From Limibacillus halophilus (lineage in GTDB: Bacteria > Pseudomonadota > Alphaproteobacteria > Kiloniellales > CECT-8803), in assembly GCF_014191775.1 (NCBI RefSeq), contig NZ_JACHXA010000002.1, positions 310,001 through 374,000 on the forward strand: a stretch of DNA of 64,000 bases, in the 5' to 3' direction. This document shows, piece by piece, positions 1 to 64,000 of this stretch. Each line of letters opens with the position of its first letter. The first letter of the stretch is position 1. The notes beneath the pieces are model-generated. The model did no database searches. It was not told where the DNA came from and saw only the letters and a list, made by a program, of their open reading frames with translations. Both the position numbers and the translations under genes were made by a program.

Positions 1-795
1 GCACTCCGGCAGGAAGCCCAGCAGCAACGCCGCACCTGCAAACCGCATCATCAAGTTGCCGACCGGAGGACGCCTGGCCAGCGCGCCAGACCCGGCGGTC
101 ATAGCGACCGGAGCGATAGCGCCGCCAACATTGGCACCCAAGACCAGCGCCAGACCCAGCAGCGGTTCGATAATTCCCGCCGTCGCCAACGACATGAACA
201 ACAGCACCATCGCCAGGCTGGAGTGCGCGAGCCAAGTCAATACCGCAGCTACCAGGAACGCGATCAAGGGCTCGTCGCCCAGGCGTTCCATGAGCAGCGG
301 AAGAATCTCCGACCCTCGAAGCGCGGCCGACGATCCCACAATCAGCTTCAACGATAGAAGCATAAGTCCAAGCCCGACCCCGGCCCTCCCGAGCTGGCGA
401 ATGAGCGCCCGCTCACTGCTGAGGAACGCCGTAACACCCGCCACGATCAACAACGGCGAAAGGCTCTTCAAATCGAACGAAAAAACCTGGGCGACAAGCG
501 TCGAGCCAACATCGGCGCCTAGCATGATCGCCAAGGCGGCAGCCGTGGTCATCATGGCGCGGCTTGCGAAACCCGCGACGACCAATGCCGTTGCCGTTGA
601 ACTCTGCAACAGCCCTGTAACCAAAATCCCGAAGAAGAAAGCGCGCAATCGGCTAGAAGTGCCAGCGGCAACCATGCGCCGCAACCATGCGCCGAACGCG
701 CGCGTGATCCCGGTCCGCACCATGCGAACGCCCCACAGCAGGAGCGCCACGCCGCCGACAAGGTTGATGATCACTTCAGTGCCACTGAGGTCCAT
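1..795 (-). CDS. Na+/phosphate cotransporter family protein (partial, C-terminus off left edge)
   Basis: Read directly from the minus strand; 265 codons are visible and the gene continues beyond base 1. The product is a multi-pass inner-membrane protein of the NptA/PNaS family, which imports inorganic phosphate with Na+. The family signature QSSTATA lies at residues 64-70, and the related inverted-repeat copy (AHSSLAMVLL, about residues 190-199) and GANVGG (220-225) follow, as expected for the two-fold family architecture. The ATG at 793-795 has a GGAAG sequence just upstream. Whether a C-terminal PhoU-like domain is present cannot be seen. A Pho-box-like repeat lies 124 bases upstream (919-936), consistent with phosphate control. 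Confidence 0.88.
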   Translation of the reverse strand, partial: MDLSGTEVIINLVGGVALLLWGVRMVRTGITRAFGAWLRRMVAAGTSSRLRAFFFGILVTGLLQSSTATALVVAGFASRAMMTTAAALAIMLGADVGSTLVAQVFSFDLKSLSPLLIVAGVTAFLSSERALIRQLGRAGVGLGLMLLSLKLIVGSSAALRGSEILPLLMERLGDEPLIAFLVAAVLTWLAHSSLAMVLLFMSLATAGIIEPLLGLALVLGANVGGAIAPVAMTAGSGALARRPPVGNLMMRFAGAALLLGFLPEC

Positions 796-918
796 CGCGA
801 CTTCCGATCGGACAAGGGTTAAAGAACCACCATGCCCGGACAGTTCCCAACCAGGAACCCGGGCACGATCCAGAAAAATCGAAGGGCAGCACGGAGAAAC
901 TTACGAATCACCGCCGCG

Positions 919-936
919 CCGTAATAAAACTGTAAC
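919..936 (+). promoter_or_regulatory. Candidate Pho box upstream of the phosphate cotransporter gene
   Basis: The 18 bases CCGTAATAAAACTGTAAC form two 7-base units separated by AAAA, the 7-4-7 layout of PhoB sites, and match 14 of 18 bases of the enterobacterial pstS Pho box. It lies in the 395-base gap between the phosphate cotransporter gene (start 795, minus strand) and the padR gene (start 1191). The repeat reads on the plus strand, away from the cotransporter, which weakens the assignment. Apart from this and the dyad at 1123-1149 I see nothing in the gap. Confidence 0.4.
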
Positions 937-1122
937 ATTCTCAGCCGCAAAACGAAATGGCAGTTCTTGCCGCCCCGCCGTTCCGATCCCCTTATTAGCG
1001 ACCGGGCCGGGATGATCATAGGCCATCCTTGAACAGGTCAATCACCGACGATCGCCTACGACTTTGTCGTGCCGCGAATGGTGAAAAATATACGAAATTG
1101 ATTCGAAGTCTCTCTTACAGCT

Positions 1123-1149
1123 TGATCTATATCATTTCGATATATATCA
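1123..1149. promoter_or_regulatory. 27-bp dyad, probable operator of padR and the RND efflux operon
   Basis: An imperfect palindrome with arms TGATnTATATC and GATATAnATCA around a 5-base centre, 42 bases before the padR start. It is also two direct copies of GATnTATATCA 15 bases apart (1124-1134 and 1139-1149). The site is strongly AT-rich in a GC-rich region, so it probably overlaps the promoter. PadR proteins usually autoregulate by binding such dyads. Each half also resembles an FNR/CRP-type site (TTGAT-N4-ATCA), so a different regulator is possible. Confidence 0.5.
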
Positions 1150-1190
1150 AATCGCCATATTATCGACAAAACAAGCGAGTTGTAAAAGCA

Positions 1191-1802
1191 ATGGACACCA
1201 AAGCCCTATGCTTGGCCGTGCTCAGTCGCGGCGAGGCCAGTGGATATGAAATCAAGAAGTCACTTGAGAGTATTCCCATCAGTGCCTTGCAAGAGGTTTC
1301 TTTCGGGTCGATCTATCCTGCGCTCAACAAGCTGACTGAAGAAGAATGCGTAGTCTGTCGCCAGGAGACCCAAACAAAGCGTCCGGACAAGAAAGTCTAC
1401 GCGTTGACGGACCTTGGAATGACCAGGTTGATAGAACGTCTGGAGCAGGAACCGGCGCCTGATCGGTTTCGCTCCGATTTCCTCTTCACCTTGAGCTTTG
1501 CGCACTTTCTGGAGCCCTCGCTGGTCCGACGGTTAATCGATGATCGCATCGCGTTTTACGAAACCAGGATCCAGGAAATGGAAGGGTGCGATCTGACAAG
1601 CGCCACACCAGGAGGGCGTTTCGTGCATGGTTTTGGGCATGCGGTTTATCAGGGCGCCTTGACTTATCTCAGGCAGCAACGCGCCGAACTCTTGGCGGCG
1701 CTAAGCGACCCTGCCCACAACAAAACTCAATCAATCAGACCTGCAAGCGGCATGAAACCGACTGCCAGTCCGTATAAAGAATCGGGACAATTAGGAAATT
1801 GA
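1191..1802 (+). CDS. PadR family transcriptional regulator
   Basis: A 203-residue cytoplasmic repressor-type protein. The N-terminal winged helix-turn-helix (about residues 1-80) carries the PadR pattern SGYEIKKSLE followed by FGSIYPALNKL and KVYALTDLGMTRL; the C-terminal helical part matches the PadR dimerisation domain (Vir_act_alpha_C type). ATG 1191 is preferred over an upstream TTG at 1029 because the homologous protein begins MDTKALCLAVLSRGEASGYE and the operator-like dyad lies inside the longer version. It ends one base before the membrane fusion protein gene, so it probably forms one operon with, and controls, the RND pump that follows. The inducer is unknown. Confidence 0.87.
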   Translation: MDTKALCLAVLSRGEASGYEIKKSLESIPISALQEVSFGSIYPALNKLTEEECVVCRQETQTKRPDKKVYALTDLGMTRLIERLEQEPAPDRFRSDFLFTLSFAHFLEPSLVRRLIDDRIAFYETRIQEMEGCDLTSATPGGRFVHGFGHAVYQGALTYLRQQRAELLAALSDPAHNKTQSIRPASGMKPTASPYKESGQLGN

Positions 1803-1803
1803 G

Positions 1804-2904
1804 ATGAACCGATCGATAATCATTGCCTCTCTTATCGCCGTCGCCGCCGTTGCCTGGATCGCTTCAGGCAGCCTGGGCAACGGCTCCGGGCCGCAACCGC
1901 AAAAGGAACCGGCCAATCTCTCTGCGTTAAGCGAGCGCCAATCTGTGCGCGTCCGCCAGATCGTGGCCGAGGCACACGAGCGACAGCTTGTATTGCGCGG
2001 CTCAACGGAACCGGAACGCGCCGTCGATCTGAAGGCCGAAACCAAAGGGATCATCATTGAGCTGCTCGTGGAGAAAGGAAACGATGTCGCTGCTGGTGAC
2101 GTCATTGCACGCCTTTCGCCCGAGGATCGTCTGGCGCAACTCGCCGAAGCCAAGGCACTCCGCGAACAACGCCGCATTGAACATGAGGCCAATGTAAAGC
2201 TGGCGGACAAGGGCTTTCGCGCCCAGACACAGCTTGCAGGTGCGAAAGCTGGACTGGAGGCGGCCGACGCCGCCGTCAAGAAAGCCGAGATAGAGCTTGA
2301 GAACCTGGTCATATCGGCGCCTTTTGCAGGACGCCTGGAAAGCCGGCCGACAGAGCTGGGAAGTTACTTGGAGATAGGCCAGATGGTGGCCCGAATCGTC
2401 GACCTCGACCCACTCCTGATCGTGGGTTTCGCGAATGAGCAGGATATCCGTCAAATCGAACTTGGAACGAAGGGTCAAGTGCGATTCGTCGGCGGCGGCC
2501 GTGGAGAGGCGGTCGTCTCTTTCATCGCCGCTTCTGCCGAATCCAGCACCCGCACCTTTCGGGTGGAAATGACCATGCCGAATCCTGACGCCGCGGTTCC
2601 TGCCGGTATCACCGCCGAGATGATTCTGCCTCGCGTTTCAGTCGTTGCTCACCGTATCAGCCCGGCGATCCTGACGCTGGCTGACAATGGAAAGGTGGGG
2701 GTTCGCATTGTCGACGACCAGGGCGTGGTGGCCTTTCGGGAGATATCGATCATCGATGAATCACGGGATGTCATGTGGGTCACCGGTCTGCCTGAACACG
2801 CCACTGTCATCGTAGTGGGACAAGAGTTCGTCCAAGAAGGCGAGAAAGTGAAGGCTATCGATGCCGAAACCCTGGAGCCACTGGCCTTGGGAACCGCACA
2901 ATGA
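1804..2904 (+). CDS. RND efflux periplasmic adaptor (membrane fusion protein)
   Basis: 366 residues with an N-terminal membrane anchor or signal segment (residues 5-20, IIIASLIAVAAVAWIA). The body has the HlyD/AcrA-type order: a beta-barrel/lipoyl half (GIIIELLVEKGNDVAAGDVIARL), an alpha-hairpin rich in Ala/Glu/Lys, a second lipoyl half (ISAPFAGRLESRPTELGSYL), and a barrel region beginning about residue 200. It would bridge the inner-membrane pump to an outer-membrane channel; no TolC-type gene is in the window. The stop codon overlaps the start of the permease gene (ATGA), indicating translational coupling. Confidence 0.9.
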   Translation: MNRSIIIASLIAVAAVAWIASGSLGNGSGPQPQKEPANLSALSERQSVRVRQIVAEAHERQLVLRGSTEPERAVDLKAETKGIIIELLVEKGNDVAAGDVIARLSPEDRLAQLAEAKALREQRRIEHEANVKLADKGFRAQTQLAGAKAGLEAADAAVKKAEIELENLVISAPFAGRLESRPTELGSYLEIGQMVARIVDLDPLLIVGFANEQDIRQIELGTKGQVRFVGGGRGEAVVSFIAASAESSTRTFRVEMTMPNPDAAVPAGITAEMILPRVSVVAHRISPAILTLADNGKVGVRIVDDQGVVAFREISIIDESRDVMWVTGLPEHATVIVVGQEFVQEGEKVKAIDAETLEPLALGTAQ

Positions 2905-5900
2905 AGGCACTGATAGCCGCCTGCTTATCCCATAAGCGCAGTGTCATCAGCACACTGGTTTTGCTGTTGATCGCAGGCGCCTATGCCTACGCCGTGATCC
3001 CGAAGGAAGATTCGCCGGACGTCAACATACCGATCCTCTATGTCAACGTCTCGCACGACGGCATCTCGCCGGAAGATGCCGAACGCCTTCTCATCAAGCC
3101 TCTGGAAACGGAAATGCGGGGCATAGAAGGCGTCAAGGAAATGCGCTCGACCGCCTTCCTTGGCGGCGCCAATGTGTTGCTGGAGTTCGACGCCGGCTTC
3201 GATTCCAATCGCGCCTTGATCGATGTTCGCGAGAAGGTCGACCTTGCCAAGCCCGACCTGCCCGACGAAGCCGATGAGCCTGTCGTTAGCGAAGTCAATC
3301 TCAGCCTCTTCCCGGTTCTGACCGTGACACTTTCCGGTCAGGTTCCCGAACGCACGCTGCTACGTCTGGCGCGCGACTTGCAGGATCGCCTGGAAACCAT
3401 CCCCCAGGTGTTGAGCGCAAACCTCAATGGTGACCGCGAGGAGAGGTTGGAGATCGTCGTCGACCCGCTGATGCTTGAAAGCTACGGAATCGATACCGAA
3501 GAGCTGGTTACCTATGTGAACCGCTCCAACCTGCTGGTCGCTGCAGGTGAACTGGACAACGGCACCGGACGTTTCCCGGTCAAGGTTCCCGGTCTATTCG
3601 AAGATTACAAAGACGTACTGGATCTACCGGTCTTGACCGACGGCGACCAGGTCGTGCGGTTTGGCGATCTGGCCGAGTTGCGGCGCACCTTCAAGGATTC
3701 CGAAGGATTCGTGCGTGTGAATGGCCAACCTGCCCTGGCACTGGAAATTCAAAAGCGCACGGGTGAGAACATAATCGAGACCATCGAACTCGTCCGCGAG
3801 AAGGTGGAGCAGACCCGGAAGTACTGGCCGGAATCGGTCCAGGTAAACTACAGCCAGGATGCCTCAACCAACATTCGCACAATGCTGTCCGACCTGCAGA
3901 ACAACGTATTGAGCGCTATCCTACTCGTCATGGTCGTCGTCGTGGCAGCCCTGGGACTGCGGTCGGCCGGTCTGGTGGGCGTGGCAATACCTGGATCCTT
4001 CCTGACCGGCATCCTGGTTATTTGGTCGATGGGCCTGACGGTCAACGTGGTGGTGCTGTTCAGTCTGATTCTCTCCGTCGGTATGTTGGTCGATGGTGCT
4101 ATCGTCGTAACCGAATACGCCGACCGAAAGATGAATGAAGGCGAGCCGCGCGGCCGCGCTTATGGCCTAGCCGCACAGCGCATGTCCTGGCCAATCATCG
4201 CAGCGACCGCGACCACGCTGGCGGCTTTCCTGCCGCTGGTTTTCTGGCCAGGGATCGTCGGCGAGTTCATGAAGTACCTGCCGATTACGCTGGTTGCGAC
4301 CTTGTCGGCGTCCCTTGCCATGGCGCTCATCTTCGTGCCAACGCTTGGTGCTCTCATCGGCCGCGCGAGCCACAGCGGTCCCGCACCGCTGTCACCGGAT
4401 GCGACGGACGACGAGGATTTGGCCAATCTATCGGGAATTACCGGTTACTACGTTCGTCTTTTGCGGAGCGCACTCAAACGGCCAGGGGCGGTGCTCCTGA
4501 CAGCGCTTGCTGTGCTGATCGCCGCCCAGATCGCTTATGGCACCTTTGGCAAGGGCATCGAGTTCTTTCCCAAGATCGAGCCGGATAACGCGGCGCTGCA
4601 AATCAGAGCGCAGGGCAACTTCTCGATTCAAGAACGAGACACCTTGTTGCAACAGGTGGAAAACCGAATTCTCGATCTCCAGGAAGAACGCGGCGAGTTC
4701 CACAGCATTTACGCCTTTTCCATGGCGCGCTCTGGCCAACAGCGTGACGAGCCGGAAGACATCATCGGGGTCGTCCAGCTTGAATTCACCGATTGGTTCG
4801 CCCGACGCAAAGCAGATGTAATCCTGGCCGATATTCGGGACCGTACTGCCGATCTGGCAGGTATTCATCTGGAAACGCGCAAGGAAGAGGCCGGCCCGCC
4901 AGTTGGGAAGCCAATCCAGATCGAGGTCGGCTCGGATTCACCTGAACGCATTGCAGCGACCGCCGAGCGCATTGCAGCAAAGCTGGAATCGATGGACGGA
5001 CTGCTCAACATCGAAGACGGCGGCAGCCTGCCCGGCATCGAATGGAATTTGACGGTAGATCGGGCGCAAGCCGCGAAGTTCGGCGCGGACATCAGCCTCA
5101 TCGGAAGTTACGTCCGCATGGTCACCAACGGCATGATCATTGGCGGCTATCGACCGGACGACAGTGACGATGAGATCGATATCGTGGTGCGACTGACAGA
5201 GCGAGAACGAACAGTTTCCTACCTCGACGATCTGCGCATTCAAACCAAGCAGGGTTCGATCCCCATCAGCAACTTCGTCACCCGATCGGCGCAACCCAAG
5301 ATCAATCAGCTAAGGCGCGTCGATGGCCAGCGCGTAGTGACGCTGCGCGCCGATGTCGCGCCCGGCGTCTTGGCTTCCGAAAAGGTGGCGGAGATTCAAA
5401 ATTGGATGCTGGAACAAGAACCTGACCCATTGGTCAATATTCGCTTCAAGGGCGAAGATGAGGAACAGCAGAAGGCCCAGGCTTTCCTTGGTAAGGCATT
5501 CGTGGTGGCGTTGTTCCTGATGGCCATCATCCTAGTGACCCAGTTTAACTCCTTCTACAGTGCATTCCTGATCCTGACCGCCGTGGTGATGTCGACGGTC
5601 GGCGTCATGTTGGGGCTGTTGTTGACCGGACAACCTTTTGGGATCGTCATGTCCGGGATCGGGGTCATAGCCTTGGCAGGCATCGTCGTTAACAACAACA
5701 TTGTGCTGATCGATACCTATGACCGCCTGAAGGAAACGGCGCGCAGCGACTTCGATGCCATACTGCGCACCGGCGCGCAGCGACTTCGCCCTGTTCTGCT
5801 GACCAGTGTCACGACAATTCTTGGCCTCATGCCGATGGTGCTCGCTCTGAACATTGATTTTGTGGCGCGCGACCTGCAGATCGGCGCGCCCTCCACTCAA

Positions 5901-6077
5901 TGGTGGCGGCAACTATCAACGGCCATTGCCTTTGGCCTGGCTTTTGCGACACTGCTAACGCTTTTCGTCACGCCGTCGGCCTTGATGGCCCGTGCGAAGT
6001 TCAAGGCATGGCGGTCCGCTCGCAAAGAAAGACGCCAAACCAAACGCGGTGCGGCCAACCCCTCGCCTGCCGAATGA
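2901..6077 (+). CDS. RND efflux transporter permease subunit (AcrB/HAE1-like)
   Basis: A 1058-residue proton-driven exporter, the usual length for RND permeases. It starts with the cytoplasmic/TM1 pattern SVISTLVLLLIAGAYAYAVIPKEDSPD, broken here into the TM1 helix and the periplasmic porter domain that follows. The TM4 motif ILSVGMLVDGAIVVTEY contains the acidic residue used for proton relay, and the second half repeats the first (GVIALAGIVVNNNIVLIDTYDR). Twelve TM helices and two large periplasmic loops are evident from hydrophobicity. Substrates cannot be told from sequence; the PadR gene upstream suggests induction by a small aromatic or toxic compound, which is inference. Confidence 0.92.
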   Translation: MKALIAACLSHKRSVISTLVLLLIAGAYAYAVIPKEDSPDVNIPILYVNVSHDGISPEDAERLLIKPLETEMRGIEGVKEMRSTAFLGGANVLLEFDAGFDSNRALIDVREKVDLAKPDLPDEADEPVVSEVNLSLFPVLTVTLSGQVPERTLLRLARDLQDRLETIPQVLSANLNGDREERLEIVVDPLMLESYGIDTEELVTYVNRSNLLVAAGELDNGTGRFPVKVPGLFEDYKDVLDLPVLTDGDQVVRFGDLAELRRTFKDSEGFVRVNGQPALALEIQKRTGENIIETIELVREKVEQTRKYWPESVQVNYSQDASTNIRTMLSDLQNNVLSAILLVMVVVVAALGLRSAGLVGVAIPGSFLTGILVIWSMGLTVNVVVLFSLILSVGMLVDGAIVVTEYADRKMNEGEPRGRAYGLAAQRMSWPIIAATATTLAAFLPLVFWPGIVGEFMKYLPITLVATLSASLAMALIFVPTLGALIGRASHSGPAPLSPDATDDEDLANLSGITGYYVRLLRSALKRPGAVLLTALAVLIAAQIAYGTFGKGIEFFPKIEPDNAALQIRAQGNFSIQERDTLLQQVENRILDLQEERGEFHSIYAFSMARSGQQRDEPEDIIGVVQLEFTDWFARRKADVILADIRDRTADLAGIHLETRKEEAGPPVGKPIQIEVGSDSPERIAATAERIAAKLESMDGLLNIEDGGSLPGIEWNLTVDRAQAAKFGADISLIGSYVRMVTNGMIIGGYRPDDSDDEIDIVVRLTERERTVSYLDDLRIQTKQGSIPISNFVTRSAQPKINQLRRVDGQRVVTLRADVAPGVLASEKVAEIQNWMLEQEPDPLVNIRFKGEDEEQQKAQAFLGKAFVVALFLMAIILVTQFNSFYSAFLILTAVVMSTVGVMLGLLLTGQPFGIVMSGIGVIALAGIVVNNNIVLIDTYDRLKETARSDFDAILRTGAQRLRPVLLTSVTTILGLMPMVLALNIDFVARDLQIGAPSTQWWRQLSTAIAFGLAFATLLTLFVTPSALMARAKFKAWRSARKERRQTKRGAANPSPAE

Positions 6078-6111
6078 TCGTTTTGATCGCAATGGCTCCG
6101 CGGGTCCGGAA

Positions 6112-7302
6112 CTACTGAACGCCCTGCCCCTCTGGGATCATGAAAACCTGCCCTGGATAGATCAGATCGGGGTTGCGTATCTGATCTTTGTTCGCCTCCA
6201 GGATAAGGGTGTAGCGCATGCCCTCCCCATAGGCGCGGCGCGCCAAGCGCCAGAGGCTGTTTCCAGGTTGGACGACCGCAATACCCTCTCCGGTTAGCGG
6301 CCCCTGCCCACCGGCACGATAGAAAGGCGTTTCCACCCTTGCCACCACTTTGCCGGCGCCGTCGATTTGATCGACCCGAAGCTGATGCGTGCCGGTTGCA
6401 ACACGCTCCGCCGGCGAGAATTGCCACCGGCGATCCTGCCCTGCCCGGGTATCGCCGACAGCTTTGTTGTCCAGATAGATCAGAAGCCGGGCGTCCGCCG
6501 GCGCCTGCCCACCGACCACCAGATTTCCGTCGGCGTCGTAATCGATTATCTCCAACGCCAGATCACCCGCTGAAATCCCCTCTCCGACATTGCCTTGTAA
6601 CACGCGGGGAACCGAGCCTTCGGTGCCGGGCACCAGGACCGCCAATGGCTGTGCCAACGCAGCGGTCTGATCGCCGCCATCTGCGGGTAACGTGCTGCCG
6701 TCGGCGCCTGCCACCTGGTTCGACCCAGGCACGACAATAACGACCGATTGCTCGGATTCCGTCCAGGGTGACGCCTCGGAAGCGCGTGAGCGAAGCGTCA
6801 AACGATGTTCGCCCGGCCCCAACGGCTGCTCGGGCAACGCCACAAATTCGCCGCGTTCATTCGTGGTGGCGCGGGCGACAATGTTTCCCTTTTCGTCCAC
6901 CACTTCAATATCGGCGCCCAGGTCGCCGCGTCCGGCAATGACCGTGGCACCGTCACGCTCTACCCTGACGATATCGAAAGAGGGTTTGACCGGTGGCAGG
7001 GCAGTGGCGGTGGATCCGCTGGTCGCTGCCTCACTTGTGCCTTGGGAAGCGGAGGCCATATCGGATGCACCGGCCGAGGTGTTGCCTGCAGTTGTGGCGT
7101 CGGAAGAAACCGATGCCGTCGACTGCGTGCCGCTCGTGGGTTGCTCCGCCGTTGATTGTGCGGTGTTCTCAGCGCCACTTTGCAGGGGTGCTTCAGACGT
7201 CACGGCCGGTTTGGGCGGCGCATCGGGATCATTAAAATAGAAGAACAGCGCCGCCACACCCAACGCCAGGGCAACAACGATCAGCACGCCGTATTGTTTC
7301 AC
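6112..7302 (-). CDS. LysM peptidoglycan-binding domain protein
   Basis: 396 residues from a GTG start. An N-terminal membrane helix (GVLIVVALALGVAALFFYF) is followed by a Ser/Thr/Ala-rich low-complexity linker to about residue 105, then two Ig-like or carbohydrate-binding-like beta modules (one around AGRGDLGADIEVVDEKGN, one around VVGGQAPADARLLIYLDN) and a C-terminal LysM domain (VVQPGNSLWRLARRAYGEG, ending IYPGQVFMIP). It is probably an envelope protein anchored in the inner membrane that touches peptidoglycan. It is convergent with the RND operon (34-base gap) and divergent from the LOG gene. No enzymatic domain is visible. Confidence 0.85.
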   Translation of the reverse strand: MKQYGVLIVVALALGVAALFFYFNDPDAPPKPAVTSEAPLQSGAENTAQSTAEQPTSGTQSTASVSSDATTAGNTSAGASDMASASQGTSEAATSGSTATALPPVKPSFDIVRVERDGATVIAGRGDLGADIEVVDEKGNIVARATTNERGEFVALPEQPLGPGEHRLTLRSRASEASPWTESEQSVVIVVPGSNQVAGADGSTLPADGGDQTAALAQPLAVLVPGTEGSVPRVLQGNVGEGISAGDLALEIIDYDADGNLVVGGQAPADARLLIYLDNKAVGDTRAGQDRRWQFSPAERVATGTHQLRVDQIDGAGKVVARVETPFYRAGGQGPLTGEGIAVVQPGNSLWRLARRAYGEGMRYTLILEANKDQIRNPDLIYPGQVFMIPEGQGVQ

Positions 7303-7472
7303 CGTACAACGCCCCCCACTTTACGACTCCTATCCAGCTCCGTTCCGCGTTTGCCGGGTGCATGCTCTTTGGGCCTGCGCCCTTGCATTGTCACGAAGCC
7401 GCCATGACATCCACACTCGGCACAGGTTACAGTGATCTGAAAGAAAAGCAAAAGAAGGAAGCCACCAACGTC

Positions 7473-8057
7473 ATGCCTAAAATTCGAAGTCTTTGTGCCT
7501 ATTGCGGCGCATCTCAACGCGTTGACCCCCTTTACCTGGATATCGCCAAAGCTTTGGGCCGCGAAGCCGCCTTGCGCGGAATCGAACTGATCTTTGGTGG
7601 TGGACGCGTTGGTATGATGGGTGCGGTCGCCGACGGCGCGATCGCGGAAGGTGGGAGCGTTGTGGGCATCATCCCTGAGCACCTGGAAAGCGTGGAGGTC
7701 GGCCATCAAGGCGTAACGCGTTTGGAAGTGGTTCCTTCAATGCATGTCCGCAAGATGCGCATGTTCGAACTTTCCGATGCCTTCTGCATCCTGCCCGGCG
7801 GACTTGGCACCCTGGACGAAACCTTCGAGATACTGACTTGGCGGCAACTTGGACTTCATGACAAGCCGGTGGTGGTGCTGGACACCCTGAACTACTGGCA
7901 ACCTCTCAAAGCTTTGATCGAGCATCAGGTCAAGGTCGGTTTCGTGAAGCCCGAGCATGCCGAGATGCTGACGTACGTCAGCGATCTGGAAACGCTGTTC
8001 GAGACGCTGGAGGCCGAACCCCGTTCCCGGATCGAAGGAGAAAGTGAGCGCTTTTAG
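7473..8057 (+). CDS. LOG family protein (TIGR00730, nucleotide 5'-monophosphate nucleosidase)
   Basis: A 194-residue Rossmann-fold protein of the lysine-decarboxylase-like/LONELY GUY family. It shows the signatures GGGRVGMMGAVADGAI and PGGLGTLDETFE (the PGGxGTxxE motif that binds the ribose-phosphate), after an N-terminal SLCAYCGASQR strand-loop. Characterised members cleave cytokinin riboside or other nucleoside 5'-monophosphates to base plus ribose 5-phosphate. The ATG at 7473 gives the normal family length and has AAGAAGGAA upstream; starts further upstream (7404, 7362) would add an unusual tail. Confidence 0.87.
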   Translation: MPKIRSLCAYCGASQRVDPLYLDIAKALGREAALRGIELIFGGGRVGMMGAVADGAIAEGGSVVGIIPEHLESVEVGHQGVTRLEVVPSMHVRKMRMFELSDAFCILPGGLGTLDETFEILTWRQLGLHDKPVVVLDTLNYWQPLKALIEHQVKVGFVKPEHAEMLTYVSDLETLFETLEAEPRSRIEGESERF

Positions 8058-8143
8058 GCGGTCGGGGCTGCCCCATGTTGCGCTGCGGCGTAAGGCCGAC
8101 TATCTTGCCCGCGACTTTCAACACCGGCGGACCCGGCCTCTTT

Positions 8144-8149
8144 TATAAT
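8144..8149 (+). promoter_or_regulatory. Candidate -10 element for icd
   Basis: A perfect TATAAT 46 bases before the icd start, in an otherwise GC-rich 137-base gap. No convincing -35 hexamer is found at 16-18 bases spacing, so this is a weak call. Confidence 0.25.
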
Positions 8150-8194
8150 CGGCCCCTCCCGCCGGATATCGTCGGCCATTAACGGAGGCGCAGT

Positions 8195-9418
8195 ATGCCC
8201 AAGATTCAGGTTAAGAACCCTGTCGTCGAGCTCGACGGCGATGAGATGACCCGCATCATCTGGAAGATGATCCGCGAACGTCTGATCCAGCCCTATCTCG
8301 ATGTTGACCTCAAGTACTTCGATCTGGGCGTCGAGAAGCGCGACGAGACCAACGACCAGATCACGGTGGACGCAGCCAACGCCATCAAACAGCACGGCGT
8401 CGGCGTCAAATGCGCGACCATCACGCCCGACGAGGATCGGGTCACGGAATTCAACCTGAAAAAGATGTGGCGCTCGCCAAACGGCACGATCCGAAACATT
8501 CTGGGCGGCACGGTATTCCGTCAGCCGATTATCTGCGAGAACGTGCCGCGCCTGGTGCCCGGCTGGACCCAACCGATCGTGATCGGTCGTCACGCCTTCG
8601 GCGATCAATACCGCGCCACCGACTTCTTGGTTCCTGGCCCCGGAAAGCTGACCATGACCTTCACACCTGCCGACGGCGGCGAGGCGGTCACCTATGACGT
8701 GCATGATTTCCCCGATGCCGGTGTTGCCATGGGAATGTACAACCACGACGAATCGATCCGCGGTTTTGCCAGGGCCTGCATGAACTACGGTTTGACCCTG
8801 GGCTGGCCGGTCTACCTCTCCACCAAGAATACGATCCTCAAAGCCTATGACGGACGATTCAAGGATCTTTTCCAAGAGGTTTACGAAGCCGAATTCGCCG
8901 ACAAATTCTCGGCGAAGGGTATCACCTACGAGCATCGTTTGATCGACGACATGGTTGCTTCCGCCCTCAAGTGGTCTGGGGGGTTCGTCTGGGCCTGCAA
9001 GAACTACGACGGCGATGTACAGTCCGATACTGTTGCCCAGGGCTTTGGCTCATTGGGCCTGATGACTTCCGTCCTGATGACGCCGGACGGCAAGACCGTC
9101 GAAGCGGAGGCCGCGCACGGCACGGTCACGCGGCACTACCGCATGCACCAGCAGGGCAAGGAGACCTCGACCAACCCGATCGCCTCAATCTTTGCCTGGA
9201 CGCGTGGACTATCCTACCGTGGCGCCTTCGACGGCACCCCGGACGTAGTCCGTTTTGCCGAAACGCTGGAGAAAGTCTGCATCGACACAGTTGAAGCCGG
9301 CGACATGACCAAGGATCTCGCTTTGCTGGTTTCCCCGAATCAACCCTGGCTGACCTCGCAGAAGTTCTTCGATAAGGTCGACCAGAACTTGCAGAAGGCC
9401 ATGGCCAACTGGAAGTGA
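8195..9418 (+). CDS. icd: NADP-dependent isocitrate dehydrogenase
   Basis: 407 residues; oxidatively decarboxylates isocitrate to 2-oxoglutarate in the TCA cycle and makes NADPH. The sequence is of the homodimeric, mitochondrial-like type common in alphaproteobacteria: the substrate-binding segment [20 protein letters not shown], the family motif [20 protein letters not shown], and the coenzyme loop around [12 protein letters not shown] are all present. A strong ribosome site (ACGGAGG) precedes ATG 8195. It sits between the LOG gene and a cyclophilin gene, close to alaS and recA, an arrangement I associate with alphaproteobacteria. Confidence 0.95.
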
Positions 9419-9451
9419 CGGGTTAAGTCGGCAAGGAAGGGGACGCTAACA

Positions 9452-10006
9452 ATGAGACGACTACTGACACTCTTTTTGATGATTGGAGGACTGATGGCCG
9501 CGAGCCTGGAGGGCGCCAATGCCCAGACTGATCCCGAGAACACCCTCGTCCTGGAACTGAAGGACGGCAAGGTGCTTATCGAAATGCTGCCGGAGGTAGC
9601 TCCCAACCACGTTGCCCGCATCAAGGAACTGACCCGTGAGGGATTCTACGACGGCATCGTGTTTCACCGCGTCATGGAAGGCTTCATGGCACAGAGCGGT
9701 GATCCGACGGGCACCGGCTCCGGCGGTTCCGGTGTCAACATTGGGGCCGAGTTCTCCAATGAGCCGTTTAGCCGCGGCACCGCTGGCATGGCGCGTGCAC
9801 AACATCCCGACAGCGCCGACAGCCAGTTTTTCATCACCTTCGCCGACGCCTCCTTCCTGAACGGTCAGTATACCGTTTGGGGCCGTGTGGTCGACGGAAT
9901 GGAATACGTGGACAACATTAAGAAAGCACCCGCCGGCCGCCAGTCCGGCGCCGTGGACGACCCCGATAAGATCGTTTCCATGAAGGTTTTGGCGGACGTT
10001 CAGTAA
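9452..10006 (+). CDS. Peptidylprolyl isomerase, cyclophilin type, exported
   Basis: 184 residues with a signal peptide (hydrophobic core LLTLFLMIGGLMAA, probable cleavage after ANA at residue 24), so it should act as a periplasmic prolyl isomerase. Cyclophilin motifs are intact: FHRVMEGFMAQSGDPTGTG, the GMARAQHPDSADSQFFI block, and FLNGQYTVWGRVVDGME. The active-site Arg and Gln (FHR, SQFF) are present. It follows icd by 33 bases on the same strand with its own ribosome site (AAGGAAGGGG) and ends just before a strong terminator. Confidence 0.93.
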   Translation: MRRLLTLFLMIGGLMAASLEGANAQTDPENTLVLELKDGKVLIEMLPEVAPNHVARIKELTREGFYDGIVFHRVMEGFMAQSGDPTGTGSGGSGVNIGAEFSNEPFSRGTAGMARAQHPDSADSQFFITFADASFLNGQYTVWGRVVDGMEYVDNIKKAPAGRQSGAVDDPDKIVSMKVLADVQ

Positions 10007-10030
10007 GAACGCTGCGCCTATCCAACGAAA

Positions 10031-10057
10031 AAGGGCCGACAAGCGTCGGCCCTTTTT
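10031..10057 (+). terminator. Rho-independent terminator after the cyclophilin gene
   Basis: Perfect 10-base stem AAGGGCCGAC/GTCGGCCCTT with an AAGC loop, followed by a run of T. It lies 24 bases after the cyclophilin stop and 23 bases before the convergent alaS stop. The A-run on the left gives a usable T-run on the minus strand too, so it probably serves both genes. Confidence 0.85.
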
Positions 10058-10079
10058 TAATTCTTCATCGCAGCCCGAT

Positions 10080-12737
10080 CTATCCCGCCAAGGCCGCCTC
10101 GATCGCCTGGATCGCCGCGGCGGCGTTGCCGCTGTCAGGGCCGCCAGCCTGGGCCATATCCGGACGGCCACCGCCGCCCTTGCCGCCTATGGCTTGTGAA
10201 CCGGCACGCACCAGATCGACGGCCGAGAGTGTTGCCGTCAGATCGTCAGTAACGCCGGCGACCAGCGAGGCCTTGCCGTCACTGACAGCGATCAGAGCCA
10301 CGACGCCGGAGCCCACCTGCTGCTTGAGCGTGTCTGCCATGGGCTTCAGATCCCTTGCCGATACCCCTTCAAGCACCTGCCCGATGAACTTTATGCCACC
10401 GATATCCTTGACCTTGGGGCCTGATTGGCCGCTGCCACCACCGGTCGCTAACTTGCGCCGCAAGTCGCCAACCTCACGCTCCAGGCGCTTGCGTTCCTCC
10501 ATCAGGGCCGCGACGCGCTGAGGAAGGTCCGAGGCGGCGCTACGCAACGTTGCCGCCGTATCGGCCAAAACCTCTTCTTGCGCCTCAACATAAGCTAGGG
10601 CATCGACACCGGTCACGGCTTCCAGTCTCCGGACGCCCGACGCCAGCGCTTCCTCGCGGATAATCTTGAAAAAACCGATGTCACCGACACGCCGAACATG
10701 CGTACCACCGCAAAGTTCGGTCGAGTAGGCCTTGTCGTCCCTGGCGCGGTCTGCGCCACCCATTGAGACCACCCGCACCTCGTCCCCATACTTCTCGCCG
10801 AAAAGCGCCAACGCACCCTCCTCGATGGCTTCCTCCGGCGTCATGTAACGGGTCGTGACCTCGGCGTTCTTGACGATGGTTTCGTTGACAAGTTTCTCGA
10901 CGGCGACGATATCCTCGCGCGTCAATGGCTTGGGGTGGCTGATATCGAAGCGCAGGCGATCCGGCGCGACCAACGAGCCTTTCTGCGTGACATGGTCGCC
11001 CAAGCGTCGGCGTAGGGCCTCGTGCAGCAGGTGCGTCGCCGAATGGTTGGCCCGCAGGCGCGCGCGGCGCGCATCGTCCACCCGCAGTTCCACCGCCTCT
11101 CCGACTTCCAGGCTGCCGCGTTCCAGCTTCCCTAGGTGTACGTGCAGCGACCCCAGCTTCTTTTGCGTATCGGCGACACTGAAGCTCGCCCCTTCCGCCG
11201 AGAAGAGCGCACCGCTGTCGCCCATCTGACCGCCAGACTCACCGTAGAAAGGGGTTTGGTTGGTAAGAACGGCCGCCTCCTGGCCGGCCTCGATCCGTTC
11301 CACGGGCTTGCCGTCCACCACAAGCGCCACAACCTGGCCCTCGGCTTCTTCCGCCTCGTAGCCGAGGAACTCCGTGCTGCCCAACTCATCTTCCAGTGTA
11401 AACCAGAGCGCTTCCGTGGCGGCTTCACCTGAACCAGACCAGGCCTTGCGGGCCGTCGCACGCTGTTGCTCCATCGACGCCTCGAAGCCTTGCGTATCCA
11501 CGCCCCGCCCTTGGCCGCGCAAAATATCTTGCGTCAGGTCAAGCGGGAAGCCGAAGGTATCGTAGAGTTTGAAGGCTACATCGCCCGATAGCGGCTCCTG
11601 GTCGCCTAACCGGGAAACCTCGTCTTCCAGCAACTTCAGACCGCGTCCAAGCGTATCCTTAAAACGCGTCTCCTCTAACTTGAGCGTTTCCGTGATCAAC
11701 GATTTTGCGCGTTGCAGCTCCGGGTAGTGCTGCCCCATTTCCGTGATCAAGGCTGGCACCAGCCGATGCATCAGAGGTTCCTGGCACCCCAGGATGTGCG
11801 CGTGGCGCATGGCACGGCGCATGATGCGTCGCAGAACATAGCCGCGCCCGTCCTTGGATGGCAGAACGCCGTCTGCGATCAAAAAAGACGACGCGCGCAA
11901 GTGATCCGCGATCACCCGGTGCGACACCGCACCCGGACCATCCGGTGGTGTGCCGGACGCCTCCGCCGAGGCTTCAATCAAGCCCCTCATCAAGTCGATA
12001 TCGTAGTTGTCGTGCTTGCCCTGCATGACCGCGGAAATGCGCTCGAGGCCCATGCCCGTATCGATCGACGGCTTTGGCAGATCAATACGGTTGCCCGGCG
12101 CAATCTGCTCGTACTGCATGAACACGAGGTTCCAGATTTCGATGAAGCGGTCACCATCTTCATCCGGACTGCCCGGAGGGCCGCCCGGAATATGATCACC
12201 GTGATCGAAGAAGATCTCCGAACAGGGGCCGCAAGGGCCGGTGTCGCCCATCTGCCAGAAATTGTCAGAGGTGGGTATCCGAATGATCTTTGATTCCGGC
12301 AGGCCGGCAATCTTACGCCACAAATCGAAGGCTTCGTCATCTTCGGAGTAAACCGTCACAAGCAGGCGGTCGGCCGGCAAGCCATACTCCTTTGTGACCA
12401 GATTCCAGGCCAGCTCAATCGCCGTATCCTTGAAGTAATCGCCGAAGGAAAAATTCCCCAGCATCTCAAAGAAAGTGTGGTGGCGTGCGGTATAGCCAAC
12501 ATTCTCGAGATCGTTGTGCTTGCCCCCCGCACGCACACATTTCTGCGAGGTTGCGGCCCGCTTGTAGGGCCGTTGTTCCGCGCCGGTGAAAACATTCTTG
12601 AACTGAACCATTCCGGCGTTGGTGAAAAGCAATGTCGGATCGTTGCGCGGCACCAGCACCGAGGAAGCGACAGGCTCGTGACCGTGCTTTTCAAAGTAAC
12701 CAAGGAATTGGTTTCTGATTTCGTTGGCTGAAGTCAT
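10080..12737 (-). CDS. alaS: Alanine--tRNA ligase
   Basis: 885 residues from ATG 12737 (GTG 12746 would add three residues). It charges tRNA-Ala. Class II synthetase motifs occur in the N-terminal half ([25 protein letters not shown]). The editing domain carries the zinc-site [18 protein letters not shown] (HxxxH) and [17 protein letters not shown]. The C-terminal DHHA1/C-Ala domain ends with the Gly-rich [16 protein letters not shown]. The length matches typical bacterial enzymes (about 875-890). recA lies upstream beyond an IalB gene on the opposite strand. Confidence 0.96.
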
Positions 12738-12992
12738 GGCTTTCACTTAAGCATCAAATTTTTGCGAAACAGATGTCGGTTCTCAAACAAGCTGGAGCCT
12801 TTCAACGATGGAGCCGCGTCGGTAATCCGGGACCCGCGCGGTTTTAGCCTTCAGGCGGTCACCTGTCCAGCGATCACGCATCGCAAAGGCATCTCGCCTC
12901 GCCCGGTGGTTCCGAATTATCCTGGCCAAGCGGGGGGACGACGCGCTACAACTCGGCCCCTCAGAAGAGCCAAAAATTGATTGAGACGATCT

Positions 12993-13550
12993 ATGATGCA
13001 CAAGATTACTCCCTCCCGCCCGAACGGCGTGACGCGATTCCTAACCGCTTGCTTGGTGCTGACGGCGATCCTTTCGCTGCCACGCACCGCAGCGGCCCAA
13101 GGCGCGGACGCCAACGGAGCCATTTTTAAGGACTGGCGCATTCGCTGCAGCCCTGCACAGAACGCCGAAGGGCAGGATCAACCGGTAATCTGTGAAGCTT
13201 ACCAAGTTGTGTTGCGTGAAGATCAGCAACAGCCGGTTCTCGAAGTCGTCATCGCCTTCCCGCCCAGCCAGGAGAATGCCGTCGGCGCGATCATTGTTCC
13301 GCTTGGCGTCCTACTGCCGGCCGGGATCGCGGTCTCAATCGACGAAAAGCCCCTTGGCAAACTTCCCTATCAACGTTGCGGAGCCAAAGGTTGCCTGGGA
13401 CAGTTCATCTTCACGCCTGAACAGTTCAAAGCATGGCGTTCCGGCACCAAGGGCCAGGTAACGATCACGCACGGCAACGGAAAGGAGCTGGCGATACCGC
13501 TTTCGCTCCTCGGCTTTACCGACGCAACAAACGCAATCAGTAAAAAGTAA
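12993..13550 (+). CDS. Invasion associated locus B (IalB) family protein
   Basis: 185 residues from ATG 12993. A signal peptide ends at about residue 36 (core LTACLVLTAILSL, cleavage after AAA). The mature part has the IalB pattern: FKDWRIRC early, a QVVLRED block, GVLLPAGIAVSIDEKPLGK, then a Cys pair in YQRCGAKGCLGQFIFTPE that probably forms a disulfide. IalB proteins are small periplasmic or envelope proteins widespread in alphaproteobacteria; the name comes from Bartonella erythrocyte invasion, but most relatives are free-living and their role is unknown. It is a single gene between divergent alaS and convergent recA. Confidence 0.85.
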   Translation: MMHKITPSRPNGVTRFLTACLVLTAILSLPRTAAAQGADANGAIFKDWRIRCSPAQNAEGQDQPVICEAYQVVLREDQQQPVLEVVIAFPPSQENAVGAIIVPLGVLLPAGIAVSIDEKPLGKLPYQRCGAKGCLGQFIFTPEQFKAWRSGTKGQVTITHGNGKELAIPLSLLGFTDATNAISKK

Positions 13551-13583
13551 AAAGGGCCGCCCAACCGGGCGACCCATCTTTTA
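13549..13583. terminator. Bidirectional terminator between the ialB-like gene and recA
   Basis: Stem GGGCCGCCC (13554-13562) and GGGCGACCC (13567-13575) with one mismatch and an AACC loop. On the minus strand the stem is followed at once by TTTTT, giving recA a good terminator; on the plus strand it is followed by ATCTTTTACC, a weaker one for the ialB-like gene. Confidence 0.7.
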
Positions 13584-13611
13584 CCTTTTGTCGATCCCGG
13601 GCGGCAGTCCG

Positions 13612-14703
13612 TCAGCCAGCAACATCCGAACTACTGTCGTCCGCATCTCCCTCACCACCGCCGGGGCCTTCCAGCATGGCAATCGCAACGATCCCGGCAT
13701 TCTCCCGGATGCGCTGTTCGATCGTTCTCGCTATTTCGGGATTGTCTTGCATGAACTGTTTGGCGTTCTCCCGGCCCTGACCGATGCGTTGGCCGTCGTA
13801 AGAGAACCAGGAGCCCGACTTTTCGATGATGTTGGCCTGTACGCCCAAATCGATCAACTCACCTGTCTTTGAGATGCCCTGACCGTACATGATGTCGAAC
13901 TCCACCACCCGGAAGGGCGGCGCCACTTTGTTCTTCACCACCTTAACCCGGGTTTGGTTGCCGACAATATCACCCTTGTCCTTCACGGCACCAATACGGC
14001 GGATATCAAGGCGAACCGAGGCGTAGAATTTCAAGGCATTGCCGCCGGACGTCGTCTCGGGGCTACCAAACATGACACCGATCTTCATACGCAGTTGGTT
14101 GATGAAGATCACCAGCGTGTTGGACCGCGCTATAGACGCTGTCAATTTACGCAGCGCCTGGCTCATGAGCCGTGCCTGAAGGCCGGGTTGCTGATCACCC
14201 ATATCGCCCTCCAGTTCCACCCGGGGCACCAGGGCCGCAACCGAATCGATCACCAACACGTCAACCGCGCCCGAGCGCACAAGCGTATCGGTAATCTCCA
14301 ATGCCTGTTCGCCGGCATCGGGCTGCGAGATCAGCAGTTCTTCGATATTGACTCCGAGTTTTGCCGCATAGGCCGGGTCCAGCGCATGCTCCGCATCGAC
14401 AAATGCGCAAGTGCCCCCCTTCTTTTGGGCCTCTGCGATCGCCTGCAATGCGAGGGTTGTTTTACCGGAGCTTTCCGGCCCAAAGATTTCAACGACCCTG
14501 CCCCGAGGCAGCCCGCCGATGCCCAATGCTATATCCAGACCCAGCGAACCGGTCGAGATCGCCTCTATCTCAACGGCCTCCTGTTGACCGAGACGCATAA
14601 TCGATCCCTTACCGAAGGCGCGCTCAATCTGGCTCAGCGCGGCATCCAGGGCTTTGTTTTTATCCACGGTTCCTCCTTCAACGACGCGCAAATTATTCTG
14701 CAT
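13612..14703 (-). CDS. recA: RecA recombinase
   Basis: 363 residues. RecA forms ATP-dependent filaments on single-stranded DNA for homologous recombination and triggers LexA self-cleavage. Walker A is [12 protein letters not shown], Walker B lies in [12 protein letters not shown], and the L1/L2 DNA-binding region and [14 protein letters not shown] are intact; the tail is acidic ([11 protein letters not shown]) as usual. ATG 14703 starts [11 protein letters not shown], ahead of the conserved [20 protein letters not shown]. The 212-base gap to the divergent patatin gene holds an SOS-like element at 14808-14819. Confidence 0.97.
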
Positions 14704-14807
14704 GACGAACGGCCTCCCTTATCCCACAAGCGCCTCCAAAGGCGCAATGCGAAGAATTGTGCTCGTTTTGTTCTCATTTTTCAACCTAAATATAGGACCA
14801 TTATGAG

Positions 14808-14819
14808 AACAAACGTTCA
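14808..14819. promoter_or_regulatory. recA: Possible SOS (LexA) operator in the recA upstream region
   Basis: GAAC-AAAC-GTTC, 105 bases upstream of the recA start. This GAAC-N4-GTTC form is the Bacillus-type LexA box; the common alphaproteobacterial box is a direct repeat GTTC-N7-GTTC, and the same region on the minus strand has GTTC-N7-GGTC, one mismatch from it. Either could be the real site. A 4+4 match is expected about once by chance in a window of this size, so position in the recA promoter is the main support. Confidence 0.35.
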
Positions 14820-14915
14820 ATTTGGCGTTAGTCGATAACATTTCGCCATGTCGACTACGGCCTTTCATACAGTCCCTGCTAGAGTCGATTCGTGCTGCAG
14901 ATCTGGAGTGAGTCG

Positions 14916-16667
14916 ATGTCATCCGTGCGAGACCGTCTGGCAAAAAAACTGCGTCTCCTTGGTATCTTTGCTAACTGCGATGAAGCCACGCTTCAGGGCA
15001 TTGCAGAGCGATCTCAATGGCTTTCGGTTCCCGGCGGTCGGTTGCTGATAGAACAAGGCGAGCAAGCTGAAGCCGTTTTCGTGTTGCTTTCCGGCCGCCT
15101 TGCCGTGATCACCGGGTTTGGAACCTCCGAGGAACGCTTGGTAACGGAAATCAGCGCCGGCGATAGCGTGGGCGAGTTGGGAGTAATTGCCTCGACCCGT
15201 CGTTCAGCAAGTGTCCTCGCGCTGCGGGACAGTGAGTTGCTTCGTATTCCCGGCGATGTGCTGAAACCGCTGATTGCAAGCGATCCGGCCGCCTTTGACG
15301 GGCTCTTACAAACGCTTGCCCAGCGCCTGCTCCGCCTGACACGGGGTAAGCCGGTGCAGCGTATGGTCCGCAACCTGGCGCTGCTACCCCTGGATGACGC
15401 AAGTCCCTGGCCCGACATCGCCATGCGTCTGCAAAGGAGTGCTCAGACTATCGGTTTGAGGTGCCACATCTTTACCGAGGCTGATGGGTCTCGCGACAGC
15501 AATCAGTTCGCCGAAATGGAAGAAAACTTCGATCTTTGCCTTTATCTGGCAACCAAGGCCGACGATACCTGGCGCAGACTCTGCAAACGCCAAGCCGACC
15601 GCCTGTTGCTGCTTGCCAGCGGCACGGACAAGGGTCGAAGCGCCCGCCCCCCTGACAACCACTTGATCGGCGATCGCAGACCCGTGGATATGGCTATTTG
15701 CGAGGCGGCCGATTTAGAGCTTCCGACACCATCCCGTAATTGGCCGGTCGCCCTGGCCGCTACACGATGGGTTCATCGCCTTAGAGAGAACAATGACCAG
15801 GACTACAGCCGTCTGGTTCGGTTGATGAAGAATCAAGGCCAGTGCCTCGTCCTCTCCGGAGGCGGCGCACGCGGGTTTGCCCATGTCGGCGTGCAGCGCG
15901 CGTTGCAGGAAGCAGGTCGCTCGCTCGATCTTCTGGGTGGCTCCAGCATGGGTGCGATCGTGGCCGCGGGTATTGCCCTGGAATGGGACAGCAACGATCT
16001 TGAGTCGCGCCTTGCCAAGGTCTTCGTCGAAGGGCGCCCGACCAGCGATTTGACCTTTCCCATCGTCGCCCTTCTGCGAGGCCGCCGGGTTTCGCACTAT
16101 CTGAAATCGCATTTTGCGGACTTGGAGATGCAAGACCTTTGGCGCCCTTGCTATAGCGTGGCAACCGACCTACGCAGCGGCGAACCAATCATGCAAACCA
16201 AAGGGTCATTATGGCGGAACTTGCGTGCCAGCGTGGCCATTCCCGGCCTGCTACCGCCGGTCCCCACGGAACAACACTTGCTGGCCGACGGCGGTGTCGT
16301 CGATAATTTACCAGTCGGGTTCCTACTCGATCCGCCGCAAGGCCACATCATCGCAGTCGATGTCGCGCAGGATGCCGCCCTTAGATGCGATTTTCTAGCG
16401 GAGGAACTGGAAGCGCCATTCTGGCGTCTGTGGCCACGCGTGCGTCGCGGCCGGCTTCCGGGAATCTTCGATATTCTCCTACGCGCGGGAACCATAAACA
16501 GCAGCCGCCAGCGTAAGGAGGTGCTGGAAAAAGTAGATCTTTGGCTCGCGCCGCCGTTGGAAGAGATCGGCGTGCTGCAATGGGCTGCATTTCACCGCGC
16601 TGTCGAGATTGGCCATCGCTATGCCTGCCAGCAACTTGAAATCTGCGACCGGGAGCAAACCGAGTGA
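14916..16667 (+). CDS. Cyclic-nucleotide-binding domain / patatin-like phospholipase (NTE family)
   Basis: 583 residues. The N-terminal 130 residues form a cNMP-binding/Crp-like fold (LIEQGEQAEAVFVLLSGRLA; SVGELGVIASTRRSASVLAL). A linker region follows, then a patatin lipase domain from about residue 305: oxyanion motif SGGGARGFAHVG, nucleophile elbow GSSMG, and catalytic DGGVVDNLP. This is the neuropathy-target-esterase layout, a membrane-associated lysophospholipase or phospholipase possibly gated by a nucleotide. ATG 14916 is preferred over GTG 14892 because GGAGTGAG sits 4 bases ahead. It is convergent with the CckA-like gene with no gap. Confidence 0.88.
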   Translation: MSSVRDRLAKKLRLLGIFANCDEATLQGIAERSQWLSVPGGRLLIEQGEQAEAVFVLLSGRLAVITGFGTSEERLVTEISAGDSVGELGVIASTRRSASVLALRDSELLRIPGDVLKPLIASDPAAFDGLLQTLAQRLLRLTRGKPVQRMVRNLALLPLDDASPWPDIAMRLQRSAQTIGLRCHIFTEADGSRDSNQFAEMEENFDLCLYLATKADDTWRRLCKRQADRLLLLASGTDKGRSARPPDNHLIGDRRPVDMAICEAADLELPTPSRNWPVALAATRWVHRLRENNDQDYSRLVRLMKNQGQCLVLSGGGARGFAHVGVQRALQEAGRSLDLLGGSSMGAIVAAGIALEWDSNDLESRLAKVFVEGRPTSDLTFPIVALLRGRRVSHYLKSHFADLEMQDLWRPCYSVATDLRSGEPIMQTKGSLWRNLRASVAIPGLLPPVPTEQHLLADGGVVDNLPVGFLLDPPQGHIIAVDVAQDAALRCDFLAEELEAPFWRLWPRVRRGRLPGIFDILLRAGTINSSRQRKEVLEKVDLWLAPPLEEIGVLQWAAFHRAVEIGHRYACQQLEICDREQTE

Positions 16668-17384
16668 TCAAGCGGCGATGCTAAGCTGCCCGCGCACATG
16701 ATCCAGCAGTTGTTTCAACGCAAAAGGCTTTGGCAGGAAGCCCGCCTCGCCTCGGCTGATCAGGTCAAAGGCGATCCTGTCATCACAATAACCCGAGATG
16801 AGCAGGACCCGCAGACGAGGGCGCAGGAGTCGTGCCCGTTGGATAAGGCTGGCGCCGTCTAGGACCGGCATGGATAAATCCGTTACAAGCAGGTGAAACG
16901 ATGCCGGGCGCATCTGAAACACGTCCCAGGCATCGACGCCGGATGCGCAGGCCGTCACGTGATAGCCCGCCCGGCGCAGCGCCAAAGATGCACAACTGCG
17001 AACCGAATCGTCGTCCTCGGCAAGGAGAACACGGATGGCCCCGCTCTGCGCCGCATCATTCATTTCCTTTTCTTGCTCTTCGTCCAGGGCTCCGTTTTGC
17101 TGAACCGCTTCGGTCAGCAGGGCACGATCGCTGCTGGCGGTTAGGCGCCTGAGAATGTGAGCCGCACGCTCGGCCTCCTTGCGAATCGTATCCAATTCCT
17201 GCTCGTCATCCATGTCACACTGCATTCTGCCACGCAGAATCTCTGTCGAACCCATGATGGACGTAAGTACATTGTTGAAGTCATGCGCGAGTTCATCGGC
17301 GAGCTTTGTAAAGGCGGCTCGATGCTCCCATTGAGGTTCGGCCACTACATGGGGGGCTTGGTCTGTTTCCTTGAAACCTGACAT
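16668..17384 (-). CDS. CckA-like H-box plus receiver-domain protein lacking the ATPase domain
   Basis: 238 residues from ATG 17384, which has AGGAGA upstream; a longer reading to 17489 adds a hydrophobic stretch without a ribosome site. Residues 25-90 are a dimerisation/phosphoacceptor helix hairpin with the motif ELAHDFNNVLTSI (His34), like the hybrid kinase CckA. The catalytic HATPase domain is absent: a 25-residue acidic linker leads straight to a receiver domain (residues 116-238) with acidic pocket E123-D125, phosphoacceptor Asp169 in VTDLSMPVLDG, and Lys219 in LPKPF. The protein could accept or pass phosphate but not phosphorylate itself. It lies between recA/patatin and dksA-ctrA. Confidence 0.82.
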   Translation of the reverse strand: MSGFKETDQAPHVVAEPQWEHRAAFTKLADELAHDFNNVLTSIMGSTEILRGRMQCDMDDEQELDTIRKEAERAAHILRRLTASSDRALLTEAVQQNGALDEEQEKEMNDAAQSGAIRVLLAEDDDSVRSCASLALRRAGYHVTACASGVDAWDVFQMRPASFHLLVTDLSMPVLDGASLIQRARLLRPRLRVLLISGYCDDRIAFDLISRGEAGFLPKPFALKQLLDHVRGQLSIAA

Positions 17385-17472
17385 GGCGCATATCTCCTTG
17401 GCGGCCTGCTTGTGCCTCCAAAGATGCCGGTCAAACATTGAAAAGAGGTAAATGATTGCAAATGCGGACAAG

Positions 17473-17497
17473 AAAAAGGCCGATCTCAAGACCGGCC
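17473..17497 (-). terminator. Rho-independent terminator downstream of dksA
   Basis: On the minus strand, GGCCGGTC and GATCGGCC (17478-17485 and 17490-17497, one G-T pair) enclose a 4-base loop and are followed by TTTTT. It lies 40 bases past the dksA stop and separates dksA from the CckA-like gene, so the two are probably not co-transcribed. Confidence 0.8.
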
Positions 17498-17536
17498 CTT
17501 TCGGATTTTAATTTCTGATTCAGCCGTTTGTCCGTA

Positions 17537-17956
17537 TCAGTCGTCTCGCTGCGTGCGTTCCATCCGCTCGTGCCGTTCCTGCGCTTCTATCGAAAGCGTA
17601 GCAATTGGCCTGGCTTCCAATCGGCGTAGGCTGATCGGCTCATCGGTTTCTTCGCAATAACCGTAAGTGCCGTCCTCGATCCGCTGCAAAGCCATGTCTA
17701 TCTTTGCTATTAACTTACGCTCGCGGTCGCGAGTCCGAAGTTCTAGCGATCGATCGGTTTCAAGCGACGCGCGATCAGCTATGTCCGCTTCCTGCAGGCT
17801 TTCGGATTGAAGATGTTGAAGCGTTTCTTCAGATTCTCGTAATAGTTCGCCGCGCCAAGCCAACAGTTTACGGCGAAAATACTCCCGCATGACCGGATTC
17901 ATGAAGTCCTCGTCATCGGAAGGTCGGTAGTCGGGTGAAGCAGTAATAGATGACAT
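17537..17956 (-). CDS. dksA: DksA/TraR family RNA polymerase-binding factor (single-cysteine type)
   Basis: 139 residues. A long N-terminal coiled coil (about residues 25-100) carries the tip region DIADRASLETDRSLELRTRDR, and the C-terminal globular part has YGYCEETDEPISLRRLEARP followed by ATLSIEAQERHE. DksA binds RNA polymerase and, with ppGpp, adjusts transcription during starvation. Only one of the four usual zinc cysteines remains, the form seen in many alphaproteobacteria. It is divergent from ctrA across a 304-base gap that holds the CtrA box. Confidence 0.88.
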   Translation of the reverse strand: MSSITASPDYRPSDDEDFMNPVMREYFRRKLLAWRGELLRESEETLQHLQSESLQEADIADRASLETDRSLELRTRDRERKLIAKIDMALQRIEDGTYGYCEETDEPISLRRLEARPIATLSIEAQERHERMERTQRDD

Positions 17957-18037
17957 CCGGCGCCTAACTCCTGAGGTCTATAAGATCGCGCGGAGTATAT
18001 AAAAATCCGTTCGCCGAACAAGCCCTCAGATTCATCG

Positions 18038-18052
18038 TTAAGCAGTTGTTAA
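18038..18052. promoter_or_regulatory. ctrA: CtrA box in the dksA-ctrA intergenic region
   Basis: TTAA-GCAGTTG-TTAA is an exact match to the CtrA consensus TTAA-N7-TTAA. It lies 209 bases upstream of ctrA and 82 bases upstream of the divergent dksA start. Two GANTC sites, the target of the cell-cycle methylase CcrM, flank it (18029-18033 and 18158-18162), and a TTAA-TATA-TTAA palindrome lies at 18220-18231. Together they suggest CtrA autoregulation as in Caulobacter, and possibly CtrA control of dksA. Nothing else is seen in this 304-base gap. Confidence 0.7.
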
Positions 18053-18260
18053 CGATTTCGTAATAAATGTTAGCGAAGTTATAGCCTGCCGATAGAGGCG
18101 CTGCGTCACTGATACAACCGCAAAAACGCCTCAATTGCAGCCGAATGCTTCGCGTTTGAATCGAAAAAAGCTCAATATACATTTGACGAGAAAAGACTTT
18201 TCAATTGAATGCGTCGCATTTAATATATTAACTAGTCTGAACAACAGGGGCTGGGAAGCT

Positions 18261-18980
18261 ATGCGTGTTCTATTGGTAGAGGATGATTCGGCGACAGCCC
18301 GTAGCATCGAGATGATGTTGCGCTCAGAGGGCTATGTTTGCGATTCAACCGACCTAGGCGAAGACGGCTTCGAAATCGCCAAACTCTATGATTACGATGT
18401 CATCATTCTGGATCTCATGCTTCCGGACATGGACGGCTACGACGTTCTGCGCCGGTTGCGTGATTCGAAGATCGGTACGCCTATTTTGGTCCTATCGGGT
18501 CTTTCGGGCTTGGATGACAAGGTCAAGTGCTTGGGGTTCGGTGCCGATGATTATTTAACCAAGCCGTTCCACAAGCTTGAGTTGATTGCACGCTTGCAGG
18601 CCATTGTACGCCGCACCCGGGGACACCCTGATTCGGTAATCAAGACCGGTAAGCTGGATGTCCATCTGGAACAGAAGGTAGCCGAAGTGAGCGGTCGTTC
18701 GTTACGCCTGACTGGAAAGGAGTACGCAATCCTTGAATTGCTCTCCCTCCGCAAGGGAACGACGCTGACCAAGGAGAATTTCCTTAATCATCTCTACGGC
18801 GGCATGGACGAGCCGGATCTCAAGATTATTGACGTCTTTGTCTGCAAGCTACGCAAGAAGCTCAGCGAAGCGACTGGCGGCGACAACTACATTGAGACGG
18901 TCTGGGGGCGCGGCTACCGGTTGCGCGATCCTGAACCGGACGCAGCAGCCCAGCAGACGAAAAAGGCTGTCAACGCCTGA
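18261..18980 (+). CDS. ctrA: Cell-cycle response regulator CtrA
   Basis: 239 residues. The receiver domain begins [20 protein letters not shown], has the phosphoacceptor Asp51 in [12 protein letters not shown] and Lys in DDYLTKPF; the C-terminal OmpR-type winged helix contains [17 protein letters not shown] and the recognition helix region [17 protein letters not shown], which is the CtrA signature. CtrA is the DNA-binding output of the CckA-ChpT phosphorelay and controls cell cycle or motility genes in alphaproteobacteria. ATG 18261 gives the normal length; an upstream in-frame start would add 42 unrelated residues. chpT lies 3.4 kb downstream and a CckA-like protein gene 0.9 kb upstream. 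Confidence 0.95.
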
Positions 18981-19054
18981 TTTATCGCCGATTTTGGCCG
19001 CTTGCTCGAGACCTGGACCGAGCTGGCGCCAATAGGACGATGTAGCAGGAAATC

Positions 19055-19081
19055 GCGCTCTCTTCGGGGAGCGCTTTTTTT
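19055..19081 (+). terminator. Rho-independent terminator after ctrA
   Basis: GCGCTCTC and GGGAGCGC (one G-T pair) close a TTCG tetraloop, followed by eight or nine T. A textbook terminator 74 bases past the ctrA stop. Its T-run touches the first possible start codon of the iron permease gene. Confidence 0.88.
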
Positions 19082-20916
19082 TGACGCAGGCACACCTAAA
19101 AGCGGGAGTTGCGAAAGCTTCGCAATCGTGGCTAGTTAAGGAAACGGTATACGCAAGCATCATTCCTGCGGACATTCCGCACCCCGGCAAGGACACCGAT
19201 AGCGCTTTGGCTTCAATCGATGCACAGCAATCAAGCTCTCGTCCCCGGCGTGGCTGGCTGCACCTGACCGTCCACGGCAGGGGCGGACGTTGGCTGATTC
19301 TTACTGCCGGGCTGATTGCGCTGCTGTTTTTGATCCCGACATTCAGCATCCTTCGGTCGGTTTTAGAGCCTGCCGGCGATGTTTGGCATCACCTCGCTTC
19401 CACGGTGTTGACTACCTACCTTCTCAACAGCCTGTGGCTCGTGCTTGGCGTGGGATGCGGAACCCTGTTGATGGGCGTTTCCACGGCTTGGCTCGTCACA
19501 CTCTGCCGATTTCCCGGCCGAAAGATTTTCGAATGGGCACTGGTTCTGCCGATGGCCGTCCCGGCATATGTCATGGCCTACACCTATACGGACTTCCTGC
19601 AATACTCCGGCCCGGTCCAGGAAACCCTGAGGGAATTCACGGGCTGGACCGCCAGGGACTATTGGTTTCCACAGGTCCGCTCCCTGGGGGGTGCCATCGC
19701 GATGTTGTCATTGGTCCTGTATCCATACGTTTACATCATGGCGAGAAGCGCATTCATGGAGCAGTCGGTTTGCGCTCTGGAGGTCAGCCGCACTTTGGGG
19801 TGCGGTCCCTGGAGCAGCTTCAGGCGCGTGGCGCTACCATTGGCGCGCCCGGCGATTGTCGGCGGCCTTGCCCTGGCGCTGATGGAGACCCTGGCCGACT
19901 TCGGCACCGTCGCCTTTTTTGGCGTCCAGACCTTTACGACCGGCGTCGTGCGCGCCTGGTTTTCTTTGGGCGACAGAACCGCAGCGGCACAGCTTTCGGC
20001 GGTGCTTTTGGGGTTGGTGTTCATGATCCTGCTGCTGGAGCAGACCAGCCGCGGCAAGCGGCGATACCACCAAGCCACGACGCGTTATCAAGAACTTCCG
20101 GGATATCGTCTGAAGGGCTGGCGCCGCGTCGCTGCCTTTACCGCCTGCTTCCTGCCGCTGTTTTTGGGCTTCCTGCTCCCTGCCGTCATACTCATAAAAA
20201 TGAGCGTCGAAGCAGGCGACCAGCAGTTTGGCCCACGGTTCTTCGAGCTCGTCGGCAATTCCTTCACCCTGGCCGGTCTGACCGCGCTGCTTGCCGTCGG
20301 ATTGGCGCTGCTGATGGCTTATGCCGTACGCTTGGCGCCGACAGCGGTTACCCGCGCTGCGGCTCGACTTGCCAGCCTGGGCTATGCCATTCCCGGAACC
20401 ATCATCGCCGTCGGCGTCCTCATCCCCTTTGCACGCTTTGACAATTGGCTGGACGCTCTCTTGACCCGCTATTTCGGGTTCGGCAGTGGTCTCCTGTTGA
20501 CCGGAACCCTCGCTGCGCTGGTATTTGCCTATCTTGTGCGCTTCATGGCGGTATCCATGAACAGCGTAGAGGCCAGTTTGCTAAAAGTCCGGCCCAGCAT
20601 GGACGATGCGGCCCGCAGCCTAGGCGAAGGACCGCTAGGCACGCTGCGCCGCATCCATGCTCCTATCATACGAGGGGGGCTGCTCAGCGCGGCCTTGGTC
20701 GTATTTGTCGATGTCATGAAGGAGTTGCCGGCCACTCTGGTCATGCGGCCTTTCAATTTCGACACGCTTGCGGTCCAGGCCTATAATCTCGCATCCGACG
20801 AGCGTCTTACCGAAGCCTCGACGTCGGCCTTGACCATTGTCGCCGTTGGAACGCTGCCGGTTATCTTGTTGACCCGCGCCATAGCGCGCTCTCGCCCCGG
20901 ACACAATGGCGCCTAA
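19081..20916 (+). CDS. Ferric iron ABC transporter permease (FbpB-type, two fused permease halves)
   Basis: Up to 611 residues. About twelve TM helices form two repeated BinP-dependent permease halves, each with an EAA-loop that contacts the ATPase: EVSRTLGCGPWSSFRRVALP and DDAARSLGEGPLGTLRRIHAP. This is the fused layout of Fe3+ importers (FbpB/SfuB). The start is uncertain: TTG 19081 touches the ctrA terminator, while TTG 19207 has AAGGA upstream and would give 569 residues; no in-frame ATG precedes the first TM helix (about residue 72). The binding-protein gene is convergent and downstream; no ATPase gene is present. Confidence 0.88.
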   Translation: MTQAHLKAGVAKASQSWLVKETVYASIIPADIPHPGKDTDSALASIDAQQSSSRPRRGWLHLTVHGRGGRWLILTAGLIALLFLIPTFSILRSVLEPAGDVWHHLASTVLTTYLLNSLWLVLGVGCGTLLMGVSTAWLVTLCRFPGRKIFEWALVLPMAVPAYVMAYTYTDFLQYSGPVQETLREFTGWTARDYWFPQVRSLGGAIAMLSLVLYPYVYIMARSAFMEQSVCALEVSRTLGCGPWSSFRRVALPLARPAIVGGLALALMETLADFGTVAFFGVQTFTTGVVRAWFSLGDRTAAAQLSAVLLGLVFMILLLEQTSRGKRRYHQATTRYQELPGYRLKGWRRVAAFTACFLPLFLGFLLPAVILIKMSVEAGDQQFGPRFFELVGNSFTLAGLTALLAVGLALLMAYAVRLAPTAVTRAAARLASLGYAIPGTIIAVGVLIPFARFDNWLDALLTRYFGFGSGLLLTGTLAALVFAYLVRFMAVSMNSVEASLLKVRPSMDDAARSLGEGPLGTLRRIHAPIIRGGLLSAALVVFVDVMKELPATLVMRPFNFDTLAVQAYNLASDERLTEASTSALTIVAVGTLPVILLTRAIARSRPGHNGA

Positions 20917-20941
20917 CCGGGCTATCGGTTCTTCTTGAACG

Positions 20942-20975
20942 AAAAAACCCCGCTCCTGGCATCAGAAGCGGGGTT
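20942..20975 (-). terminator. Rho-independent terminator of the iron-binding protein gene
   Basis: Stem AACCCCGCT (20946-20954) and AGCGGGGTT (20967-20975), a perfect 9-base match around a 12-base loop. Read on the minus strand it is followed by a run of T, so it ends the iron-binding protein gene; on the plus strand no T-run follows the stem, though it may slow the permease transcript. Confidence 0.82.
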
Positions 20976-21027
20976 AGTCATGGGATCCGGAAGATCAGAC
21001 TTTCAACACGGATCCGACAGGCAATAC

Positions 21028-22152
21028 CTATTTCCACCCTGCGCGGTCGAAGATCATCTGCGCAAGCGGCTGATTCTTGCCGAGGACCGACACGTTGACG
21101 GTATCGATCTTGAACGACCCTAGTGCGGTTACCGCCGCATTGGCGGCGACGCCCTCGACAACCGGATACTCGTTGTTTCCGTCAGCGAAGTACTGCTGAG
21201 CGCTGTCGCTTGCCAGATACTCCAGGAATTTGATCGCAGCTTCCTTATGCGGCGCATGCTTTGCAACCCCCGCCCCGGATACGTTGACGTGGGTGCCACG
21301 ACCGTCCTGATTGGGGAAAATCACACCGAGTGCCGCACCGACCTCCTGATCCTCGCTTTTATCAGAACGCAACAAGCGTACGAGGTAATAGCTATTGGCG
21401 ACCGCGATTCCACACTCGCCCGAGGCCGCAGCACGGAGCTGGTCTGTGTCGCCGCCCTGTGGGTCGCGGGCAAAATTAGCGACGACGCCTTTGGCCCAGG
21501 CTTCAGCCTTTTCTTCACCGTCAGCCGCAATGATCGAACCAAGCAGCGACAGATTGTAAATGTTCGAACTGGAGCGAATGCAGACCAGACCCTTCCATTT
21601 GGGATCAGCCAGGTCCTCGTAGCTATCCAAGCCCGTGGGATCTACGAGCTTCTTGTTGTAGACAATGAGGCGCGCGCGCGAGGAAAACCCGAACCACAGA
21701 CCGTCAGGATGGCGTAGGTTGGCCGGGATCTTCTGGTCCAACAACGTGCTTTCGGCCGATTGGAACAGCCCCGCTTCCTCCGCGCGCCATAGGCGCCCAG
21801 CGTCCACGGTCATGACAACATCAGCCGGGCTATTGGCGCCTTCGCTTTTCATCCGCTCGATCAGCGCATCGCCATCGGCCTCAATCCGATTGACCTTGAT
21901 GCCCGTTGCCGCCGTGAATTCCGCATAGAGCGCCTCATCGGTCTGGTAGTGGCGGGAACTATAAAGGTTTACGACCTGCTCCTCGGAAGCCCTGGCCTCG
22001 CTCACACCCAAGGTCCAACCCGCGAGGATCGAACCGGCGGCAACTGCCAAAGCGGCCACGGCGCCGGTTGTTGCGCGCCGCACCTTGGATCGGTGGAGAT
22101 TCCTCAAAAATCTATCGTTCGATCCGAGACTATAAAAGCGAGAATAGGTCAT
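21028..22152 (-). CDS. Fe(3+) ABC transporter substrate-binding protein
   Basis: 374 residues from ATG 22152, which has GGAAGGA 4 bases ahead; in-frame starts up to 22254 would run through the Fur-like box. A signal peptide with a basic n-region (RSKVRRATTG) and core AVAALAVAAGSILAG ends near SEARASEEQ. The mature protein has the transferrin-like FbpA/FutA fold: VVNLYSSRHYQTDEALYAEF, PADVVMTVDAGRLWRAEEAG, SSRARLIVYNKKLV, and the two-Tyr type metal site region ANSYYLVRLL. It should deliver ferric iron to the convergent permease. Two Fur-like palindromes lie 55-105 bases upstream. Confidence 0.92.
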   Translation of the reverse strand: MTYSRFYSLGSNDRFLRNLHRSKVRRATTGAVAALAVAAGSILAGWTLGVSEARASEEQVVNLYSSRHYQTDEALYAEFTAATGIKVNRIEADGDALIERMKSEGANSPADVVMTVDAGRLWRAEEAGLFQSAESTLLDQKIPANLRHPDGLWFGFSSRARLIVYNKKLVDPTGLDSYEDLADPKWKGLVCIRSSSNIYNLSLLGSIIAADGEEKAEAWAKGVVANFARDPQGGDTDQLRAAASGECGIAVANSYYLVRLLRSDKSEDQEVGAALGVIFPNQDGRGTHVNVSGAGVAKHAPHKEAAIKFLEYLASDSAQQYFADGNNEYPVVEGVAANAAVTALGSFKIDTVNVSVLGKNQPLAQMIFDRAGWK

Positions 22153-22207
22153 GCTGTCCTTCCTTGATGTCGACGACGGTCTTTTGCCGCGGTCAGGCAA
22201 ATTGTTG

Positions 22208-22224
22208 CGAATGATTATCATCCG
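22208..22224. promoter_or_regulatory. Fur-like operator, proximal copy
   Basis: CGAATGATTATCATCCG, a 17-base near-palindrome differing by one base from the perfect copy at 22241-22257. It lies 56 bases upstream of the iron-binding protein start and contains the Fur-box core ATGATTATCAT. Confidence 0.7.
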
Positions 22225-22240
22225 CCGCTGATGTTTTATG

Positions 22241-22257
22241 CGAATGATTATCATTCG
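22241..22257. promoter_or_regulatory. Fur-like operator, distal perfect palindrome
   Basis: CGAATGATTATCATTCG is a perfect 17-base palindrome around a central T, matching the Fur-box core. Its centre is 33 bases (about three helical turns) from the centre of the proximal copy, so two Fur-family dimers could bind the same face of the helix. The sites lie between the iron-binding protein gene and the chpT stop. Confidence 0.75.
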
Positions 22258-22346
22258 TCAAGCGAATCAGGAACGAGAGGCCCGTTACGCTACGAGCGAT
22301 TCGCGCGAATGTGATAGGAAATTGGAAAAACGCCGACAGGGCCCGA

Positions 22347-23000
22347 TCAGGGCTGCGAAAACACGTCCTTGCCGACATCGAGCGAAAAGACGACACAGCC
22401 CTCTTCCTGATCATCCACCGAAACATCGGCGCCGCATTCCGCGGCAAGAAGACGACAAAACACGCTTTGGATATTGCGGGTCGTGAGTTCCGAGTCCGGC
22501 AGGTCCCGGTTCAAACCTTCACGCGCTTCCGGTCGGACCCTGGCGCCTTCACCAATTGCCAGGATCGCGACCTGATGGCGACTCTCGGCGGCCAGAACCT
22601 CCACGGTCAGTGAGCCGCCACGCGGCAAACTTTCCTCAGCTACGACCAACAGGTTGAGCAGGAGCTTGGTTGAATTGGAGGACATCGGGTCGTTGTAGGT
22701 CTCGTCCGACCAGTTCAAACTGATGCGGTGCCCCTTGAAGTAGTTCTCCACATGGCTTTTCAGGTCTGTGCCACCCGGGCCCGCACGCTCAACAGCGGTC
22801 CCATAGGCCAGACGAAAAAACTGCAAAATTCGGGCTGCCGAATCGGCACTATCGATGGCCAGTTGCGCCGCCTCTTCCATAAGGTCTGGCGAAGCGCCAC
22901 CAAGCATTTCCAATCCGTTGTTGCATGCCCCTATCGGATTGACCAATTCATGGCATAACCGCGCACAAAGCAATTCGGCAACCCGTAAGGATGCAATCAT
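22347..23000 (-). CDS. chpT: Histidine phosphotransferase ChpT
   Basis: 217 residues. ChpT shuttles phosphate from CckA to CtrA and CpdR. The first helix carries the phosphoacceptor in LLCARLCHELVNPIGA (His17), aligned with the Caulobacter RLCHDFISPASA pattern; the C-terminal half is a degenerate HATPase-like fold (KLLLNLLVVAEESLPRGGSL) without the ATP-binding G-boxes, as in known ChpT. ATG 23000 immediately precedes the helical hairpin. It lies downstream of the iron binding-protein promoter on the same strand, in the same chromosomal neighbourhood as ctrA. Confidence 0.88.
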   Translation of the reverse strand: MIASLRVAELLCARLCHELVNPIGACNNGLEMLGGASPDLMEEAAQLAIDSADSAARILQFFRLAYGTAVERAGPGGTDLKSHVENYFKGHRISLNWSDETYNDPMSSNSTKLLLNLLVVAEESLPRGGSLTVEVLAAESRHQVAILAIGEGARVRPEAREGLNRDLPDSELTTRNIQSVFCRLLAAECGADVSVDDQEEGCVVFSLDVGKDVFSQP

Positions 23001-23157
23001 TTCTTAGCTTTCCCCCTCTCCAAACTCAGACGTAAACATACCGCCCGGCAACCGCTTGTCGCTTCGCAAGCCGCTGCTGTCGCATGAGGGCATGTTATAG
23101 CGCCGTCTCCTAATTATAGACTAACAGGAGCTGACGCCATGCCCAGGATATTTTGAG

Positions 23158-23331
23158 ATGGATTTGACACCCGGCAGCCTTGTCACACACCCGGAGCAAC
23201 CGGATTGGGGTATTGGGCAAGTGCAATCAGTCATAGGCAGCCGGGTAACGGTGAATTTCGAGAATGCGGGTAAATTGTTGATAGATTGCCAGCAAGTGAC
23301 ATTGATCCTTGTGGACCCGGAAGATTTCTAA
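23158..23331 (+). CDS. DUF3553 domain small protein
   Basis: 57 residues beginning MDLTPGSLVTHPEQPDWGIG and containing GSRVTVNFENAGKLLI and QQVTLILVDPE. This is the small SH3/tudor-like DUF3553 domain (also resembling the CarD/UvrD C-terminal fold), common in alphaproteobacteria and of unknown role. AGGA stands 9 bases before the ATG. It lies 53 bases upstream of the formate dehydrogenase beta gene and could be co-transcribed with it. Confidence 0.82.
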   Translation: MDLTPGSLVTHPEQPDWGIGQVQSVIGSRVTVNFENAGKLLIDCQQVTLILVDPEDF

Positions 23332-23384
23332 TCCGACAACGGGGCTGCTACCCTACGCACGAGTTAAAGAAGAGAAGAAAACCC

Positions 23385-25091
23385 ATGGATGACGCGACAC
23401 TTGGAGGCGGTATCGACCGCAGCATTCCCCCGGCCTCGGGACGCAGGCGCTCGCCGGCGTTCACGAAGGGACGCCAGCTTGATGATAAAGCCTTGCGGGA
23501 CGTGCAGGCCCTGCTTGATGGGGAAGCCTTGCGCCGGGACCGACTGATTGAGTATCTGCATCTGATTCAGGATTCCTATGGCAGCCTTTCAGCCGGTCAT
23601 CTGCAGGCGCTCGGCCAGGCCATGGGAATACCGATGGCGGAGGTGTACGAAGTCGCATCGTTCTACGCCCACTTCGATATCGTCCTGGACGGCGAAGAAG
23701 CGCCACCCCCTATCACGGTTCGTGTATGCGACAGCATTACCTGCGAGATGATGGGCGCAAAGGCGCTCCTTCAGGAACTGCTTGAGATTCTTGGTCCTGG
23801 GGTCCGTGTGCTGCCGGCCCCTTGCATGGGGCGTTGCGCCTGTGCGCCGACAGCGGAAGTCGGGCACCGCCATATCGACGCAGCGACAACAGAGACCATC
23901 GTCGCGGCGGTCGCGACCAAGGACACCCACCCGGTGATCGCAGACTACAAGGAGCTAGCCGCCTACCAAGCTGAGGGCGGCTACGATCTGCTGCGCGCCT
24001 GCCTTAAAGGCGAGCGCAGTGCCGACGAGATTATTACAATTCTGAGCGATTCCAATTTGCGCGGCCTGGGGGGCGCCGGCTTCCCGGCGGGTCGCAAGTG
24101 GTCGATCGTACGCGATCAACCTGGCCCGCGTTTGATGACCATCAATGGTGATGAAGGTGAGCCAGGCACTTTTAAGGACCGCGTTTATCTGGAACAGGAT
24201 CCGCACCGTTTCCTGGAAGGCACCTTGATAGCCGCCTGGGCCGTAGGGTGCGAGAAGGCTTACATTTACATGCGCGATGAGTATCCAGGCGCCATTACCA
24301 TCCTCAAACGCGAGATTGCCAAGCTGGAAGCCGAGGGCCTGAGCGTCCATTGCCCTCTGGAAATTCGGCGCGGCGCAGGTGCCTACATCTGCGGCGAAGA
24401 ATCCGCGATGATTGAGTCTATAGAAGGAAAGCGCGGACTACCCCGCCACCGCCCCCCTTATATCGCCCAGGTTGGCCTTTTCGACCGCCCGACCCTCAAC
24501 CACAATGTGGAAACGGTGTACTGGGTGCGCGAGATCGTCGAAAAGGGTGCCGATTGGTTCTCCGGCCAAGGCCGCCATGGCAGGAAGGGTTTGCGCTCGT
24601 TCTCGGTATCGGGCCGCGTCGCAGAACCCGGGGTTAAGCTGGCCCCCGCCGGGATCACCATCAAAGAGTTGATCGACGAGTACTGCGGCGGCATGGCCGA
24701 CGGACATAGCTTTAAGGCCTATCTGCCGGGTGGTGCATCCGGCGGTATTCTTCCGGCCAGTATGTCCGATATCCCACTCGATTTCGGAACCTTGGAAGAG
24801 CACGGTTGCTTCATCGGCTCCGCGGCCGTCGTTGTCCTTTCTGACAAGGATTCAATTCGCGACGCCGTGCTCAACCTCATGCGGTTCTTCAAGGAGGAAT
24901 CCTGCGGCCAATGCACGCCCTGCCGTGTTGGAACGGAAAAGGCTGTCGCCTTGATGGAGGAAACGGTCTGGGACAAGCCGCTGCTTGAAGATCTGAACCG
25001 AGCGATGCGCGACGCATCGATCTGTGGGCTGGGACAGGCAGCGCCGAACCCACTCGCCTGCGCCCTGAAATATTTCCCCGAGGAGGTCTGA
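23385..25091 (+). CDS. NAD-dependent formate dehydrogenase, beta (diaphorase) subunit, NuoE-NuoF fusion
   Basis: 568 residues. The N-terminal 155 residues are a NuoE-like thioredoxin fold with a [2Fe-2S] site: Cys115, Cys120, Cys147 and Cys151. The rest is NuoF-like: the FMN/NADH site RGLGGAGFPAGRKWS, GDEGEPGTFKDR, and the C-terminal [4Fe-4S] motif ESCGQCTPCRVGTEKA. It takes electrons from the catalytic subunit and reduces NAD+. Size and fusion match the beta subunit of the two-subunit FDH1 of Methylorubrum extorquens (about 570 residues), rather than FdsG plus FdsB as separate proteins. ATG 23385 is preferred over 23286, which would overlap the DUF3553 gene. Four bases separate it from the alpha gene. 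Confidence 0.92.
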   Translation: MDDATLGGGIDRSIPPASGRRRSPAFTKGRQLDDKALRDVQALLDGEALRRDRLIEYLHLIQDSYGSLSAGHLQALGQAMGIPMAEVYEVASFYAHFDIVLDGEEAPPPITVRVCDSITCEMMGAKALLQELLEILGPGVRVLPAPCMGRCACAPTAEVGHRHIDAATTETIVAAVATKDTHPVIADYKELAAYQAEGGYDLLRACLKGERSADEIITILSDSNLRGLGGAGFPAGRKWSIVRDQPGPRLMTINGDEGEPGTFKDRVYLEQDPHRFLEGTLIAAWAVGCEKAYIYMRDEYPGAITILKREIAKLEAEGLSVHCPLEIRRGAGAYICGEESAMIESIEGKRGLPRHRPPYIAQVGLFDRPTLNHNVETVYWVREIVEKGADWFSGQGRHGRKGLRSFSVSGRVAEPGVKLAPAGITIKELIDEYCGGMADGHSFKAYLPGGASGGILPASMSDIPLDFGTLEEHGCFIGSAAVVVLSDKDSIRDAVLNLMRFFKEESCGQCTPCRVGTEKAVALMEETVWDKPLLEDLNRAMRDASICGLGQAAPNPLACALKYFPEEV

Positions 25092-25095
25092 GATC

Positions 25096-27867
25096 ATGGC
25101 CGACCAATCAATCACGTTCTTAATGAATGGCGCCGAGGTCACGGCTTCGCCCGACGAAACCATCTGGCAGGTTGCCCAACGCCAGGGTGAGGAAATTCCT
25201 CATCTCTGCTACGCCCCCGAGCCCGGATATCGCGCCGATGGCAACTGCCGGGCCTGCATGGTTGAAATCGACGGCGAGCGCGTTTTGGCGGCCTCCTGCA
25301 TCCGCAAGCCTGCGCCCGGCATGAAGGTTATGACCGCCAGCGAACGCGCAAAGTCGGCCCGCAAGGCCGTTTTCGAATTGTTGCTGGCCGACCAACCCGT
25401 CCGTGAAGAAGCCCACGACCCTGACAGCAAGTTCTGGAATTGGGTCGACAAGATCGACCTCGACACCAGCCGTTATCCCTCTCGGGAAAAGCTGGCGACG
25501 GATCGCAGCCATACCGCGATGACGGTTAATCTGGATGCCTGTATCCACTGCAATCTTTGTGTACGTGCCTGCCGGGAAGTACAGGTTAACGACGTGATCG
25601 GAATGGCTTATCGCGGCGCTGAGGCGAAGATCGTCTTTGATTTCGACGACCCCATGGGCGATTCGACCTGTGTTGCCTGCGGCGAGTGCGTACAGGCCTG
25701 TCCGACCGGCGCCCTGATGGAATCCAGCTTGCTGAACGACGCAGGCGTTCGCGACGTCTTCGCCGATCACACCGTCGATACCCTTTGCCCTTATTGTGGT
25801 GTCGGCTGCCAGACCACGGTCCATGTGAAGGATGACAAGATCGTCCAAATCGACGGCCGCGACGGCCCCGCGAACGAGCAGCGTCTTTGCGTAAAGGGCC
25901 GCTTCGGGTTCGATTATATTTACCATCCGCACCGGCTTACCAAACCGATGATTCGCCGCGATGACGCGCCCAAGATTTGGGATGCACCGCTTGATGCCGC
26001 CAACCCCTGGACTCACTTCCGGGAAGCCACATGGGAGGAAGCATTGGACCATGCCGCGGCGGGATTGAAAAAGGTTCATGATGCGCGCGGACCCAAGGGC
26101 ATCGCCGGTTTCGGCTCGGCAAAGGGATCGAACGAAGAGGCCTACCTCTTCCAAAAACTGATCCGCCAGGGTTTTGGAACGAACAACGTCGATCACTGCA
26201 CGCGTCTCTGCCATGCCTCGTCGGTTGCCGCCTTGATGGAAGGCATCGGTTCCGGCGCGGTCACAGCGCCTTTCGCCGCCGCCGCAGATGCTGAATGCAT
26301 CATCGTGATTGGCGCCCGCCCAGCACAGAATCATCCGGTTGCAGCCACTTATCTGAAGCAGGCGGCCAAGCGCGGCGCGAAGCTGATCGTCATGGATCCC
26401 CGCAAGCAGAACCTGTCGCGCTACGCAACGCACATGCTCCAGTTCAAGCCGGGAACCGACGTGGCCCTGCTCAATGCAATGCTGCACGTCATTGTTACGG
26501 AAGAGCTCTATGACCAGCAGTACGTTCAGGCCCATACCGAGGGCTTCGAAGAGCTTAAGCGGAGCGTGCTGCAGTTTGACCCGGACAAGATGGAAGAGGT
26601 TTGCGGCATCCCCGCCAATATGATCCGCGAGGTCGCGCGAACTTATGCACGGTCAGAGAGCTCGCTTATTTTCTGGGGCATGGGCGTATCCCAACACACC
26701 CACGGCACCGACAATGCGCGTTGCCTGATCGCCTTGGCTCTGACGACCGGCCAGATCGGTCGTCCAGGGACTGGCCTGCATCCGCTGCGCGGACAGAACA
26801 ACGTTCAAGGCGCTTCCGATGCGGGGCTTATTCCCTTGGTCTACCCGGACTACAAGTCCGTTGCAGACGCCGAGGTCCGCAAACTCTATGAGGAGTTTTG
26901 GGGGCGCGAACTGGACCCGAACAAAGGTCTGACCGTCGTCGAGATCATCGATGCCATCCATGATGATGAAATCGCGGCCATGTATATCATGGGCGAAAAC
27001 CCCGCCATGTCCGACCCGGACCAACAGCACGCAAGACAAGCTCTTGCGAAACTTGAGCATCTTGTGGTCCAGGACATCTTCCTTACCGAAACCGCCTGGT
27101 ACGCGGATGTCGTCCTGCCTGCCTCCGCTCATGCGGAGAAGCAGGGAACCTTCACGAACACCAATCGGCAGATTCAAATGGCACGCCCGGCTGTCCCTTT
27201 GCCGGGAGAGACACGACAGGATTGGTGGATCACCGCCGAGATCGGCAAACGCATAGGACTGGATTGGTCTTACGGCGGCCCGGCCGATATCTTCGCCGAG
27301 ATGAAGAAGATTATGCATTCTCTCGACAACATCACCTGGGAACGATTGGAGCGCGAGGACTGCGTAACCTACCCCTGCGACGCCGAGGATAAGCCGGGCA
27401 ACGAAATTATCTTCGGCGACGGCTTCCCGACCGCCAACGGGCGCGGCAAGCTGGTCGCCGCACAGGTCTTGCCGCCGGACGAGTTACCCGACGAGACCTA
27501 TCCTTGGGTCCTTACGACAGGGCGACTGTTGGAGCATTGGCATACCGGCGCCATGACCCGCCGGGCGAGCAAACTCAACAACCTGGAGCCGGAGGCGATT
27601 GCTGCCGTCAACCCCAGGGAAATTGCCCGCATCGGCCTTCAGCCGGGCGACCGTGTGAAGGTGGCCACGCGGCGTGGCGAGATTGAGTTGATCCTGCGTA
27701 CTGATCGGGATGTGCCAGACGGGATGGTATTTATCCCCTTCTGCTTCACCGAAGCGGCGGCTAACATTCTGACAAACCCGCAGCTTGATCCGTACGGTAA
27801 AATCCCCGAGTTCAAGTTCTGCGCCGCCAGAGTTGAACCCGCGAGGCAAAGCGTTGCTGCACAATAG
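25096..27867 (+). CDS. NAD-dependent formate dehydrogenase, alpha (catalytic Mo/W) subunit
   Basis: 923 residues. Domains in order: a [2Fe-2S] ferredoxin (Cys38, Cys51, Cys54, Cys68); two [4Fe-4S] ferredoxin clusters (CIHCNLCVRACREVQ and CVACGECVQACPTGAL); the molybdopterin-domain [4Fe-4S] site LCPYCGVGCQTTVHVKDD; the catalytic domain with the metal-ligand Cys and neighbouring His in HCTRLCHASS (about residue 371); and a C-terminal MopB dinucleotide-binding domain. The ligand is Cys, not selenocysteine. With the beta subunit it oxidises formate to CO2 in the cytoplasm and makes NADH. The related FDH1 of M. extorquens uses tungsten; the metal here cannot be told. Confidence 0.94.
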   Translation: MADQSITFLMNGAEVTASPDETIWQVAQRQGEEIPHLCYAPEPGYRADGNCRACMVEIDGERVLAASCIRKPAPGMKVMTASERAKSARKAVFELLLADQPVREEAHDPDSKFWNWVDKIDLDTSRYPSREKLATDRSHTAMTVNLDACIHCNLCVRACREVQVNDVIGMAYRGAEAKIVFDFDDPMGDSTCVACGECVQACPTGALMESSLLNDAGVRDVFADHTVDTLCPYCGVGCQTTVHVKDDKIVQIDGRDGPANEQRLCVKGRFGFDYIYHPHRLTKPMIRRDDAPKIWDAPLDAANPWTHFREATWEEALDHAAAGLKKVHDARGPKGIAGFGSAKGSNEEAYLFQKLIRQGFGTNNVDHCTRLCHASSVAALMEGIGSGAVTAPFAAAADAECIIVIGARPAQNHPVAATYLKQAAKRGAKLIVMDPRKQNLSRYATHMLQFKPGTDVALLNAMLHVIVTEELYDQQYVQAHTEGFEELKRSVLQFDPDKMEEVCGIPANMIREVARTYARSESSLIFWGMGVSQHTHGTDNARCLIALALTTGQIGRPGTGLHPLRGQNNVQGASDAGLIPLVYPDYKSVADAEVRKLYEEFWGRELDPNKGLTVVEIIDAIHDDEIAAMYIMGENPAMSDPDQQHARQALAKLEHLVVQDIFLTETAWYADVVLPASAHAEKQGTFTNTNRQIQMARPAVPLPGETRQDWWITAEIGKRIGLDWSYGGPADIFAEMKKIMHSLDNITWERLEREDCVTYPCDAEDKPGNEIIFGDGFPTANGRGKLVAAQVLPPDELPDETYPWVLTTGRLLEHWHTGAMTRRASKLNNLEPEAIAAVNPREIARIGLQPGDRVKVATRRGEIELILRTDRDVPDGMVFIPFCFTEAAANILTNPQLDPYGKIPEFKFCAARVEPARQSVAAQ

Positions 27868-28954
27868 AATTTCGACCCGGGACGTTCACCACAGGGGGCT
27901 TCGTCATCTGACGGGGCCCCTTTTTGCTTTTATTCTGTTGTTACCTTGGTCTGTGCAGGGCCAGACACTTTCGCCGGCGACCGAGGGGCTTTTTGTCGCA
28001 GCCGCGGAAAACAACGCCGAGCTTGCCGACTTTGCCATCGAGAATGGTGCTGAGATAGAAGCCGAGGACGCGAGCGGCCGGAGGCCGATTCATATCGCTG
28101 CAACACAAGGTGCAGCCGATGTGATTCGCGTACTGGCAGCGGCGGGCGCCGATCTTGAGGCCTTGGACCGCGATTTCGGGAGGGCCCCTCTGCATCTGGC
28201 CTCGCAGAGAGGAAACAAACGCGCGGTCGTTGCGCTTTTGAATGCCGGCGCCAACCTGCATATTCGAGACCGGCGGAACGACAACACACCCCTCATCGAT
28301 GCTGCTTTTGATCCGCTTTCGCTGGCCATCATTCCAGAGCTCTTGGCCCGCGGCGCTGATCTGGAGGCGAAGGCCAGCGACGGCACGACGGCAATCCTGG
28401 CCGCTGCTTCTCGTGGAAATGTTCCGGCGTTCGATATACTGGTCGAGGCTGGAGCGAACCTATCCGTGCGACGCAAGGATGGTTACAGCGCCGTGCATCT
28501 GGCCGCCCTGGCCAACAATACGGCCTTGCTCGAGCGGATGGCGGCGAAGGGTTTAGATCTGGATGCCACGGCGGCCGATGGAGCTTCGCCTTTGGGCGAA
28601 GCAGCCTATTGGGGCGCAACATCGGCTGTGGCGACTCTTTTGATCCTGGGCGCCGACCCCAACCTTCTGGCCCGTGAGGGGCGCCCGGCTTTATTGGAAG
28701 CGGCGCGTGCAAGGCAGCTGGAGGCCCTGGAACTGCTGCTGCAGGCAAATGCTGATCCCAACCTAGCGGATGGTAGCACCGGCAACACGGCGCTCATGCT
28801 AGCCGCGAATGTTGGCGCGATAGATATTGTTCAACGTTTGCTTGCCAGCGGCGCAAAAATTGACACCGAAGCCAAGGACGGCTGGACGGCTATCGAGGCC
28901 GCCGAGATGATTGGGGCAGACGATATCGTCGCCTTGTTGGAGGAATCCCGCTAG
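27854..28954 (+). CDS. Exported ankyrin-repeat protein
   Basis: 366 residues from TTG 27854 (GAGG 7 bases upstream), overlapping the formate dehydrogenase alpha gene by 14 bases. A hydrophobic stretch PLFAFILLLPWSVQGQ about residues 22-37 looks like a signal peptide, after which at least eight ankyrin repeats follow (for example GRRPIHIAATQGAADVIRVL, APLHLASQRGNKRAVVALL, YSAVHLAALANNTALLERM). Repeats end with LLASGAKIDTEAKDGWTAIE. It is probably a periplasmic binding scaffold. Overlap with fdh alpha suggests coupling, but a strong terminator lies inside its first codons (27894-27925). If translation starts at GTG 27951 instead, the protein is cytosolic. Confidence 0.78.
   Translation: MLHNRISTRDVHHRGLRHLTGPLFAFILLLPWSVQGQTLSPATEGLFVAAAENNAELADFAIENGAEIEAEDASGRRPIHIAATQGAADVIRVLAAAGADLEALDRDFGRAPLHLASQRGNKRAVVALLNAGANLHIRDRRNDNTPLIDAAFDPLSLAIIPELLARGADLEAKASDGTTAILAAASRGNVPAFDILVEAGANLSVRRKDGYSAVHLAALANNTALLERMAAKGLDLDATAADGASPLGEAAYWGATSAVATLLILGADPNLLAREGRPALLEAARARQLEALELLLQANADPNLADGSTGNTALMLAANVGAIDIVQRLLASGAKIDTEAKDGWTAIEAAEMIGADDIVALLEESR
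27894..27925 (+). terminator. Rho-independent terminator behind the NAD-linked formate dehydrogenase genes, inside the ankyrin gene
   Basis: GGGGGCTTCGTC (27894-27905) pairs along its whole length with GACGGGGCCCCT (27910-27921), using three G-T pairs, around an ATCT loop, and TTTTT follows. It is 27 bases past the alpha-subunit stop. It lies within the signal-peptide codons of the ankyrin-repeat gene, so it may act as an attenuator that keeps that gene low. Confidence 0.75.
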
Positions 28955-28982
28955 TGCTCAACAACGCGTCGAGGGTTTGAAA

Positions 28983-29105
28983 CTATCTGCGGACGTTCTC
29001 GGTCGTGTAAACATTGCCGCTGCTAAGCTGCAGCGAGTCCAATACGAAGGCTGAGCCGATAGCCAGCAGTATCGCTACGGTCGTACCTGCAATAAATGCT
29101 TTCAC
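28983..29105 (-). CDS. Small conserved single-pass membrane protein
   Basis: 40 residues from GTG 29105, with AGGGGGAA about 7 bases ahead. It reads MKAFIAGTTVAILLAIGSAF, one TM helix, then a short periplasmic-side tail rich in Ser/Thr ending TTENVRR. I recognise this layout (short helix plus STSSVR-like tail) from small hypothetical proteins found across alphaproteobacteria; function unknown. It lies in the 308-base gap between the ankyrin gene and the methyltransferase gene, on the opposite strand; nothing else is seen in that gap. Confidence 0.6.
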   Translation of the reverse strand: MKAFIAGTTVAILLAIGSAFVLDSLQLSSGNVYTTENVRR

Positions 29106-29262
29106 GTCAATTCCCCCTCGGGTTGCGCATTGTGTTATAGATATGCCGCGAAAAGAAAAAATCCACAAGGATTACGGGGGGCTCGGGATGAACAACACAG
29201 GATTGCCCAGAACCGGCTTGCCACTGTGCCAGATAGCGCATTCTGGCGAAGTGTGACGTCCA

Positions 29263-30552
29263 ATGTTCACGATTGATTGGGACCATCGTCCAAGCGCTTT
29301 TTTGCGTTGTCTCGCCTGCGGCGAGCGAAATTCAATGCCCTTTTTTGTCCGACTGATCAGCCCGCAATATGGCACGATCCGTGATTACCACCATTGCACG
29401 ACCTGTAACTCCATTGCGGTGATTTCAGACATTCCAGGCAATAAATCCCCCCAACAAAACAGCGCTGCCGCCGGGACTGTAACGGCCGAGACTTTGAGCC
29501 CAAGCGCATTGCTTGGGCAGCGACACATGATCGAACTCGGCACAAACTTTACTGTGCAAACCTTTGCCTCCACCCAAGTTTGCAGGCCACCGCCAAAACG
29601 TTTGCTCGATATCGGATGCGGCCTTGGAATTGGCCTGGACTATGCAAGCCATGCCTTCTCCTGCGAAGTCGTAGGAATTGATCCTGGGTTGCTGGCCCTG
29701 CGCAGCGCCGAGGCTTTGGGGTTTCCATTGATCCGCGGCTATTTCCCGCATGTGGACGCAGGTCTCGGTGCGCCCTTCGATTGCATCGAGGGCTGGGAGG
29801 TAATCGAGCACATCGACGCGCCCATGGATTTCCTGGAGGCTGCAAGAGAGAGCCTGATAGAAGGAGGCCTACTGGCCCTAAGCACGCCCAACGCAGACAC
29901 GATCAATCGAGATACTGCTCCGTCGGTCCTTCTCAGCGCGCTGTCACCCGGCGAGCACCGGATCGTCTTCAGTCCGCGTGGACTATCCGCGCTCTTGACC
30001 CGCGCAGGCTTCCCGGCCACGTGCCTATTGCAGGACAAGCGTGGCCATTTCTTTACCTTATCGCTGCGCGATGCGTCAGAGCCGCCATCGTTGCGGCCAC
30101 CAGAAGACAGCCTGCTGACCTATTGCCGGGAGCGAAGCGTGGAGATGGCGCACGATGCGCATTTCTCGGCCGGGTTCCTGACAAAATTGACCGTTGCCTA
30201 TTTGGCGGGCGGCGACTGGCCGGACTTGCGGAAGACGCTGGCTGGAGCAGATCAGATGCTCAAAGCACATTGGGGGATTGATCTGGAGGATCGACCCGGG
30301 ATCAGGGCCCGCTTGGCAAGAACAGAGGGCGACCGTTACCTGACAAACGTGCCGCTGCCCCTACCCCTTCTGCTGTTTGCACAGGGTCGGTTATTGCAAG
30401 CGACGGATAGCGATCAAAAAGCCGCCCGGGACTACATGAGCCTAGCCTCCCTTTGGGGGCAGCAGGTCGTGGAAGCCTTGGAGCAAGTCGGCAACAGCGA
30501 TCAGATTTTGCTCAACATCACTCAAAGAGCTACTGCTATTGCGGTTGCGTAA
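29263..30552 (+). CDS. Class I SAM-dependent methyltransferase with N-terminal zinc knuckle
   Basis: 429 residues. The N-terminus has two CxxC pairs (Cys16/Cys19 and Cys45/Cys48) that should bind zinc. The methyltransferase core starts at about residue 108 with LLDIGCGLGIGLDYA (SAM motif I), then VVGIDPG, and FDCIEGWEVIEHIDAP (UbiG/bioC-like motif). A C-terminal helical region of about 170 residues follows. The same architecture occurs in the much larger protein at 50576-52591. The substrate is unknown; relatives often modify polysaccharide sugars. Its 3' end overlaps the convergent WD40-cytochrome gene by 17 bases. Confidence 0.82.
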   Translation: MFTIDWDHRPSAFLRCLACGERNSMPFFVRLISPQYGTIRDYHHCTTCNSIAVISDIPGNKSPQQNSAAAGTVTAETLSPSALLGQRHMIELGTNFTVQTFASTQVCRPPPKRLLDIGCGLGIGLDYASHAFSCEVVGIDPGLLALRSAEALGFPLIRGYFPHVDAGLGAPFDCIEGWEVIEHIDAPMDFLEAARESLIEGGLLALSTPNADTINRDTAPSVLLSALSPGEHRIVFSPRGLSALLTRAGFPATCLLQDKRGHFFTLSLRDASEPPSLRPPEDSLLTYCRERSVEMAHDAHFSAGFLTKLTVAYLAGGDWPDLRKTLAGADQMLKAHWGIDLEDRPGIRARLARTEGDRYLTNVPLPLPLLLFAQGRLLQATDSDQKAARDYMSLASLWGQQVVEALEQVGNSDQILLNITQRATAIAVA

Positions 30553-31870
30553 CCTCTTTTAGGTACTGCACGAGAAGATTGAGCTCCTCGGGGCTGTTAA
30601 GTCTTTGCAACGGCATCTTGCTGCCAGGTGTCACAACCTGAGGGCCATCCGCGAAAAGCTGTGTGATGGTCTCTTCATTCCAGACAATGCTGCTGTTTTC
30701 GAGCGCAGGCGAGTAGTTGTAACCCTCGACCGTACCTGCTTTACGGCCAAAGACTTTGTACAGCGTCGGGCCTGCGCGTTTGCCCCCGTCCGGTCCAAGG
30801 GTGTGGCATATAGCACATTTACCGAACTGCTTTGCGCCGGGGTGCTCCGGAAGCGGCAAGCGGTCGGCATCAGCCTCACGTGTTGGCTCTTCCCCCACTT
30901 CGCCGCCGCTATAGAGGTCCCACTCGCGCAAGCTGCCGTCAGATCCGACTGAGAACAGGTAGGCGCCATCCGGGCCAAATGCGAGATCCCAGATCGGACC
31001 ATCATGCCCGGCCAGCAAGAGCGTTTCTCCGCCTTTCGCTAAATCCCAGATGCGGATCAATCCATCGACGCTGGCGGTTGCTGCCTGACGGCCGGAAGGG
31101 GAAACAGCCAGCGCGAAAACCGGCCCTTCGTGAGCATGGTAGTTTTCCAATTCCGCGCCGGTTTCCAAATTCCAAATGCGCAGCGTTTCGTCTCCGCTAG
31201 CCGATATGCCGCGCAGACCATCCGGCAGGAAGGCCACGACATTCACACCAACCTCATGCCCTTCGAACGTTTCGATCAGTGCGCCTGTCTCACTATCCCA
31301 TAACCTGACTCTGGCATCGTAGCTACCGGAAAGGATATGACGGCCATCGTCGGAGAAGACGACACTGTTGACGTTGTTTTTATTGCCTTCGATCACCAAC
31401 GGATCGGCGGTGCCCGATACCGCCCACACCCGCAAACTGCGATCCCACCCGGCGGAGGCAAAACGCTCACCATCCGGAGAAACGGCCAGATCGGCGATCT
31501 TGCCTTCGTGCCCCTCATAACGGCGCAGTTCCTCGCCACTCACCAAGTCCCAGAGTCTGATGATACCGTCATCACCCGCCGTCAATGCCGTCCGATTGCC
31601 GGGAAGGAAAGCCACCGCGTTGACCGCGCCGTCGTGATCATCAAACCGCTTGATCGGCTTTTGGGTTTTACGATCCCAAAGAATAGCGCTGTAGTCGAAA
31701 CCACCAGTCAACACCCGCTTGCCGTCCTCGGACACTGCCACAGACCGAACGTAGCCAGCATGCTCAAGATAAGCGGCTTTTGATTCTTGAACGGCCAGTT
31801 CAGGTGTTGTCAGGAGGAAAACCGCAAGGACAGACGCAAGAAACAGGCTGGGTCTCAAGGTGTGGATCAT
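30536..31870 (-). CDS. WD40 beta-propeller fused to cytochrome c
   Basis: 444 residues with a signal peptide (core LFLASVLAVFLLTTP). Seven WD40 repeats span about residues 35-325; each ends in a pattern such as IRLWDLVSG, LRVWAVSG, VRLWDSETG, LRIWNLETG or IRIWDLAKG, enough to close one seven-bladed propeller. A class I cytochrome c domain follows, with haem motif CAICHT (about residue 355) and a Met ligand probably in GSKMPLQRL. It should be a periplasmic electron carrier or sensor. It is last in the minus-strand formate dehydrogenase direction, 227 bases beyond the PepSY-like gene. That spacing leaves co-transcription open. Confidence 0.88.
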   Translation of the reverse strand: MIHTLRPSLFLASVLAVFLLTTPELAVQESKAAYLEHAGYVRSVAVSEDGKRVLTGGFDYSAILWDRKTQKPIKRFDDHDGAVNAVAFLPGNRTALTAGDDGIIRLWDLVSGEELRRYEGHEGKIADLAVSPDGERFASAGWDRSLRVWAVSGTADPLVIEGNKNNVNSVVFSDDGRHILSGSYDARVRLWDSETGALIETFEGHEVGVNVVAFLPDGLRGISASGDETLRIWNLETGAELENYHAHEGPVFALAVSPSGRQAATASVDGLIRIWDLAKGGETLLLAGHDGPIWDLAFGPDGAYLFSVGSDGSLREWDLYSGGEVGEEPTREADADRLPLPEHPGAKQFGKCAICHTLGPDGGKRAGPTLYKVFGRKAGTVEGYNYSPALENSSIVWNEETITQLFADGPQVVTPGSKMPLQRLNSPEELNLLVQYLKEVTQPQ

Positions 31871-32097
31871 TGGTTTGACTGCTCTTGCTTCTTAGCTACC
31901 GGGCTGACGTTCCCCGGGCTTTCGTGCCCTCATAATTCAGTTCTGCTTCTGTACAAGGAACAGGAGGCGCAATCAGCCACGTGCTAAAGCCACGGTAGAT
32001 TTGTCGATCCACTGCCTGTGCCATGAGTAACCACCTGCTTGGTTGCGATTGTCCCTCGTTGCCCCCCGGATTCTCCTTATGCCCCTATCGAACAAGC

Positions 32098-32463
32098 TTA
32101 CCTTCGGGCAGGCTTGTTGAGCGGTGCGCCACTTTCGGTGCTGTTGGCCGCACCGGCAATGACTGGCGGTAGACGCTGCTCATTGCCGGAATTTCGATAT
32201 GACGGCACCAATTCGCCGCTGGCTTTATCGATAGCCAGCGTATTGACTTGGAAAGCGTCATTGAAGTTGCCACCGCTATTCATGACGGTCACCAACCAAA
32301 CGGCCTTTCCATCGAGCTCGCCCTCGTTGATGCGCAGAACATCGACTTCATAATTTTGCGCGACCTGTTGGCGGACCTGATCCGCAGATACCTGTGCCCG
32401 GACCGGCGTTACGGCTGCCACGAAAGCAACAGCCGCCACACCGGCAAGTAAGACATGACGCAT
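32098..32463 (-). CDS. PepSY-like secreted protein
   Basis: 121 residues with a clear signal peptide (LLAGVAAVAFVAAVTPVRA, cleavage before QVSAD). The mature part resembles a PepSY fold: ADQVRQQVAQNYEVDVLRI, then ELDGKAVWLVTVMN and FQVNTLAIDKASGELV. PepSY domains often sit near redox enzymes or proteases and may modulate them. It follows the gamma subunit gene by 36 bases, so it is probably in the formate dehydrogenase operon. No family beyond PepSY-like is recognised. Confidence 0.7.
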   Translation of the reverse strand: MRHVLLAGVAAVAFVAAVTPVRAQVSADQVRQQVAQNYEVDVLRINEGELDGKAVWLVTVMNSGGNFNDAFQVNTLAIDKASGELVPSYRNSGNEQRLPPVIAGAANSTESGAPLNKPARR

Positions 32464-32499
32464 CTTCGGCGTTCCTCTTCTACAAAGTGGCCGTTCTAT

Positions 32500-33654
32500 T
32501 CACTCGGCCGGTTGTGCATGAGCATCTGAGCTGGCTTTCTGCTGCTGCTCTTCTACCCACAGGTTATGGTGCTCCCTCGCCCAGTTGATATCGACCTTAC
32601 CGCTGCCCATCGCATCGAAGGCGCCCTGCATACCGATCGTGCCAATATAAATGTGGGCCAAAATTACAGCGATGATGAACAGCGCCACAACCGAGTGCCA
32701 AAGCTGCGAAAGCTGCATCTCCTGCATGGCGGTCAAATTGGTCGGCAAATCGAACCCAACCATGTTGATGACGGCAAAAGTCTTGCCCCATGGCGAAATC
32801 TCGAACGGGAACATCAAGGCGACGCCTGACACGCTCAGGGTCAATCCGGTCAGCACCACAAGCCAGAAAATAATCTTCTGCCCTGCGTTGAACTTGCGAG
32901 CCGGCGGGTGGCTGTGCTTCGAGAAGAAACCGCCGCCCTTGGCCAACCAGACCAGATCATGCCGGTTCGGGATATTATGCCCGATCCAGAGCAGGAACAT
33001 CATTGCCACGCCCAACATAAAGGGGAACGCAAGGAAGTTATGGGCGTACTTGCCGGCAATGGTCAGCGCCGAAAACACATCCGGTCCAAGCGCCGGCAGA
33101 ATCACATAACGCCCATAGAGGACGTTTAGTCCGGTGATGGCTAGGATGATGAATGAAACCGCTGTCATCCAATGCGTGAAGCGCTCTATTCCGTTGAAGC
33201 GCTCGATAAGTTGACCCGACTCTCCCGATTGAATTTTGACGCGACCGCGCAACAGAAAGAACAATGCCAGGAATCCGATGATCCCTATGAGGCCCCATAT
33301 GCCATAGGTCGAAAGAGGGCCGTTTCTGAAGTTGCGCCAGTTCTCGCCGTTTGCCTGGATCAAGACGCCCGCTTGTTCGTTGGGGATAGAGACGTTTCCC
33401 TGCACGCCCCGGCGAACGGCACGCCAAAGCTCCGCGTCACTCGATGACCCCAAGACATCGCCAGGCACATTGCCCCCGACCGGCTTTTCAACCAATTCAG
33501 GGCTACTGGCTATGCCGCTGGTAGGTGGATTCACATCCGATTGCGCGCGTGTCGGTCCCGCAGCCAGCAGCAAAATCATCGACAATAGAAAAAACAGGCC
33601 GAGCGCAAAGATGCGCATCGACGCGAATTGCTTGTATTGGGCAACGAAGGTCAT
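32500..33654 (-). CDS. Formate dehydrogenase gamma subunit (cytochrome b556)
   Basis: 384 residues from ATG 33654 (GAGGGA upstream; ATG 33699 would add 15 residues). An N-terminal signal/anchor (FALGLFFLLSMILLLAAG) and a periplasmic segment precede a further TM helix and the four-helix cytochrome b561-like core. Candidate haem ligands are the histidines in RFTHWMTAVSF, KYAHNFLAFPF and LWHSVVALF; the C-terminus has HIYIGTIGMQGAFDAMGSGKV followed by AREHHNLW, typical of FDH gamma. It anchors the periplasmic alpha-beta pair and passes electrons to quinone. It is separated from the beta gene by a small lipoprotein gene. Confidence 0.92.
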   Translation of the reverse strand: MTFVAQYKQFASMRIFALGLFFLLSMILLLAAGPTRAQSDVNPPTSGIASSPELVEKPVGGNVPGDVLGSSSDAELWRAVRRGVQGNVSIPNEQAGVLIQANGENWRNFRNGPLSTYGIWGLIGIIGFLALFFLLRGRVKIQSGESGQLIERFNGIERFTHWMTAVSFIILAITGLNVLYGRYVILPALGPDVFSALTIAGKYAHNFLAFPFMLGVAMMFLLWIGHNIPNRHDLVWLAKGGGFFSKHSHPPARKFNAGQKIIFWLVVLTGLTLSVSGVALMFPFEISPWGKTFAVINMVGFDLPTNLTAMQEMQLSQLWHSVVALFIIAVILAHIYIGTIGMQGAFDAMGSGKVDINWAREHHNLWVEEQQQKASSDAHAQPAE

Positions 33655-33775
33655 GGCTTTGTTATCCCTCGATCCTTGGCGTTCCGGGTAGTTCTTCATT
33701 CAAAGCACCCGTTACAGCCAGCTTCATCGATCATTGAATTCGGAGCGCAGCTCCGCCATTAAAGTTTCGCTTCAG

Positions 33776-33973
33776 TCAGAGCGCGCCCTGCTGGCGTTGG
33801 CGAATTCTCAACTCTTCCATCTGCTCCGCCGTCAGAGGCGCGTCCATCTTGCCCTGGTACTCGCCAGGTTTAAGGAGGAGCACGCGGTCCTGCTCTTCTT
33901 CTCGGCAGGCCCCCAACAGGCCGCCCACAAGCATCAAACTGAGGGCAAGCAGTATTCTGTTTGCTTTAAACAT
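33776..33973 (-). CDS. Small lipoprotein inside the formate dehydrogenase operon
   Basis: 65 residues from ATG 33973 with GGGAGA upstream. The N-terminus is a lipoprotein signal: basic MFKANR, core ILLALSLMLVGG, lipobox LLGAC. The 40-residue mature part is highly charged (CREEEQDRVLLLKPGEYQGK at its start) and ends with QMEELRIRQRQQGAL. A longer reading to 34258 is unsupported because it overlaps the beta gene out of frame. It lies between beta and gamma, so it could help assemble or tether the complex. I do not recognise a family. Confidence 0.7.
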   Translation of the reverse strand: MFKANRILLALSLMLVGGLLGACREEEQDRVLLLKPGEYQGKMDAPLTAEQMEELRIRQRQQGAL

Positions 33974-34015
33974 GCGATTTCGTCTCCCAAAGACCCGCAA
34001 GTGCGAGGCCAAACA

Positions 34016-34041
34016 GGGGGTGGCGAATACACGCCACCCCC
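34016..34041. repeat. Perfect 10-base-pair hairpin between FDH beta and lipoprotein genes
   Basis: GGGGGTGGCG (34016-34025) and CGCCACCCCC (34032-34041) are exact inverse complements around a 6-base loop, in the 137-base gap of the operon. On the minus strand only TGTTTG follows, so it is a weak terminator at best; an attenuator or mRNA-stabilising hairpin that adjusts subunit ratios is likely. Confidence 0.65.
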
Positions 34042-34110
34042 CGCTAGCTCTAGCCCTATCCCGGCTCCACGGCCCCATTGCTGAGGCCGCGAAACCAAGT
34101 AGGAAAGCGC

Positions 34111-34707
34111 CTAGGAGCCGGCCTTCTGTTGATAGGCCGTGCCCCAGCCCCAAGCACCCGATCCAAAACCGCGCGCGACAACACGCTCGCGATAGATGTC
34201 GGATACCAGGTCGCCGTCGCCCGCGAGGAGTGCTTTTGTGGAGCACATCTCCGCGCAAAGCGGCAGCTTGCCTTCGGCAAGACGATTACGACCGTACTTC
34301 TGGAATTCGGCCTGGGAGTTATCCTCCTCAGGACCGCCGGAGCAGAAGGTACACTTATCCATCTTGCCTCGGCTTCCGAAGTTGCCCGCCTGGGGATACT
34401 GCGGCGCGCCAAAAGGACAGGCGTAGAAGCAGTAACCACAGCCGATGCAAAGGTCTTTGGAGTGCAGAACGACGCCCTCATCGGACTGATAGAAGCAGTC
34501 CACCGGACAAACTGCCATGCAGGGTGCGTCTGAGCAGTGCATGCAGGCCACCGATATGGAGCGCTCGCCGGGCTTACCATCATTGATGGTGACCACCCGC
34601 CGACGGTTAACGCCCCAAGGGACCTCGTGCTCGTTCTTGCACGCGGTGACGCAGGCGTTGCACTCGATACAGCGCTCAGCGTCGCAAAGGAACTTCATAC
34701 GTGCCAT
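34111..34707 (-). CDS. Formate dehydrogenase beta (iron-sulfur) subunit, FDH3 type
   Basis: 198 residues. Four [4Fe-4S] cluster motifs are visible: CIECNACVTACKNEHEVPWG; CMHCSDAPCMAVCPVDC; CIGCGYCFYACPFGAPQYP; and the split last set in DKCTFCSGG with LCAEMCSTKAL. It wires the catalytic subunit to the cytochrome b subunit in the periplasm. It has no signal peptide of its own and should ride with the Tat-exported alpha subunit. It starts 13 bases after the alpha stop. Its length is typical for the FDH3 family, which lacks the C-terminal TM helix of FdnH. Confidence 0.93.
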   Translation of the reverse strand: MARMKFLCDAERCIECNACVTACKNEHEVPWGVNRRRVVTINDGKPGERSISVACMHCSDAPCMAVCPVDCFYQSDEGVVLHSKDLCIGCGYCFYACPFGAPQYPQAGNFGSRGKMDKCTFCSGGPEEDNSQAEFQKYGRNRLAEGKLPLCAEMCSTKALLAGDGDLVSDIYRERVVARGFGSGAWGWGTAYQQKAGS

Positions 34708-34720
34708 CGATTAGGTCTCC

Positions 34721-37591
34721 TTAAGCTGGCTCGATCCGACAGAGGGTGGCCTTGGTCTCCTGCATATTGGTGACCGAGTCATACCCGTAAGTCTGTGCGG
34801 CGTTGCTGGCCTCACCCAACACATAGGGATCCGCCCCTGCGGGATACTTGTCCCTGAGGGATTCACCCTGCCAATGCCCACCGAAGTGGAAGGGCATGAA
34901 GGCTGTATTGAGACCGACACGATCCGTGACGAGGGCCTTGATCAGCAGCTTGCCGCCTTCAGGACCATGGAGCCAAACCATCGCACCGTCCCGGATACCC
35001 AGGTTATTGGCGTCGACGGGGTTGATCTCCACGAACATGTCCTGCTGGAGTTCTGCCAACCACGGATTGGAGCGAGTTTCCTCACCACCACCCTCGTATT
35101 CGACCAATCGACCCGATGTCAGGATCATCGGGAAATCTTTGGAGAAATCCTGATCCTGGATCGATTTGTAAAGGATCGGCAGGCGATACATCCTGCGGTC
35201 CTCATAGGTCGGATAGTCAGCCACAAGATCACGACGCGATGTGTAGAGTGGTTCGCGGTGTGTCGGTACCGGATCCGGGAAGTTCCACACGATCGTTCGC
35301 GCTTTGGCATTACCGTATGGCGCGCAGCCATGCTTGATCGCCACGCGCTGGATACCGCCGGAAAGGTCGGTCTTCCAGTTCGTGTCGTCACCGGCCACCG
35401 CCTCGATCGCCGAGACTTCATCAGCGGTCAAGTCGCCATCCCAGCCAAGCTTCTTCAGCATGGCCATGGTGAATTCGGGATAGCCGTCCTTGATTTCCGA
35501 TCCCACGGGATACGAACCCTCGGCCAGCAGATTGACGCCATCGCGTTCCACGCCGAAACGGGCACGGAAGCAAAGGCCGCCTTCAGCAACCGGCTTGGAG
35601 GTGTCGTAAAGCACCGGTGTGCCCGGATGCCCCATTTCTGGCGTACCCCAGCACGGCCATGGCAAGCCATAGAAGTCACCATCGGCAGGTCCACCCCTGG
35701 CTTGCAGGCTGGTCTTATCGAAGGTGTGTTGGTTGGCCATGTGCATTTTCAGCCGCTCAGGCGACTGGCCAGTGTAGCCGACCGTCCACATACCGCGATT
35801 GAACTCACGGGTGAGGTCTTCGACCAACGGCTCGTCATCGTTGACTTGGATGTTCTTGAACATCTCGTCAGCGAGGCCGAGCTTCTTAGCCAGCTTGTAC
35901 ATGATCGTCTGGTCGGGAAGCGATTCGAACAGAGGCTCCACGATTTTGTCACGCCACTGTAGAGCACGATTGGTGGCCGTGACCGAACCGTAAGTCTCGA
36001 ACTGCGTGGCCGCCGGAAGCAAATAGACGCCATCCGTACGTTCATGCATGACCGCCGTCATGGTCGGATAAGGATCGACCACCACCAACATGTCGAGCTT
36101 GCTCATCGCCCGGCGCATGTCCGGCATACGAGTCTGCGAGTTCGGCGCGTGGCCCCAGAAGATCATGGCCTTCAGCGTATCAGGCTGCTCGATGTTCTCC
36201 TTAGCTTCGAGTGCCAAATCGAACCAACGTGACACTGGAACGCCGGAGGCTTCCATAAGATCCTTGGAGGCAAACTTGGCCGACAACCAGTCGAAATCGA
36301 CCTCCCACACCCGTGCCCAGTGCTTCCAGGACCCGGCTGCTAGGCCGTAGTATCCCGGCAGGGTGTTGCAAAGAACACCAAGGTCGGTGGCTCCCTGCAC
36401 GTTGTCGTGGCCGCGGAAGATGTTGGCGCCACCACCACTGGTGCCGATCGTTCCCATGGCTAGACCCAACACGCAGTAAGCGCGTGTGTTGTTGTTGCCA
36501 TTGGAGTGCTGGGTACCACCCATGCACCAGACGATCGGGAACGGCCGGTTGTTCGCCAGCGTCCGTGCGACGCGCTTCAACTGCGAACCGGGAACGCCGG
36601 TCACTCTTTCGGTTTCCTCTGGGGTCCACTTCGCGACTTCGGCACGGATTTCATCCATACCGTAAACACGCTGGCGGATGAACTCCTTGTCTTCCCAACC
36701 ATTCTGGAAGACGTGCCAGAGAATACCCCAAATCAAAGCCACGTCCGTACCTGGACGGAAACGGACGAACTCATCTGCGTGCGCTGCAGTACGCGTGAAG
36801 CGTGGATCGCAGACGATCAAGGGGGCGTTATTTTGCTCCTTGGTCTTCAAAATGTGCTGCAACGCGACCGGGTGCGCCTCGGCAGGATTGCTGCCGATGA
36901 AGAAGATCGCACGCGAATTGTGCATGTCGTTAACACTGTTCGACATGGCGCCGTAGCCCCAGGTGTTTGCGACACCGGCCACCGTCGTCGAGTGGCAGAT
37001 ACGCGCCTGGTGATCGACGTTGTTCGTTCCAGCAAAGGCGGCGAGTTTACGGAACAGGTAGGCCTGTTCGTTGCTGTGCTTCGCCGATCCGAGCCAATAG
37101 ACCGAGTCCGGCCCGCTGGAGCCCCAAATATCCAGAATCTTGCCGCCGATCTCGTCGATCGCCTGATCCCAGGACTGCCGTTCCCACTTGCCATCGACAA
37201 GTTTGACCGGATATTTCAGGCGCCGCTCGCCGTGAGCGTGCTCGCGCACTGAAGCGCCTTTTGCGCAATGGGCACCCAGGTTAAAGGGGCTGTCCCAACC
37301 GGGCTCCTGCCCGATCCAGACACCGCCTTTGACTTCAGCGATCACAGAGCAGCCCACAGAGCAGTGGGTGCAAACCGATTTCACCAGCTTGATTTCACCG
37401 GAGCCTGCTTCCGCAGCCTCGGCTTTCTTTACCATCCCGAACGACATGGACGAGGCCGCGGCGATACCACCGACGGTCAGCCCCGATCGCTTCAGGAAGG
37501 TACGACGGTCAATGGCACTGCCGACGGTCGCCGCCAACGCCTTTGACAAACGGGGGCCAGTCGCAACCCCATTCGTCTTTCTTGTGAGCAT
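34721..37591 (-). CDS. Formate dehydrogenase alpha (catalytic) subunit, periplasmic, FDH3 type
   Basis: 956 residues. A twin-arginine signal (DRRTFLKRSGLTVGG, about residues 28-42) shows export of the folded enzyme. The mature part starts with the [4Fe-4S] motif CTHCSVGCSVIAEVKGGVW, then the molybdopterin core. The metal ligand is a Cys in QARICHSTTVAG (about residue 198), with its partner His, so no selenocysteine is needed. The C-terminal dinucleotide-binding domain ends the protein. It oxidises formate in the periplasm. It is preceded by a small Tat protein gene (34-base gap) and followed by beta. Confidence 0.94.
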   Translation of the reverse strand: MLTRKTNGVATGPRLSKALAATVGSAIDRRTFLKRSGLTVGGIAAASSMSFGMVKKAEAAEAGSGEIKLVKSVCTHCSVGCSVIAEVKGGVWIGQEPGWDSPFNLGAHCAKGASVREHAHGERRLKYPVKLVDGKWERQSWDQAIDEIGGKILDIWGSSGPDSVYWLGSAKHSNEQAYLFRKLAAFAGTNNVDHQARICHSTTVAGVANTWGYGAMSNSVNDMHNSRAIFFIGSNPAEAHPVALQHILKTKEQNNAPLIVCDPRFTRTAAHADEFVRFRPGTDVALIWGILWHVFQNGWEDKEFIRQRVYGMDEIRAEVAKWTPEETERVTGVPGSQLKRVARTLANNRPFPIVWCMGGTQHSNGNNNTRAYCVLGLAMGTIGTSGGGANIFRGHDNVQGATDLGVLCNTLPGYYGLAAGSWKHWARVWEVDFDWLSAKFASKDLMEASGVPVSRWFDLALEAKENIEQPDTLKAMIFWGHAPNSQTRMPDMRRAMSKLDMLVVVDPYPTMTAVMHERTDGVYLLPAATQFETYGSVTATNRALQWRDKIVEPLFESLPDQTIMYKLAKKLGLADEMFKNIQVNDDEPLVEDLTREFNRGMWTVGYTGQSPERLKMHMANQHTFDKTSLQARGGPADGDFYGLPWPCWGTPEMGHPGTPVLYDTSKPVAEGGLCFRARFGVERDGVNLLAEGSYPVGSEIKDGYPEFTMAMLKKLGWDGDLTADEVSAIEAVAGDDTNWKTDLSGGIQRVAIKHGCAPYGNAKARTIVWNFPDPVPTHREPLYTSRRDLVADYPTYEDRRMYRLPILYKSIQDQDFSKDFPMILTSGRLVEYEGGGEETRSNPWLAELQQDMFVEINPVDANNLGIRDGAMVWLHGPEGGKLLIKALVTDRVGLNTAFMPFHFGGHWQGESLRDKYPAGADPYVLGEASNAAQTYGYDSVTNMQETKATLCRIEPA

Positions 37592-37625
37592 CGTCCTCTC
37601 CTAAAGAGTCTGGTTGTTCTAATTC

Positions 37626-37826
37626 TTAAAAGCGGGCCAATTCGTAAAACTTCTTTACGTGGTCCGTTTCACGATAACCGACCGAAGATGCACTTCGCGT
37701 CTCCGGAACGGCGGCCGTCGCGCCCTTCGTAAGGCTAGCTGCTGCAACACCGGCTACGCCGGCACCAAGCCCCGCCTTGCGAAAGAAATCGCGGCGATCC
37801 ATCGCCTTTTCGTCTTTCTTGGTCAT
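37626..37826 (-). CDS. Small twin-arginine signal protein of formate dehydrogenase operons
   Basis: 66 residues: a Tat signal DRRDFFRKAGLGAGVAGVAA followed by a short mature part ending TDHVKKFYELARF. This matches the small 'formate dehydrogenase region Tat target' proteins found directly upstream of FDH alpha genes; function unknown, perhaps in export or maturation. The ATG has AAGGTGAGCG upstream. It lies between the TorD-like gene and alpha on the same strand. Confidence 0.86.
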   Translation of the reverse strand: MTKKDEKAMDRRDFFRKAGLGAGVAGVAAASLTKGATAAVPETRSASSVGYRETDHVKKFYELARF

Positions 37827-37949
37827 ACGCTCACCTTTCTAAATTGGTGAACCAAGGGCGAGTTGTGGTTCAGTCTCAACGCTCGGGCACGCCCATTTCC
37901 CGAAAGGTTCTTCGCAATTCCTCAATCCGAGGCCGCCATGGGTCCGGCT

Positions 37950-38579
37950 TCAAGCCGCCATCGCAAACGCCTCGCTCTCGATCTCCATGAATATCTGTCC
38001 AATCTTGCCCACCGGCATATAGAAGGAAGCCGCACGGGCTGCCTGCAGGTCCTGGAAGAACCGCGGCGCCCAACAACCGATATGCCGATCAAAAAACGCC
38101 CTCTGCTCGTCGAGCGGGAGGGGCTCCCCAAAAGCGCCACCGATCAAACCGGCCATCATCTCGCAAAGCGCTGCTATATGATCCTCTGGCTCATGCACGC
38201 CCTTGACGCGCGCAACACCCAACCGTCCCATGTCTTCACGCAGATTGGCGAGCGGCTTCTCATTCAAGAAGCCCGTGAGGTAATAGGAACCGTAGGGGGT
38301 CAGTTCACCGTGTCCGATCCCTATGAAAAGGTCGAAGTACTCTCGTTCCAGCATTTTGGGGTTGCAGTTCCGTGCAGCCGACGCCAGGACCGAAATCGCC
38401 TGGCCTAATTCGCTGTCGTCGCCCTTCAGTCCAGCGACCATCTCCAGCGTTTCGGAATCCGGCGCACTGGCAAGCATTCGTCCGAGCAACACATAGAGGT
38501 TAGCTCGCAACTCATCCTCTTCCGCTATGTCGATAGCCGACGATGGCTCCGTCAAATGAAGCACCTCCCCTATAAGCAT
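37950..38579 (-). CDS. TorD/DmsD family molybdoenzyme chaperone
   Basis: 209 residues from ATG 38579; TTG 38615 would add 12 residues and a TTG at about 38546 has the best ribosome site (AGGGGAGG), so the start is uncertain. The all-helical protein shows the TorD pattern: LRANLYVLLGRMLASAPD near the N-terminus, REYFDLFIGIGHGELTPYGS in the middle, and DHIAALCEMMAGLI plus FFDRHIGCWAPRFFQDL. Such chaperones bind the Tat signal of the catalytic subunit until cofactor insertion is complete. It is in the FDH3 operon, upstream of the small Tat protein. Confidence 0.87.
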   Translation of the reverse strand: MLIGEVLHLTEPSSAIDIAEEDELRANLYVLLGRMLASAPDSETLEMVAGLKGDDSELGQAISVLASAARNCNPKMLEREYFDLFIGIGHGELTPYGSYYLTGFLNEKPLANLREDMGRLGVARVKGVHEPEDHIAALCEMMAGLIGGAFGEPLPLDEQRAFFDRHIGCWAPRFFQDLQAARAASFYMPVGKIGQIFMEIESEAFAMAA

Positions 38580-38760
38580 CGTGATTTGCGATCTTTCGTC
38601 GCTTTGGCCTTTCAACCGATTTAACGCCTGAAGAAATCTGTGGGTTAAGTCCGGTCAATGGCAGATTTAATTAGACGGTCATGGTGCGAACGATGTCAAA
38701 CGAAAGCGTTGCTGCACCCGCGAAAGTCCTTAGGAATTTTAGGCTTTTAGCATTGCCCCT

Positions 38761-39498
38761 TTAACCCAAGCCCCATCGCCGGGAGTGCGCCGTTCCTGGC
38801 TTGTTTCCCGCCTTTACTTCGGCTTTAGGCGATTGAACCGGAACACTCATAGGCTCGCCAACTTGTGATGCCGTCAGCACGGCCTTGGGTTCTTTTGTCG
38901 CAGGGCCGGAGTCTTCATGAACGTCGCCGTCAACCTCGGCTGCAGTCAAATCTTCCGCGCTGGTGGATTCTTCGTCGCCGGAGTCCATCGGTTGCTGCTC
39001 GGTTTCCCCCTGCCCCTCATCTTCGCTGGCGGGATCCGCAGCGGCCATCTCTGCCTCGGCCTTCCGCTGCTTAGCCAGATTTTCGAGCGCCAGATCCTCG
39101 TCGGATATCATCCCGATGCCAACTTTGTAGATGGTCCGTATTGACTTACCGACCATCGCGGCATCGGTGTAGTCTTCACCGTACTCGATCAAACCATCAA
39201 GGTTCGCCAGAGTTGGGTGACTGCGCCACAAGCGCTGCAAAGCACGGCCTTTCAGTTCCTCAGGTACACCGTCCTTCAGGAAAGGTGTGTAGTCCGCTTC
39301 GTAATCCAGGGTGTCCGGGTCGGGAAGATTGTTCACATACTCTTCCAGCTCCAATCGCCGCGCTTCCTCCTCCTCCGGGGTTAGCAATGGCGTTTCAGGC
39401 GCAGGCGCGGCCTCCTGATCAACGGAACCAGATTGCCCCTCGGACTGTTTGCGCCGGGACCAGCGTTGTAGAAAACCGTTTTCGCTATCCTTGCTCAT
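38761..39498 (-). CDS. DUF3306 domain protein, formate dehydrogenase operon
   Basis: 245 residues. The DUF3306 core is clear: NGFLQRWSRRK at the start, LPDPDTLDYEADYTPFLKDG and LQRLWRSHPTLANLDGLIEY in the middle. The last 100 residues are acidic, Ser/Glu-rich and low-complexity. DUF3306 genes usually sit with DUF3305 at the head of FDH3 operons; the role is unknown, presumably maturation. It is 24 bases from the DUF3305 stop. Confidence 0.88.
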   Translation of the reverse strand: MSKDSENGFLQRWSRRKQSEGQSGSVDQEAAPAPETPLLTPEEEEARRLELEEYVNNLPDPDTLDYEADYTPFLKDGVPEELKGRALQRLWRSHPTLANLDGLIEYGEDYTDAAMVGKSIRTIYKVGIGMISDEDLALENLAKQRKAEAEMAAADPASEDEGQGETEQQPMDSGDEESTSAEDLTAAEVDGDVHEDSGPATKEPKAVLTASQVGEPMSVPVQSPKAEVKAGNKPGTAHSRRWGLG

Positions 39499-39522
39499 AT
39501 GGCGACCCTGGTTCCCCTATTA

Positions 39523-40050
39523 TCAATTGATCGTTTCTGGCCCCTTCTTACCAAATCCCAGTTTGTCGACTTCATAACGCTTTCGCTTGCGCTTATGAAA
39601 CTCTTCCTCGACATGGAACTCGGAAATGAAGGTCTCCACAAACGCGATGACGGAATCAGGCATCGGTACGCCTTCAACAATGTCGTCTCCCGCATCCAGG
39701 AAATCTTGTGCTTCGTACGGACTCGCCGTCACAAAGAAAGGATAGACCTCGTTCGGCGTCGTCGGATCTTCTCGGCGGCGCAGCACTACAAACACGCGCG
39801 GTGGATGCTGCGAGAGATTCACCTTATAGGCTTCCGTCTCTTTACGAAACAACCCCATGTGCAGCGTACCGGCCAAATACTGAGTCCAACCATCGCCGTG
39901 GCCCATTTCCTTCCAGTGCCCGCGCGGATTCTGTTCAGCGGCGCCTGCCACCACGGCCACGGGTTTCCAGGCGTGGTCGATCCAGGGGTTATCTACCTTA
40001 CGTTTCTCGACAACTATTCCCAGTGGAAGGCGTTCGTCATTCTGCTTCAT
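39523..40050 (-). CDS. DUF3305 domain protein, formate dehydrogenase operon
   Basis: 175 residues with the DUF3305 core RLPLGIVVEKRKVDNPWIDH, continuing WKPVAVVAGA, and LHMGLFRKETEAYKVNLSQH; the C-terminus is a charged tail (HKRKRKRYEVDKLGF). Function unknown; the family is almost always in formate dehydrogenase loci. It is the first gene of the minus-strand FDH3 operon, 78 bases downstream of the PAP2 gene stop. Confidence 0.87.
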   Translation of the reverse strand: MKQNDERLPLGIVVEKRKVDNPWIDHAWKPVAVVAGAAEQNPRGHWKEMGHGDGWTQYLAGTLHMGLFRKETEAYKVNLSQHPPRVFVVLRRREDPTTPNEVYPFFVTASPYEAQDFLDAGDDIVEGVPMPDSVIAFVETFISEFHVEEEFHKRKRKRYEVDKLGFGKKGPETIN

Positions 40051-40128
40051 TCCCGACCGTGTCCCTACCCTAGCTGTGAATCCATCTTTTTGCGGATCGT
40101 TTTTTCTTACGAACTAGATGTAAGCCCC

Positions 40129-40890
40129 TCATCGTTGCTTGCAAAGTGCCTTCCTGATCCGGCGGCGCCACCAACGACCCTCCGCTCTCAAGCGCAATTC
40201 GCCCTCTCGACCCGTCGTGAAAATAAGCTTTTGATCTCGGCAAAGCCTTTCCAACCAGCCAATGATGATGAAGGAAAGTAACGCAGATGTTACGACATCC
40301 GACAAGAAATGCGCACCCAACACCATCCGCGCAGCCGCCACGTATCCCGCGAGGATTAGCAACGCACGACGCCCGCTGGGCCAAAAAGCCGCCAACGCTA
40401 GGGCCGCACAAAAAGCCGTCTGGCTGTGCCCCGACGGAAAGGAATGAAAATCGGGCAGAACGTTGAACGGCTCAAACCCGTAAAACCCTTCCGTCGTCAA
40501 GAGTTTCGGCCGTGCCCGTCCGGCGGTGATTTTGATCAGATTGACCAGCAAACCTGGGATGGCAACCGCCAAGAACAGATACGCGCCTGCAGTCGATAAC
40601 CAACGAAGTAGGCGGCGCGAAGACGTCTTCCTTTGCCGAAGAGAAGCGGCCCCTGCCGCCAACGCCACCAGGGCGCCCGGCCACAGGTACCAGTCCGACT
40701 TCCCAAGGCCGTTGACTATGCTAAACCCTGCGCGCAGCCACTCCGGCCTATTGGAGAGCCACTTGGCTAGAGGAGCGTCCAGGAAGGCCATAGATACAAG
40801 AATCATAAAAACCGCGACTAAAAGCCACAGCCAAGGCATCTGCCGCCCGCCCGCCACCCGGAAGCCTTTTTGCATTGCGAGCCAATTCAT
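40129..40890 (-). CDS. PAP2 family membrane phosphatase
   Basis: 253 residues with about six TM helices and the three-part acid phosphatase signature: KITAGRARPK, PSGHSQTAF and RMVLGAHFLSDV. Members hydrolyse lipid phosphates such as undecaprenyl pyrophosphate, or lipid A phosphate. The start overlaps the stop of the upstream GT39 gene (ATGA), so it is the last gene of the rfb-glycosyltransferase operon and probably works in lipid-linked sugar or lipid A modification. Confidence 0.9.
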   Translation of the reverse strand: MNWLAMQKGFRVAGGRQMPWLWLLVAVFMILVSMAFLDAPLAKWLSNRPEWLRAGFSIVNGLGKSDWYLWPGALVALAAGAASLRQRKTSSRRLLRWLSTAGAYLFLAVAIPGLLVNLIKITAGRARPKLLTTEGFYGFEPFNVLPDFHSFPSGHSQTAFCAALALAAFWPSGRRALLILAGYVAAARMVLGAHFLSDVVTSALLSFIIIGWLERLCRDQKLIFTTGREGELRLRAEGRWWRRRIRKALCKQR

Positions 40891-42584
40891 TGCCGAATCC
40901 TGTAGAACGTGAGCGTAACTTGCTGCCCACGGGAATAGTTGATGCCCGACAAGCTCGTGAGCGCGTCGACGTTAACGCCATTTTCTGACAGCGCCGCCAT
41001 GAAGGATGCCTCGGCGCGGCTCTCCACCACAGCGATACCGCATTTCGGTGATTCGATCAGATAGGCCGCCGCGGCCTCGGCGCTGCCCAGCAGCGTGTTC
41101 GTCCCAACGAGTATTGCCAGGCTCGGCTCCGTGTAGCCCGCCGCCGCGAGGCGAGAGTCCGGGCAGGGTCGCAAGGACTCGACAGCCCGCGCAATCTGCG
41201 GAGATAGCCAGAGCGCGGACATCCTGGGCAGCATTCCCTGATAGGCGCCAAGATAGAAAAGAAACCCCGCCGCCAATAAAATACCCACGCGGCGCTCCGG
41301 TCGGGTACGTAGTTTTGCTTGGTCCGTGAATGGCCCGCAACTCAGAATCCCGGCCACCGCTACGGCAGCTGCGGCCATTAGGGACCAACCGTTGAAGCCG
41401 CCGCCGCCGGCGATCGGCGGCACGACAATGACCGCCGCAATCAGCAACAAACTTAAAACCGCTTGGAGAATCCACCCAACCTTCACGGCCGGCCGCCATC
41501 GTGTTTTTTCCGGTGCGGCTATGGTTCCTCTGAGATAGCCGGCTAACAACAAGAATATCGCTGGGTACAGGGGCAGGGTGTAATGCGGCAGCTTTGTCAT
41601 CACCAGTTCGAACACGACCCAACTAGGCAAAAGCCATGCGAGGCAAAATCGAACGGCGGGATCGCTGCGCCTTTGCCAAGCGGCAAGAAGGCCGACAAGT
41701 GCCAGAAATCCGAACGGCCAAGCTGCAATCCAAAAGCTGAGCAGGTAATACCCGGGCGGCGCTCCGTGGGATTCCTGTCCTTGAAACAGCTTTGCCAGCA
41801 GGTCGCCGCCCAACGATTCTTCCAGAAAGGCGCCGCCGCTTTGTAGGGAGACCGCCAACAGCCAAGGGAGCACGATAACCGATGCGAGCAGCCCTCCAAT
41901 CAATGGACGCAAAGCCAGCATCCATCGCCAGCGACGCTCCCAAAACCCCAGGGTGACGAGGGTCAATCCACAAATCAGCGGCGCTATCGGGCCCTTTACA
42001 AGAAGAGCGACACCCATGGCCAGCCAAAACAGCAGTGCATTTCCATAGCCAATGCCGGCTCCACTTCTGGCAGCCAGGTAAAGCCGTGCAAGCGATCCCT
42101 GGGCCAGAACGACACAAGCCAACAGGACCGCATCCGTTTTAGCCAGCCGCGCCTCCACCCCCAGCAACAGGCAACCAAGCAGCAAGAGCGCGGCCAAAAA
42201 CCCGGCACGAGCACCGAACAGACCGGCTGCTGCCCAGGCTGTCAGCAATACTGCCACGACAGCACCTGTAAGGGACACCAATCGGAACACCCAAATAGGC
42301 GCATCCGCGCCACCGCCGTGAACCTGAGCAACGGCGACTTGTAACCAGTAGATACCAACCGGTTTTTTGTAGCGGGACTCCTCTTGAAAGCGGATATCGA
42401 CGTAATCACCGCTTTCCATCATCTGACGCGATGCCTGCACGAAACGGGCCTCATCGCGATCGATGGGCGGCAGATCGAAAAGCCCGGGTAGGAAAACAGC
42501 CAATGCGAACATGGCCAGCAGCAGGTACGACCTGGCATTCAGTCGATGGTCACGAAGTTCCGAGTTCGTCTGAACTTGCTCCAC
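40887..42584 (-). CDS. Glycosyltransferase family 39 protein (ArnT-like)
   Basis: 565 residues, about a dozen TM helices. The first periplasmic loop has the GT39/ArnT motif PPIDRDEARFVQASRQMMES with the acidic catalytic residues, followed by RYKKPVGIYWLQVA. Such enzymes move a sugar from undecaprenyl phosphate onto lipid A or another acceptor on the outer side of the inner membrane. It lies between the LAB_N protein gene and PAP2; with the DPM1-like enzyme it forms a cassette for making and using a polyprenyl-phosphate sugar. Confidence 0.9.
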   Translation of the reverse strand: MEQVQTNSELRDHRLNARSYLLLAMFALAVFLPGLFDLPPIDRDEARFVQASRQMMESGDYVDIRFQEESRYKKPVGIYWLQVAVAQVHGGGADAPIWVFRLVSLTGAVVAVLLTAWAAAGLFGARAGFLAALLLLGCLLLGVEARLAKTDAVLLACVVLAQGSLARLYLAARSGAGIGYGNALLFWLAMGVALLVKGPIAPLICGLTLVTLGFWERRWRWMLALRPLIGGLLASVIVLPWLLAVSLQSGGAFLEESLGGDLLAKLFQGQESHGAPPGYYLLSFWIAAWPFGFLALVGLLAAWQRRSDPAVRFCLAWLLPSWVVFELVMTKLPHYTLPLYPAIFLLLAGYLRGTIAAPEKTRWRPAVKVGWILQAVLSLLLIAAVIVVPPIAGGGGFNGWSLMAAAAVAVAGILSCGPFTDQAKLRTRPERRVGILLAAGFLFYLGAYQGMLPRMSALWLSPQIARAVESLRPCPDSRLAAAGYTEPSLAILVGTNTLLGSAEAAAAYLIESPKCGIAVVESRAEASFMAALSENGVNVDALTSLSGINYSRGQQVTLTFYRIRQ

Positions 42585-42590
42585 GAACGC

Positions 42591-42920
42591 TTAAGGCTCC
42601 CGACCCTGGAGAGATTTCGACTGCCGCTTTTCACGCCAGATGAAGTAGATGTTCCGGCTGTAGATGAACAATCCGGTGGCTTGTCCGGCAATGAACACCG
42701 GATCGGCGCGATGTATTGCGTATGCCAGCAACGTCAGGCCTCCGCCCAGCGAAAAGTACCAGAATATCTCCGGTACGATCGAGCGGCGCGCCCGTTCAGA
42801 ATGCAGCCACTGAAAGACGAAACGCATCATGAAAAGCGCCTGCCCGGCGAAGCCAATGAGGACCCAGCCAAGCTCTACCGCCGTCAAGTCGTTCCACCAT
42901 TCTGCGAAGCCGGAAAGCAA
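42591..42920 (-). CDS. Lipid-A-disaccharide synthase N-terminal (LAB_N) domain membrane protein
   Basis: 109 residues, three TM helices. It matches the LAB_N domain: LGWVLIGFAGQALFMMRFVF, then QWLHSERARRSIVPEIFWYF and the third helix ending SRNIYFIWREKR. These stand-alone proteins occur beside DPM1-like and ArnT-like genes and are thought to help lipid-linked sugar handling; the exact role is unknown. It is 6 bases upstream of the GT39 gene and 26 bases downstream of the GT2 gene. Confidence 0.85.
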   Translation of the reverse strand: MLSGFAEWWNDLTAVELGWVLIGFAGQALFMMRFVFQWLHSERARRSIVPEIFWYFSLGGGLTLLAYAIHRADPVFIAGQATGLFIYSRNIYFIWREKRQSKSLQGREP

Positions 42921-42946
42921 CGATTAAGGCTCCCTTGATGTTTCTA

Positions 42947-43708
42947 TCAGGCGTCTTTGCCGTCCGACAGTCGCTCTATCTTCGGATTTCGAGAACGCTG
43001 CAGCAACCAGAGAACACCCAACAGATCTCGCATTCCGCGAAAGGCGCGGCCAAGGTTGGTAACTTTTGATGCCCCGTGCAAGCGAGGGCGGTCGCCAACC
43101 CAGCAATAGAGCGTCGACCACCCTTGAGCATTCATAAGGGCGCCCATGTAACGATGTTGACCGTCGAAGAAGGGCAGCGCGAGGAATGCGTCCCTGCGCA
43201 CAAGTTTCAAACCGCAACCGGTATCGGGGCAACCGTCCTTCAGCAACAGCCGCCGAACGCCGTTTCCGATACGTGAACCGAAGCGCTTCCAAAGACTATC
43301 CCGGCGATTGCGGCGAAGCCCGGCCACCATCCCAATAGCCTTTTCGGACCCGCCCTCTTCCAATGCCTGGAATAGCAAGGCCGCGTCCCGGGGGTCATTC
43401 TGGCCATCACCATCCATGAGGAGCAGCCAAGGCGTGTCGGCCGCCTTTGCGCCCGTCAAAACGCCTCGACTCTTTCCGCAGCACCGCTCGTGCCGCAAAC
43501 AGGTCAACCCATCGAAACGCTGCATCAAGGCCTGAAGCCTCGCCGAACTGCCATCGGTGGAACCGTCATCTACGAGAAGGATACCCTTGAAGCCAGGATT
43601 GCCAGTCAGGACTGCGTGAATCTCTTCCACAACCGGAGCAAGGTTATCGATCTCATTGTAGAGTGAAATAACGACCGAAAAATCAGGCTCCTTGGACGTT
43701 CCTGGCAT
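42947..43708 (-). CDS. Glycosyltransferase family 2, DPM1/ArnC-like
   Basis: 253 residues. GT-A motifs: VVISLYNEIDNLAPVVEEI at the start, ILLVDDGSTDGSS, LLLMDGDGQNDP (metal-binding DxD type), and RDAFLALPFFDGQHRYMG. No C-terminal TM pair is seen, so it is probably a peripheral enzyme making a polyprenyl-phosphate sugar from a nucleotide sugar. It is 7 bases from the rfbA stop and in the same operon. Confidence 0.88.
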   Translation of the reverse strand: MPGTSKEPDFSVVISLYNEIDNLAPVVEEIHAVLTGNPGFKGILLVDDGSTDGSSARLQALMQRFDGLTCLRHERCCGKSRGVLTGAKAADTPWLLLMDGDGQNDPRDAALLFQALEEGGSEKAIGMVAGLRRNRRDSLWKRFGSRIGNGVRRLLLKDGCPDTGCGLKLVRRDAFLALPFFDGQHRYMGALMNAQGWSTLYCWVGDRPRLHGASKVTNLGRAFRGMRDLLGVLWLLQRSRNPKIERLSDGKDA

Positions 43709-43715
43709 GGGTCCG

Positions 43716-44621
43716 TCAGCGCCCGGTACCGGACCCTAGTGCCCAGCCTCCCCTGCGCTCCTCCAGAATCTCGATGAGATAACGCCCATAGGAGCTTTTA
43801 CCGTAGCTTTCCGCAATGCGCTCGACATCCTCTTCGGTAATGTATTTTCGGTCGAGAGCGATCTCCTCAAGACAGGCAATCTTCAAACCCTGACGTTCTT
43901 CCAGCGACCGGATGAAGCTCCCGGCATCCAGCAGAGAATCGTGGGTGCCTGCGTCCAGCCAGGCAAAGCCCCGTCCCATGCGTTCAACCTGCAACTCTCC
44001 CCTTTCAAGATAGCGCCTATTGATATCGGTGATCTCCAATTCCCCACGCGCCGATGGGCGGACATCACGTGCGATATCAATCACCTGCTCATCATAAAGG
44101 TAGAGCCCAGTAACGGCCCAATGGGATTTGGGACGCGCCGGTTTCTCCTCAATCGAGGTCGCACATCCCTCCTTGTCGAAAGCAACGACGCCGTAGCGCT
44201 CTGGATCACTGACCCGGTAGGCGAATACCGTTGCGCCCCTTCGCCCCTGGGCGGCGTTCTCCAGCATTGCCGATAGCCCATGCCCGAAAAAGATGTTGTC
44301 GCCCAGAATGAGGATGCTGCTATCGCTCCCAACAAAGTCGGCGCCGATATGGTAGGCCTGCGCAAGACCTTTGGGCTCCGGCTGAACCGCATAGCTAAGC
44401 GCAATGCCAAACTGGCTACCGTCCCCCAGGAGATGTTGAAAGGCGTGCTGTTCGTGCGGTGTCGTAATAATCAGAATATCGCGCACCCCAGCCAGCATTA
44501 GTGTCGACAGCGGATAATAGATCATCGGCTTGTCGTAAACCGGTAGGAGCTGTTTGCTGACAACCTGAGTTAACGGATGTAGCCGCGTCCCTGCGCCGCC
44601 TGCCAGAATGATGCCCTTCAT
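43716..44621 (-). CDS. rfbA: Glucose-1-phosphate thymidylyltransferase
   Basis: 301 residues from ATG 44621 with AAGGAGA upstream; longer readings overlap rfbD out of frame. It makes dTDP-glucose, the first step to dTDP-L-rhamnose. Motifs: [18 protein letters not shown] (nucleotide loop), [27 protein letters not shown] and [15 protein letters not shown]. Start and rfbD stop overlap by 4 bases. Confidence 0.95.
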
Positions 44622-45559
44622 CCCAATGTCTCCTTGGATATATCCAAACCCGTCGCAGGCCCAGCCTGCGCAGCGGCAAGCTCGGCCAGCACGGTGGCCA
44701 GCGCTTCGCGCCAATCGTTTCGAGTGACACCGAACACACTCTCTATCCGCCTGCAATCCAGCAATGAGTATGCAGGTCTGGGCGCAGGCGCGCCAAAGGC
44801 CGCCGTCGTTGTGCGTTCCAATCTAGGTGTCGGCAAACCATAGCCTGCCGTCTGACAGAAAATCTCAGATGCAAAGTCAAACCAAGTCACAGGGCCCCCT
44901 GCCCCGCAGAAGTGATAGAGTCCGAACGCGGCGTCCTGGCCGATAATACGTTCGATTATGATGCCGATGGCCGCCGCCAGTTCCCGAACCGCGGTCGGAC
45001 AGCCCTGCTGGTCGTCCACGACCGCTAGGCTATCGCGTTCATTCGCCAATCGCAGCATCGTGCGCAAAAAATTAGATCCGCTGGCTCCATAGAGCCAAGC
45101 TGTGCGGAGAATGACATGGCGCGCGCAGCTCGCCGCCAGCGCTTCCTCGCCCGCCAGTTTGCTGGCGCCATAAACGCCTTGCGGATTGGTGATATCGGAC
45201 TCGCGGTAGGGCCGTGTCGCTCGGCCGTCGAAAACATAGTCCGTCGAGACATGAACAACGGCTGCGCCAAGACGCTCTGCCGTTTCACCCATGACCGCCA
45301 CGGCGTCGCGGTTAACAGCGTATGCGGCCGCAGGTTCGCTTTCTGCCCGGTCGACCGCCGTATAGGCCGTCGCGTTGACGATAACCGCCGGAGAATGCGC
45401 CAGTATCTCCGCCCGCAGACGAACGCTATCTGCGACATCCAGTTCAGGACGCCCCAGGAAGATAGCCCGCCTGTCAGATTGACCGGCCAAAAGCGGCCGC
45501 AAAGCGCTGGCCAGTTGTCCCTGCACCCCAAGGACAAGAATTTTCGGGCGCTCAGACAC
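44618..45559 (-). CDS. rfbD: dTDP-4-dehydrorhamnose reductase
   Basis: 313 residues from GTG 45559. It performs the last step to dTDP-L-rhamnose with NAD(P)H. An SDR-type fold: [19 protein letters not shown] (dinucleotide site), [24 protein letters not shown] and the catalytic [10 protein letters not shown] (YxxxK). Its start overlaps the rfbB stop by 8 bases, so the two are translationally coupled. Confidence 0.93.
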
Positions 45560-46613
45560 CGCCGGACAACCCTTGCCGTGCGGAATCCTCAAAACCCCCG
45601 TCACGAATTCCTCGCCACCACCAATCGTTCTCGACATACCAACGCACGGTTCGGCCCAGGCCCTCCTCCAAGCCTTGCCGTGGCGCCCACCCCAGCTCGT
45701 TGCGCACCCGCGTTGAATCAATCGCATAGCGCAGGTCATGTCCGGGCCGGTCAGCCACGAACTCAATGAGATTGGCATGGGGGGCATGCGGCGAATCCGG
45801 CAACAAGCGGTCCATCCAGGCACAGATGCGACGCGCCATATCGATGTTCGTTATCTCCTGGTCCGCACCCACATTATAGATTCCCCCCGGCTGCCCTTTC
45901 GTCGCAATGGCGATCAGCGCGCTGACATGATCATCCACGAACAGCCAGTCACGAACGTTCGTGCCGGTGCCGTAGATCGGGATCGGCCGCCCTTCCATTG
46001 CCGCCAGGACAATCACGGGAATCAGTTTCTCGGGCATTTGAAACGGCCCATAGTTATTCGAGCAATGGCTAATAAGAACCGGCAGACCAAACGTCCGATT
46101 CCAAGCACGCGCAAAGTGATCCGAAGATGCTTTGCTTGCCGAATAGGGCGAATTCGGCTGGTAGGGAGTGTCTTCCGTAAAGACGCCCGTAGGACCAAGT
46201 GAGCCATAGACCTCGTCGGTGGAAACGTGAAGAAACCGAAACGCGGCTTTCTTGGCGCCGGATAATCCGCGCCAATGATGCGTCGCGGCGTCCAGCATGT
46301 TGACCGTTCCCACTACATTCGTTGTGACGAAGTCCATTGGACTGTCAATGGAACGGTCGACATGAGATTCGGCGGCCAGATGCAAGACGATATCAGGCTG
46401 GTGCCGCTGGAACACCTCTTCTACCGTCGCTCGGTCGCGGATATCAGCGCGTTCGAAACAATGCTTTGATGACTGCAGCGCATCGACCAGCGATTCTACA
46501 TGACCGGCATAAGTGAGGCTGTCGAGCGTGACGACCTCTTCACCGTTAGCAATCAGATCACGCACCAACGCCGAGCCAATAAACCCAGCCCCACCTGTAA
46601 CCAAAAATCGCAT
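45552..46613 (-). CDS. rfbB: dTDP-glucose 4,6-dehydratase
   Basis: 353 residues from ATG 46613, with GGAAGGGGGG upstream. It converts dTDP-glucose to dTDP-4-keto-6-deoxyglucose. Motifs: MRFLVTGGAGFIGSALVRDL (NAD site), LAAESHVDRSIDSP, STDEVYGSLG and YSASKASSDHF (YxxxK). It lies 20 bases after the rfbC stop in the rhamnose operon. Confidence 0.95.
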   Translation of the reverse strand: MRFLVTGGAGFIGSALVRDLIANGEEVVTLDSLTYAGHVESLVDALQSSKHCFERADIRDRATVEEVFQRHQPDIVLHLAAESHVDRSIDSPMDFVTTNVVGTVNMLDAATHHWRGLSGAKKAAFRFLHVSTDEVYGSLGPTGVFTEDTPYQPNSPYSASKASSDHFARAWNRTFGLPVLISHCSNNYGPFQMPEKLIPVIVLAAMEGRPIPIYGTGTNVRDWLFVDDHVSALIAIATKGQPGGIYNVGADQEITNIDMARRICAWMDRLLPDSPHAPHANLIEFVADRPGHDLRYAIDSTRVRNELGWAPRQGLEEGLGRTVRWYVENDWWWRGIRDGGFEDSARQGLSGGV

Positions 46614-46633
46614 ACTGCCCCCCTTCCGGCATT

Positions 46634-47197
46634 TTATTCGTCGTAGTCGAATGGACTGACGATATCTCCAAACAGAGGCAGTCCGGCATCTTTCTGTGAG
46701 ACGATTGCCTGCCCCGTGGTCACCGGCCAAGCAATGCCAATGTCCGGATCGCACCAATGAATGCCAGCATCGCATTCAGGCGCATAATAATTCGTTACCT
46801 TGTATATCACCTCGCAATCTTGCTCCAGCGTGCAAAATCCGTGAGCAAAACCAACGGGCACGAGAAGCTGGCGCCAGTTATCGGCGCTCAGTTCAACCGC
46901 TACATGCCGCCCGTAAGTGGGAGAGCCACGACGAATATCCACCGCGACATCGAGTATGCTGCCACGGATCACCCGAACCAATTTGTCCTGAGCAAAGGGT
47001 GGCGACTGATAATGCAACCCCCTGACCGTATGAACCTCCTGCGACAAGGAGTGATTGTCCTGAACGAAATCCAGGGTAAGCCCAGCCGCTTCGAACCGCG
47101 CCTTGTTGTAGGTTTCAGAGAAAAAACCCCGGTGGTCGCCGAACCGTTGTGGTTCGACGATAACCACGCCCTCCAGTTCCGTTTTTATTGTTTTCAT
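46634..47197 (-). CDS. rfbC: dTDP-4-dehydrorhamnose 3,5-epimerase
   Basis: 187 residues from ATG 47197, normal length. It is the third enzyme of dTDP-L-rhamnose synthesis. The cupin fold shows HRGFFSETYNKARF, the active-site VRGLHYQSPPFAQDKLVRV, and GFAHGFCTLE with YAPECDAGIHW. It is the first gene of the minus-strand polysaccharide operon; the 190-base gap to the divergent glycosyltransferase should hold both promoters, though none is obvious. Confidence 0.95.
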   Translation of the reverse strand: MKTIKTELEGVVIVEPQRFGDHRGFFSETYNKARFEAAGLTLDFVQDNHSLSQEVHTVRGLHYQSPPFAQDKLVRVIRGSILDVAVDIRRGSPTYGRHVAVELSADNWRQLLVPVGFAHGFCTLEQDCEVIYKVTNYYAPECDAGIHWCDPDIGIAWPVTTGQAIVSQKDAGLPLFGDIVSPFDYDE

Positions 47198-47387
47198 GCG
47201 AAATGTTTTCCTTCGCTTTTGCCGATAGCCGCCCCCCTTATAGAAGGTTCCGCCCCACGACCGCAAAGGCTATAAGCTGACAGGGCCTGGCCGAACCAAC
47301 CTGGAACTCTGGTGGCTTTCCATCTTTACGTCTGTTAAGTGCGGGAAGCGGCCGGTCATCCGGTCGGATTGAACCGCGGGGGAAAGT

Positions 47388-48362
47388 TTGACCCAAGAGC
47401 TGGATGTCATTGTCGTCAACTGGTTCGCAGGACCGCTGCTGACGCAGTGCCTGACTTCCTTGAAGCGTGCGAGTAGCGGTGGCGTTTCCTTAAGTCGGGT
47501 GATCATCGTCGATCACGGCTCTGAAGACGGCCCGCTCGACCGGGCAGTCAATGCCGAGGCCGCGCTACAGCTTCCGCTGACGGTCCTGACGGATCACAGT
47601 AATCCCGGCTATGGCGCAGGGGCCAATAAAGGCGCGCGTGCCGGATCGGCCGACTATCTTCTTTTCCTCAATCCCGATGTTTACTTGACCGAGCAAAATC
47701 TGACTGCCGCCCTGGATCTCCTCCGACAGGATAGCGATCATCGTTGTGGTATCGTCGGTATCGCGCTCAAAGATGGTAAGGGGGACGTTACCCGCAGTTG
47801 CGCACGCTTTCCCACGCCAGGTGGCTTGCTCGCAGAAGCCTTGGGTTTGCCAAAGCTATGGCCAAACCGGTTCAAGTCGCTTTTCATGACGGAGTGGGAA
47901 CATTCTGAAAACCGTGAAGTAGACCATGTGATGGGCGCTTTCTGGCTCATGCGGCGCGCCGACTTCGAAAGGTTGGGCGGTTTCGACGAGACCTTCTTTA
48001 TGTACTTGGAGGATGTGGATTTCAGCTATCGCGCCCGGGCCGCCGGTCTCGCAAGTCGTTTCATCGCCACCACCAGCGCGCAACACATAGGCGGCGGAAC
48101 GACCCGACGCTTGTCGCAAGGCCACCGGCTCGCATTCTGGCTCGATGCACGCCTGACTTACGCTCGCAAACATTTTAACCTTGCAGGGCGCGCCGTAACC
48201 TGGTCGGCCTTGTTTCTGGCCGAGCCCCTGGCGCGGTTGGTTTGGGCTCTTCGCAAAGGCTCTGCCGATCGGCTGATTTCAGTGTTCGAAGGTTACTGGA
48301 TTTTCTTTACCAGAAACCGTGGGCGTGACGTTCCCCCGCCGGATAAGATCGGAACGTCATGA
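47388..48362 (+). CDS. Glycosyltransferase family 2, rhamnosyltransferase-like
   Basis: 324 residues from TTG 47388, preceded by GCGGGGGAAAG. GT-A motifs: LDVIVVNWFAGPLLTQCL, VIIVDHGSEDGP, LLFLNPDVYLTEQN, and the acceptor-side GGFDETFFMYLEDVDFSYRA typical of WbbL/RfbF rhamnosyltransferases. Divergent from rfbC and therefore a likely user of dTDP-rhamnose. Its stop overlaps the next gene by 4 bases. Confidence 0.88.
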   Translation: MTQELDVIVVNWFAGPLLTQCLTSLKRASSGGVSLSRVIIVDHGSEDGPLDRAVNAEAALQLPLTVLTDHSNPGYGAGANKGARAGSADYLLFLNPDVYLTEQNLTAALDLLRQDSDHRCGIVGIALKDGKGDVTRSCARFPTPGGLLAEALGLPKLWPNRFKSLFMTEWEHSENREVDHVMGAFWLMRRADFERLGGFDETFFMYLEDVDFSYRARAAGLASRFIATTSAQHIGGGTTRRLSQGHRLAFWLDARLTYARKHFNLAGRAVTWSALFLAEPLARLVWALRKGSADRLISVFEGYWIFFTRNRGRDVPPPDKIGTS

Positions 48363-49411
48363 AGATCACGCTCCTTGCCCGCTATGGCCGCCTGGGCGCC
48401 AGCAGCCGTCTACGCTGCCATGATCTCGTTCCGCTGCTAGAAAGCAGGGGTGTAGCGTGCCGCACGCAGGTTTTGTTCCCTGATTCTTACGTGGAGGCGC
48501 TCTATCAAGGACGGCGTTATGGTGCAGCAAAGGTGACGGGCCATTACGCCGACCGTTGGCAAGCGCTCCGGCAATTGCCTGCGAAGGCCCCCGTGTTGTT
48601 GCAGGTCGAGGCATTACCATTTTTACCCTATACGGTTGAGCGGCGGCTGCTTGACGGTCGCCCTTATCTACTGGACTGCGACGATGCTTGGTTTCACCGC
48701 TACGACCAACATCACAACCCACTGGTACGCGGACTGCTGGGACGCAAGATCGATCGTCTTATGGCAGGCTCCGCCTGTGTTCTCGCCGGCAATCACTACG
48801 TTGCCGAGCGCGCCAGAGCCAGCGGTGCGGCTTCCGTTGAAATTTTGCCCACGACGCTGGATGTCGGAGCCTATGACAATCTACCGCCGCCAGACCGCAC
48901 ACCGGCAACGGTCGGTTGGATCGGTGCACCTCAGAATTGTGCTTATCTGACACCCCTCGTACCGGCACTAAAAACGCTCCAGGCCAAAGAGGGCCTGCGT
49001 TTGCGTGTGGTGAGCGCGAGCAAGCCAGACCTGGGAGGGTTGGATTTCGATTTCGAACCCTGGAACGAGACTACCGAAATCGCCTCTATCGGGCGCTTCG
49101 ACATCGGCATCATGCCACTCCCCGACAGCCCCTGGGAGCGCGGCAAATCTGGCTTTAAACTGGTACAGTACATGGCTGCGGGCCGCGCGGCGATAGCCTC
49201 GCCGGTCGGGGAGAATCGCTCGATTCTTGCCGACCCGTCGCTTGGTATTCTCGCTTCCAGCCCCGCTGAATGGAAAACCGCCCTTGCAGCGCTTGCACAA
49301 TCGGCTGAGTGGCGCCTAGCCATGGGCCGCGCCGCCAGAACCAAAGCCCGAGCGACCTATGATCGCAGTCTCGCCGCGGACCGGTTGGCAACAATCATCG
49401 GGGCGCTGTGA
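48359..49411 (+). CDS. Glycosyltransferase, GT-B fold (family 1/4-like)
   Basis: 350 residues. The N-terminal half begins MKITLLARYGRLGASSRLRC, a donor for GT-B enzymes that bind a lipid or sugar acceptor; the C-terminal half has ATVGWIGAPQNCAYLTPLVP, then FDIGIMPLPDSPWERGKSGF and KLVQYMAAGRAAIASPVG, the GT4-type nucleotide-sugar site. Co-transcribed with the upstream GT2 gene (ATGA overlap). The sugar is unknown. Confidence 0.83.
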   Translation: MKITLLARYGRLGASSRLRCHDLVPLLESRGVACRTQVLFPDSYVEALYQGRRYGAAKVTGHYADRWQALRQLPAKAPVLLQVEALPFLPYTVERRLLDGRPYLLDCDDAWFHRYDQHHNPLVRGLLGRKIDRLMAGSACVLAGNHYVAERARASGAASVEILPTTLDVGAYDNLPPPDRTPATVGWIGAPQNCAYLTPLVPALKTLQAKEGLRLRVVSASKPDLGGLDFDFEPWNETTEIASIGRFDIGIMPLPDSPWERGKSGFKLVQYMAAGRAAIASPVGENRSILADPSLGILASSPAEWKTALAALAQSAEWRLAMGRAARTKARATYDRSLAADRLATIIGAL

Positions 49412-49433
49412 TACGCGGCTTTACACGACTGAC

Positions 49434-50474
49434 TTATCGCTGTTGCGAGTGGGCCTTGAGGTGGTCGCGGATCATCCGCGTGTCGTACTCGCTCGCTTGC
49501 CGTATAATACCTTCCCATAACGTCAACCAGGGAACATTCCCGGGGTTCTGTGTGAGTAGCTCGCGCTTCACGAAGGGAAAGCCCATCCTCAAAACGAGTT
49601 GATCCCAAAGGAAGTGCGTGGGATTGACCGGCATTCCGGTAATGATGAAGTCGAGAATCTGATCGACGAAAGCGCGGGTGCGCTCATGCAGTTTGCGGAG
49701 TTCCCGCGTGTTGCGAGCGCCGCTTCCCCAAGCCTCAACCACCTTTGCAACGATTTCCTCATAAGGATAAAGCGCATGTACATTCAGGCCGCCTCTTAGC
49801 ATGGCCCGCGTGAAACCCAATTCATACTTGGAAATAACGAAAGCCTTGTTGTTCACATAGCGAATCTGCTTCCAAAAACTCAGAAATTCTTGTGACTTCA
49901 AAGCCCTGGGATAAAGCAGCAGAAAATAGGATTGCAGGTGATAGCGGCGTTCCCAGCTGTCGGTCATCGACCAGACGTCAGCCAAAGCCGGATCCGCGCG
50001 TTGCAACGAGCGGTTCAAAGGCATAAGCGGCCCATAGACGCTATCGTTGGCAAGCATCAAGCGATCCAAGTGCGGCAGCTGGTCTTCCAGATAGAGCACC
50101 GCTTCCTTGTATGCGCCGAAATCATATCCGACGTTCTTACGCCAGAGGATTCGCATGCAAAGCGGCTTGAGAATTTCAATAGATCGCTCCGGAAGTTTTG
50201 GCGCGTTGGTTACGAAAAGGATGGAGAATCCGGCCTCGCGCAACGCTTCCAGATAATGCACGACGTAGGGATGCACGAAACCTTTCGCTTCCCAGTGTAT
50301 GAAGACAGCAACGGAATGTTGCTGTGCGAGAGCGCCGGTCCCCTCAATGTCGCGGCGGATGAAACTCTGCTTGAACCTCAGATAGCCCCTGAGGATCGAA
50401 AGGATGATGCCGACGTGTTTGTAGAGCTTGTAGATTCTCCGAATCACAAGCTTGTAAGCATGGTAAATGCCCAT
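49434..50474 (-). CDS. Rhamnan synthesis F (RgpF) family protein
   Basis: 346 residues from ATG 50474, with AAGGGGGGC upstream (a TTG at 50504 is less likely). RgpF pattern: VAVFIHWEAKGFVHPYVVHY, then FVTNAPKL, RKNVGYDFGAYKEAVLYLE, and MLANDSVYGPLMPL with DVWSMTDSWERRYHLQSYFL. RgpF proteins are glycosyltransferases of rhamnose polymer or side-chain synthesis. The gene is convergent with the GT-B gene (22-base gap). It fits the nearby dTDP-rhamnose genes. Confidence 0.87.
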   Translation of the reverse strand: MGIYHAYKLVIRRIYKLYKHVGIILSILRGYLRFKQSFIRRDIEGTGALAQQHSVAVFIHWEAKGFVHPYVVHYLEALREAGFSILFVTNAPKLPERSIEILKPLCMRILWRKNVGYDFGAYKEAVLYLEDQLPHLDRLMLANDSVYGPLMPLNRSLQRADPALADVWSMTDSWERRYHLQSYFLLLYPRALKSQEFLSFWKQIRYVNNKAFVISKYELGFTRAMLRGGLNVHALYPYEEIVAKVVEAWGSGARNTRELRKLHERTRAFVDQILDFIITGMPVNPTHFLWDQLVLRMGFPFVKRELLTQNPGNVPWLTLWEGIIRQASEYDTRMIRDHLKAHSQQR

Positions 50475-50575
50475 GTGATCTGCCCCCCTTGGTTCACCGG
50501 ACAAGGCGCCTTTGTCGGCGCTTTCTTTCGTCCTAGTTTGTACATGTTATCATCGCCACGGCCTTATATGGCCAG

Positions 50576-52591
50576 TCACATTTTGCTTACTTTCATTTTC
50601 TGCTGCAGTTTCGCTGCTACTTGCTCTCCCATGAGAGCCTTGGCTTCCTGGATGCGATTCGCCAGAGTGCCGGTCGCGTGATGCTCACCGTCTTGACCGC
50701 CCGCCTTCAGTTCCTGAAAGACCGCCGCGGCGTAGTAATCTTCCGCCCAATCGGCGGAGATACCTCCATCTCGTAAACGACCCGCAAGCTCGGCGGCGGC
50801 GGCGGCGCTTTGGCGGAACAATGCCGGGTCGGGGCTCCCCTGAAGGCTTGCAAGGATGGCGGCATGATACTGCAGCAAAACCCAAGCAAAACCGTTCGCG
50901 AGATCAAGGGTTACGGCATCGGATCGAAGCTCATCAACGGCGCCGCTAGCAGCTTTCATATCGCCGCCATTAACGGCCGCTACAAAGGTTTGAACCTTGC
51001 GATGATAGCGCTTCAGATCGGCATACCGGCCAGCATGCAAGTCGCTTCGAAAACGCTCCAGCAAAAGATCGGCCGCGTCCAACATCCCTCGATTCAATAA
51101 AACTTCGAGAGCCTGACGCTGCGCTGCCTCCAAATTCCGATTACAGCCCTCCACGGCCGTCAAGGCATTGAATACCTCCGAAGCATCCCCCGGACTGCAT
51201 ACCATTGCGATATTGTGACCGAGACGCTCCAGCAACTGGCCTGCTTCTGCGTCCGGCAAGGCCGTTGAATCGAACAAGCGGTGAAGCTGCACGAAGCCGC
51301 GAACCGCCAGACGATAGTAAGCCAGCGCCGCGGCATTGTCGCGTTCACCCAAGAACGCATGGATACCACGGAAATAAGCCGCGCCAGGAAGATTCATGGG
51401 ACTTAAACGCGACAACGCCGCGTTGTCGGTGGGCGATGGGTAAGCCGGTTCGACGCTATCGGGAACATCGAAACCGATAGAAAAATGCCTGTTAAAAGCA
51501 TCGTTCAGGTCAACAAGGATTGTCCCGGCCTCGTCGAAACGCCCTTGGTTCACCAGGTCCTTGTAGAGCCGGTAGTTCAAGCTGACGCTCAAGGATGCAT
51601 GATCCTTAAGATCGACCCGCCGGCGATCGAGGTAAGCTTGATAGGCGTGGCGATCCAAACCACCTGCTGGTGGCTGATCCTGTTTGGTCATGGATGCAAC
51701 GGCAATTAAACTTTGGCCATCGCGGTGAACTTCCCTGTGTTCGAAACCATGCTCGGCTAGCAGATCGGTAAGGCTGTCCTGGTTGAAAAGAACGAGGTGC
51801 CAACCGGGCGCCAACAGTCCCGTCAGGTCGGGATGCGCCGCATCCGGCGTAACGGCATCGGCATCGGGCGTCGTGATAATCAGCACGCCGTTTGATGCCA
51901 CGGCCAGTTTGATATCTTCCAAAAATCGATGAGGATCTGCCAGGTGTTCGATCACCTCCGAAGCCAACACCAGATCGACACAGCCTCCCGGCAACTCAAG
52001 ATCGGGACCCAAATACTCCGGAAGCAAGCGCCAACCCAATGCTTCGGCCCCTCGTTTAGCTTCCGGCGCCGGATCGATACCGTAGGCATCCCATCCCAAT
52101 TGTGCCCGTGCGAAATCTACCGAGAACCCGTAGCCCGCCCCCACCTCCAGATAGCGCCCTACCGCCGTGTGTGCGACCCGGTAGAGCGGCTGGAGGATCA
52201 CATCCAGCGCGGCACCGACTTCGATGTACCGCCGCTCGCGAAAGGCCTGGAACGACGGGCTGACCCATTCGGCTTCATAGTCGCCAGCGCACCCGTCGGG
52301 GAAAGAAAGCGATGCGCAGCTTCGGCAACGGAAGAGATCCCAATAGCGACCGGGCCACACCTCTAAGCTGAGATGGAAAGCTTGCTTTGCGGTCGTCCTG
52401 CAAACCGGACAGGCAAAGCTACGATCCTCGCCGAGTGTCCAGCGAACCTCCGCATTCCAATCCGGCGGCGGCGGGTTGTTCTGTTGCTGCTGCGTCACCG
52501 TCTCAACCCACTCCCGCTCCCCCGAAACAGGAACTGGATGGGTCCCCCCAGTTTCATGACAAACCCGATCACCGCAGCGCCGGGATGCCAT
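50576..52591 (-). CDS. Large class I SAM-dependent methyltransferase with zinc knuckle and helical C-terminal domain
   Basis: 671 residues from ATG 52591; GTG 52498 is an alternative start that would still keep all domains. Two CxxC pairs (ACPVCRTTA and FRCRSCAS) precede the methyltransferase core: YLEVGAGYGFSVDFARAQLG (SAM motif I), YGIDPAPEA, and VDLVLASEVIEHLADPHRFL. The remaining 350 residues are helical and resemble TPR-like tandem helices. The protein shares its plan with the 429-residue protein at 29263-30552. Located next to rgpF, it may methylate a sugar of the polysaccharide. Confidence 0.82.
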   Translation of the reverse strand: MASRRCGDRVCHETGGTHPVPVSGEREWVETVTQQQQNNPPPPDWNAEVRWTLGEDRSFACPVCRTTAKQAFHLSLEVWPGRYWDLFRCRSCASLSFPDGCAGDYEAEWVSPSFQAFRERRYIEVGAALDVILQPLYRVAHTAVGRYLEVGAGYGFSVDFARAQLGWDAYGIDPAPEAKRGAEALGWRLLPEYLGPDLELPGGCVDLVLASEVIEHLADPHRFLEDIKLAVASNGVLIITTPDADAVTPDAAHPDLTGLLAPGWHLVLFNQDSLTDLLAEHGFEHREVHRDGQSLIAVASMTKQDQPPAGGLDRHAYQAYLDRRRVDLKDHASLSVSLNYRLYKDLVNQGRFDEAGTILVDLNDAFNRHFSIGFDVPDSVEPAYPSPTDNAALSRLSPMNLPGAAYFRGIHAFLGERDNAAALAYYRLAVRGFVQLHRLFDSTALPDAEAGQLLERLGHNIAMVCSPGDASEVFNALTAVEGCNRNLEAAQRQALEVLLNRGMLDAADLLLERFRSDLHAGRYADLKRYHRKVQTFVAAVNGGDMKAASGAVDELRSDAVTLDLANGFAWVLLQYHAAILASLQGSPDPALFRQSAAAAAELAGRLRDGGISADWAEDYYAAAVFQELKAGGQDGEHHATGTLANRIQEAKALMGEQVAAKLQQKMKVSKM

Positions 52592-52689
52592 CTCTGTCCA
52601 TCTTTTCTTATCTGCTCCCTAGATTTGCAGTATGATGGCTCAACCGCTACATAAAAATTTGTGTGTTAAAACCTGGGGGAAACGGCCAT

Positions 52690-53130
52690 ATGGCCCAAAA
52701 GACTATTCTGATGATAGCCTTGCTGGGTGGATTCCTAGCATGGCATGACCCGGTCAATGCGCAGGAACCGGTGGTTCCATGCGAACTGCTGGACACCTGT
52801 CAGCAAGATGAACTGCAGGGTTTGATCGCGCCTAGCACTTTGACCTCCGTGCGGCGTTTCGTTACCGCTGCCTCACTCTATGACCTTTGCGTCGGCAATG
52901 ACGAAGAACAGGCGGTCTGCCGTTTTTACATCGCCGGCGTACATGATTCGGCGGAAATGGTTTATTGGCGTAATGACCAGGAACCTCCCTGGTGTCCGGT
53001 GGACGGATTTACCTCCAGCACCCTGCAAGAGGTTGTCCTCGACTATCTCGACAATCACCCCGAAGTCGATCCTCTTCCTGCCGCCCATGCGGTAACCCAA
53101 GCTTTCTCAGAAGGCCTCATCTGCAATTGA
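52690..53130 (+). CDS. Secreted Rap1a/Tai-like domain protein
   Basis: 146 residues from ATG 52690, with GGGGGA 9 bases upstream. A signal peptide (LMIALLGGFLAW, cleavage near VNAQE) precedes a small Cys-rich domain with the Rap1a/Tai pattern: ASLYDLCVGNDEEQAVCRFYIAG split by a few residues, WCPVDGF, and LQEVVLDYLDNHPEVDPLPA ending in a Cys (GLICN). The Rap1a and Tai proteins are periplasmic immunity proteins against T6SS effectors, but many members have no known partner. No effector gene is visible here. Confidence 0.72.
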   Translation: MAQKTILMIALLGGFLAWHDPVNAQEPVVPCELLDTCQQDELQGLIAPSTLTSVRRFVTAASLYDLCVGNDEEQAVCRFYIAGVHDSAEMVYWRNDQEPPWCPVDGFTSSTLQEVVLDYLDNHPEVDPLPAAHAVTQAFSEGLICN

Positions 53131-53141
53131 CGGTGGGGAAG

Positions 53142-53945
53142 TTAGAAACCAACCAGAATGCCGATGAAATCCGGGGCGGTTTTCCCCAGAATCCAGAGAA
53201 TCCAGATGGCAGGCGCGAGAAATGCACCGAATGGCAGGGCGTCGCTCGGCCCCAGTACGCGCCCGGTAAGCCTGAGAATGAACACCGTGACGAGTCCCAA
53301 AATGCCCGCCAAAGCCAAACTGTGAGGTAACAACGGCCAACCGAGCCAAGCGCCGCCCGCTGCCATCAGCTTCACATCGCCAAAGCCCAGACCATCGCGA
53401 CCGCGTATCCAAAAATAAAGGCGGCGCACGGCTTCCATCAAAACAAAGCCAAGAGCGGCACCAAATATTCTCGCCATGCCAATCGACTGCCATTGCGCCT
53501 GTGGCTCGAGAAACACGCTGGCGATCCCCGCAGCCATGAGCGGCAGCACGAGCATGTCGGGGAGCAGGAATCGGCGAACGTCAGCCAGGATCAACGCCAG
53601 CAGACACCAACCCAAACCAGCTGCAAGCCAGAGCGTTCCAGGCGCTGTCGCCGGATCACGAAATACCACGATCACGGTTAATGCGAGGAAGAGAGCGCCC
53701 AACTCGGCGACGGGATAAACCCAAGCAATGGCTTTACCACAGGCCCGGCAGGCACCTCCCAGCAATAGATAGGACACCAGCGGAATCAAATCGCGCACCT
53801 TCAAGGTTTCTCCGCAATCGGGACAACGCGACCGCCCCGCTACCAAGCCCTTACAGTCCGGCAAGCGTTCGACCAATGCGGATATGAAGGAGCCGATAGC
53901 CGCTCCAACCAGAAGTATCGCTATGATATTGATTCCCGGCGCCAC
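53142..53945 (-). CDS. gspO: Prepilin peptidase (type II secretion GspO/PilD)
   Basis: 267 residues, about eight TM helices. An aspartyl protease of family A24 that cleaves and may methylate type II pseudopilins. N-terminal CPDC and CRAC pairs form the zinc site; the catalytic Asp residues are in LADVRRFLLPD and in GFGDVKLMA (the GxGD motif). The GspG, H, I and J precursors encoded nearby are likely substrates. The start follows 41 bases after the gspD stop, so gspD-gspO form one minus-strand unit. Confidence 0.92.
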   Translation of the reverse strand: MAPGINIIAILLVGAAIGSFISALVERLPDCKGLVAGRSRCPDCGETLKVRDLIPLVSYLLLGGACRACGKAIAWVYPVAELGALFLALTVIVVFRDPATAPGTLWLAAGLGWCLLALILADVRRFLLPDMLVLPLMAAGIASVFLEPQAQWQSIGMARIFGAALGFVLMEAVRRLYFWIRGRDGLGFGDVKLMAAGGAWLGWPLLPHSLALAGILGLVTVFILRLTGRVLGPSDALPFGAFLAPAIWILWILGKTAPDFIGILVGF

Positions 53946-53986
53946 GCTTCGACCTCGTCGCTTACGCCCGTTTGCCGGTCATTGGC

Positions 53987-56257
53987 CTACTGCGCCACAA
54001 GCTTGGGACTGGTTCCGGAAAGCTCCGATGTCTTTTGCGGAAGCACCTCGTCAGGCACCGCCGGATCGTCGCTGCCGTCGACCGGCGACAAGGATCGCAT
54101 GCGGCGGCGTAGCTCTTCGGCAATAGCCTGTGCATCGTCTTCGTCCCGGATTACCCGCGGCGTGATAAAAATAATCAGCTCGGTACGGGAAATCTCATCA
54201 TCCTTGGTACCGAAGAGATTACCGACCAGCGGTATCTCGCGAAGCACCGGTATGCCGCTATCGGACTTCGATTGGCGCTCGTTGATCAGGCCGCCAAGGA
54301 CAACCGTCTGGCCGCTGCGCACCGCTATAGAACTCTGCACCCGGCGCTGAGAAATTGTCGGTGTGAGGGTTCCTTCCTCGACTTGATTGGCAACGCTGGA
54401 GACCTCCTGTTCGATTTCCATGGTTACCAAACCGCTGGAATTGATGCGCGGCATGACATTCAGGATGACGCCCGTGTTTCGAAACTCGATGCTGTTGATG
54501 ATATTGGAATCGGAATCGGTTCCTTGCTGTTGCCGGGTCGTGACTGGCACTTCGTCACCGACTTCAAGGGTTGCCGATTGATTATCCAAAACGACGACGG
54601 AGGGCGCCGATAGCACCTTGACGTCGCTGACGCTGGAAAGGGCGTCGATGACGACGCGCGCATTGCTGTTATCAAAAATGAAGTTGAACCCCGGCAGGGT
54701 CGCGGCCGGACTCAACGCCGATCCACTCGAGAATCCACCGCTGAAATTCCCACTCTCAAGGAACCATTGCACCCCAAACCGCAACTGGTCGTTCAGGGTT
54801 ACCTCTGCGATGGTGGCGTCGATCAGCACCTGCAACGGCCGCACATCGATTTGCCGCAGGGCGGCGCGTACCAGATCATAACCGCCTCGCGTCGCCAAGA
54901 TCAGCAGTGCGTTGTTGACTGGGTCGGCGATGACCCGAATAGGTCCGACACCCGACAACGAACCGCCGCCGACCCGGCCGTCGTTACGTGACTCGCTACG
55001 CGCACCGCGGCGAACCGTTGCCTGCGTCGTGGTCACGGTCACATTGCGCGCGGGCGCCAGAGGCGCCGCCTGTGCGTCGCTTCCGGCGACCGATGCACTC
55101 TGCGAAGCCGACGCAACCACCGGATCGAGGCTGGGTGCCACGCGGCGCTGCTGCTCGCTATCGGCGCTGATGTCGGAAAAGGCATCGTTGAGAATGTTCG
55201 CAAGGTCTTCGGCTTTACCGTTCTCCACATAGTAGACGAACAGATTGGTGCCCAGCGCGTTGGCCTGGTCCAAACGGTCGATCCACTTCTCGGCGTCACG
55301 GAGCATCGCCGACCGCTTTGAAACAACCAGCACGGCGTTCAGCCGCTCGACCGGCTGGAAGGCTATGAGCCCCGCACCCAGCCCATCGCCGGATGCTTGG
55401 AAAACCTGTTCGAGTTCCGGTATCACCACGTCCGGCGTGCTGTTGGTCAGGGGGAAAATCCCTGCCGATTGTCCAGCAAGCCAATCCACATCGAATGACC
55501 GTACCGCACTCAGAATTGATTGCCGCTCACGCCCTGTGCCGGAAATAATCATGATGTTTCGCAGCAGATCAGCGCGCAACGCGCCCTGGCGCGCCACAAC
55601 GTTGTCGAGCAACTGGACCATGGTACCGGCGGATACGAAACGCAAAGGCACTATGGTCAAGCCATATCCGGCGAGCGGCGGTTCGTCCCTATCACCCAAC
55701 TGCCGCACCGAGGGCTCGGCCACCGCTTCCGCGGCAGGAATGACGCGATATAGACCCTGATCGAGAAGCAACGCGGCATTGTTCATGCGCAGCAGCATCT
55801 CAAGCGTGGCAAGCAGATCGTCCTCGGCAATGGGACCACCTGTCGTGATGGTGACACTGCCCTGCACTCTGGGGTCCAACACAAAATCCAACCCCAAAAT
55901 GTCGCCCATGATGGCACGTACAACTTCGCGCAGATCAGCCTTATCGAAATTTACCTGGACGCCGGCCTCGGTTCGTTGCGCCCCTTGACCCATCGTCATA
56001 GAAGCGTCTTGTAAGTAATTGTCATTCCCAAGGAAAACTTGCCGCTGCGGGCCGCTGACCGTTGCAGGATCTTCACTAACCGATTCCGGTTTCAGTGAGG
56101 CTTGCTCCTGGGGCGGCGGCGAAAAATCAGCCGTGCGTAACGGGTCCAGTATATCGCTCTGCTGGGTGCCTCCAGAAGAACCATCCGCACAGGCCGATAC
56201 CAAAAACAAGGCCGCGAACAGCGCGGCGATCCAACGCCGACCTATCAGAGCCTCCAT
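53987..56257 (-). CDS. gspD: Type II secretion system secretin GspD
   Basis: 756 residues from ATG 56257 (ATG 56296 would add 13). A lipoprotein-type signal, AALFAALFLVSAC, suggests the secretin is itself lipidated. N0 domain: DKADLREVVRAIMGDILGLDF; N1-N3 follow with repeats of NAVLVVSKRSAMLRDAE type. The secretin core shows VGDEVPVTTRQQQG, RNTGVILNVMPRI, and near the C-terminus RSGQTVVLGGLINERQSKSD and LFIITPRVI-like RTELIIFITPRVI. It forms the outer-membrane pore of the T2SS. Divergent from gspE. Confidence 0.93.
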   Translation of the reverse strand: MEALIGRRWIAALFAALFLVSACADGSSGGTQQSDILDPLRTADFSPPPQEQASLKPESVSEDPATVSGPQRQVFLGNDNYLQDASMTMGQGAQRTEAGVQVNFDKADLREVVRAIMGDILGLDFVLDPRVQGSVTITTGGPIAEDDLLATLEMLLRMNNAALLLDQGLYRVIPAAEAVAEPSVRQLGDRDEPPLAGYGLTIVPLRFVSAGTMVQLLDNVVARQGALRADLLRNIMIISGTGRERQSILSAVRSFDVDWLAGQSAGIFPLTNSTPDVVIPELEQVFQASGDGLGAGLIAFQPVERLNAVLVVSKRSAMLRDAEKWIDRLDQANALGTNLFVYYVENGKAEDLANILNDAFSDISADSEQQRRVAPSLDPVVASASQSASVAGSDAQAAPLAPARNVTVTTTQATVRRGARSESRNDGRVGGGSLSGVGPIRVIADPVNNALLILATRGGYDLVRAALRQIDVRPLQVLIDATIAEVTLNDQLRFGVQWFLESGNFSGGFSSGSALSPAATLPGFNFIFDNSNARVVIDALSSVSDVKVLSAPSVVVLDNQSATLEVGDEVPVTTRQQQGTDSDSNIINSIEFRNTGVILNVMPRINSSGLVTMEIEQEVSSVANQVEEGTLTPTISQRRVQSSIAVRSGQTVVLGGLINERQSKSDSGIPVLREIPLVGNLFGTKDDEISRTELIIFITPRVIRDEDDAQAIAEELRRRMRSLSPVDGSDDPAVPDEVLPQKTSELSGTSPKLVAQ

Positions 56258-56561
56258 CGCAAGCGACGTCCCCTGCATATGACAGTCACTTTTCATTGCG
56301 TGAGCCCTACCCCCCAATTACTTACCCCAGACCGCCCGTTGTTTCGGGCTTCATACCAGGTCCCATTAGAAAGAAACTACATTCTTCACTAAGGCTTAAC
56401 CAGCCTTTTTGATTTCTTATCCGAAAAGAATTGGGCAATATGAGTGCCTTCCGACGCCTACAATATCAAGAATTCATAAGCGTTTGGTTATAAAGGAGGG
56501 GTCGGATACGCTAGGGTTACCCGGTATCGGGCGGCCGATTGCGTGCAGGGGGCTTGCGGCT
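56258..56561. other. Divergent intergenic region between gspD and gspE
   Basis: 304 bases that must hold both T2SS promoters. It is noticeably AT-rich around 56375-56500. I see no confident sigma-70 pair, dyad or known operator; TTAACC at about 56396 could be a CtrA half-site only. Nothing coding is convincing here. Confidence 0.4.
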
Positions 56562-58262
56562 ATGAAACCACTTGAACAGATTCTTGCCGACGACAAGGTC
56601 GTGCCTCTAGAGGTGCTCGAAAAGGCCTGTGAAAATGGCAATAAAACAAGGCGTTCTGGAACGTCTCTAATCTTAGCACTGCGCCGTGCGGGCGTTGGAG
56701 GTTCTAGGATTGCCGCCGCCGTATCGCGTGCTTTCGACCTGCCGCTAGCCAGTCTTGACGACCAACCTAATCTACCGGTCTTGCCGGACCGGCTTTCCGC
56801 TAACTTCCTTAAGGAAAACAGCGTACTGCCGTTGTCTGAAGGTAAGGACGGGCTGCGATTGGCCGTTGCGGACCCGGGTGACAGGTTCGTGGTTGAGGCC
56901 GTGCGCATTGCCAGCGGCCTCCCTGTAGCCCTCGCCGTTTCAGCCCTGGAGGATATTGAAACCGGACTGGAACGCCTGTACGGCCCGGGAAAGTCGGCGC
57001 TCGAACGCATCGTTGAGGATATCGGGGGCGCTGAACCAGACAACGGAAGCGCCGCCGAAGACGACATCGAACATCTCAAGGATGCCGCGCTCGAAGCGCC
57101 CGTCATCCGTCTGGTCAACCAGATTATCAGTGACGCGGTACAACAACGCGCATCGGATATTCATATCGAGCCTTTCCGCGACAGCTTGAAGGTGCGTTAC
57201 CGCATCGATGGCTTGTTGCAGGAAATTTCACCGCCGCCCCTGCGTCTGGCGCGGGTTATCATCTCCAGAATCAAGATCCTTGCGGGGTTGAACATCGCGG
57301 AGCGGCGCTTACCGCAGGATGGTCGTGTCAGGCTACGGGTGTCCGGCCGCCAGCTCGATCTACGCGTATCCAGCCTGCCGACGACTCATGGCGAAAGCGT
57401 CGTCATCCGCCTGTTGGACGACAGCAGTGCGACCCAGGAGCTCCCCAGCCTTGGCCTCTTGCCTCACGATGAAGGCATCTTCCGCCGGAACCTGAAAGCG
57501 CCTTATGGCATGATCATCGTGACCGGCCCGACGGGAAGCGGCAAAACCACGACGCTCGGTGCGGCATTGCGGCTGCTCAACGAGCCACACCGCAAGATTC
57601 TGACCGCCGAAGACCCCATCGAGTATCAGATACCCGGCATCAATCAGGTTCAGGTAAAACCGGCGATCGGAATGACCTTCGCAAATGCCCTTCGAGCCTT
57701 CGTACGCCAGGACCCCGACGTGATCATGGTCGGTGAGATGCGCGACGGCGAAACGGCGGAGATGGCCGTTCACGCGGCACTGACCGGTCACCTTCTGCTG
57801 ACCACGCTTCATACCAACAACGCAGCGGGCGCGATCACCCGACTGGTGGACATGGGTGTCGATTCCTTCCTCATTGCCTCGACGCTCCGCCTGTTGATCG
57901 GTCAGCGGTTGGTGCGAGTCCTATGCCCGGAGTGCAGCAGATCCGTCAAAGCGGGGCCGCAAATATTGGAAGAGTTTCGTCGTGCCGGGCTGACAGTCGC
58001 TCCGGACGGCTTTGCCATTTTCGAGCCGGTCGGTTGCGATAGCTGTCAAGGTAACGGCTTCATCGGGCGCAAAGCCATTTTTGAACTTCTGGAGGTTGAT
58101 GAAACCATTCAGCGCCTGATCACGCCGGGCGTCACCACCAACGCTTTGCAGCGTGCCGCCCGCGACAATGGCATGACGACGATGCTGCAGGACGGCCTGG
58201 AAAAATGCCGCCAGGGTGTCACGACGATTGAAGAAGTCCGGCGCGTCACGGAAGACATGTAG
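56562..58262 (+). CDS. gspE: Type II secretion system ATPase GspE
   Basis: 566 residues from ATG 56562, with AGGGGG upstream. The N-terminal regulatory part (MshEN-like, residues 1-170) is followed by ASDIHIEPFRDSLKVRYRID, Walker A GPTGSGKTTTLGAAL (about residue 325), the Asp box TAEDPIEYQIPGI, Walker B MVGEMRDGETAEMA and the His box TGHLLLTTLHTN. A CPEC/CDSC tetracysteine zinc site lies near residues 455-495. It powers pseudopilus assembly from the cytoplasm. First gene of the plus-strand gspE-M operon. Confidence 0.95.
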   Translation: MKPLEQILADDKVVPLEVLEKACENGNKTRRSGTSLILALRRAGVGGSRIAAAVSRAFDLPLASLDDQPNLPVLPDRLSANFLKENSVLPLSEGKDGLRLAVADPGDRFVVEAVRIASGLPVALAVSALEDIETGLERLYGPGKSALERIVEDIGGAEPDNGSAAEDDIEHLKDAALEAPVIRLVNQIISDAVQQRASDIHIEPFRDSLKVRYRIDGLLQEISPPPLRLARVIISRIKILAGLNIAERRLPQDGRVRLRVSGRQLDLRVSSLPTTHGESVVIRLLDDSSATQELPSLGLLPHDEGIFRRNLKAPYGMIIVTGPTGSGKTTTLGAALRLLNEPHRKILTAEDPIEYQIPGINQVQVKPAIGMTFANALRAFVRQDPDVIMVGEMRDGETAEMAVHAALTGHLLLTTLHTNNAAGAITRLVDMGVDSFLIASTLRLLIGQRLVRVLCPECSRSVKAGPQILEEFRRAGLTVAPDGFAIFEPVGCDSCQGNGFIGRKAIFELLEVDETIQRLITPGVTTNALQRAARDNGMTTMLQDGLEKCRQGVTTIEEVRRVTEDM

Positions 58263-58313
58263 CCGCCGGAAAGGCCGGATAAGCAAGTACAGAATTTTGG
58301 GAGAAACCGAGAC

Positions 58314-59543
58314 GTGCCGCTGTTCCGTTATCAAGCCATCGACCCCACGGGCGCCCTCATAAAGGGTGAGATGGAGGCACGTGACGGCGGCACGGTGATC
58401 CAGCGGCTCCAAGACCAGGGCCACATGCCGGTCGAGGCGGAACAGGTGCTTCAGCCGGACAGCCCGCGCTCCGGCGGCCTTGGGCTGTCCCTTCCCTTCC
58501 GGCGCGGCCGGGTGAAGCGTCAAGATGTGACCCTGTTCACTCGCGAGTTGGCCATGCTTCTCAAAGCCGGCGTTGCGCTGGAACGTGCCCTGGCGATCCT
58601 TTCCCAAGACGTTGGCGGCGCAAGCTTGGGACGCCTCGTACAAGGTTTGCGTAGAGACATTACCGAAGGCGATTCCTTTAGCGAAGCGCTTGCCAACAAT
58701 CCGCGGAGCTTCCCACCGATCTTCGTGAACATGGTGACTGCGGCCGAGGCTTCCGGGACCCTGGAACTGGTGCTGGACCGTCTGGCGGACTACCGGGAAC
58801 GGGCCGAACGGCTCCGTGAGACCGTGATCGGCGCGATGCTTTACCCGGCAATTTTGATTACCGCCTCGATAGTGTCCTTGATTTTGTTGTTGGTTCTGGT
58901 GGTGCCTCAATTCGAGCAGATCTTCGAGAATGCAGGCGCGGCACTCCCGCTGGCGACGCGCGTCGTCATCGGTATTGCCCGCACACTGGAATCCCAAGGC
59001 TTGGTGATGCTGCTCGTGTTGCTCGGCGCCTTGCTGGCGTTGAATCAAGCACTGCGGCTTCCCGGTTTTCACCTGTGGTGGGATCAGAACCTGCTACGTC
59101 TGCCGCTTCTGGGCGCGCTCTTACGCCAGTTGCTGGCGGCGCGCTTTTGCAGAACCTTCGGCACGTTGCTGGCGAACGGCGTCGATCTGCCGCTGGCCTT
59201 GGAGTTGTCACGCGACGTTGCCAGCAACCGCCATGCAGTGGAGGTCATCGACGAGGTAATTCTCGCGGTGCGCCAGGGCCAGGGCTTGGCGCAACCGATG
59301 CATGAAGCGGACATATTACCGGGGATGGCTGTACAGATGCTTCGCGTAGGCGAGGAGACCGGTAACCTCGCACCCACTGCATTGCACGTTGCCGACGTCT
59401 ACGAACGAAAAGTGGAGCAATCTCTCCGGCGCTTGTTCACCATCTTGGAACCGGCACTGATCATTGGTGTTGGATTGCTCATTGCTGGCATTATCGTTTC
59501 AATCTTGCTAGCCGTCGTAAGCGTCAACGACCTCGCATTCTGA
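58314..59543 (+). CDS. gspF: Type II secretion system inner membrane protein GspF
   Basis: 409 residues from GTG 58314. Two repeated GspF domains: the first near VTLFTRELAMLLKAGVALER, the second near AARFCRTFGTLLANGVDLPL, each followed by a TM helix (ILITASIVSLILLLVLVV and IIGVGLLIAGIIVSILLAVV). It is the polytopic platform protein that works with GspE. 51 bases separate it from gspE. Confidence 0.94.
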   Translation: MPLFRYQAIDPTGALIKGEMEARDGGTVIQRLQDQGHMPVEAEQVLQPDSPRSGGLGLSLPFRRGRVKRQDVTLFTRELAMLLKAGVALERALAILSQDVGGASLGRLVQGLRRDITEGDSFSEALANNPRSFPPIFVNMVTAAEASGTLELVLDRLADYRERAERLRETVIGAMLYPAILITASIVSLILLLVLVVPQFEQIFENAGAALPLATRVVIGIARTLESQGLVMLLVLLGALLALNQALRLPGFHLWWDQNLLRLPLLGALLRQLLAARFCRTFGTLLANGVDLPLALELSRDVASNRHAVEVIDEVILAVRQGQGLAQPMHEADILPGMAVQMLRVGEETGNLAPTALHVADVYERKVEQSLRRLFTILEPALIIGVGLLIAGIIVSILLAVVSVNDLAF

Positions 59544-59563
59544 TTCGAACTGGCAGAGGGGCC

Positions 59564-60034
59564 ATGAAGGTGTTTAGAAGAAGAAGAAACCAAAACGACC
59601 ACACGGCACACCGCCGCAAACTCGGCCTCCAAGCAGGTTTTACCCTGATCGAACTGCTCGTGGTGCTGGTCATTCTCGGTTTGCTCGCCGGTCTTGTCGG
59701 CCCCCGTATCCTGGCACAGCTCGGCGGCGCGAAATCGAAAACCGCGAAGGTCCAGATCGAGAATTTTGCAACGGCCCTCGACCTCTATCGTTTGGATATC
59801 GGCAGCTACCCCACGACGGACCAAGGCCTGGAGGCATTGGTTCGCGCGCCCGGCGGCGTGGACGGCTGGAACGGCCCTTACCTGAGTAAGGCTGAGGTTC
59901 CCTTGGATCCCTGGAAGAACCCATTCCAGTACAACCAACCGGGGGAGAATGCACCTTTCGACCTCTATTCGCTGGGCGCCGACAATCAGGAAGGCGGCGA
60001 TGGCGAGAACGCGGATATCACGCTGCAGCAGTAA
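59564..60034 (+). CDS. gspG: Type II secretion major pseudopilin GspG
   Basis: 156 residues. A long basic leader ends at G, with the prepilin cleavage motif QAGFTLIELLVVLVILGLLA (cleavage between G and F, Glu at +5). The mature part has LDLYRLDIGSYPTTDQGLEA and GPYLSKAEVPLDPWKNPFQY, the calcium-binding loop region of GspG, and SLGADNQEGGDGENADI. It is the main subunit of the pseudopilus. gspH starts inside its 3' end. Confidence 0.95.
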   Translation: MKVFRRRRNQNDHTAHRRKLGLQAGFTLIELLVVLVILGLLAGLVGPRILAQLGGAKSKTAKVQIENFATALDLYRLDIGSYPTTDQGLEALVRAPGGVDGWNGPYLSKAEVPLDPWKNPFQYNQPGENAPFDLYSLGADNQEGGDGENADITLQQ

Positions 60035-60494
60035 ACCCCGGCGTCACAGGGACGGACAACGCGGCTTCACGCTGCTCGAACTGCTTTTGGTTCTGACGAT
60101 TTTGGGCCTTTCATTGGCCGTGCTCAGCCCGATGTTGGGTGCTGGCAGCCGGGGCCTGGGTTTGGAGCGCGGCGGGCTGGAGCTGGCGTCGGCCCTACGG
60201 CAAACGCGGCGTGAGGCCGTTACCACCGTTTCCGAACGCGTACTGTTAATGGACCTATCAAGCGGCACCTATCGGACGGATTCCGGTAGTCTGCAACGGG
60301 ACTTTCCCGCAAATAGCGATATAACAGTGGAGGCCGCAGGCAGCGAGCAGTTGGAAGAATCCTTAATGGGTATTCGGTTTTTTCCCACTGGGGCTTCGAC
60401 CGGCGGCAGCATTCTCGTCAAGCAGGCCGATAGAAGTCTTTCCGTTACTGTCGATTGGCTGACTGGCAGGGTGGCTATCCATGGCCCCGAGTAA
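60000..60494 (+). CDS. gspH: Type II secretion pseudopilin GspH
   Basis: 164 residues from ATG 60000, which overlaps gspG by 35 bases and has AGGAAGG upstream. The prepilin motif is QRGFTLLELLLVLTILGLSL. The body holds LELASALRQTRREAVTTVSE and VLLMDLSSGTYRTDSG. A minor pseudopilin of the T2SS tip complex. It overlaps gspI by 14 bases. Confidence 0.88.
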   Translation: MARTRISRCSSKPRRHRDGQRGFTLLELLLVLTILGLSLAVLSPMLGAGSRGLGLERGGLELASALRQTRREAVTTVSERVLLMDLSSGTYRTDSGSLQRDFPANSDITVEAAGSEQLEESLMGIRFFPTGASTGGSILVKQADRSLSVTVDWLTGRVAIHGPE

Positions 60495-60894
60495 GCCAAT
60501 GCCCCTGCACAAACCGGCAAAACGACACGAGGGCGGCTTCACGCTCGTCGAGGTGCTGGTAGCATTGGCCGTGACGGGATTGGTTCTCGCCAGCCTGATG
60601 CAGGCCTATGCCTCCGGCCTCAGAACGCTGAGCGGAGCCGACTACCGTCAAACCGCTGCATTGATAGCGGCTTCCCTGCTGGACGAATCCGCGACCATCG
60701 AACTGAAGCCCGGGCAAGAAAGCGGAAAAATCATGGGTTATGCCTGGGAGCGCGAGGTCGCGGAGGTAACCCCGGAAGGATGGTTTTCCAGAGCAGAAAC
60801 CGATTGGCAGCCTTTCAGCGTGATCATTACCGTTACGAAGGATGACCGGCCGCCTGTGCGCCTGGAGACATTGCGTCTGGGAGTGGCGCGATGA
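60481..60894 (+). CDS. gspI: Type II secretion pseudopilin GspI
   Basis: 137 residues with the prepilin motif EGGFTLVEVLVALAVTGLVL, followed by AALIAASLLDESATI and a C-terminal beta part typical of GspI. Forms the tip complex with GspJ and GspK. It overlaps gspH by 14 bases and gspJ by 4. Confidence 0.9.
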   Translation: MAPSKPMPLHKPAKRHEGGFTLVEVLVALAVTGLVLASLMQAYASGLRTLSGADYRQTAALIAASLLDESATIELKPGQESGKIMGYAWEREVAEVTPEGWFSRAETDWQPFSVIITVTKDDRPPVRLETLRLGVAR

Positions 60895-61676
60895 ACGACA
60901 GGAGGAAGCAAAATTCGGTACGGCAATTGGCGCAGAGCAATGACAGAAGCGCCGGTTTTACACTGCTTGAGCTGCTAATCGCCTTGACGCTTTCCGGTTT
61001 GATTTTGGCTGGTTTGGGGGCGGGCTTGCGTATTGTTAGCAGCTCCTGGGATCGCGGCGCAGCCCTCGCGGAGCGGCATGAAACTATCGGTATGACGCAG
61101 GATTTTCTGCGTCGCGAATTCAGCCGTTTGCAGTGGCTATACTGGGGCGCTGGCGATGAGCGACGCTTGGCCTTTGAAGGTGAGCGACGACGTTTGCGTT
61201 ACATCGTTGCCGAGCCGCCCTATCCCGACCTGCCGGGTCTGTATGCCATTGAGTTGGCGTTGGTCAGGGCGCCGGGCGGCGGCGAGCGCCTGCTTCGCAG
61301 ACGGGCGCGCTTCCATCCCGAAGAACGTGATTTCGACGATCTGGAATTCACGGACGACGTGGTTCTTCTGGAAGATGCGCTCGGTCTGCAATTCGCCTTC
61401 GCTCCGGAAAACAACGGCACGACTTGGCGCGGCCAGTGGTCTGACGGCGAAAGGCTTCCCAGGCTTGTTTCCCTGGCGCCCGGCGCCAGCGCTGGGGACG
61501 ACCTGTTCTGGCCACCGCTTTGGCTGCGCCCCGCCGCCGAAATCGCCGGCGGTTGTGAATTAGCGGAAGCAGCGGCGGGCGTTTGCAAAGGACCTGAAGT
61601 CACGGAAACCAGTCCTGCCAGCGACCCGGACCGTGCCCCCGATGGCGGTGGCATCGTCGAGGGGGGCGAAAGATGA
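60891..61676 (+). CDS. gspJ: Type II secretion pseudopilin GspJ
   Basis: 261 residues. Prepilin motif SAGFTLLELLIALTLSGLIL after a 25-residue leader; GMTQDFLRREFSRLQ and LLEDALGLQFAFAPEN follow. The last 60 residues are low-complexity, acidic and Pro/Gly-rich, which is longer than usual. Overlaps gspI and gspK by 4 bases each. Confidence 0.88.
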   Translation: MNDRRKQNSVRQLAQSNDRSAGFTLLELLIALTLSGLILAGLGAGLRIVSSSWDRGAALAERHETIGMTQDFLRREFSRLQWLYWGAGDERRLAFEGERRRLRYIVAEPPYPDLPGLYAIELALVRAPGGGERLLRRRARFHPEERDFDDLEFTDDVVLLEDALGLQFAFAPENNGTTWRGQWSDGERLPRLVSLAPGASAGDDLFWPPLWLRPAAEIAGGCELAEAAAGVCKGPEVTETSPASDPDRAPDGGGIVEGGER

Positions 61677-62668
61677 CCCGAAGTTCCACAAACAATTCGC
61701 AGTCGGGCGTTATTCTGATCGCCGTCCTCTGGATCACGACCTTGCTGGCATTGCTGGTAGCGGGCTTCACCTCCGCGGTCCTGGGAGACGCCAGAGAAGT
61801 CGCCAATCGCGCCGATCTTGTTCGCGTTCAGGCGTTGGCCGAAGCGGGCGTGACCCGCGCGTCCCTGGGTCTGCTGGAGAACCTGGAGGAGGATCGCTGG
61901 GTTGCCGATGGTCGCCAATACGACTTCACGGTCGACGGTCTTGAAGTAACTATATCCATCCTCGACGAAAACGGACGCATCGACCTTAACAAGGCCAACG
62001 AACCGCTGCTGCAAAGCCTGATTGCCCGAGTTGACATCGAACAGGAGGAACGCGACGCCCTTCTGGCCGCTATCCTTGATTGGCGGGACAGCGATGATGC
62101 GAAGCTGGTGCTTGGCGCGGAAGACCGCGATTACAAACGCGAGGGCGCGCCACACGGCGCCGGTGACGCTCCTTTCGTCCATGTTAGCCAGCTCCGCAAC
62201 GTCCTGGGTGTGACCGAAGATGTTTATGATGCAATGCTGCCGGTAATCACGATCAACAGTCGAAGCGGTCGATTGAACCCCATTACCGCCACACGCGACA
62301 CCCTGAACCTTCTGCCTGGAGTCGATGCGGGAGTTCTGGAAACGCTCTTTGCCCTCCGCGCAGAGGTGCCGGTCGATGTTGCGGCGGTACGCGCCACGCT
62401 CGCAGGCGATACCGCCCTGTTGGATTTCAACAGCGGACCGATCTTCACCGTGACGATCATGGGCGAGTTGGAGAGTGGACTTAACTTCAGCCGTGAAGCC
62501 GTGATTTGGCTTCAACCTGACGACAAGGCCGCCTATCGTATAGTGGAATGGAGGGAGCCGCAGATTCCAGCCTCGCTGCTGGAGGACTGGGCGACACTCC
62601 GCGAAGAACGGGCGCGGGATTTAAACCCGACCGCAGAATCCACTGGGGGCACCAAGGAAAGCGGATGA
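61673..62668 (+). CDS. gspK: Type II secretion pseudopilin GspK
   Basis: 331 residues. The N-terminal helix is SGVILIAVLWITTLLALLVA, the GspK form that lacks the +5 glutamate, and caps the tip complex. The large periplasmic domain has the DENGRIDLNKAN loop and AAILDWRDSDD (calcium-site region). Overlaps gspL by 4 bases. Confidence 0.92.
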   Translation: MTRSSTNNSQSGVILIAVLWITTLLALLVAGFTSAVLGDAREVANRADLVRVQALAEAGVTRASLGLLENLEEDRWVADGRQYDFTVDGLEVTISILDENGRIDLNKANEPLLQSLIARVDIEQEERDALLAAILDWRDSDDAKLVLGAEDRDYKREGAPHGAGDAPFVHVSQLRNVLGVTEDVYDAMLPVITINSRSGRLNPITATRDTLNLLPGVDAGVLETLFALRAEVPVDVAAVRATLAGDTALLDFNSGPIFTVTIMGELESGLNFSREAVIWLQPDDKAAYRIVEWREPQIPASLLEDWATLREERARDLNPTAESTGGTKESG

Positions 62669-63783
62669 ACATGACCGCAAGCAGCCACATGGAACGTAAT
62701 GCCAGTCGACGGGATGGTTCATCTTCCGGGTTGGCTGCCTGGTGGTGGGACAGGCTTGCGGGCCTGCTGCAAAGGGCTCTGCCGGGCCGACACCAACAGC
62801 GCGTGATCCTGCAGGAGGCCGACGACCAACTGGTGATCGTTGCCGAAGGCGGCAAGACCGGCGATCCGAAACAGATATCACTTCGCCAACAGCCGCAGGC
62901 CATTGCTTCCGAGTTGCGCCAGCATCTAAAGGCGCTACGTGCTTCGCAGTCGGTTATCGTCGGGCGGCTCAGTGCTGACCACGCGATACAGCGGATCGTA
63001 GAATTGCCGCGCGCCGCTGAGGCGAATCCCCGCGCGGTTTTGCACCACCAGATCGACCGCCTGACGCCCTGGCCTGCCAATCACTGTAGCTTTGATGTCG
63101 AATCGCTCGGCTACAGCGAGGACGGCCGAAGCCTCCGCCTACGCCTTACCGCAGCCTCTAAACCAGCGGTGACAACGCTCCATCAAAAGCTGACATCATG
63201 GGGGTTGCGCCCGAACGCAATAGACGCTGAAGGGCTCGTTTCCAACGGCGGTCACCAGATCAATCTCCTGCCCCATGATCTGGAAGCCTTTCAGCATCCC
63301 CGACGACTTCTGAACACCCTTGGCCTGCTTGCGCTGCTAACCGGCGTGGGTTTGCTGGGGTTCCAAGCTTATCTGCTCTACGAACAACAAGAGCGCCTCG
63401 ACACAATACAGGCTCGGTTGGAAGCGCTTGAACCACAGCGCATCGCAACCCGCGATGTTGCGGATCAAGTCATCAAGCTGCGTGAACAGCGATCGTTTCT
63501 CTACAATCGAAAGCTCCAAGCGCCATCCTCGACCCTGTTGCTTGAACGCCTGAGCGCGTTGTTGCCCAAGGATGTTTGGCTCGAACAGATGCGGGTTGAA
63601 GGTGAAAAGGTATATCTGGTCGGCAATGCCGACCGGGCCTCGGACCTGATCGCACTGATCGAAAGCTCACCCTCATTCACACGCGCGGGCTTCACCGCCT
63701 CAACCCGTAGAGATGCAAAAAGCGGCAAGGAGCGTTTCCAGATCGAAGCGGGGTTCGACGAGCGCATGGGGAGCAAGCCATGA
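62665..63783 (+). CDS. gspL: Type II secretion protein GspL
   Basis: 372 residues from ATG 62665, with AAGGAAAG upstream. The cytoplasmic half has a degenerate actin-like fold (IVEGLPRAAEANPRAVLHHQI-like region at about residues 110-135), then the TM segment LLALLTGVGLLGFQAYLL and a PilN-like coiled periplasmic domain (LEALEPQRIATRDVADQVIK). It links the GspE ATPase to the membrane platform. Overlaps gspM by 4 bases. Confidence 0.85.
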   Translation: MNMTASSHMERNASRRDGSSSGLAAWWWDRLAGLLQRALPGRHQQRVILQEADDQLVIVAEGGKTGDPKQISLRQQPQAIASELRQHLKALRASQSVIVGRLSADHAIQRIVELPRAAEANPRAVLHHQIDRLTPWPANHCSFDVESLGYSEDGRSLRLRLTAASKPAVTTLHQKLTSWGLRPNAIDAEGLVSNGGHQINLLPHDLEAFQHPRRLLNTLGLLALLTGVGLLGFQAYLLYEQQERLDTIQARLEALEPQRIATRDVADQVIKLREQRSFLYNRKLQAPSSTLLLERLSALLPKDVWLEQMRVEGEKVYLVGNADRASDLIALIESSPSFTRAGFTASTRRDAKSGKERFQIEAGFDERMGSKP

Positions 63784-64000
63784 GCAGCCTTGGCCGCTTG
63801 CCCGGTTGGCAGCAAGACCTGTTAGCGCTGCTGTTACTTGGTGTGTTGCTTGCCGGTTTTGCCGCGGCCTTTCTTGAACTGCGCGATACCACAAGGGACT
63901 TACGAGCCAAGGCGGATGCCACAGGCCGATCGATCCCCAAGGTCGAGCACTTTATCGACTCGCGCCAAGCGCTGGAGGACCTGCGCCAGACACTGGAAAC
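63780..64000 (+). CDS. gspM: Type II secretion protein GspM-like (partial, right edge)
   Basis: 73 codons are visible before the window ends. The reading begins MSSLGRLPGWQQDLLALLLL, with one TM helix and a periplasmic coiled-coil segment rich in Leu/Arg/Ala, as expected for GspM. Position after gspL and the ATGA overlap support the call; the sequence alone is weak because GspM is poorly conserved. Confidence 0.7.
   Translation, partial: MSSLGRLPGWQQDLLALLLLGVLLAGFAAAFLELRDTTRDLRAKADATGRSIPKVEHFIDSRQALEDLRQTLE

Follow-up and report, generated by a model that had tools for sequence, protein, structure and literature searches.

We found that the window, by which we mean the whole stretch of 64,000 nucleotides that was analysed, encodes a kinase-less form of CckA (hereafter mini-CckA) which we consider, at a probability of about 90%, to be the cckA gene of its family (f1), reduced in place. 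The CckA-ChpT-CtrA pathway is normally headed by the kinase CckA. In comparison with CckA, mini-CckA has lost the CA/HATPase domain and everything N-terminal to the DHp, including the membrane and PAS sensor regions. The identification is based on synteny, on the similarity of the DHp and the receiver, and on the fact that no canonical CckA was found at any other place in the genome; the protein was assigned as a reduced CckA orthologue because neither the HATPase nor the sensor of a CckA kinase was found in it. Below, G000 denotes the genome of the window and G001 the other f1-family genome examined, which belongs to another genus.

The mini-CckA open reading frame is intact (16671-17384, minus strand, stop codon at 16668-16670, 238 aa) and starts with an ATG at 17384, directly preceded by an AAGGAG ribosome site. 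Its parts are:
16668..17384, minus strand: mini-CckA A (kinase-less CckA), consisting of HisKA/DHp, linker and receiver, as supported by Pfam, AlphaFold (AF2) and its place in the cckA slot 5' of recA
17127..17339, minus strand: DHp/HisKA hairpin, aa 16-86, with H34-D35-F36-N37-N38 (HDFNN)
16692..17030, minus strand: receiver, aa 119-231

An earlier sequence-only reading had described an HDFNN H-box hairpin (His34) joined to a receiver (Asp169, Lys219) with no HATPase domain, and the Pfam search and residue check bear this out. HisKA (PF00512) matched aa 28-81 (E 9.3e-9, 35.7 bits against a cut-off of 26.9) and Response_reg matched aa 119-231 (E 2.3e-18), while the Pfam search of the protein returned no HATPase_c at E ≤ 1 and no PAS domain. 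A transmembrane region is also absent, with only 33 residues lying ahead of His34. The receiver residues D124/D125, D169, S197-G-Y199 and K219 are all intact. With a linker of just ~30 residues between the DHp and the receiver, a HATPase domain could not be hidden there, and without an ATP-binding domain mini-CckA cannot autophosphorylate. A frameshift or assembly error concealing such a domain was ruled out by this lack of room in the DNA and by the same architecture occurring in a second genus. AlphaFold predicted a two-helix hairpin (18-53/58-96) at a pLDDT of about 70 and, with confidence, the receiver (118-235), the linker between them being disordered. In FoldSeek the receiver aligned to that of CckA (6TNE) with a target TM of 0.92; the best 50 matches cover the receiver alone and so carry no information on the hairpin.

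The gene lies among the following features of the window:
13612..14703, minus strand: recA (TIGR02012, 574.8 bits), the 3' neighbour of cckA in order-mates
14892..16667, plus strand: cNMP-binding, NTE-like patatin phospholipase, between mini-CckA and recA
17537..17956, minus strand: dksA (TIGR02420, 146.8 bits), the upstream neighbour of mini-CckA on the same strand
18038..18052, plus strand: CtrA-box-like site between dksA and ctrA, a perfect TTAA-N7-TTAA
18255..18980, plus strand: ctrA, intact (NF045991, 388.9 bits, cut-off 350)
22347..23000, minus strand: chpT, histidine phosphotransferase with the H-box ARLCHEL (PF10090, 95.6-97 bits, cut-off 22.9)

The distances given previously, ~0.9 kb from ctrA and ~2 kb from recA, are correct. 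Among 28 CckA loci of order-mates (L010-L037), tblastn placed recA next to the gene in 24. In the six order-mates whose surroundings were compared, cckA was 5' of recA on the same strand; it directly adjoined recA in five, the sixth (G037) having a gap of ~2.8 kb. Beyond recA, alaS was present in five of these six and icd in four, with the remaining alaS and icd either outside the stretch compared or unmatched. The icd-alaS-recA-cckA block is common to G000 and G001, and mini-CckA occupies the cckA slot. The patatin-like phospholipase gene, which sits tail-to-tail between mini-CckA and recA, was inserted before recA in G000 alone and is absent at the G001 locus.

The best NCBIfam models for mini-CckA were the two CckA models, each with a cut-off of 1000 bits, which matched in two stretches and scored 139.9 and 113.4 bits; the higher score, from NF046020, was strongest over the receiver and is below the equivalog cut-off. 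In comparisons with the DHp, the canonical CckA of order-mates scored 96-106, the hybrid kinases of the two f1 genomes 55-80 and one myxobacterial hybrid kinase 121. By sequence, the best solved structure was the Caulobacter CckA receiver 6TNE (E 4.7e-18), which rules out an unrelated receiver family. Mini-CckA has no PF10090 (ChpT/HPTransfase) domain, ChpT being encoded by a separate gene, and it has His34 at the phospho-His position, unlike the DivL pseudokinase, which has Tyr. Together with the synteny and the absence of canonical CckA elsewhere, these similarities support the previous suggestion that the gene is a shortened remnant of an ancestral cckA.

Both f1 genomes also contain a paralogue of mini-CckA A, which adjoins a gene read as ftsZ in each:
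G000, C3:68535-69110 (L048:10437-11123): paralogue B
G001, C7:24100-24588 (L047:9089-9802): paralogue B

Paralogue B has an intact receiver but has lost the H-box; of its DHp, the last part of helix 2 (IRxxA...ILRR) is all that remains. The receivers of A and B cluster together in the receiver tree (support 0.92), which does not separate CckA from CpdR ancestry for the mini-CckA receiver. No CpdR was detected in G000 or G001, where the best matches to the CpdR model were mini-CckA A, with the top score of 87 bits, and paralogue B, whereas CpdR scored 179-185 bits in the searched order-mates of families f4, f5 and f7. Paralogue B could be a stand-in for CpdR. The mini-CckA receiver itself begins with RVLLAEDDDS, similar to CpdR; a scan with the pattern RVLLAEDD listed 80 loci, nearly all of them CpdR-like receiver-only proteins, because the pattern is degenerate. 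It is conceivable on these grounds that mini-CckA acts through its receiver only, as a CpdR-like or Osp-like protein (proteolysis adaptor or kinase inhibitor) with the DHp as a dimerising tail, and the loss of the H-box from a receiver-bearing paralogue would fit such a role. We consider this unlikely, since the CckA models outscore CpdR on mini-CckA (139.9 vs 86.2 bits; the CpdR matches, at 86.2-87.4 bits, compare with a threshold of 180), and since mini-CckA also carries HisKA, with HDFNN conserved in group A.

We searched for a full-length CckA elsewhere and found none in G000, where the best model scores were 341 and 318 bits, or in G001, where the best was <300 bits (E 3.4e-81), whereas canonical copies in order-mates reach 603-773 bits. 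The best scores in both genomes are no higher than those of generic hybrid kinases from these order-mates. Among order-mates the canonical CckA cores share 64-98% identity, and the best kinases of G000 share only ~41% with them. The idea that mini-CckA competes with a full-length CckA thus fails, as the search found no such protein. Canonical CckA was likewise absent from G006 and G013 (family f6) and from the incomplete MAG G036.

G001, the only other f1-family species examined, has an orthologue built in the same way, from HDFNN and a receiver, so that mini-CckA is not an assembly error. Outside the f1 family, no further members were found in a search of 61 genomes of the order, nor in 385 genomes sampled over the class, in which the six best candidates per genome were scored; only two orthologues are known.

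Between G000 and G001, mini-CckA A has a dN of 0.43 and a dS of about 2.3, which is near saturation. Its receiver is 65.6% identical between the two genera, with a dN of 0.31, comparable to that of chpT (0.30), while ctrA has a dN of 0.07. Judged by these rates, mini-CckA is under purifying selection (dN/dS well below 1) and is therefore maintained, though evolving faster than ctrA. This agrees with the earlier argument for function rather than decay. The extent of the loss relative to CckA and the already degenerate DHp of paralogue B could instead be taken to mean that mini-CckA is a functionless remnant being slowly lost; with an open frame and active-site residues kept across two genera at near-saturated dS, and a receiver as constrained as chpT, we regard this as very improbable.

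Both genomes have intact ChpT and CtrA genes, which in the f1 family are clustered with dksA. The perfect TTAA-N7-TTAA site between dksA and ctrA has a counterpart at the same place in G001 (L046:7877-7891), each being the sole perfect site in its stretch; 5' of mini-CckA itself there is at best a site with one mismatch, which is chance level. FliF (flagellar base) was searched for in four genomes, G000, G001 and the two f6 genomes, and was absent from all of them. Given this scope, we only suggest that loss of cckA may follow loss of the flagellum. In G006 and G013 canonical CckA and FliF are thus both missing, and G006 also lacks ChpT.

The architecture, the locus, the lack of a canonical CckA, the selection and the retained ChpT and CtrA provide the basis for considering what mini-CckA does. 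In line with the phosphatase-like sink suggested previously, the most likely mechanism, to which we would give about an even chance, is that of an ATP-independent phosphate drain or phosphatase acting via ChpT on CtrA. A soluble mini-CckA dimer would draw phosphate back from CtrA~P via ChpT onto D169; N38 of the DHp would promote hydrolysis of D169~P, and H34 may briefly hold the phosphate. Mini-CckA would then be a CckA locked in the phosphatase/drain direction, keeping CtrA largely unphosphorylated and shielded from stray phosphorylation in bacteria in which no FliF was found. In the H-E/D-x-x-T/N motif of HisKA domains, according to PMC3510030, T/N is needed for phosphatase and E/D for kinase activity, and the DHp of EnvZ or NtrB alone is enough for phosphatase activity, with a constitutive-phosphatase phenotype. 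The FxSGY motif of the CckA receiver, which has been proposed to function in phosphotransfer with ChpT (PMC9981736), has the counterpart LISGY in mini-CckA.

Several points count against a drain. The kinase-specific D35, which would be superfluous in a pure phosphatase, is kept in both orthologues; any CtrA~P that formed would require some donor to load ChpT; the receiver tree leaves CckA and CpdR ancestry unseparated; and only two orthologues are known. Because D35 is retained, loading of H34 in trans has to be considered, and one kinase is a candidate for it:
G000, C8:62395-64065 (L053:4393-6066), and G001, C52:14564-15880: membrane histidine kinase of HEFNN type, with an OmpR-type regulator next to it in convergent orientation

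This was the one HEFNN kinase for which the two f1 genomes proved to share close orthologues (59%, with generic matches of 28-45% in the order-mates searched). In such a split-kinase arrangement, H34 would be phosphorylated by the CA domain of a different HisKA kinase, and phosphate would pass to D169, ChpT and CtrA, making mini-CckA a forward donor, in keeping with the conservation of both H34 and D35 and with the need of ChpT for a donor. We think this less likely than the drain: in G000 and G001 alike the HEFNN kinase adjoins an OmpR-type regulator of its own, trans-phosphorylation among different kinases is uncommon, and an orphan CckA-type CA protein was not seen in the HATPase list. It is more doubtful that mini-CckA is a His-Asp relay, loaded in trans and still driving CtrA, for which the H-less paralogue provides a second output. 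G000 also has a cluster of three hybrid kinases with HDFNN, lying within 20 kb (C3:89709-109313, L040-L042), for which a close G001 counterpart was not found; they are possibly a lineage-specific expansion.

In the f1 lineage ChpT and CtrA persist, and at the unchanged chromosomal position of cckA the ATPase half has been dropped while the half that accepts phosphate is retained. This amounts to a natural separation-of-function experiment, asking if the phosphatase/relay direction of CckA alone is worth keeping, and it lets one ask how CtrA operates without the CckA kinase. In the literature searched we found no earlier report of a CckA without its kinase domain, while surveys including Rhodospirillales have noted reduced or missing cckA/chpT (PMC8116508, PMC2877005).

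With the CckA hybrid histidine kinase (Caulobacter/Brucella type, NF046026/NF046020), mini-CckA shares the HDFNN DHp, the CckA-type receiver (ISGY ... FLPKPFALKQL), the position beside recA seen in order-mates and the presence of the partners ChpT and CtrA, but it is without HATPase/CA, transmembrane and PAS sensor regions. Osp and CpdR are, like mini-CckA, small soluble receiver proteins on the CckA pathway; however, they have no HisKA hairpin, and Osp inhibits CckA, which the f1 genomes lack. The short DivL of Rhodobacterales (PMC9430884, PMC2877005) is likewise a CtrA-pathway protein which has lost its (pseudo)kinase domain in one lineage, and DivL without the pseudokinase part sets a precedent within this pathway (PMC9430884); short DivL retains PAS without the kinase part, whereas mini-CckA retains the parts that accept phosphate, without PAS and CA. 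The isolated EnvZ and NtrB DHp pieces, cited in PMC3510030 as sufficient for phosphatase activity, resemble mini-CckA in being HisKA hairpins without CA, but those are laboratory constructs, whereas mini-CckA is natural and has its own receiver.
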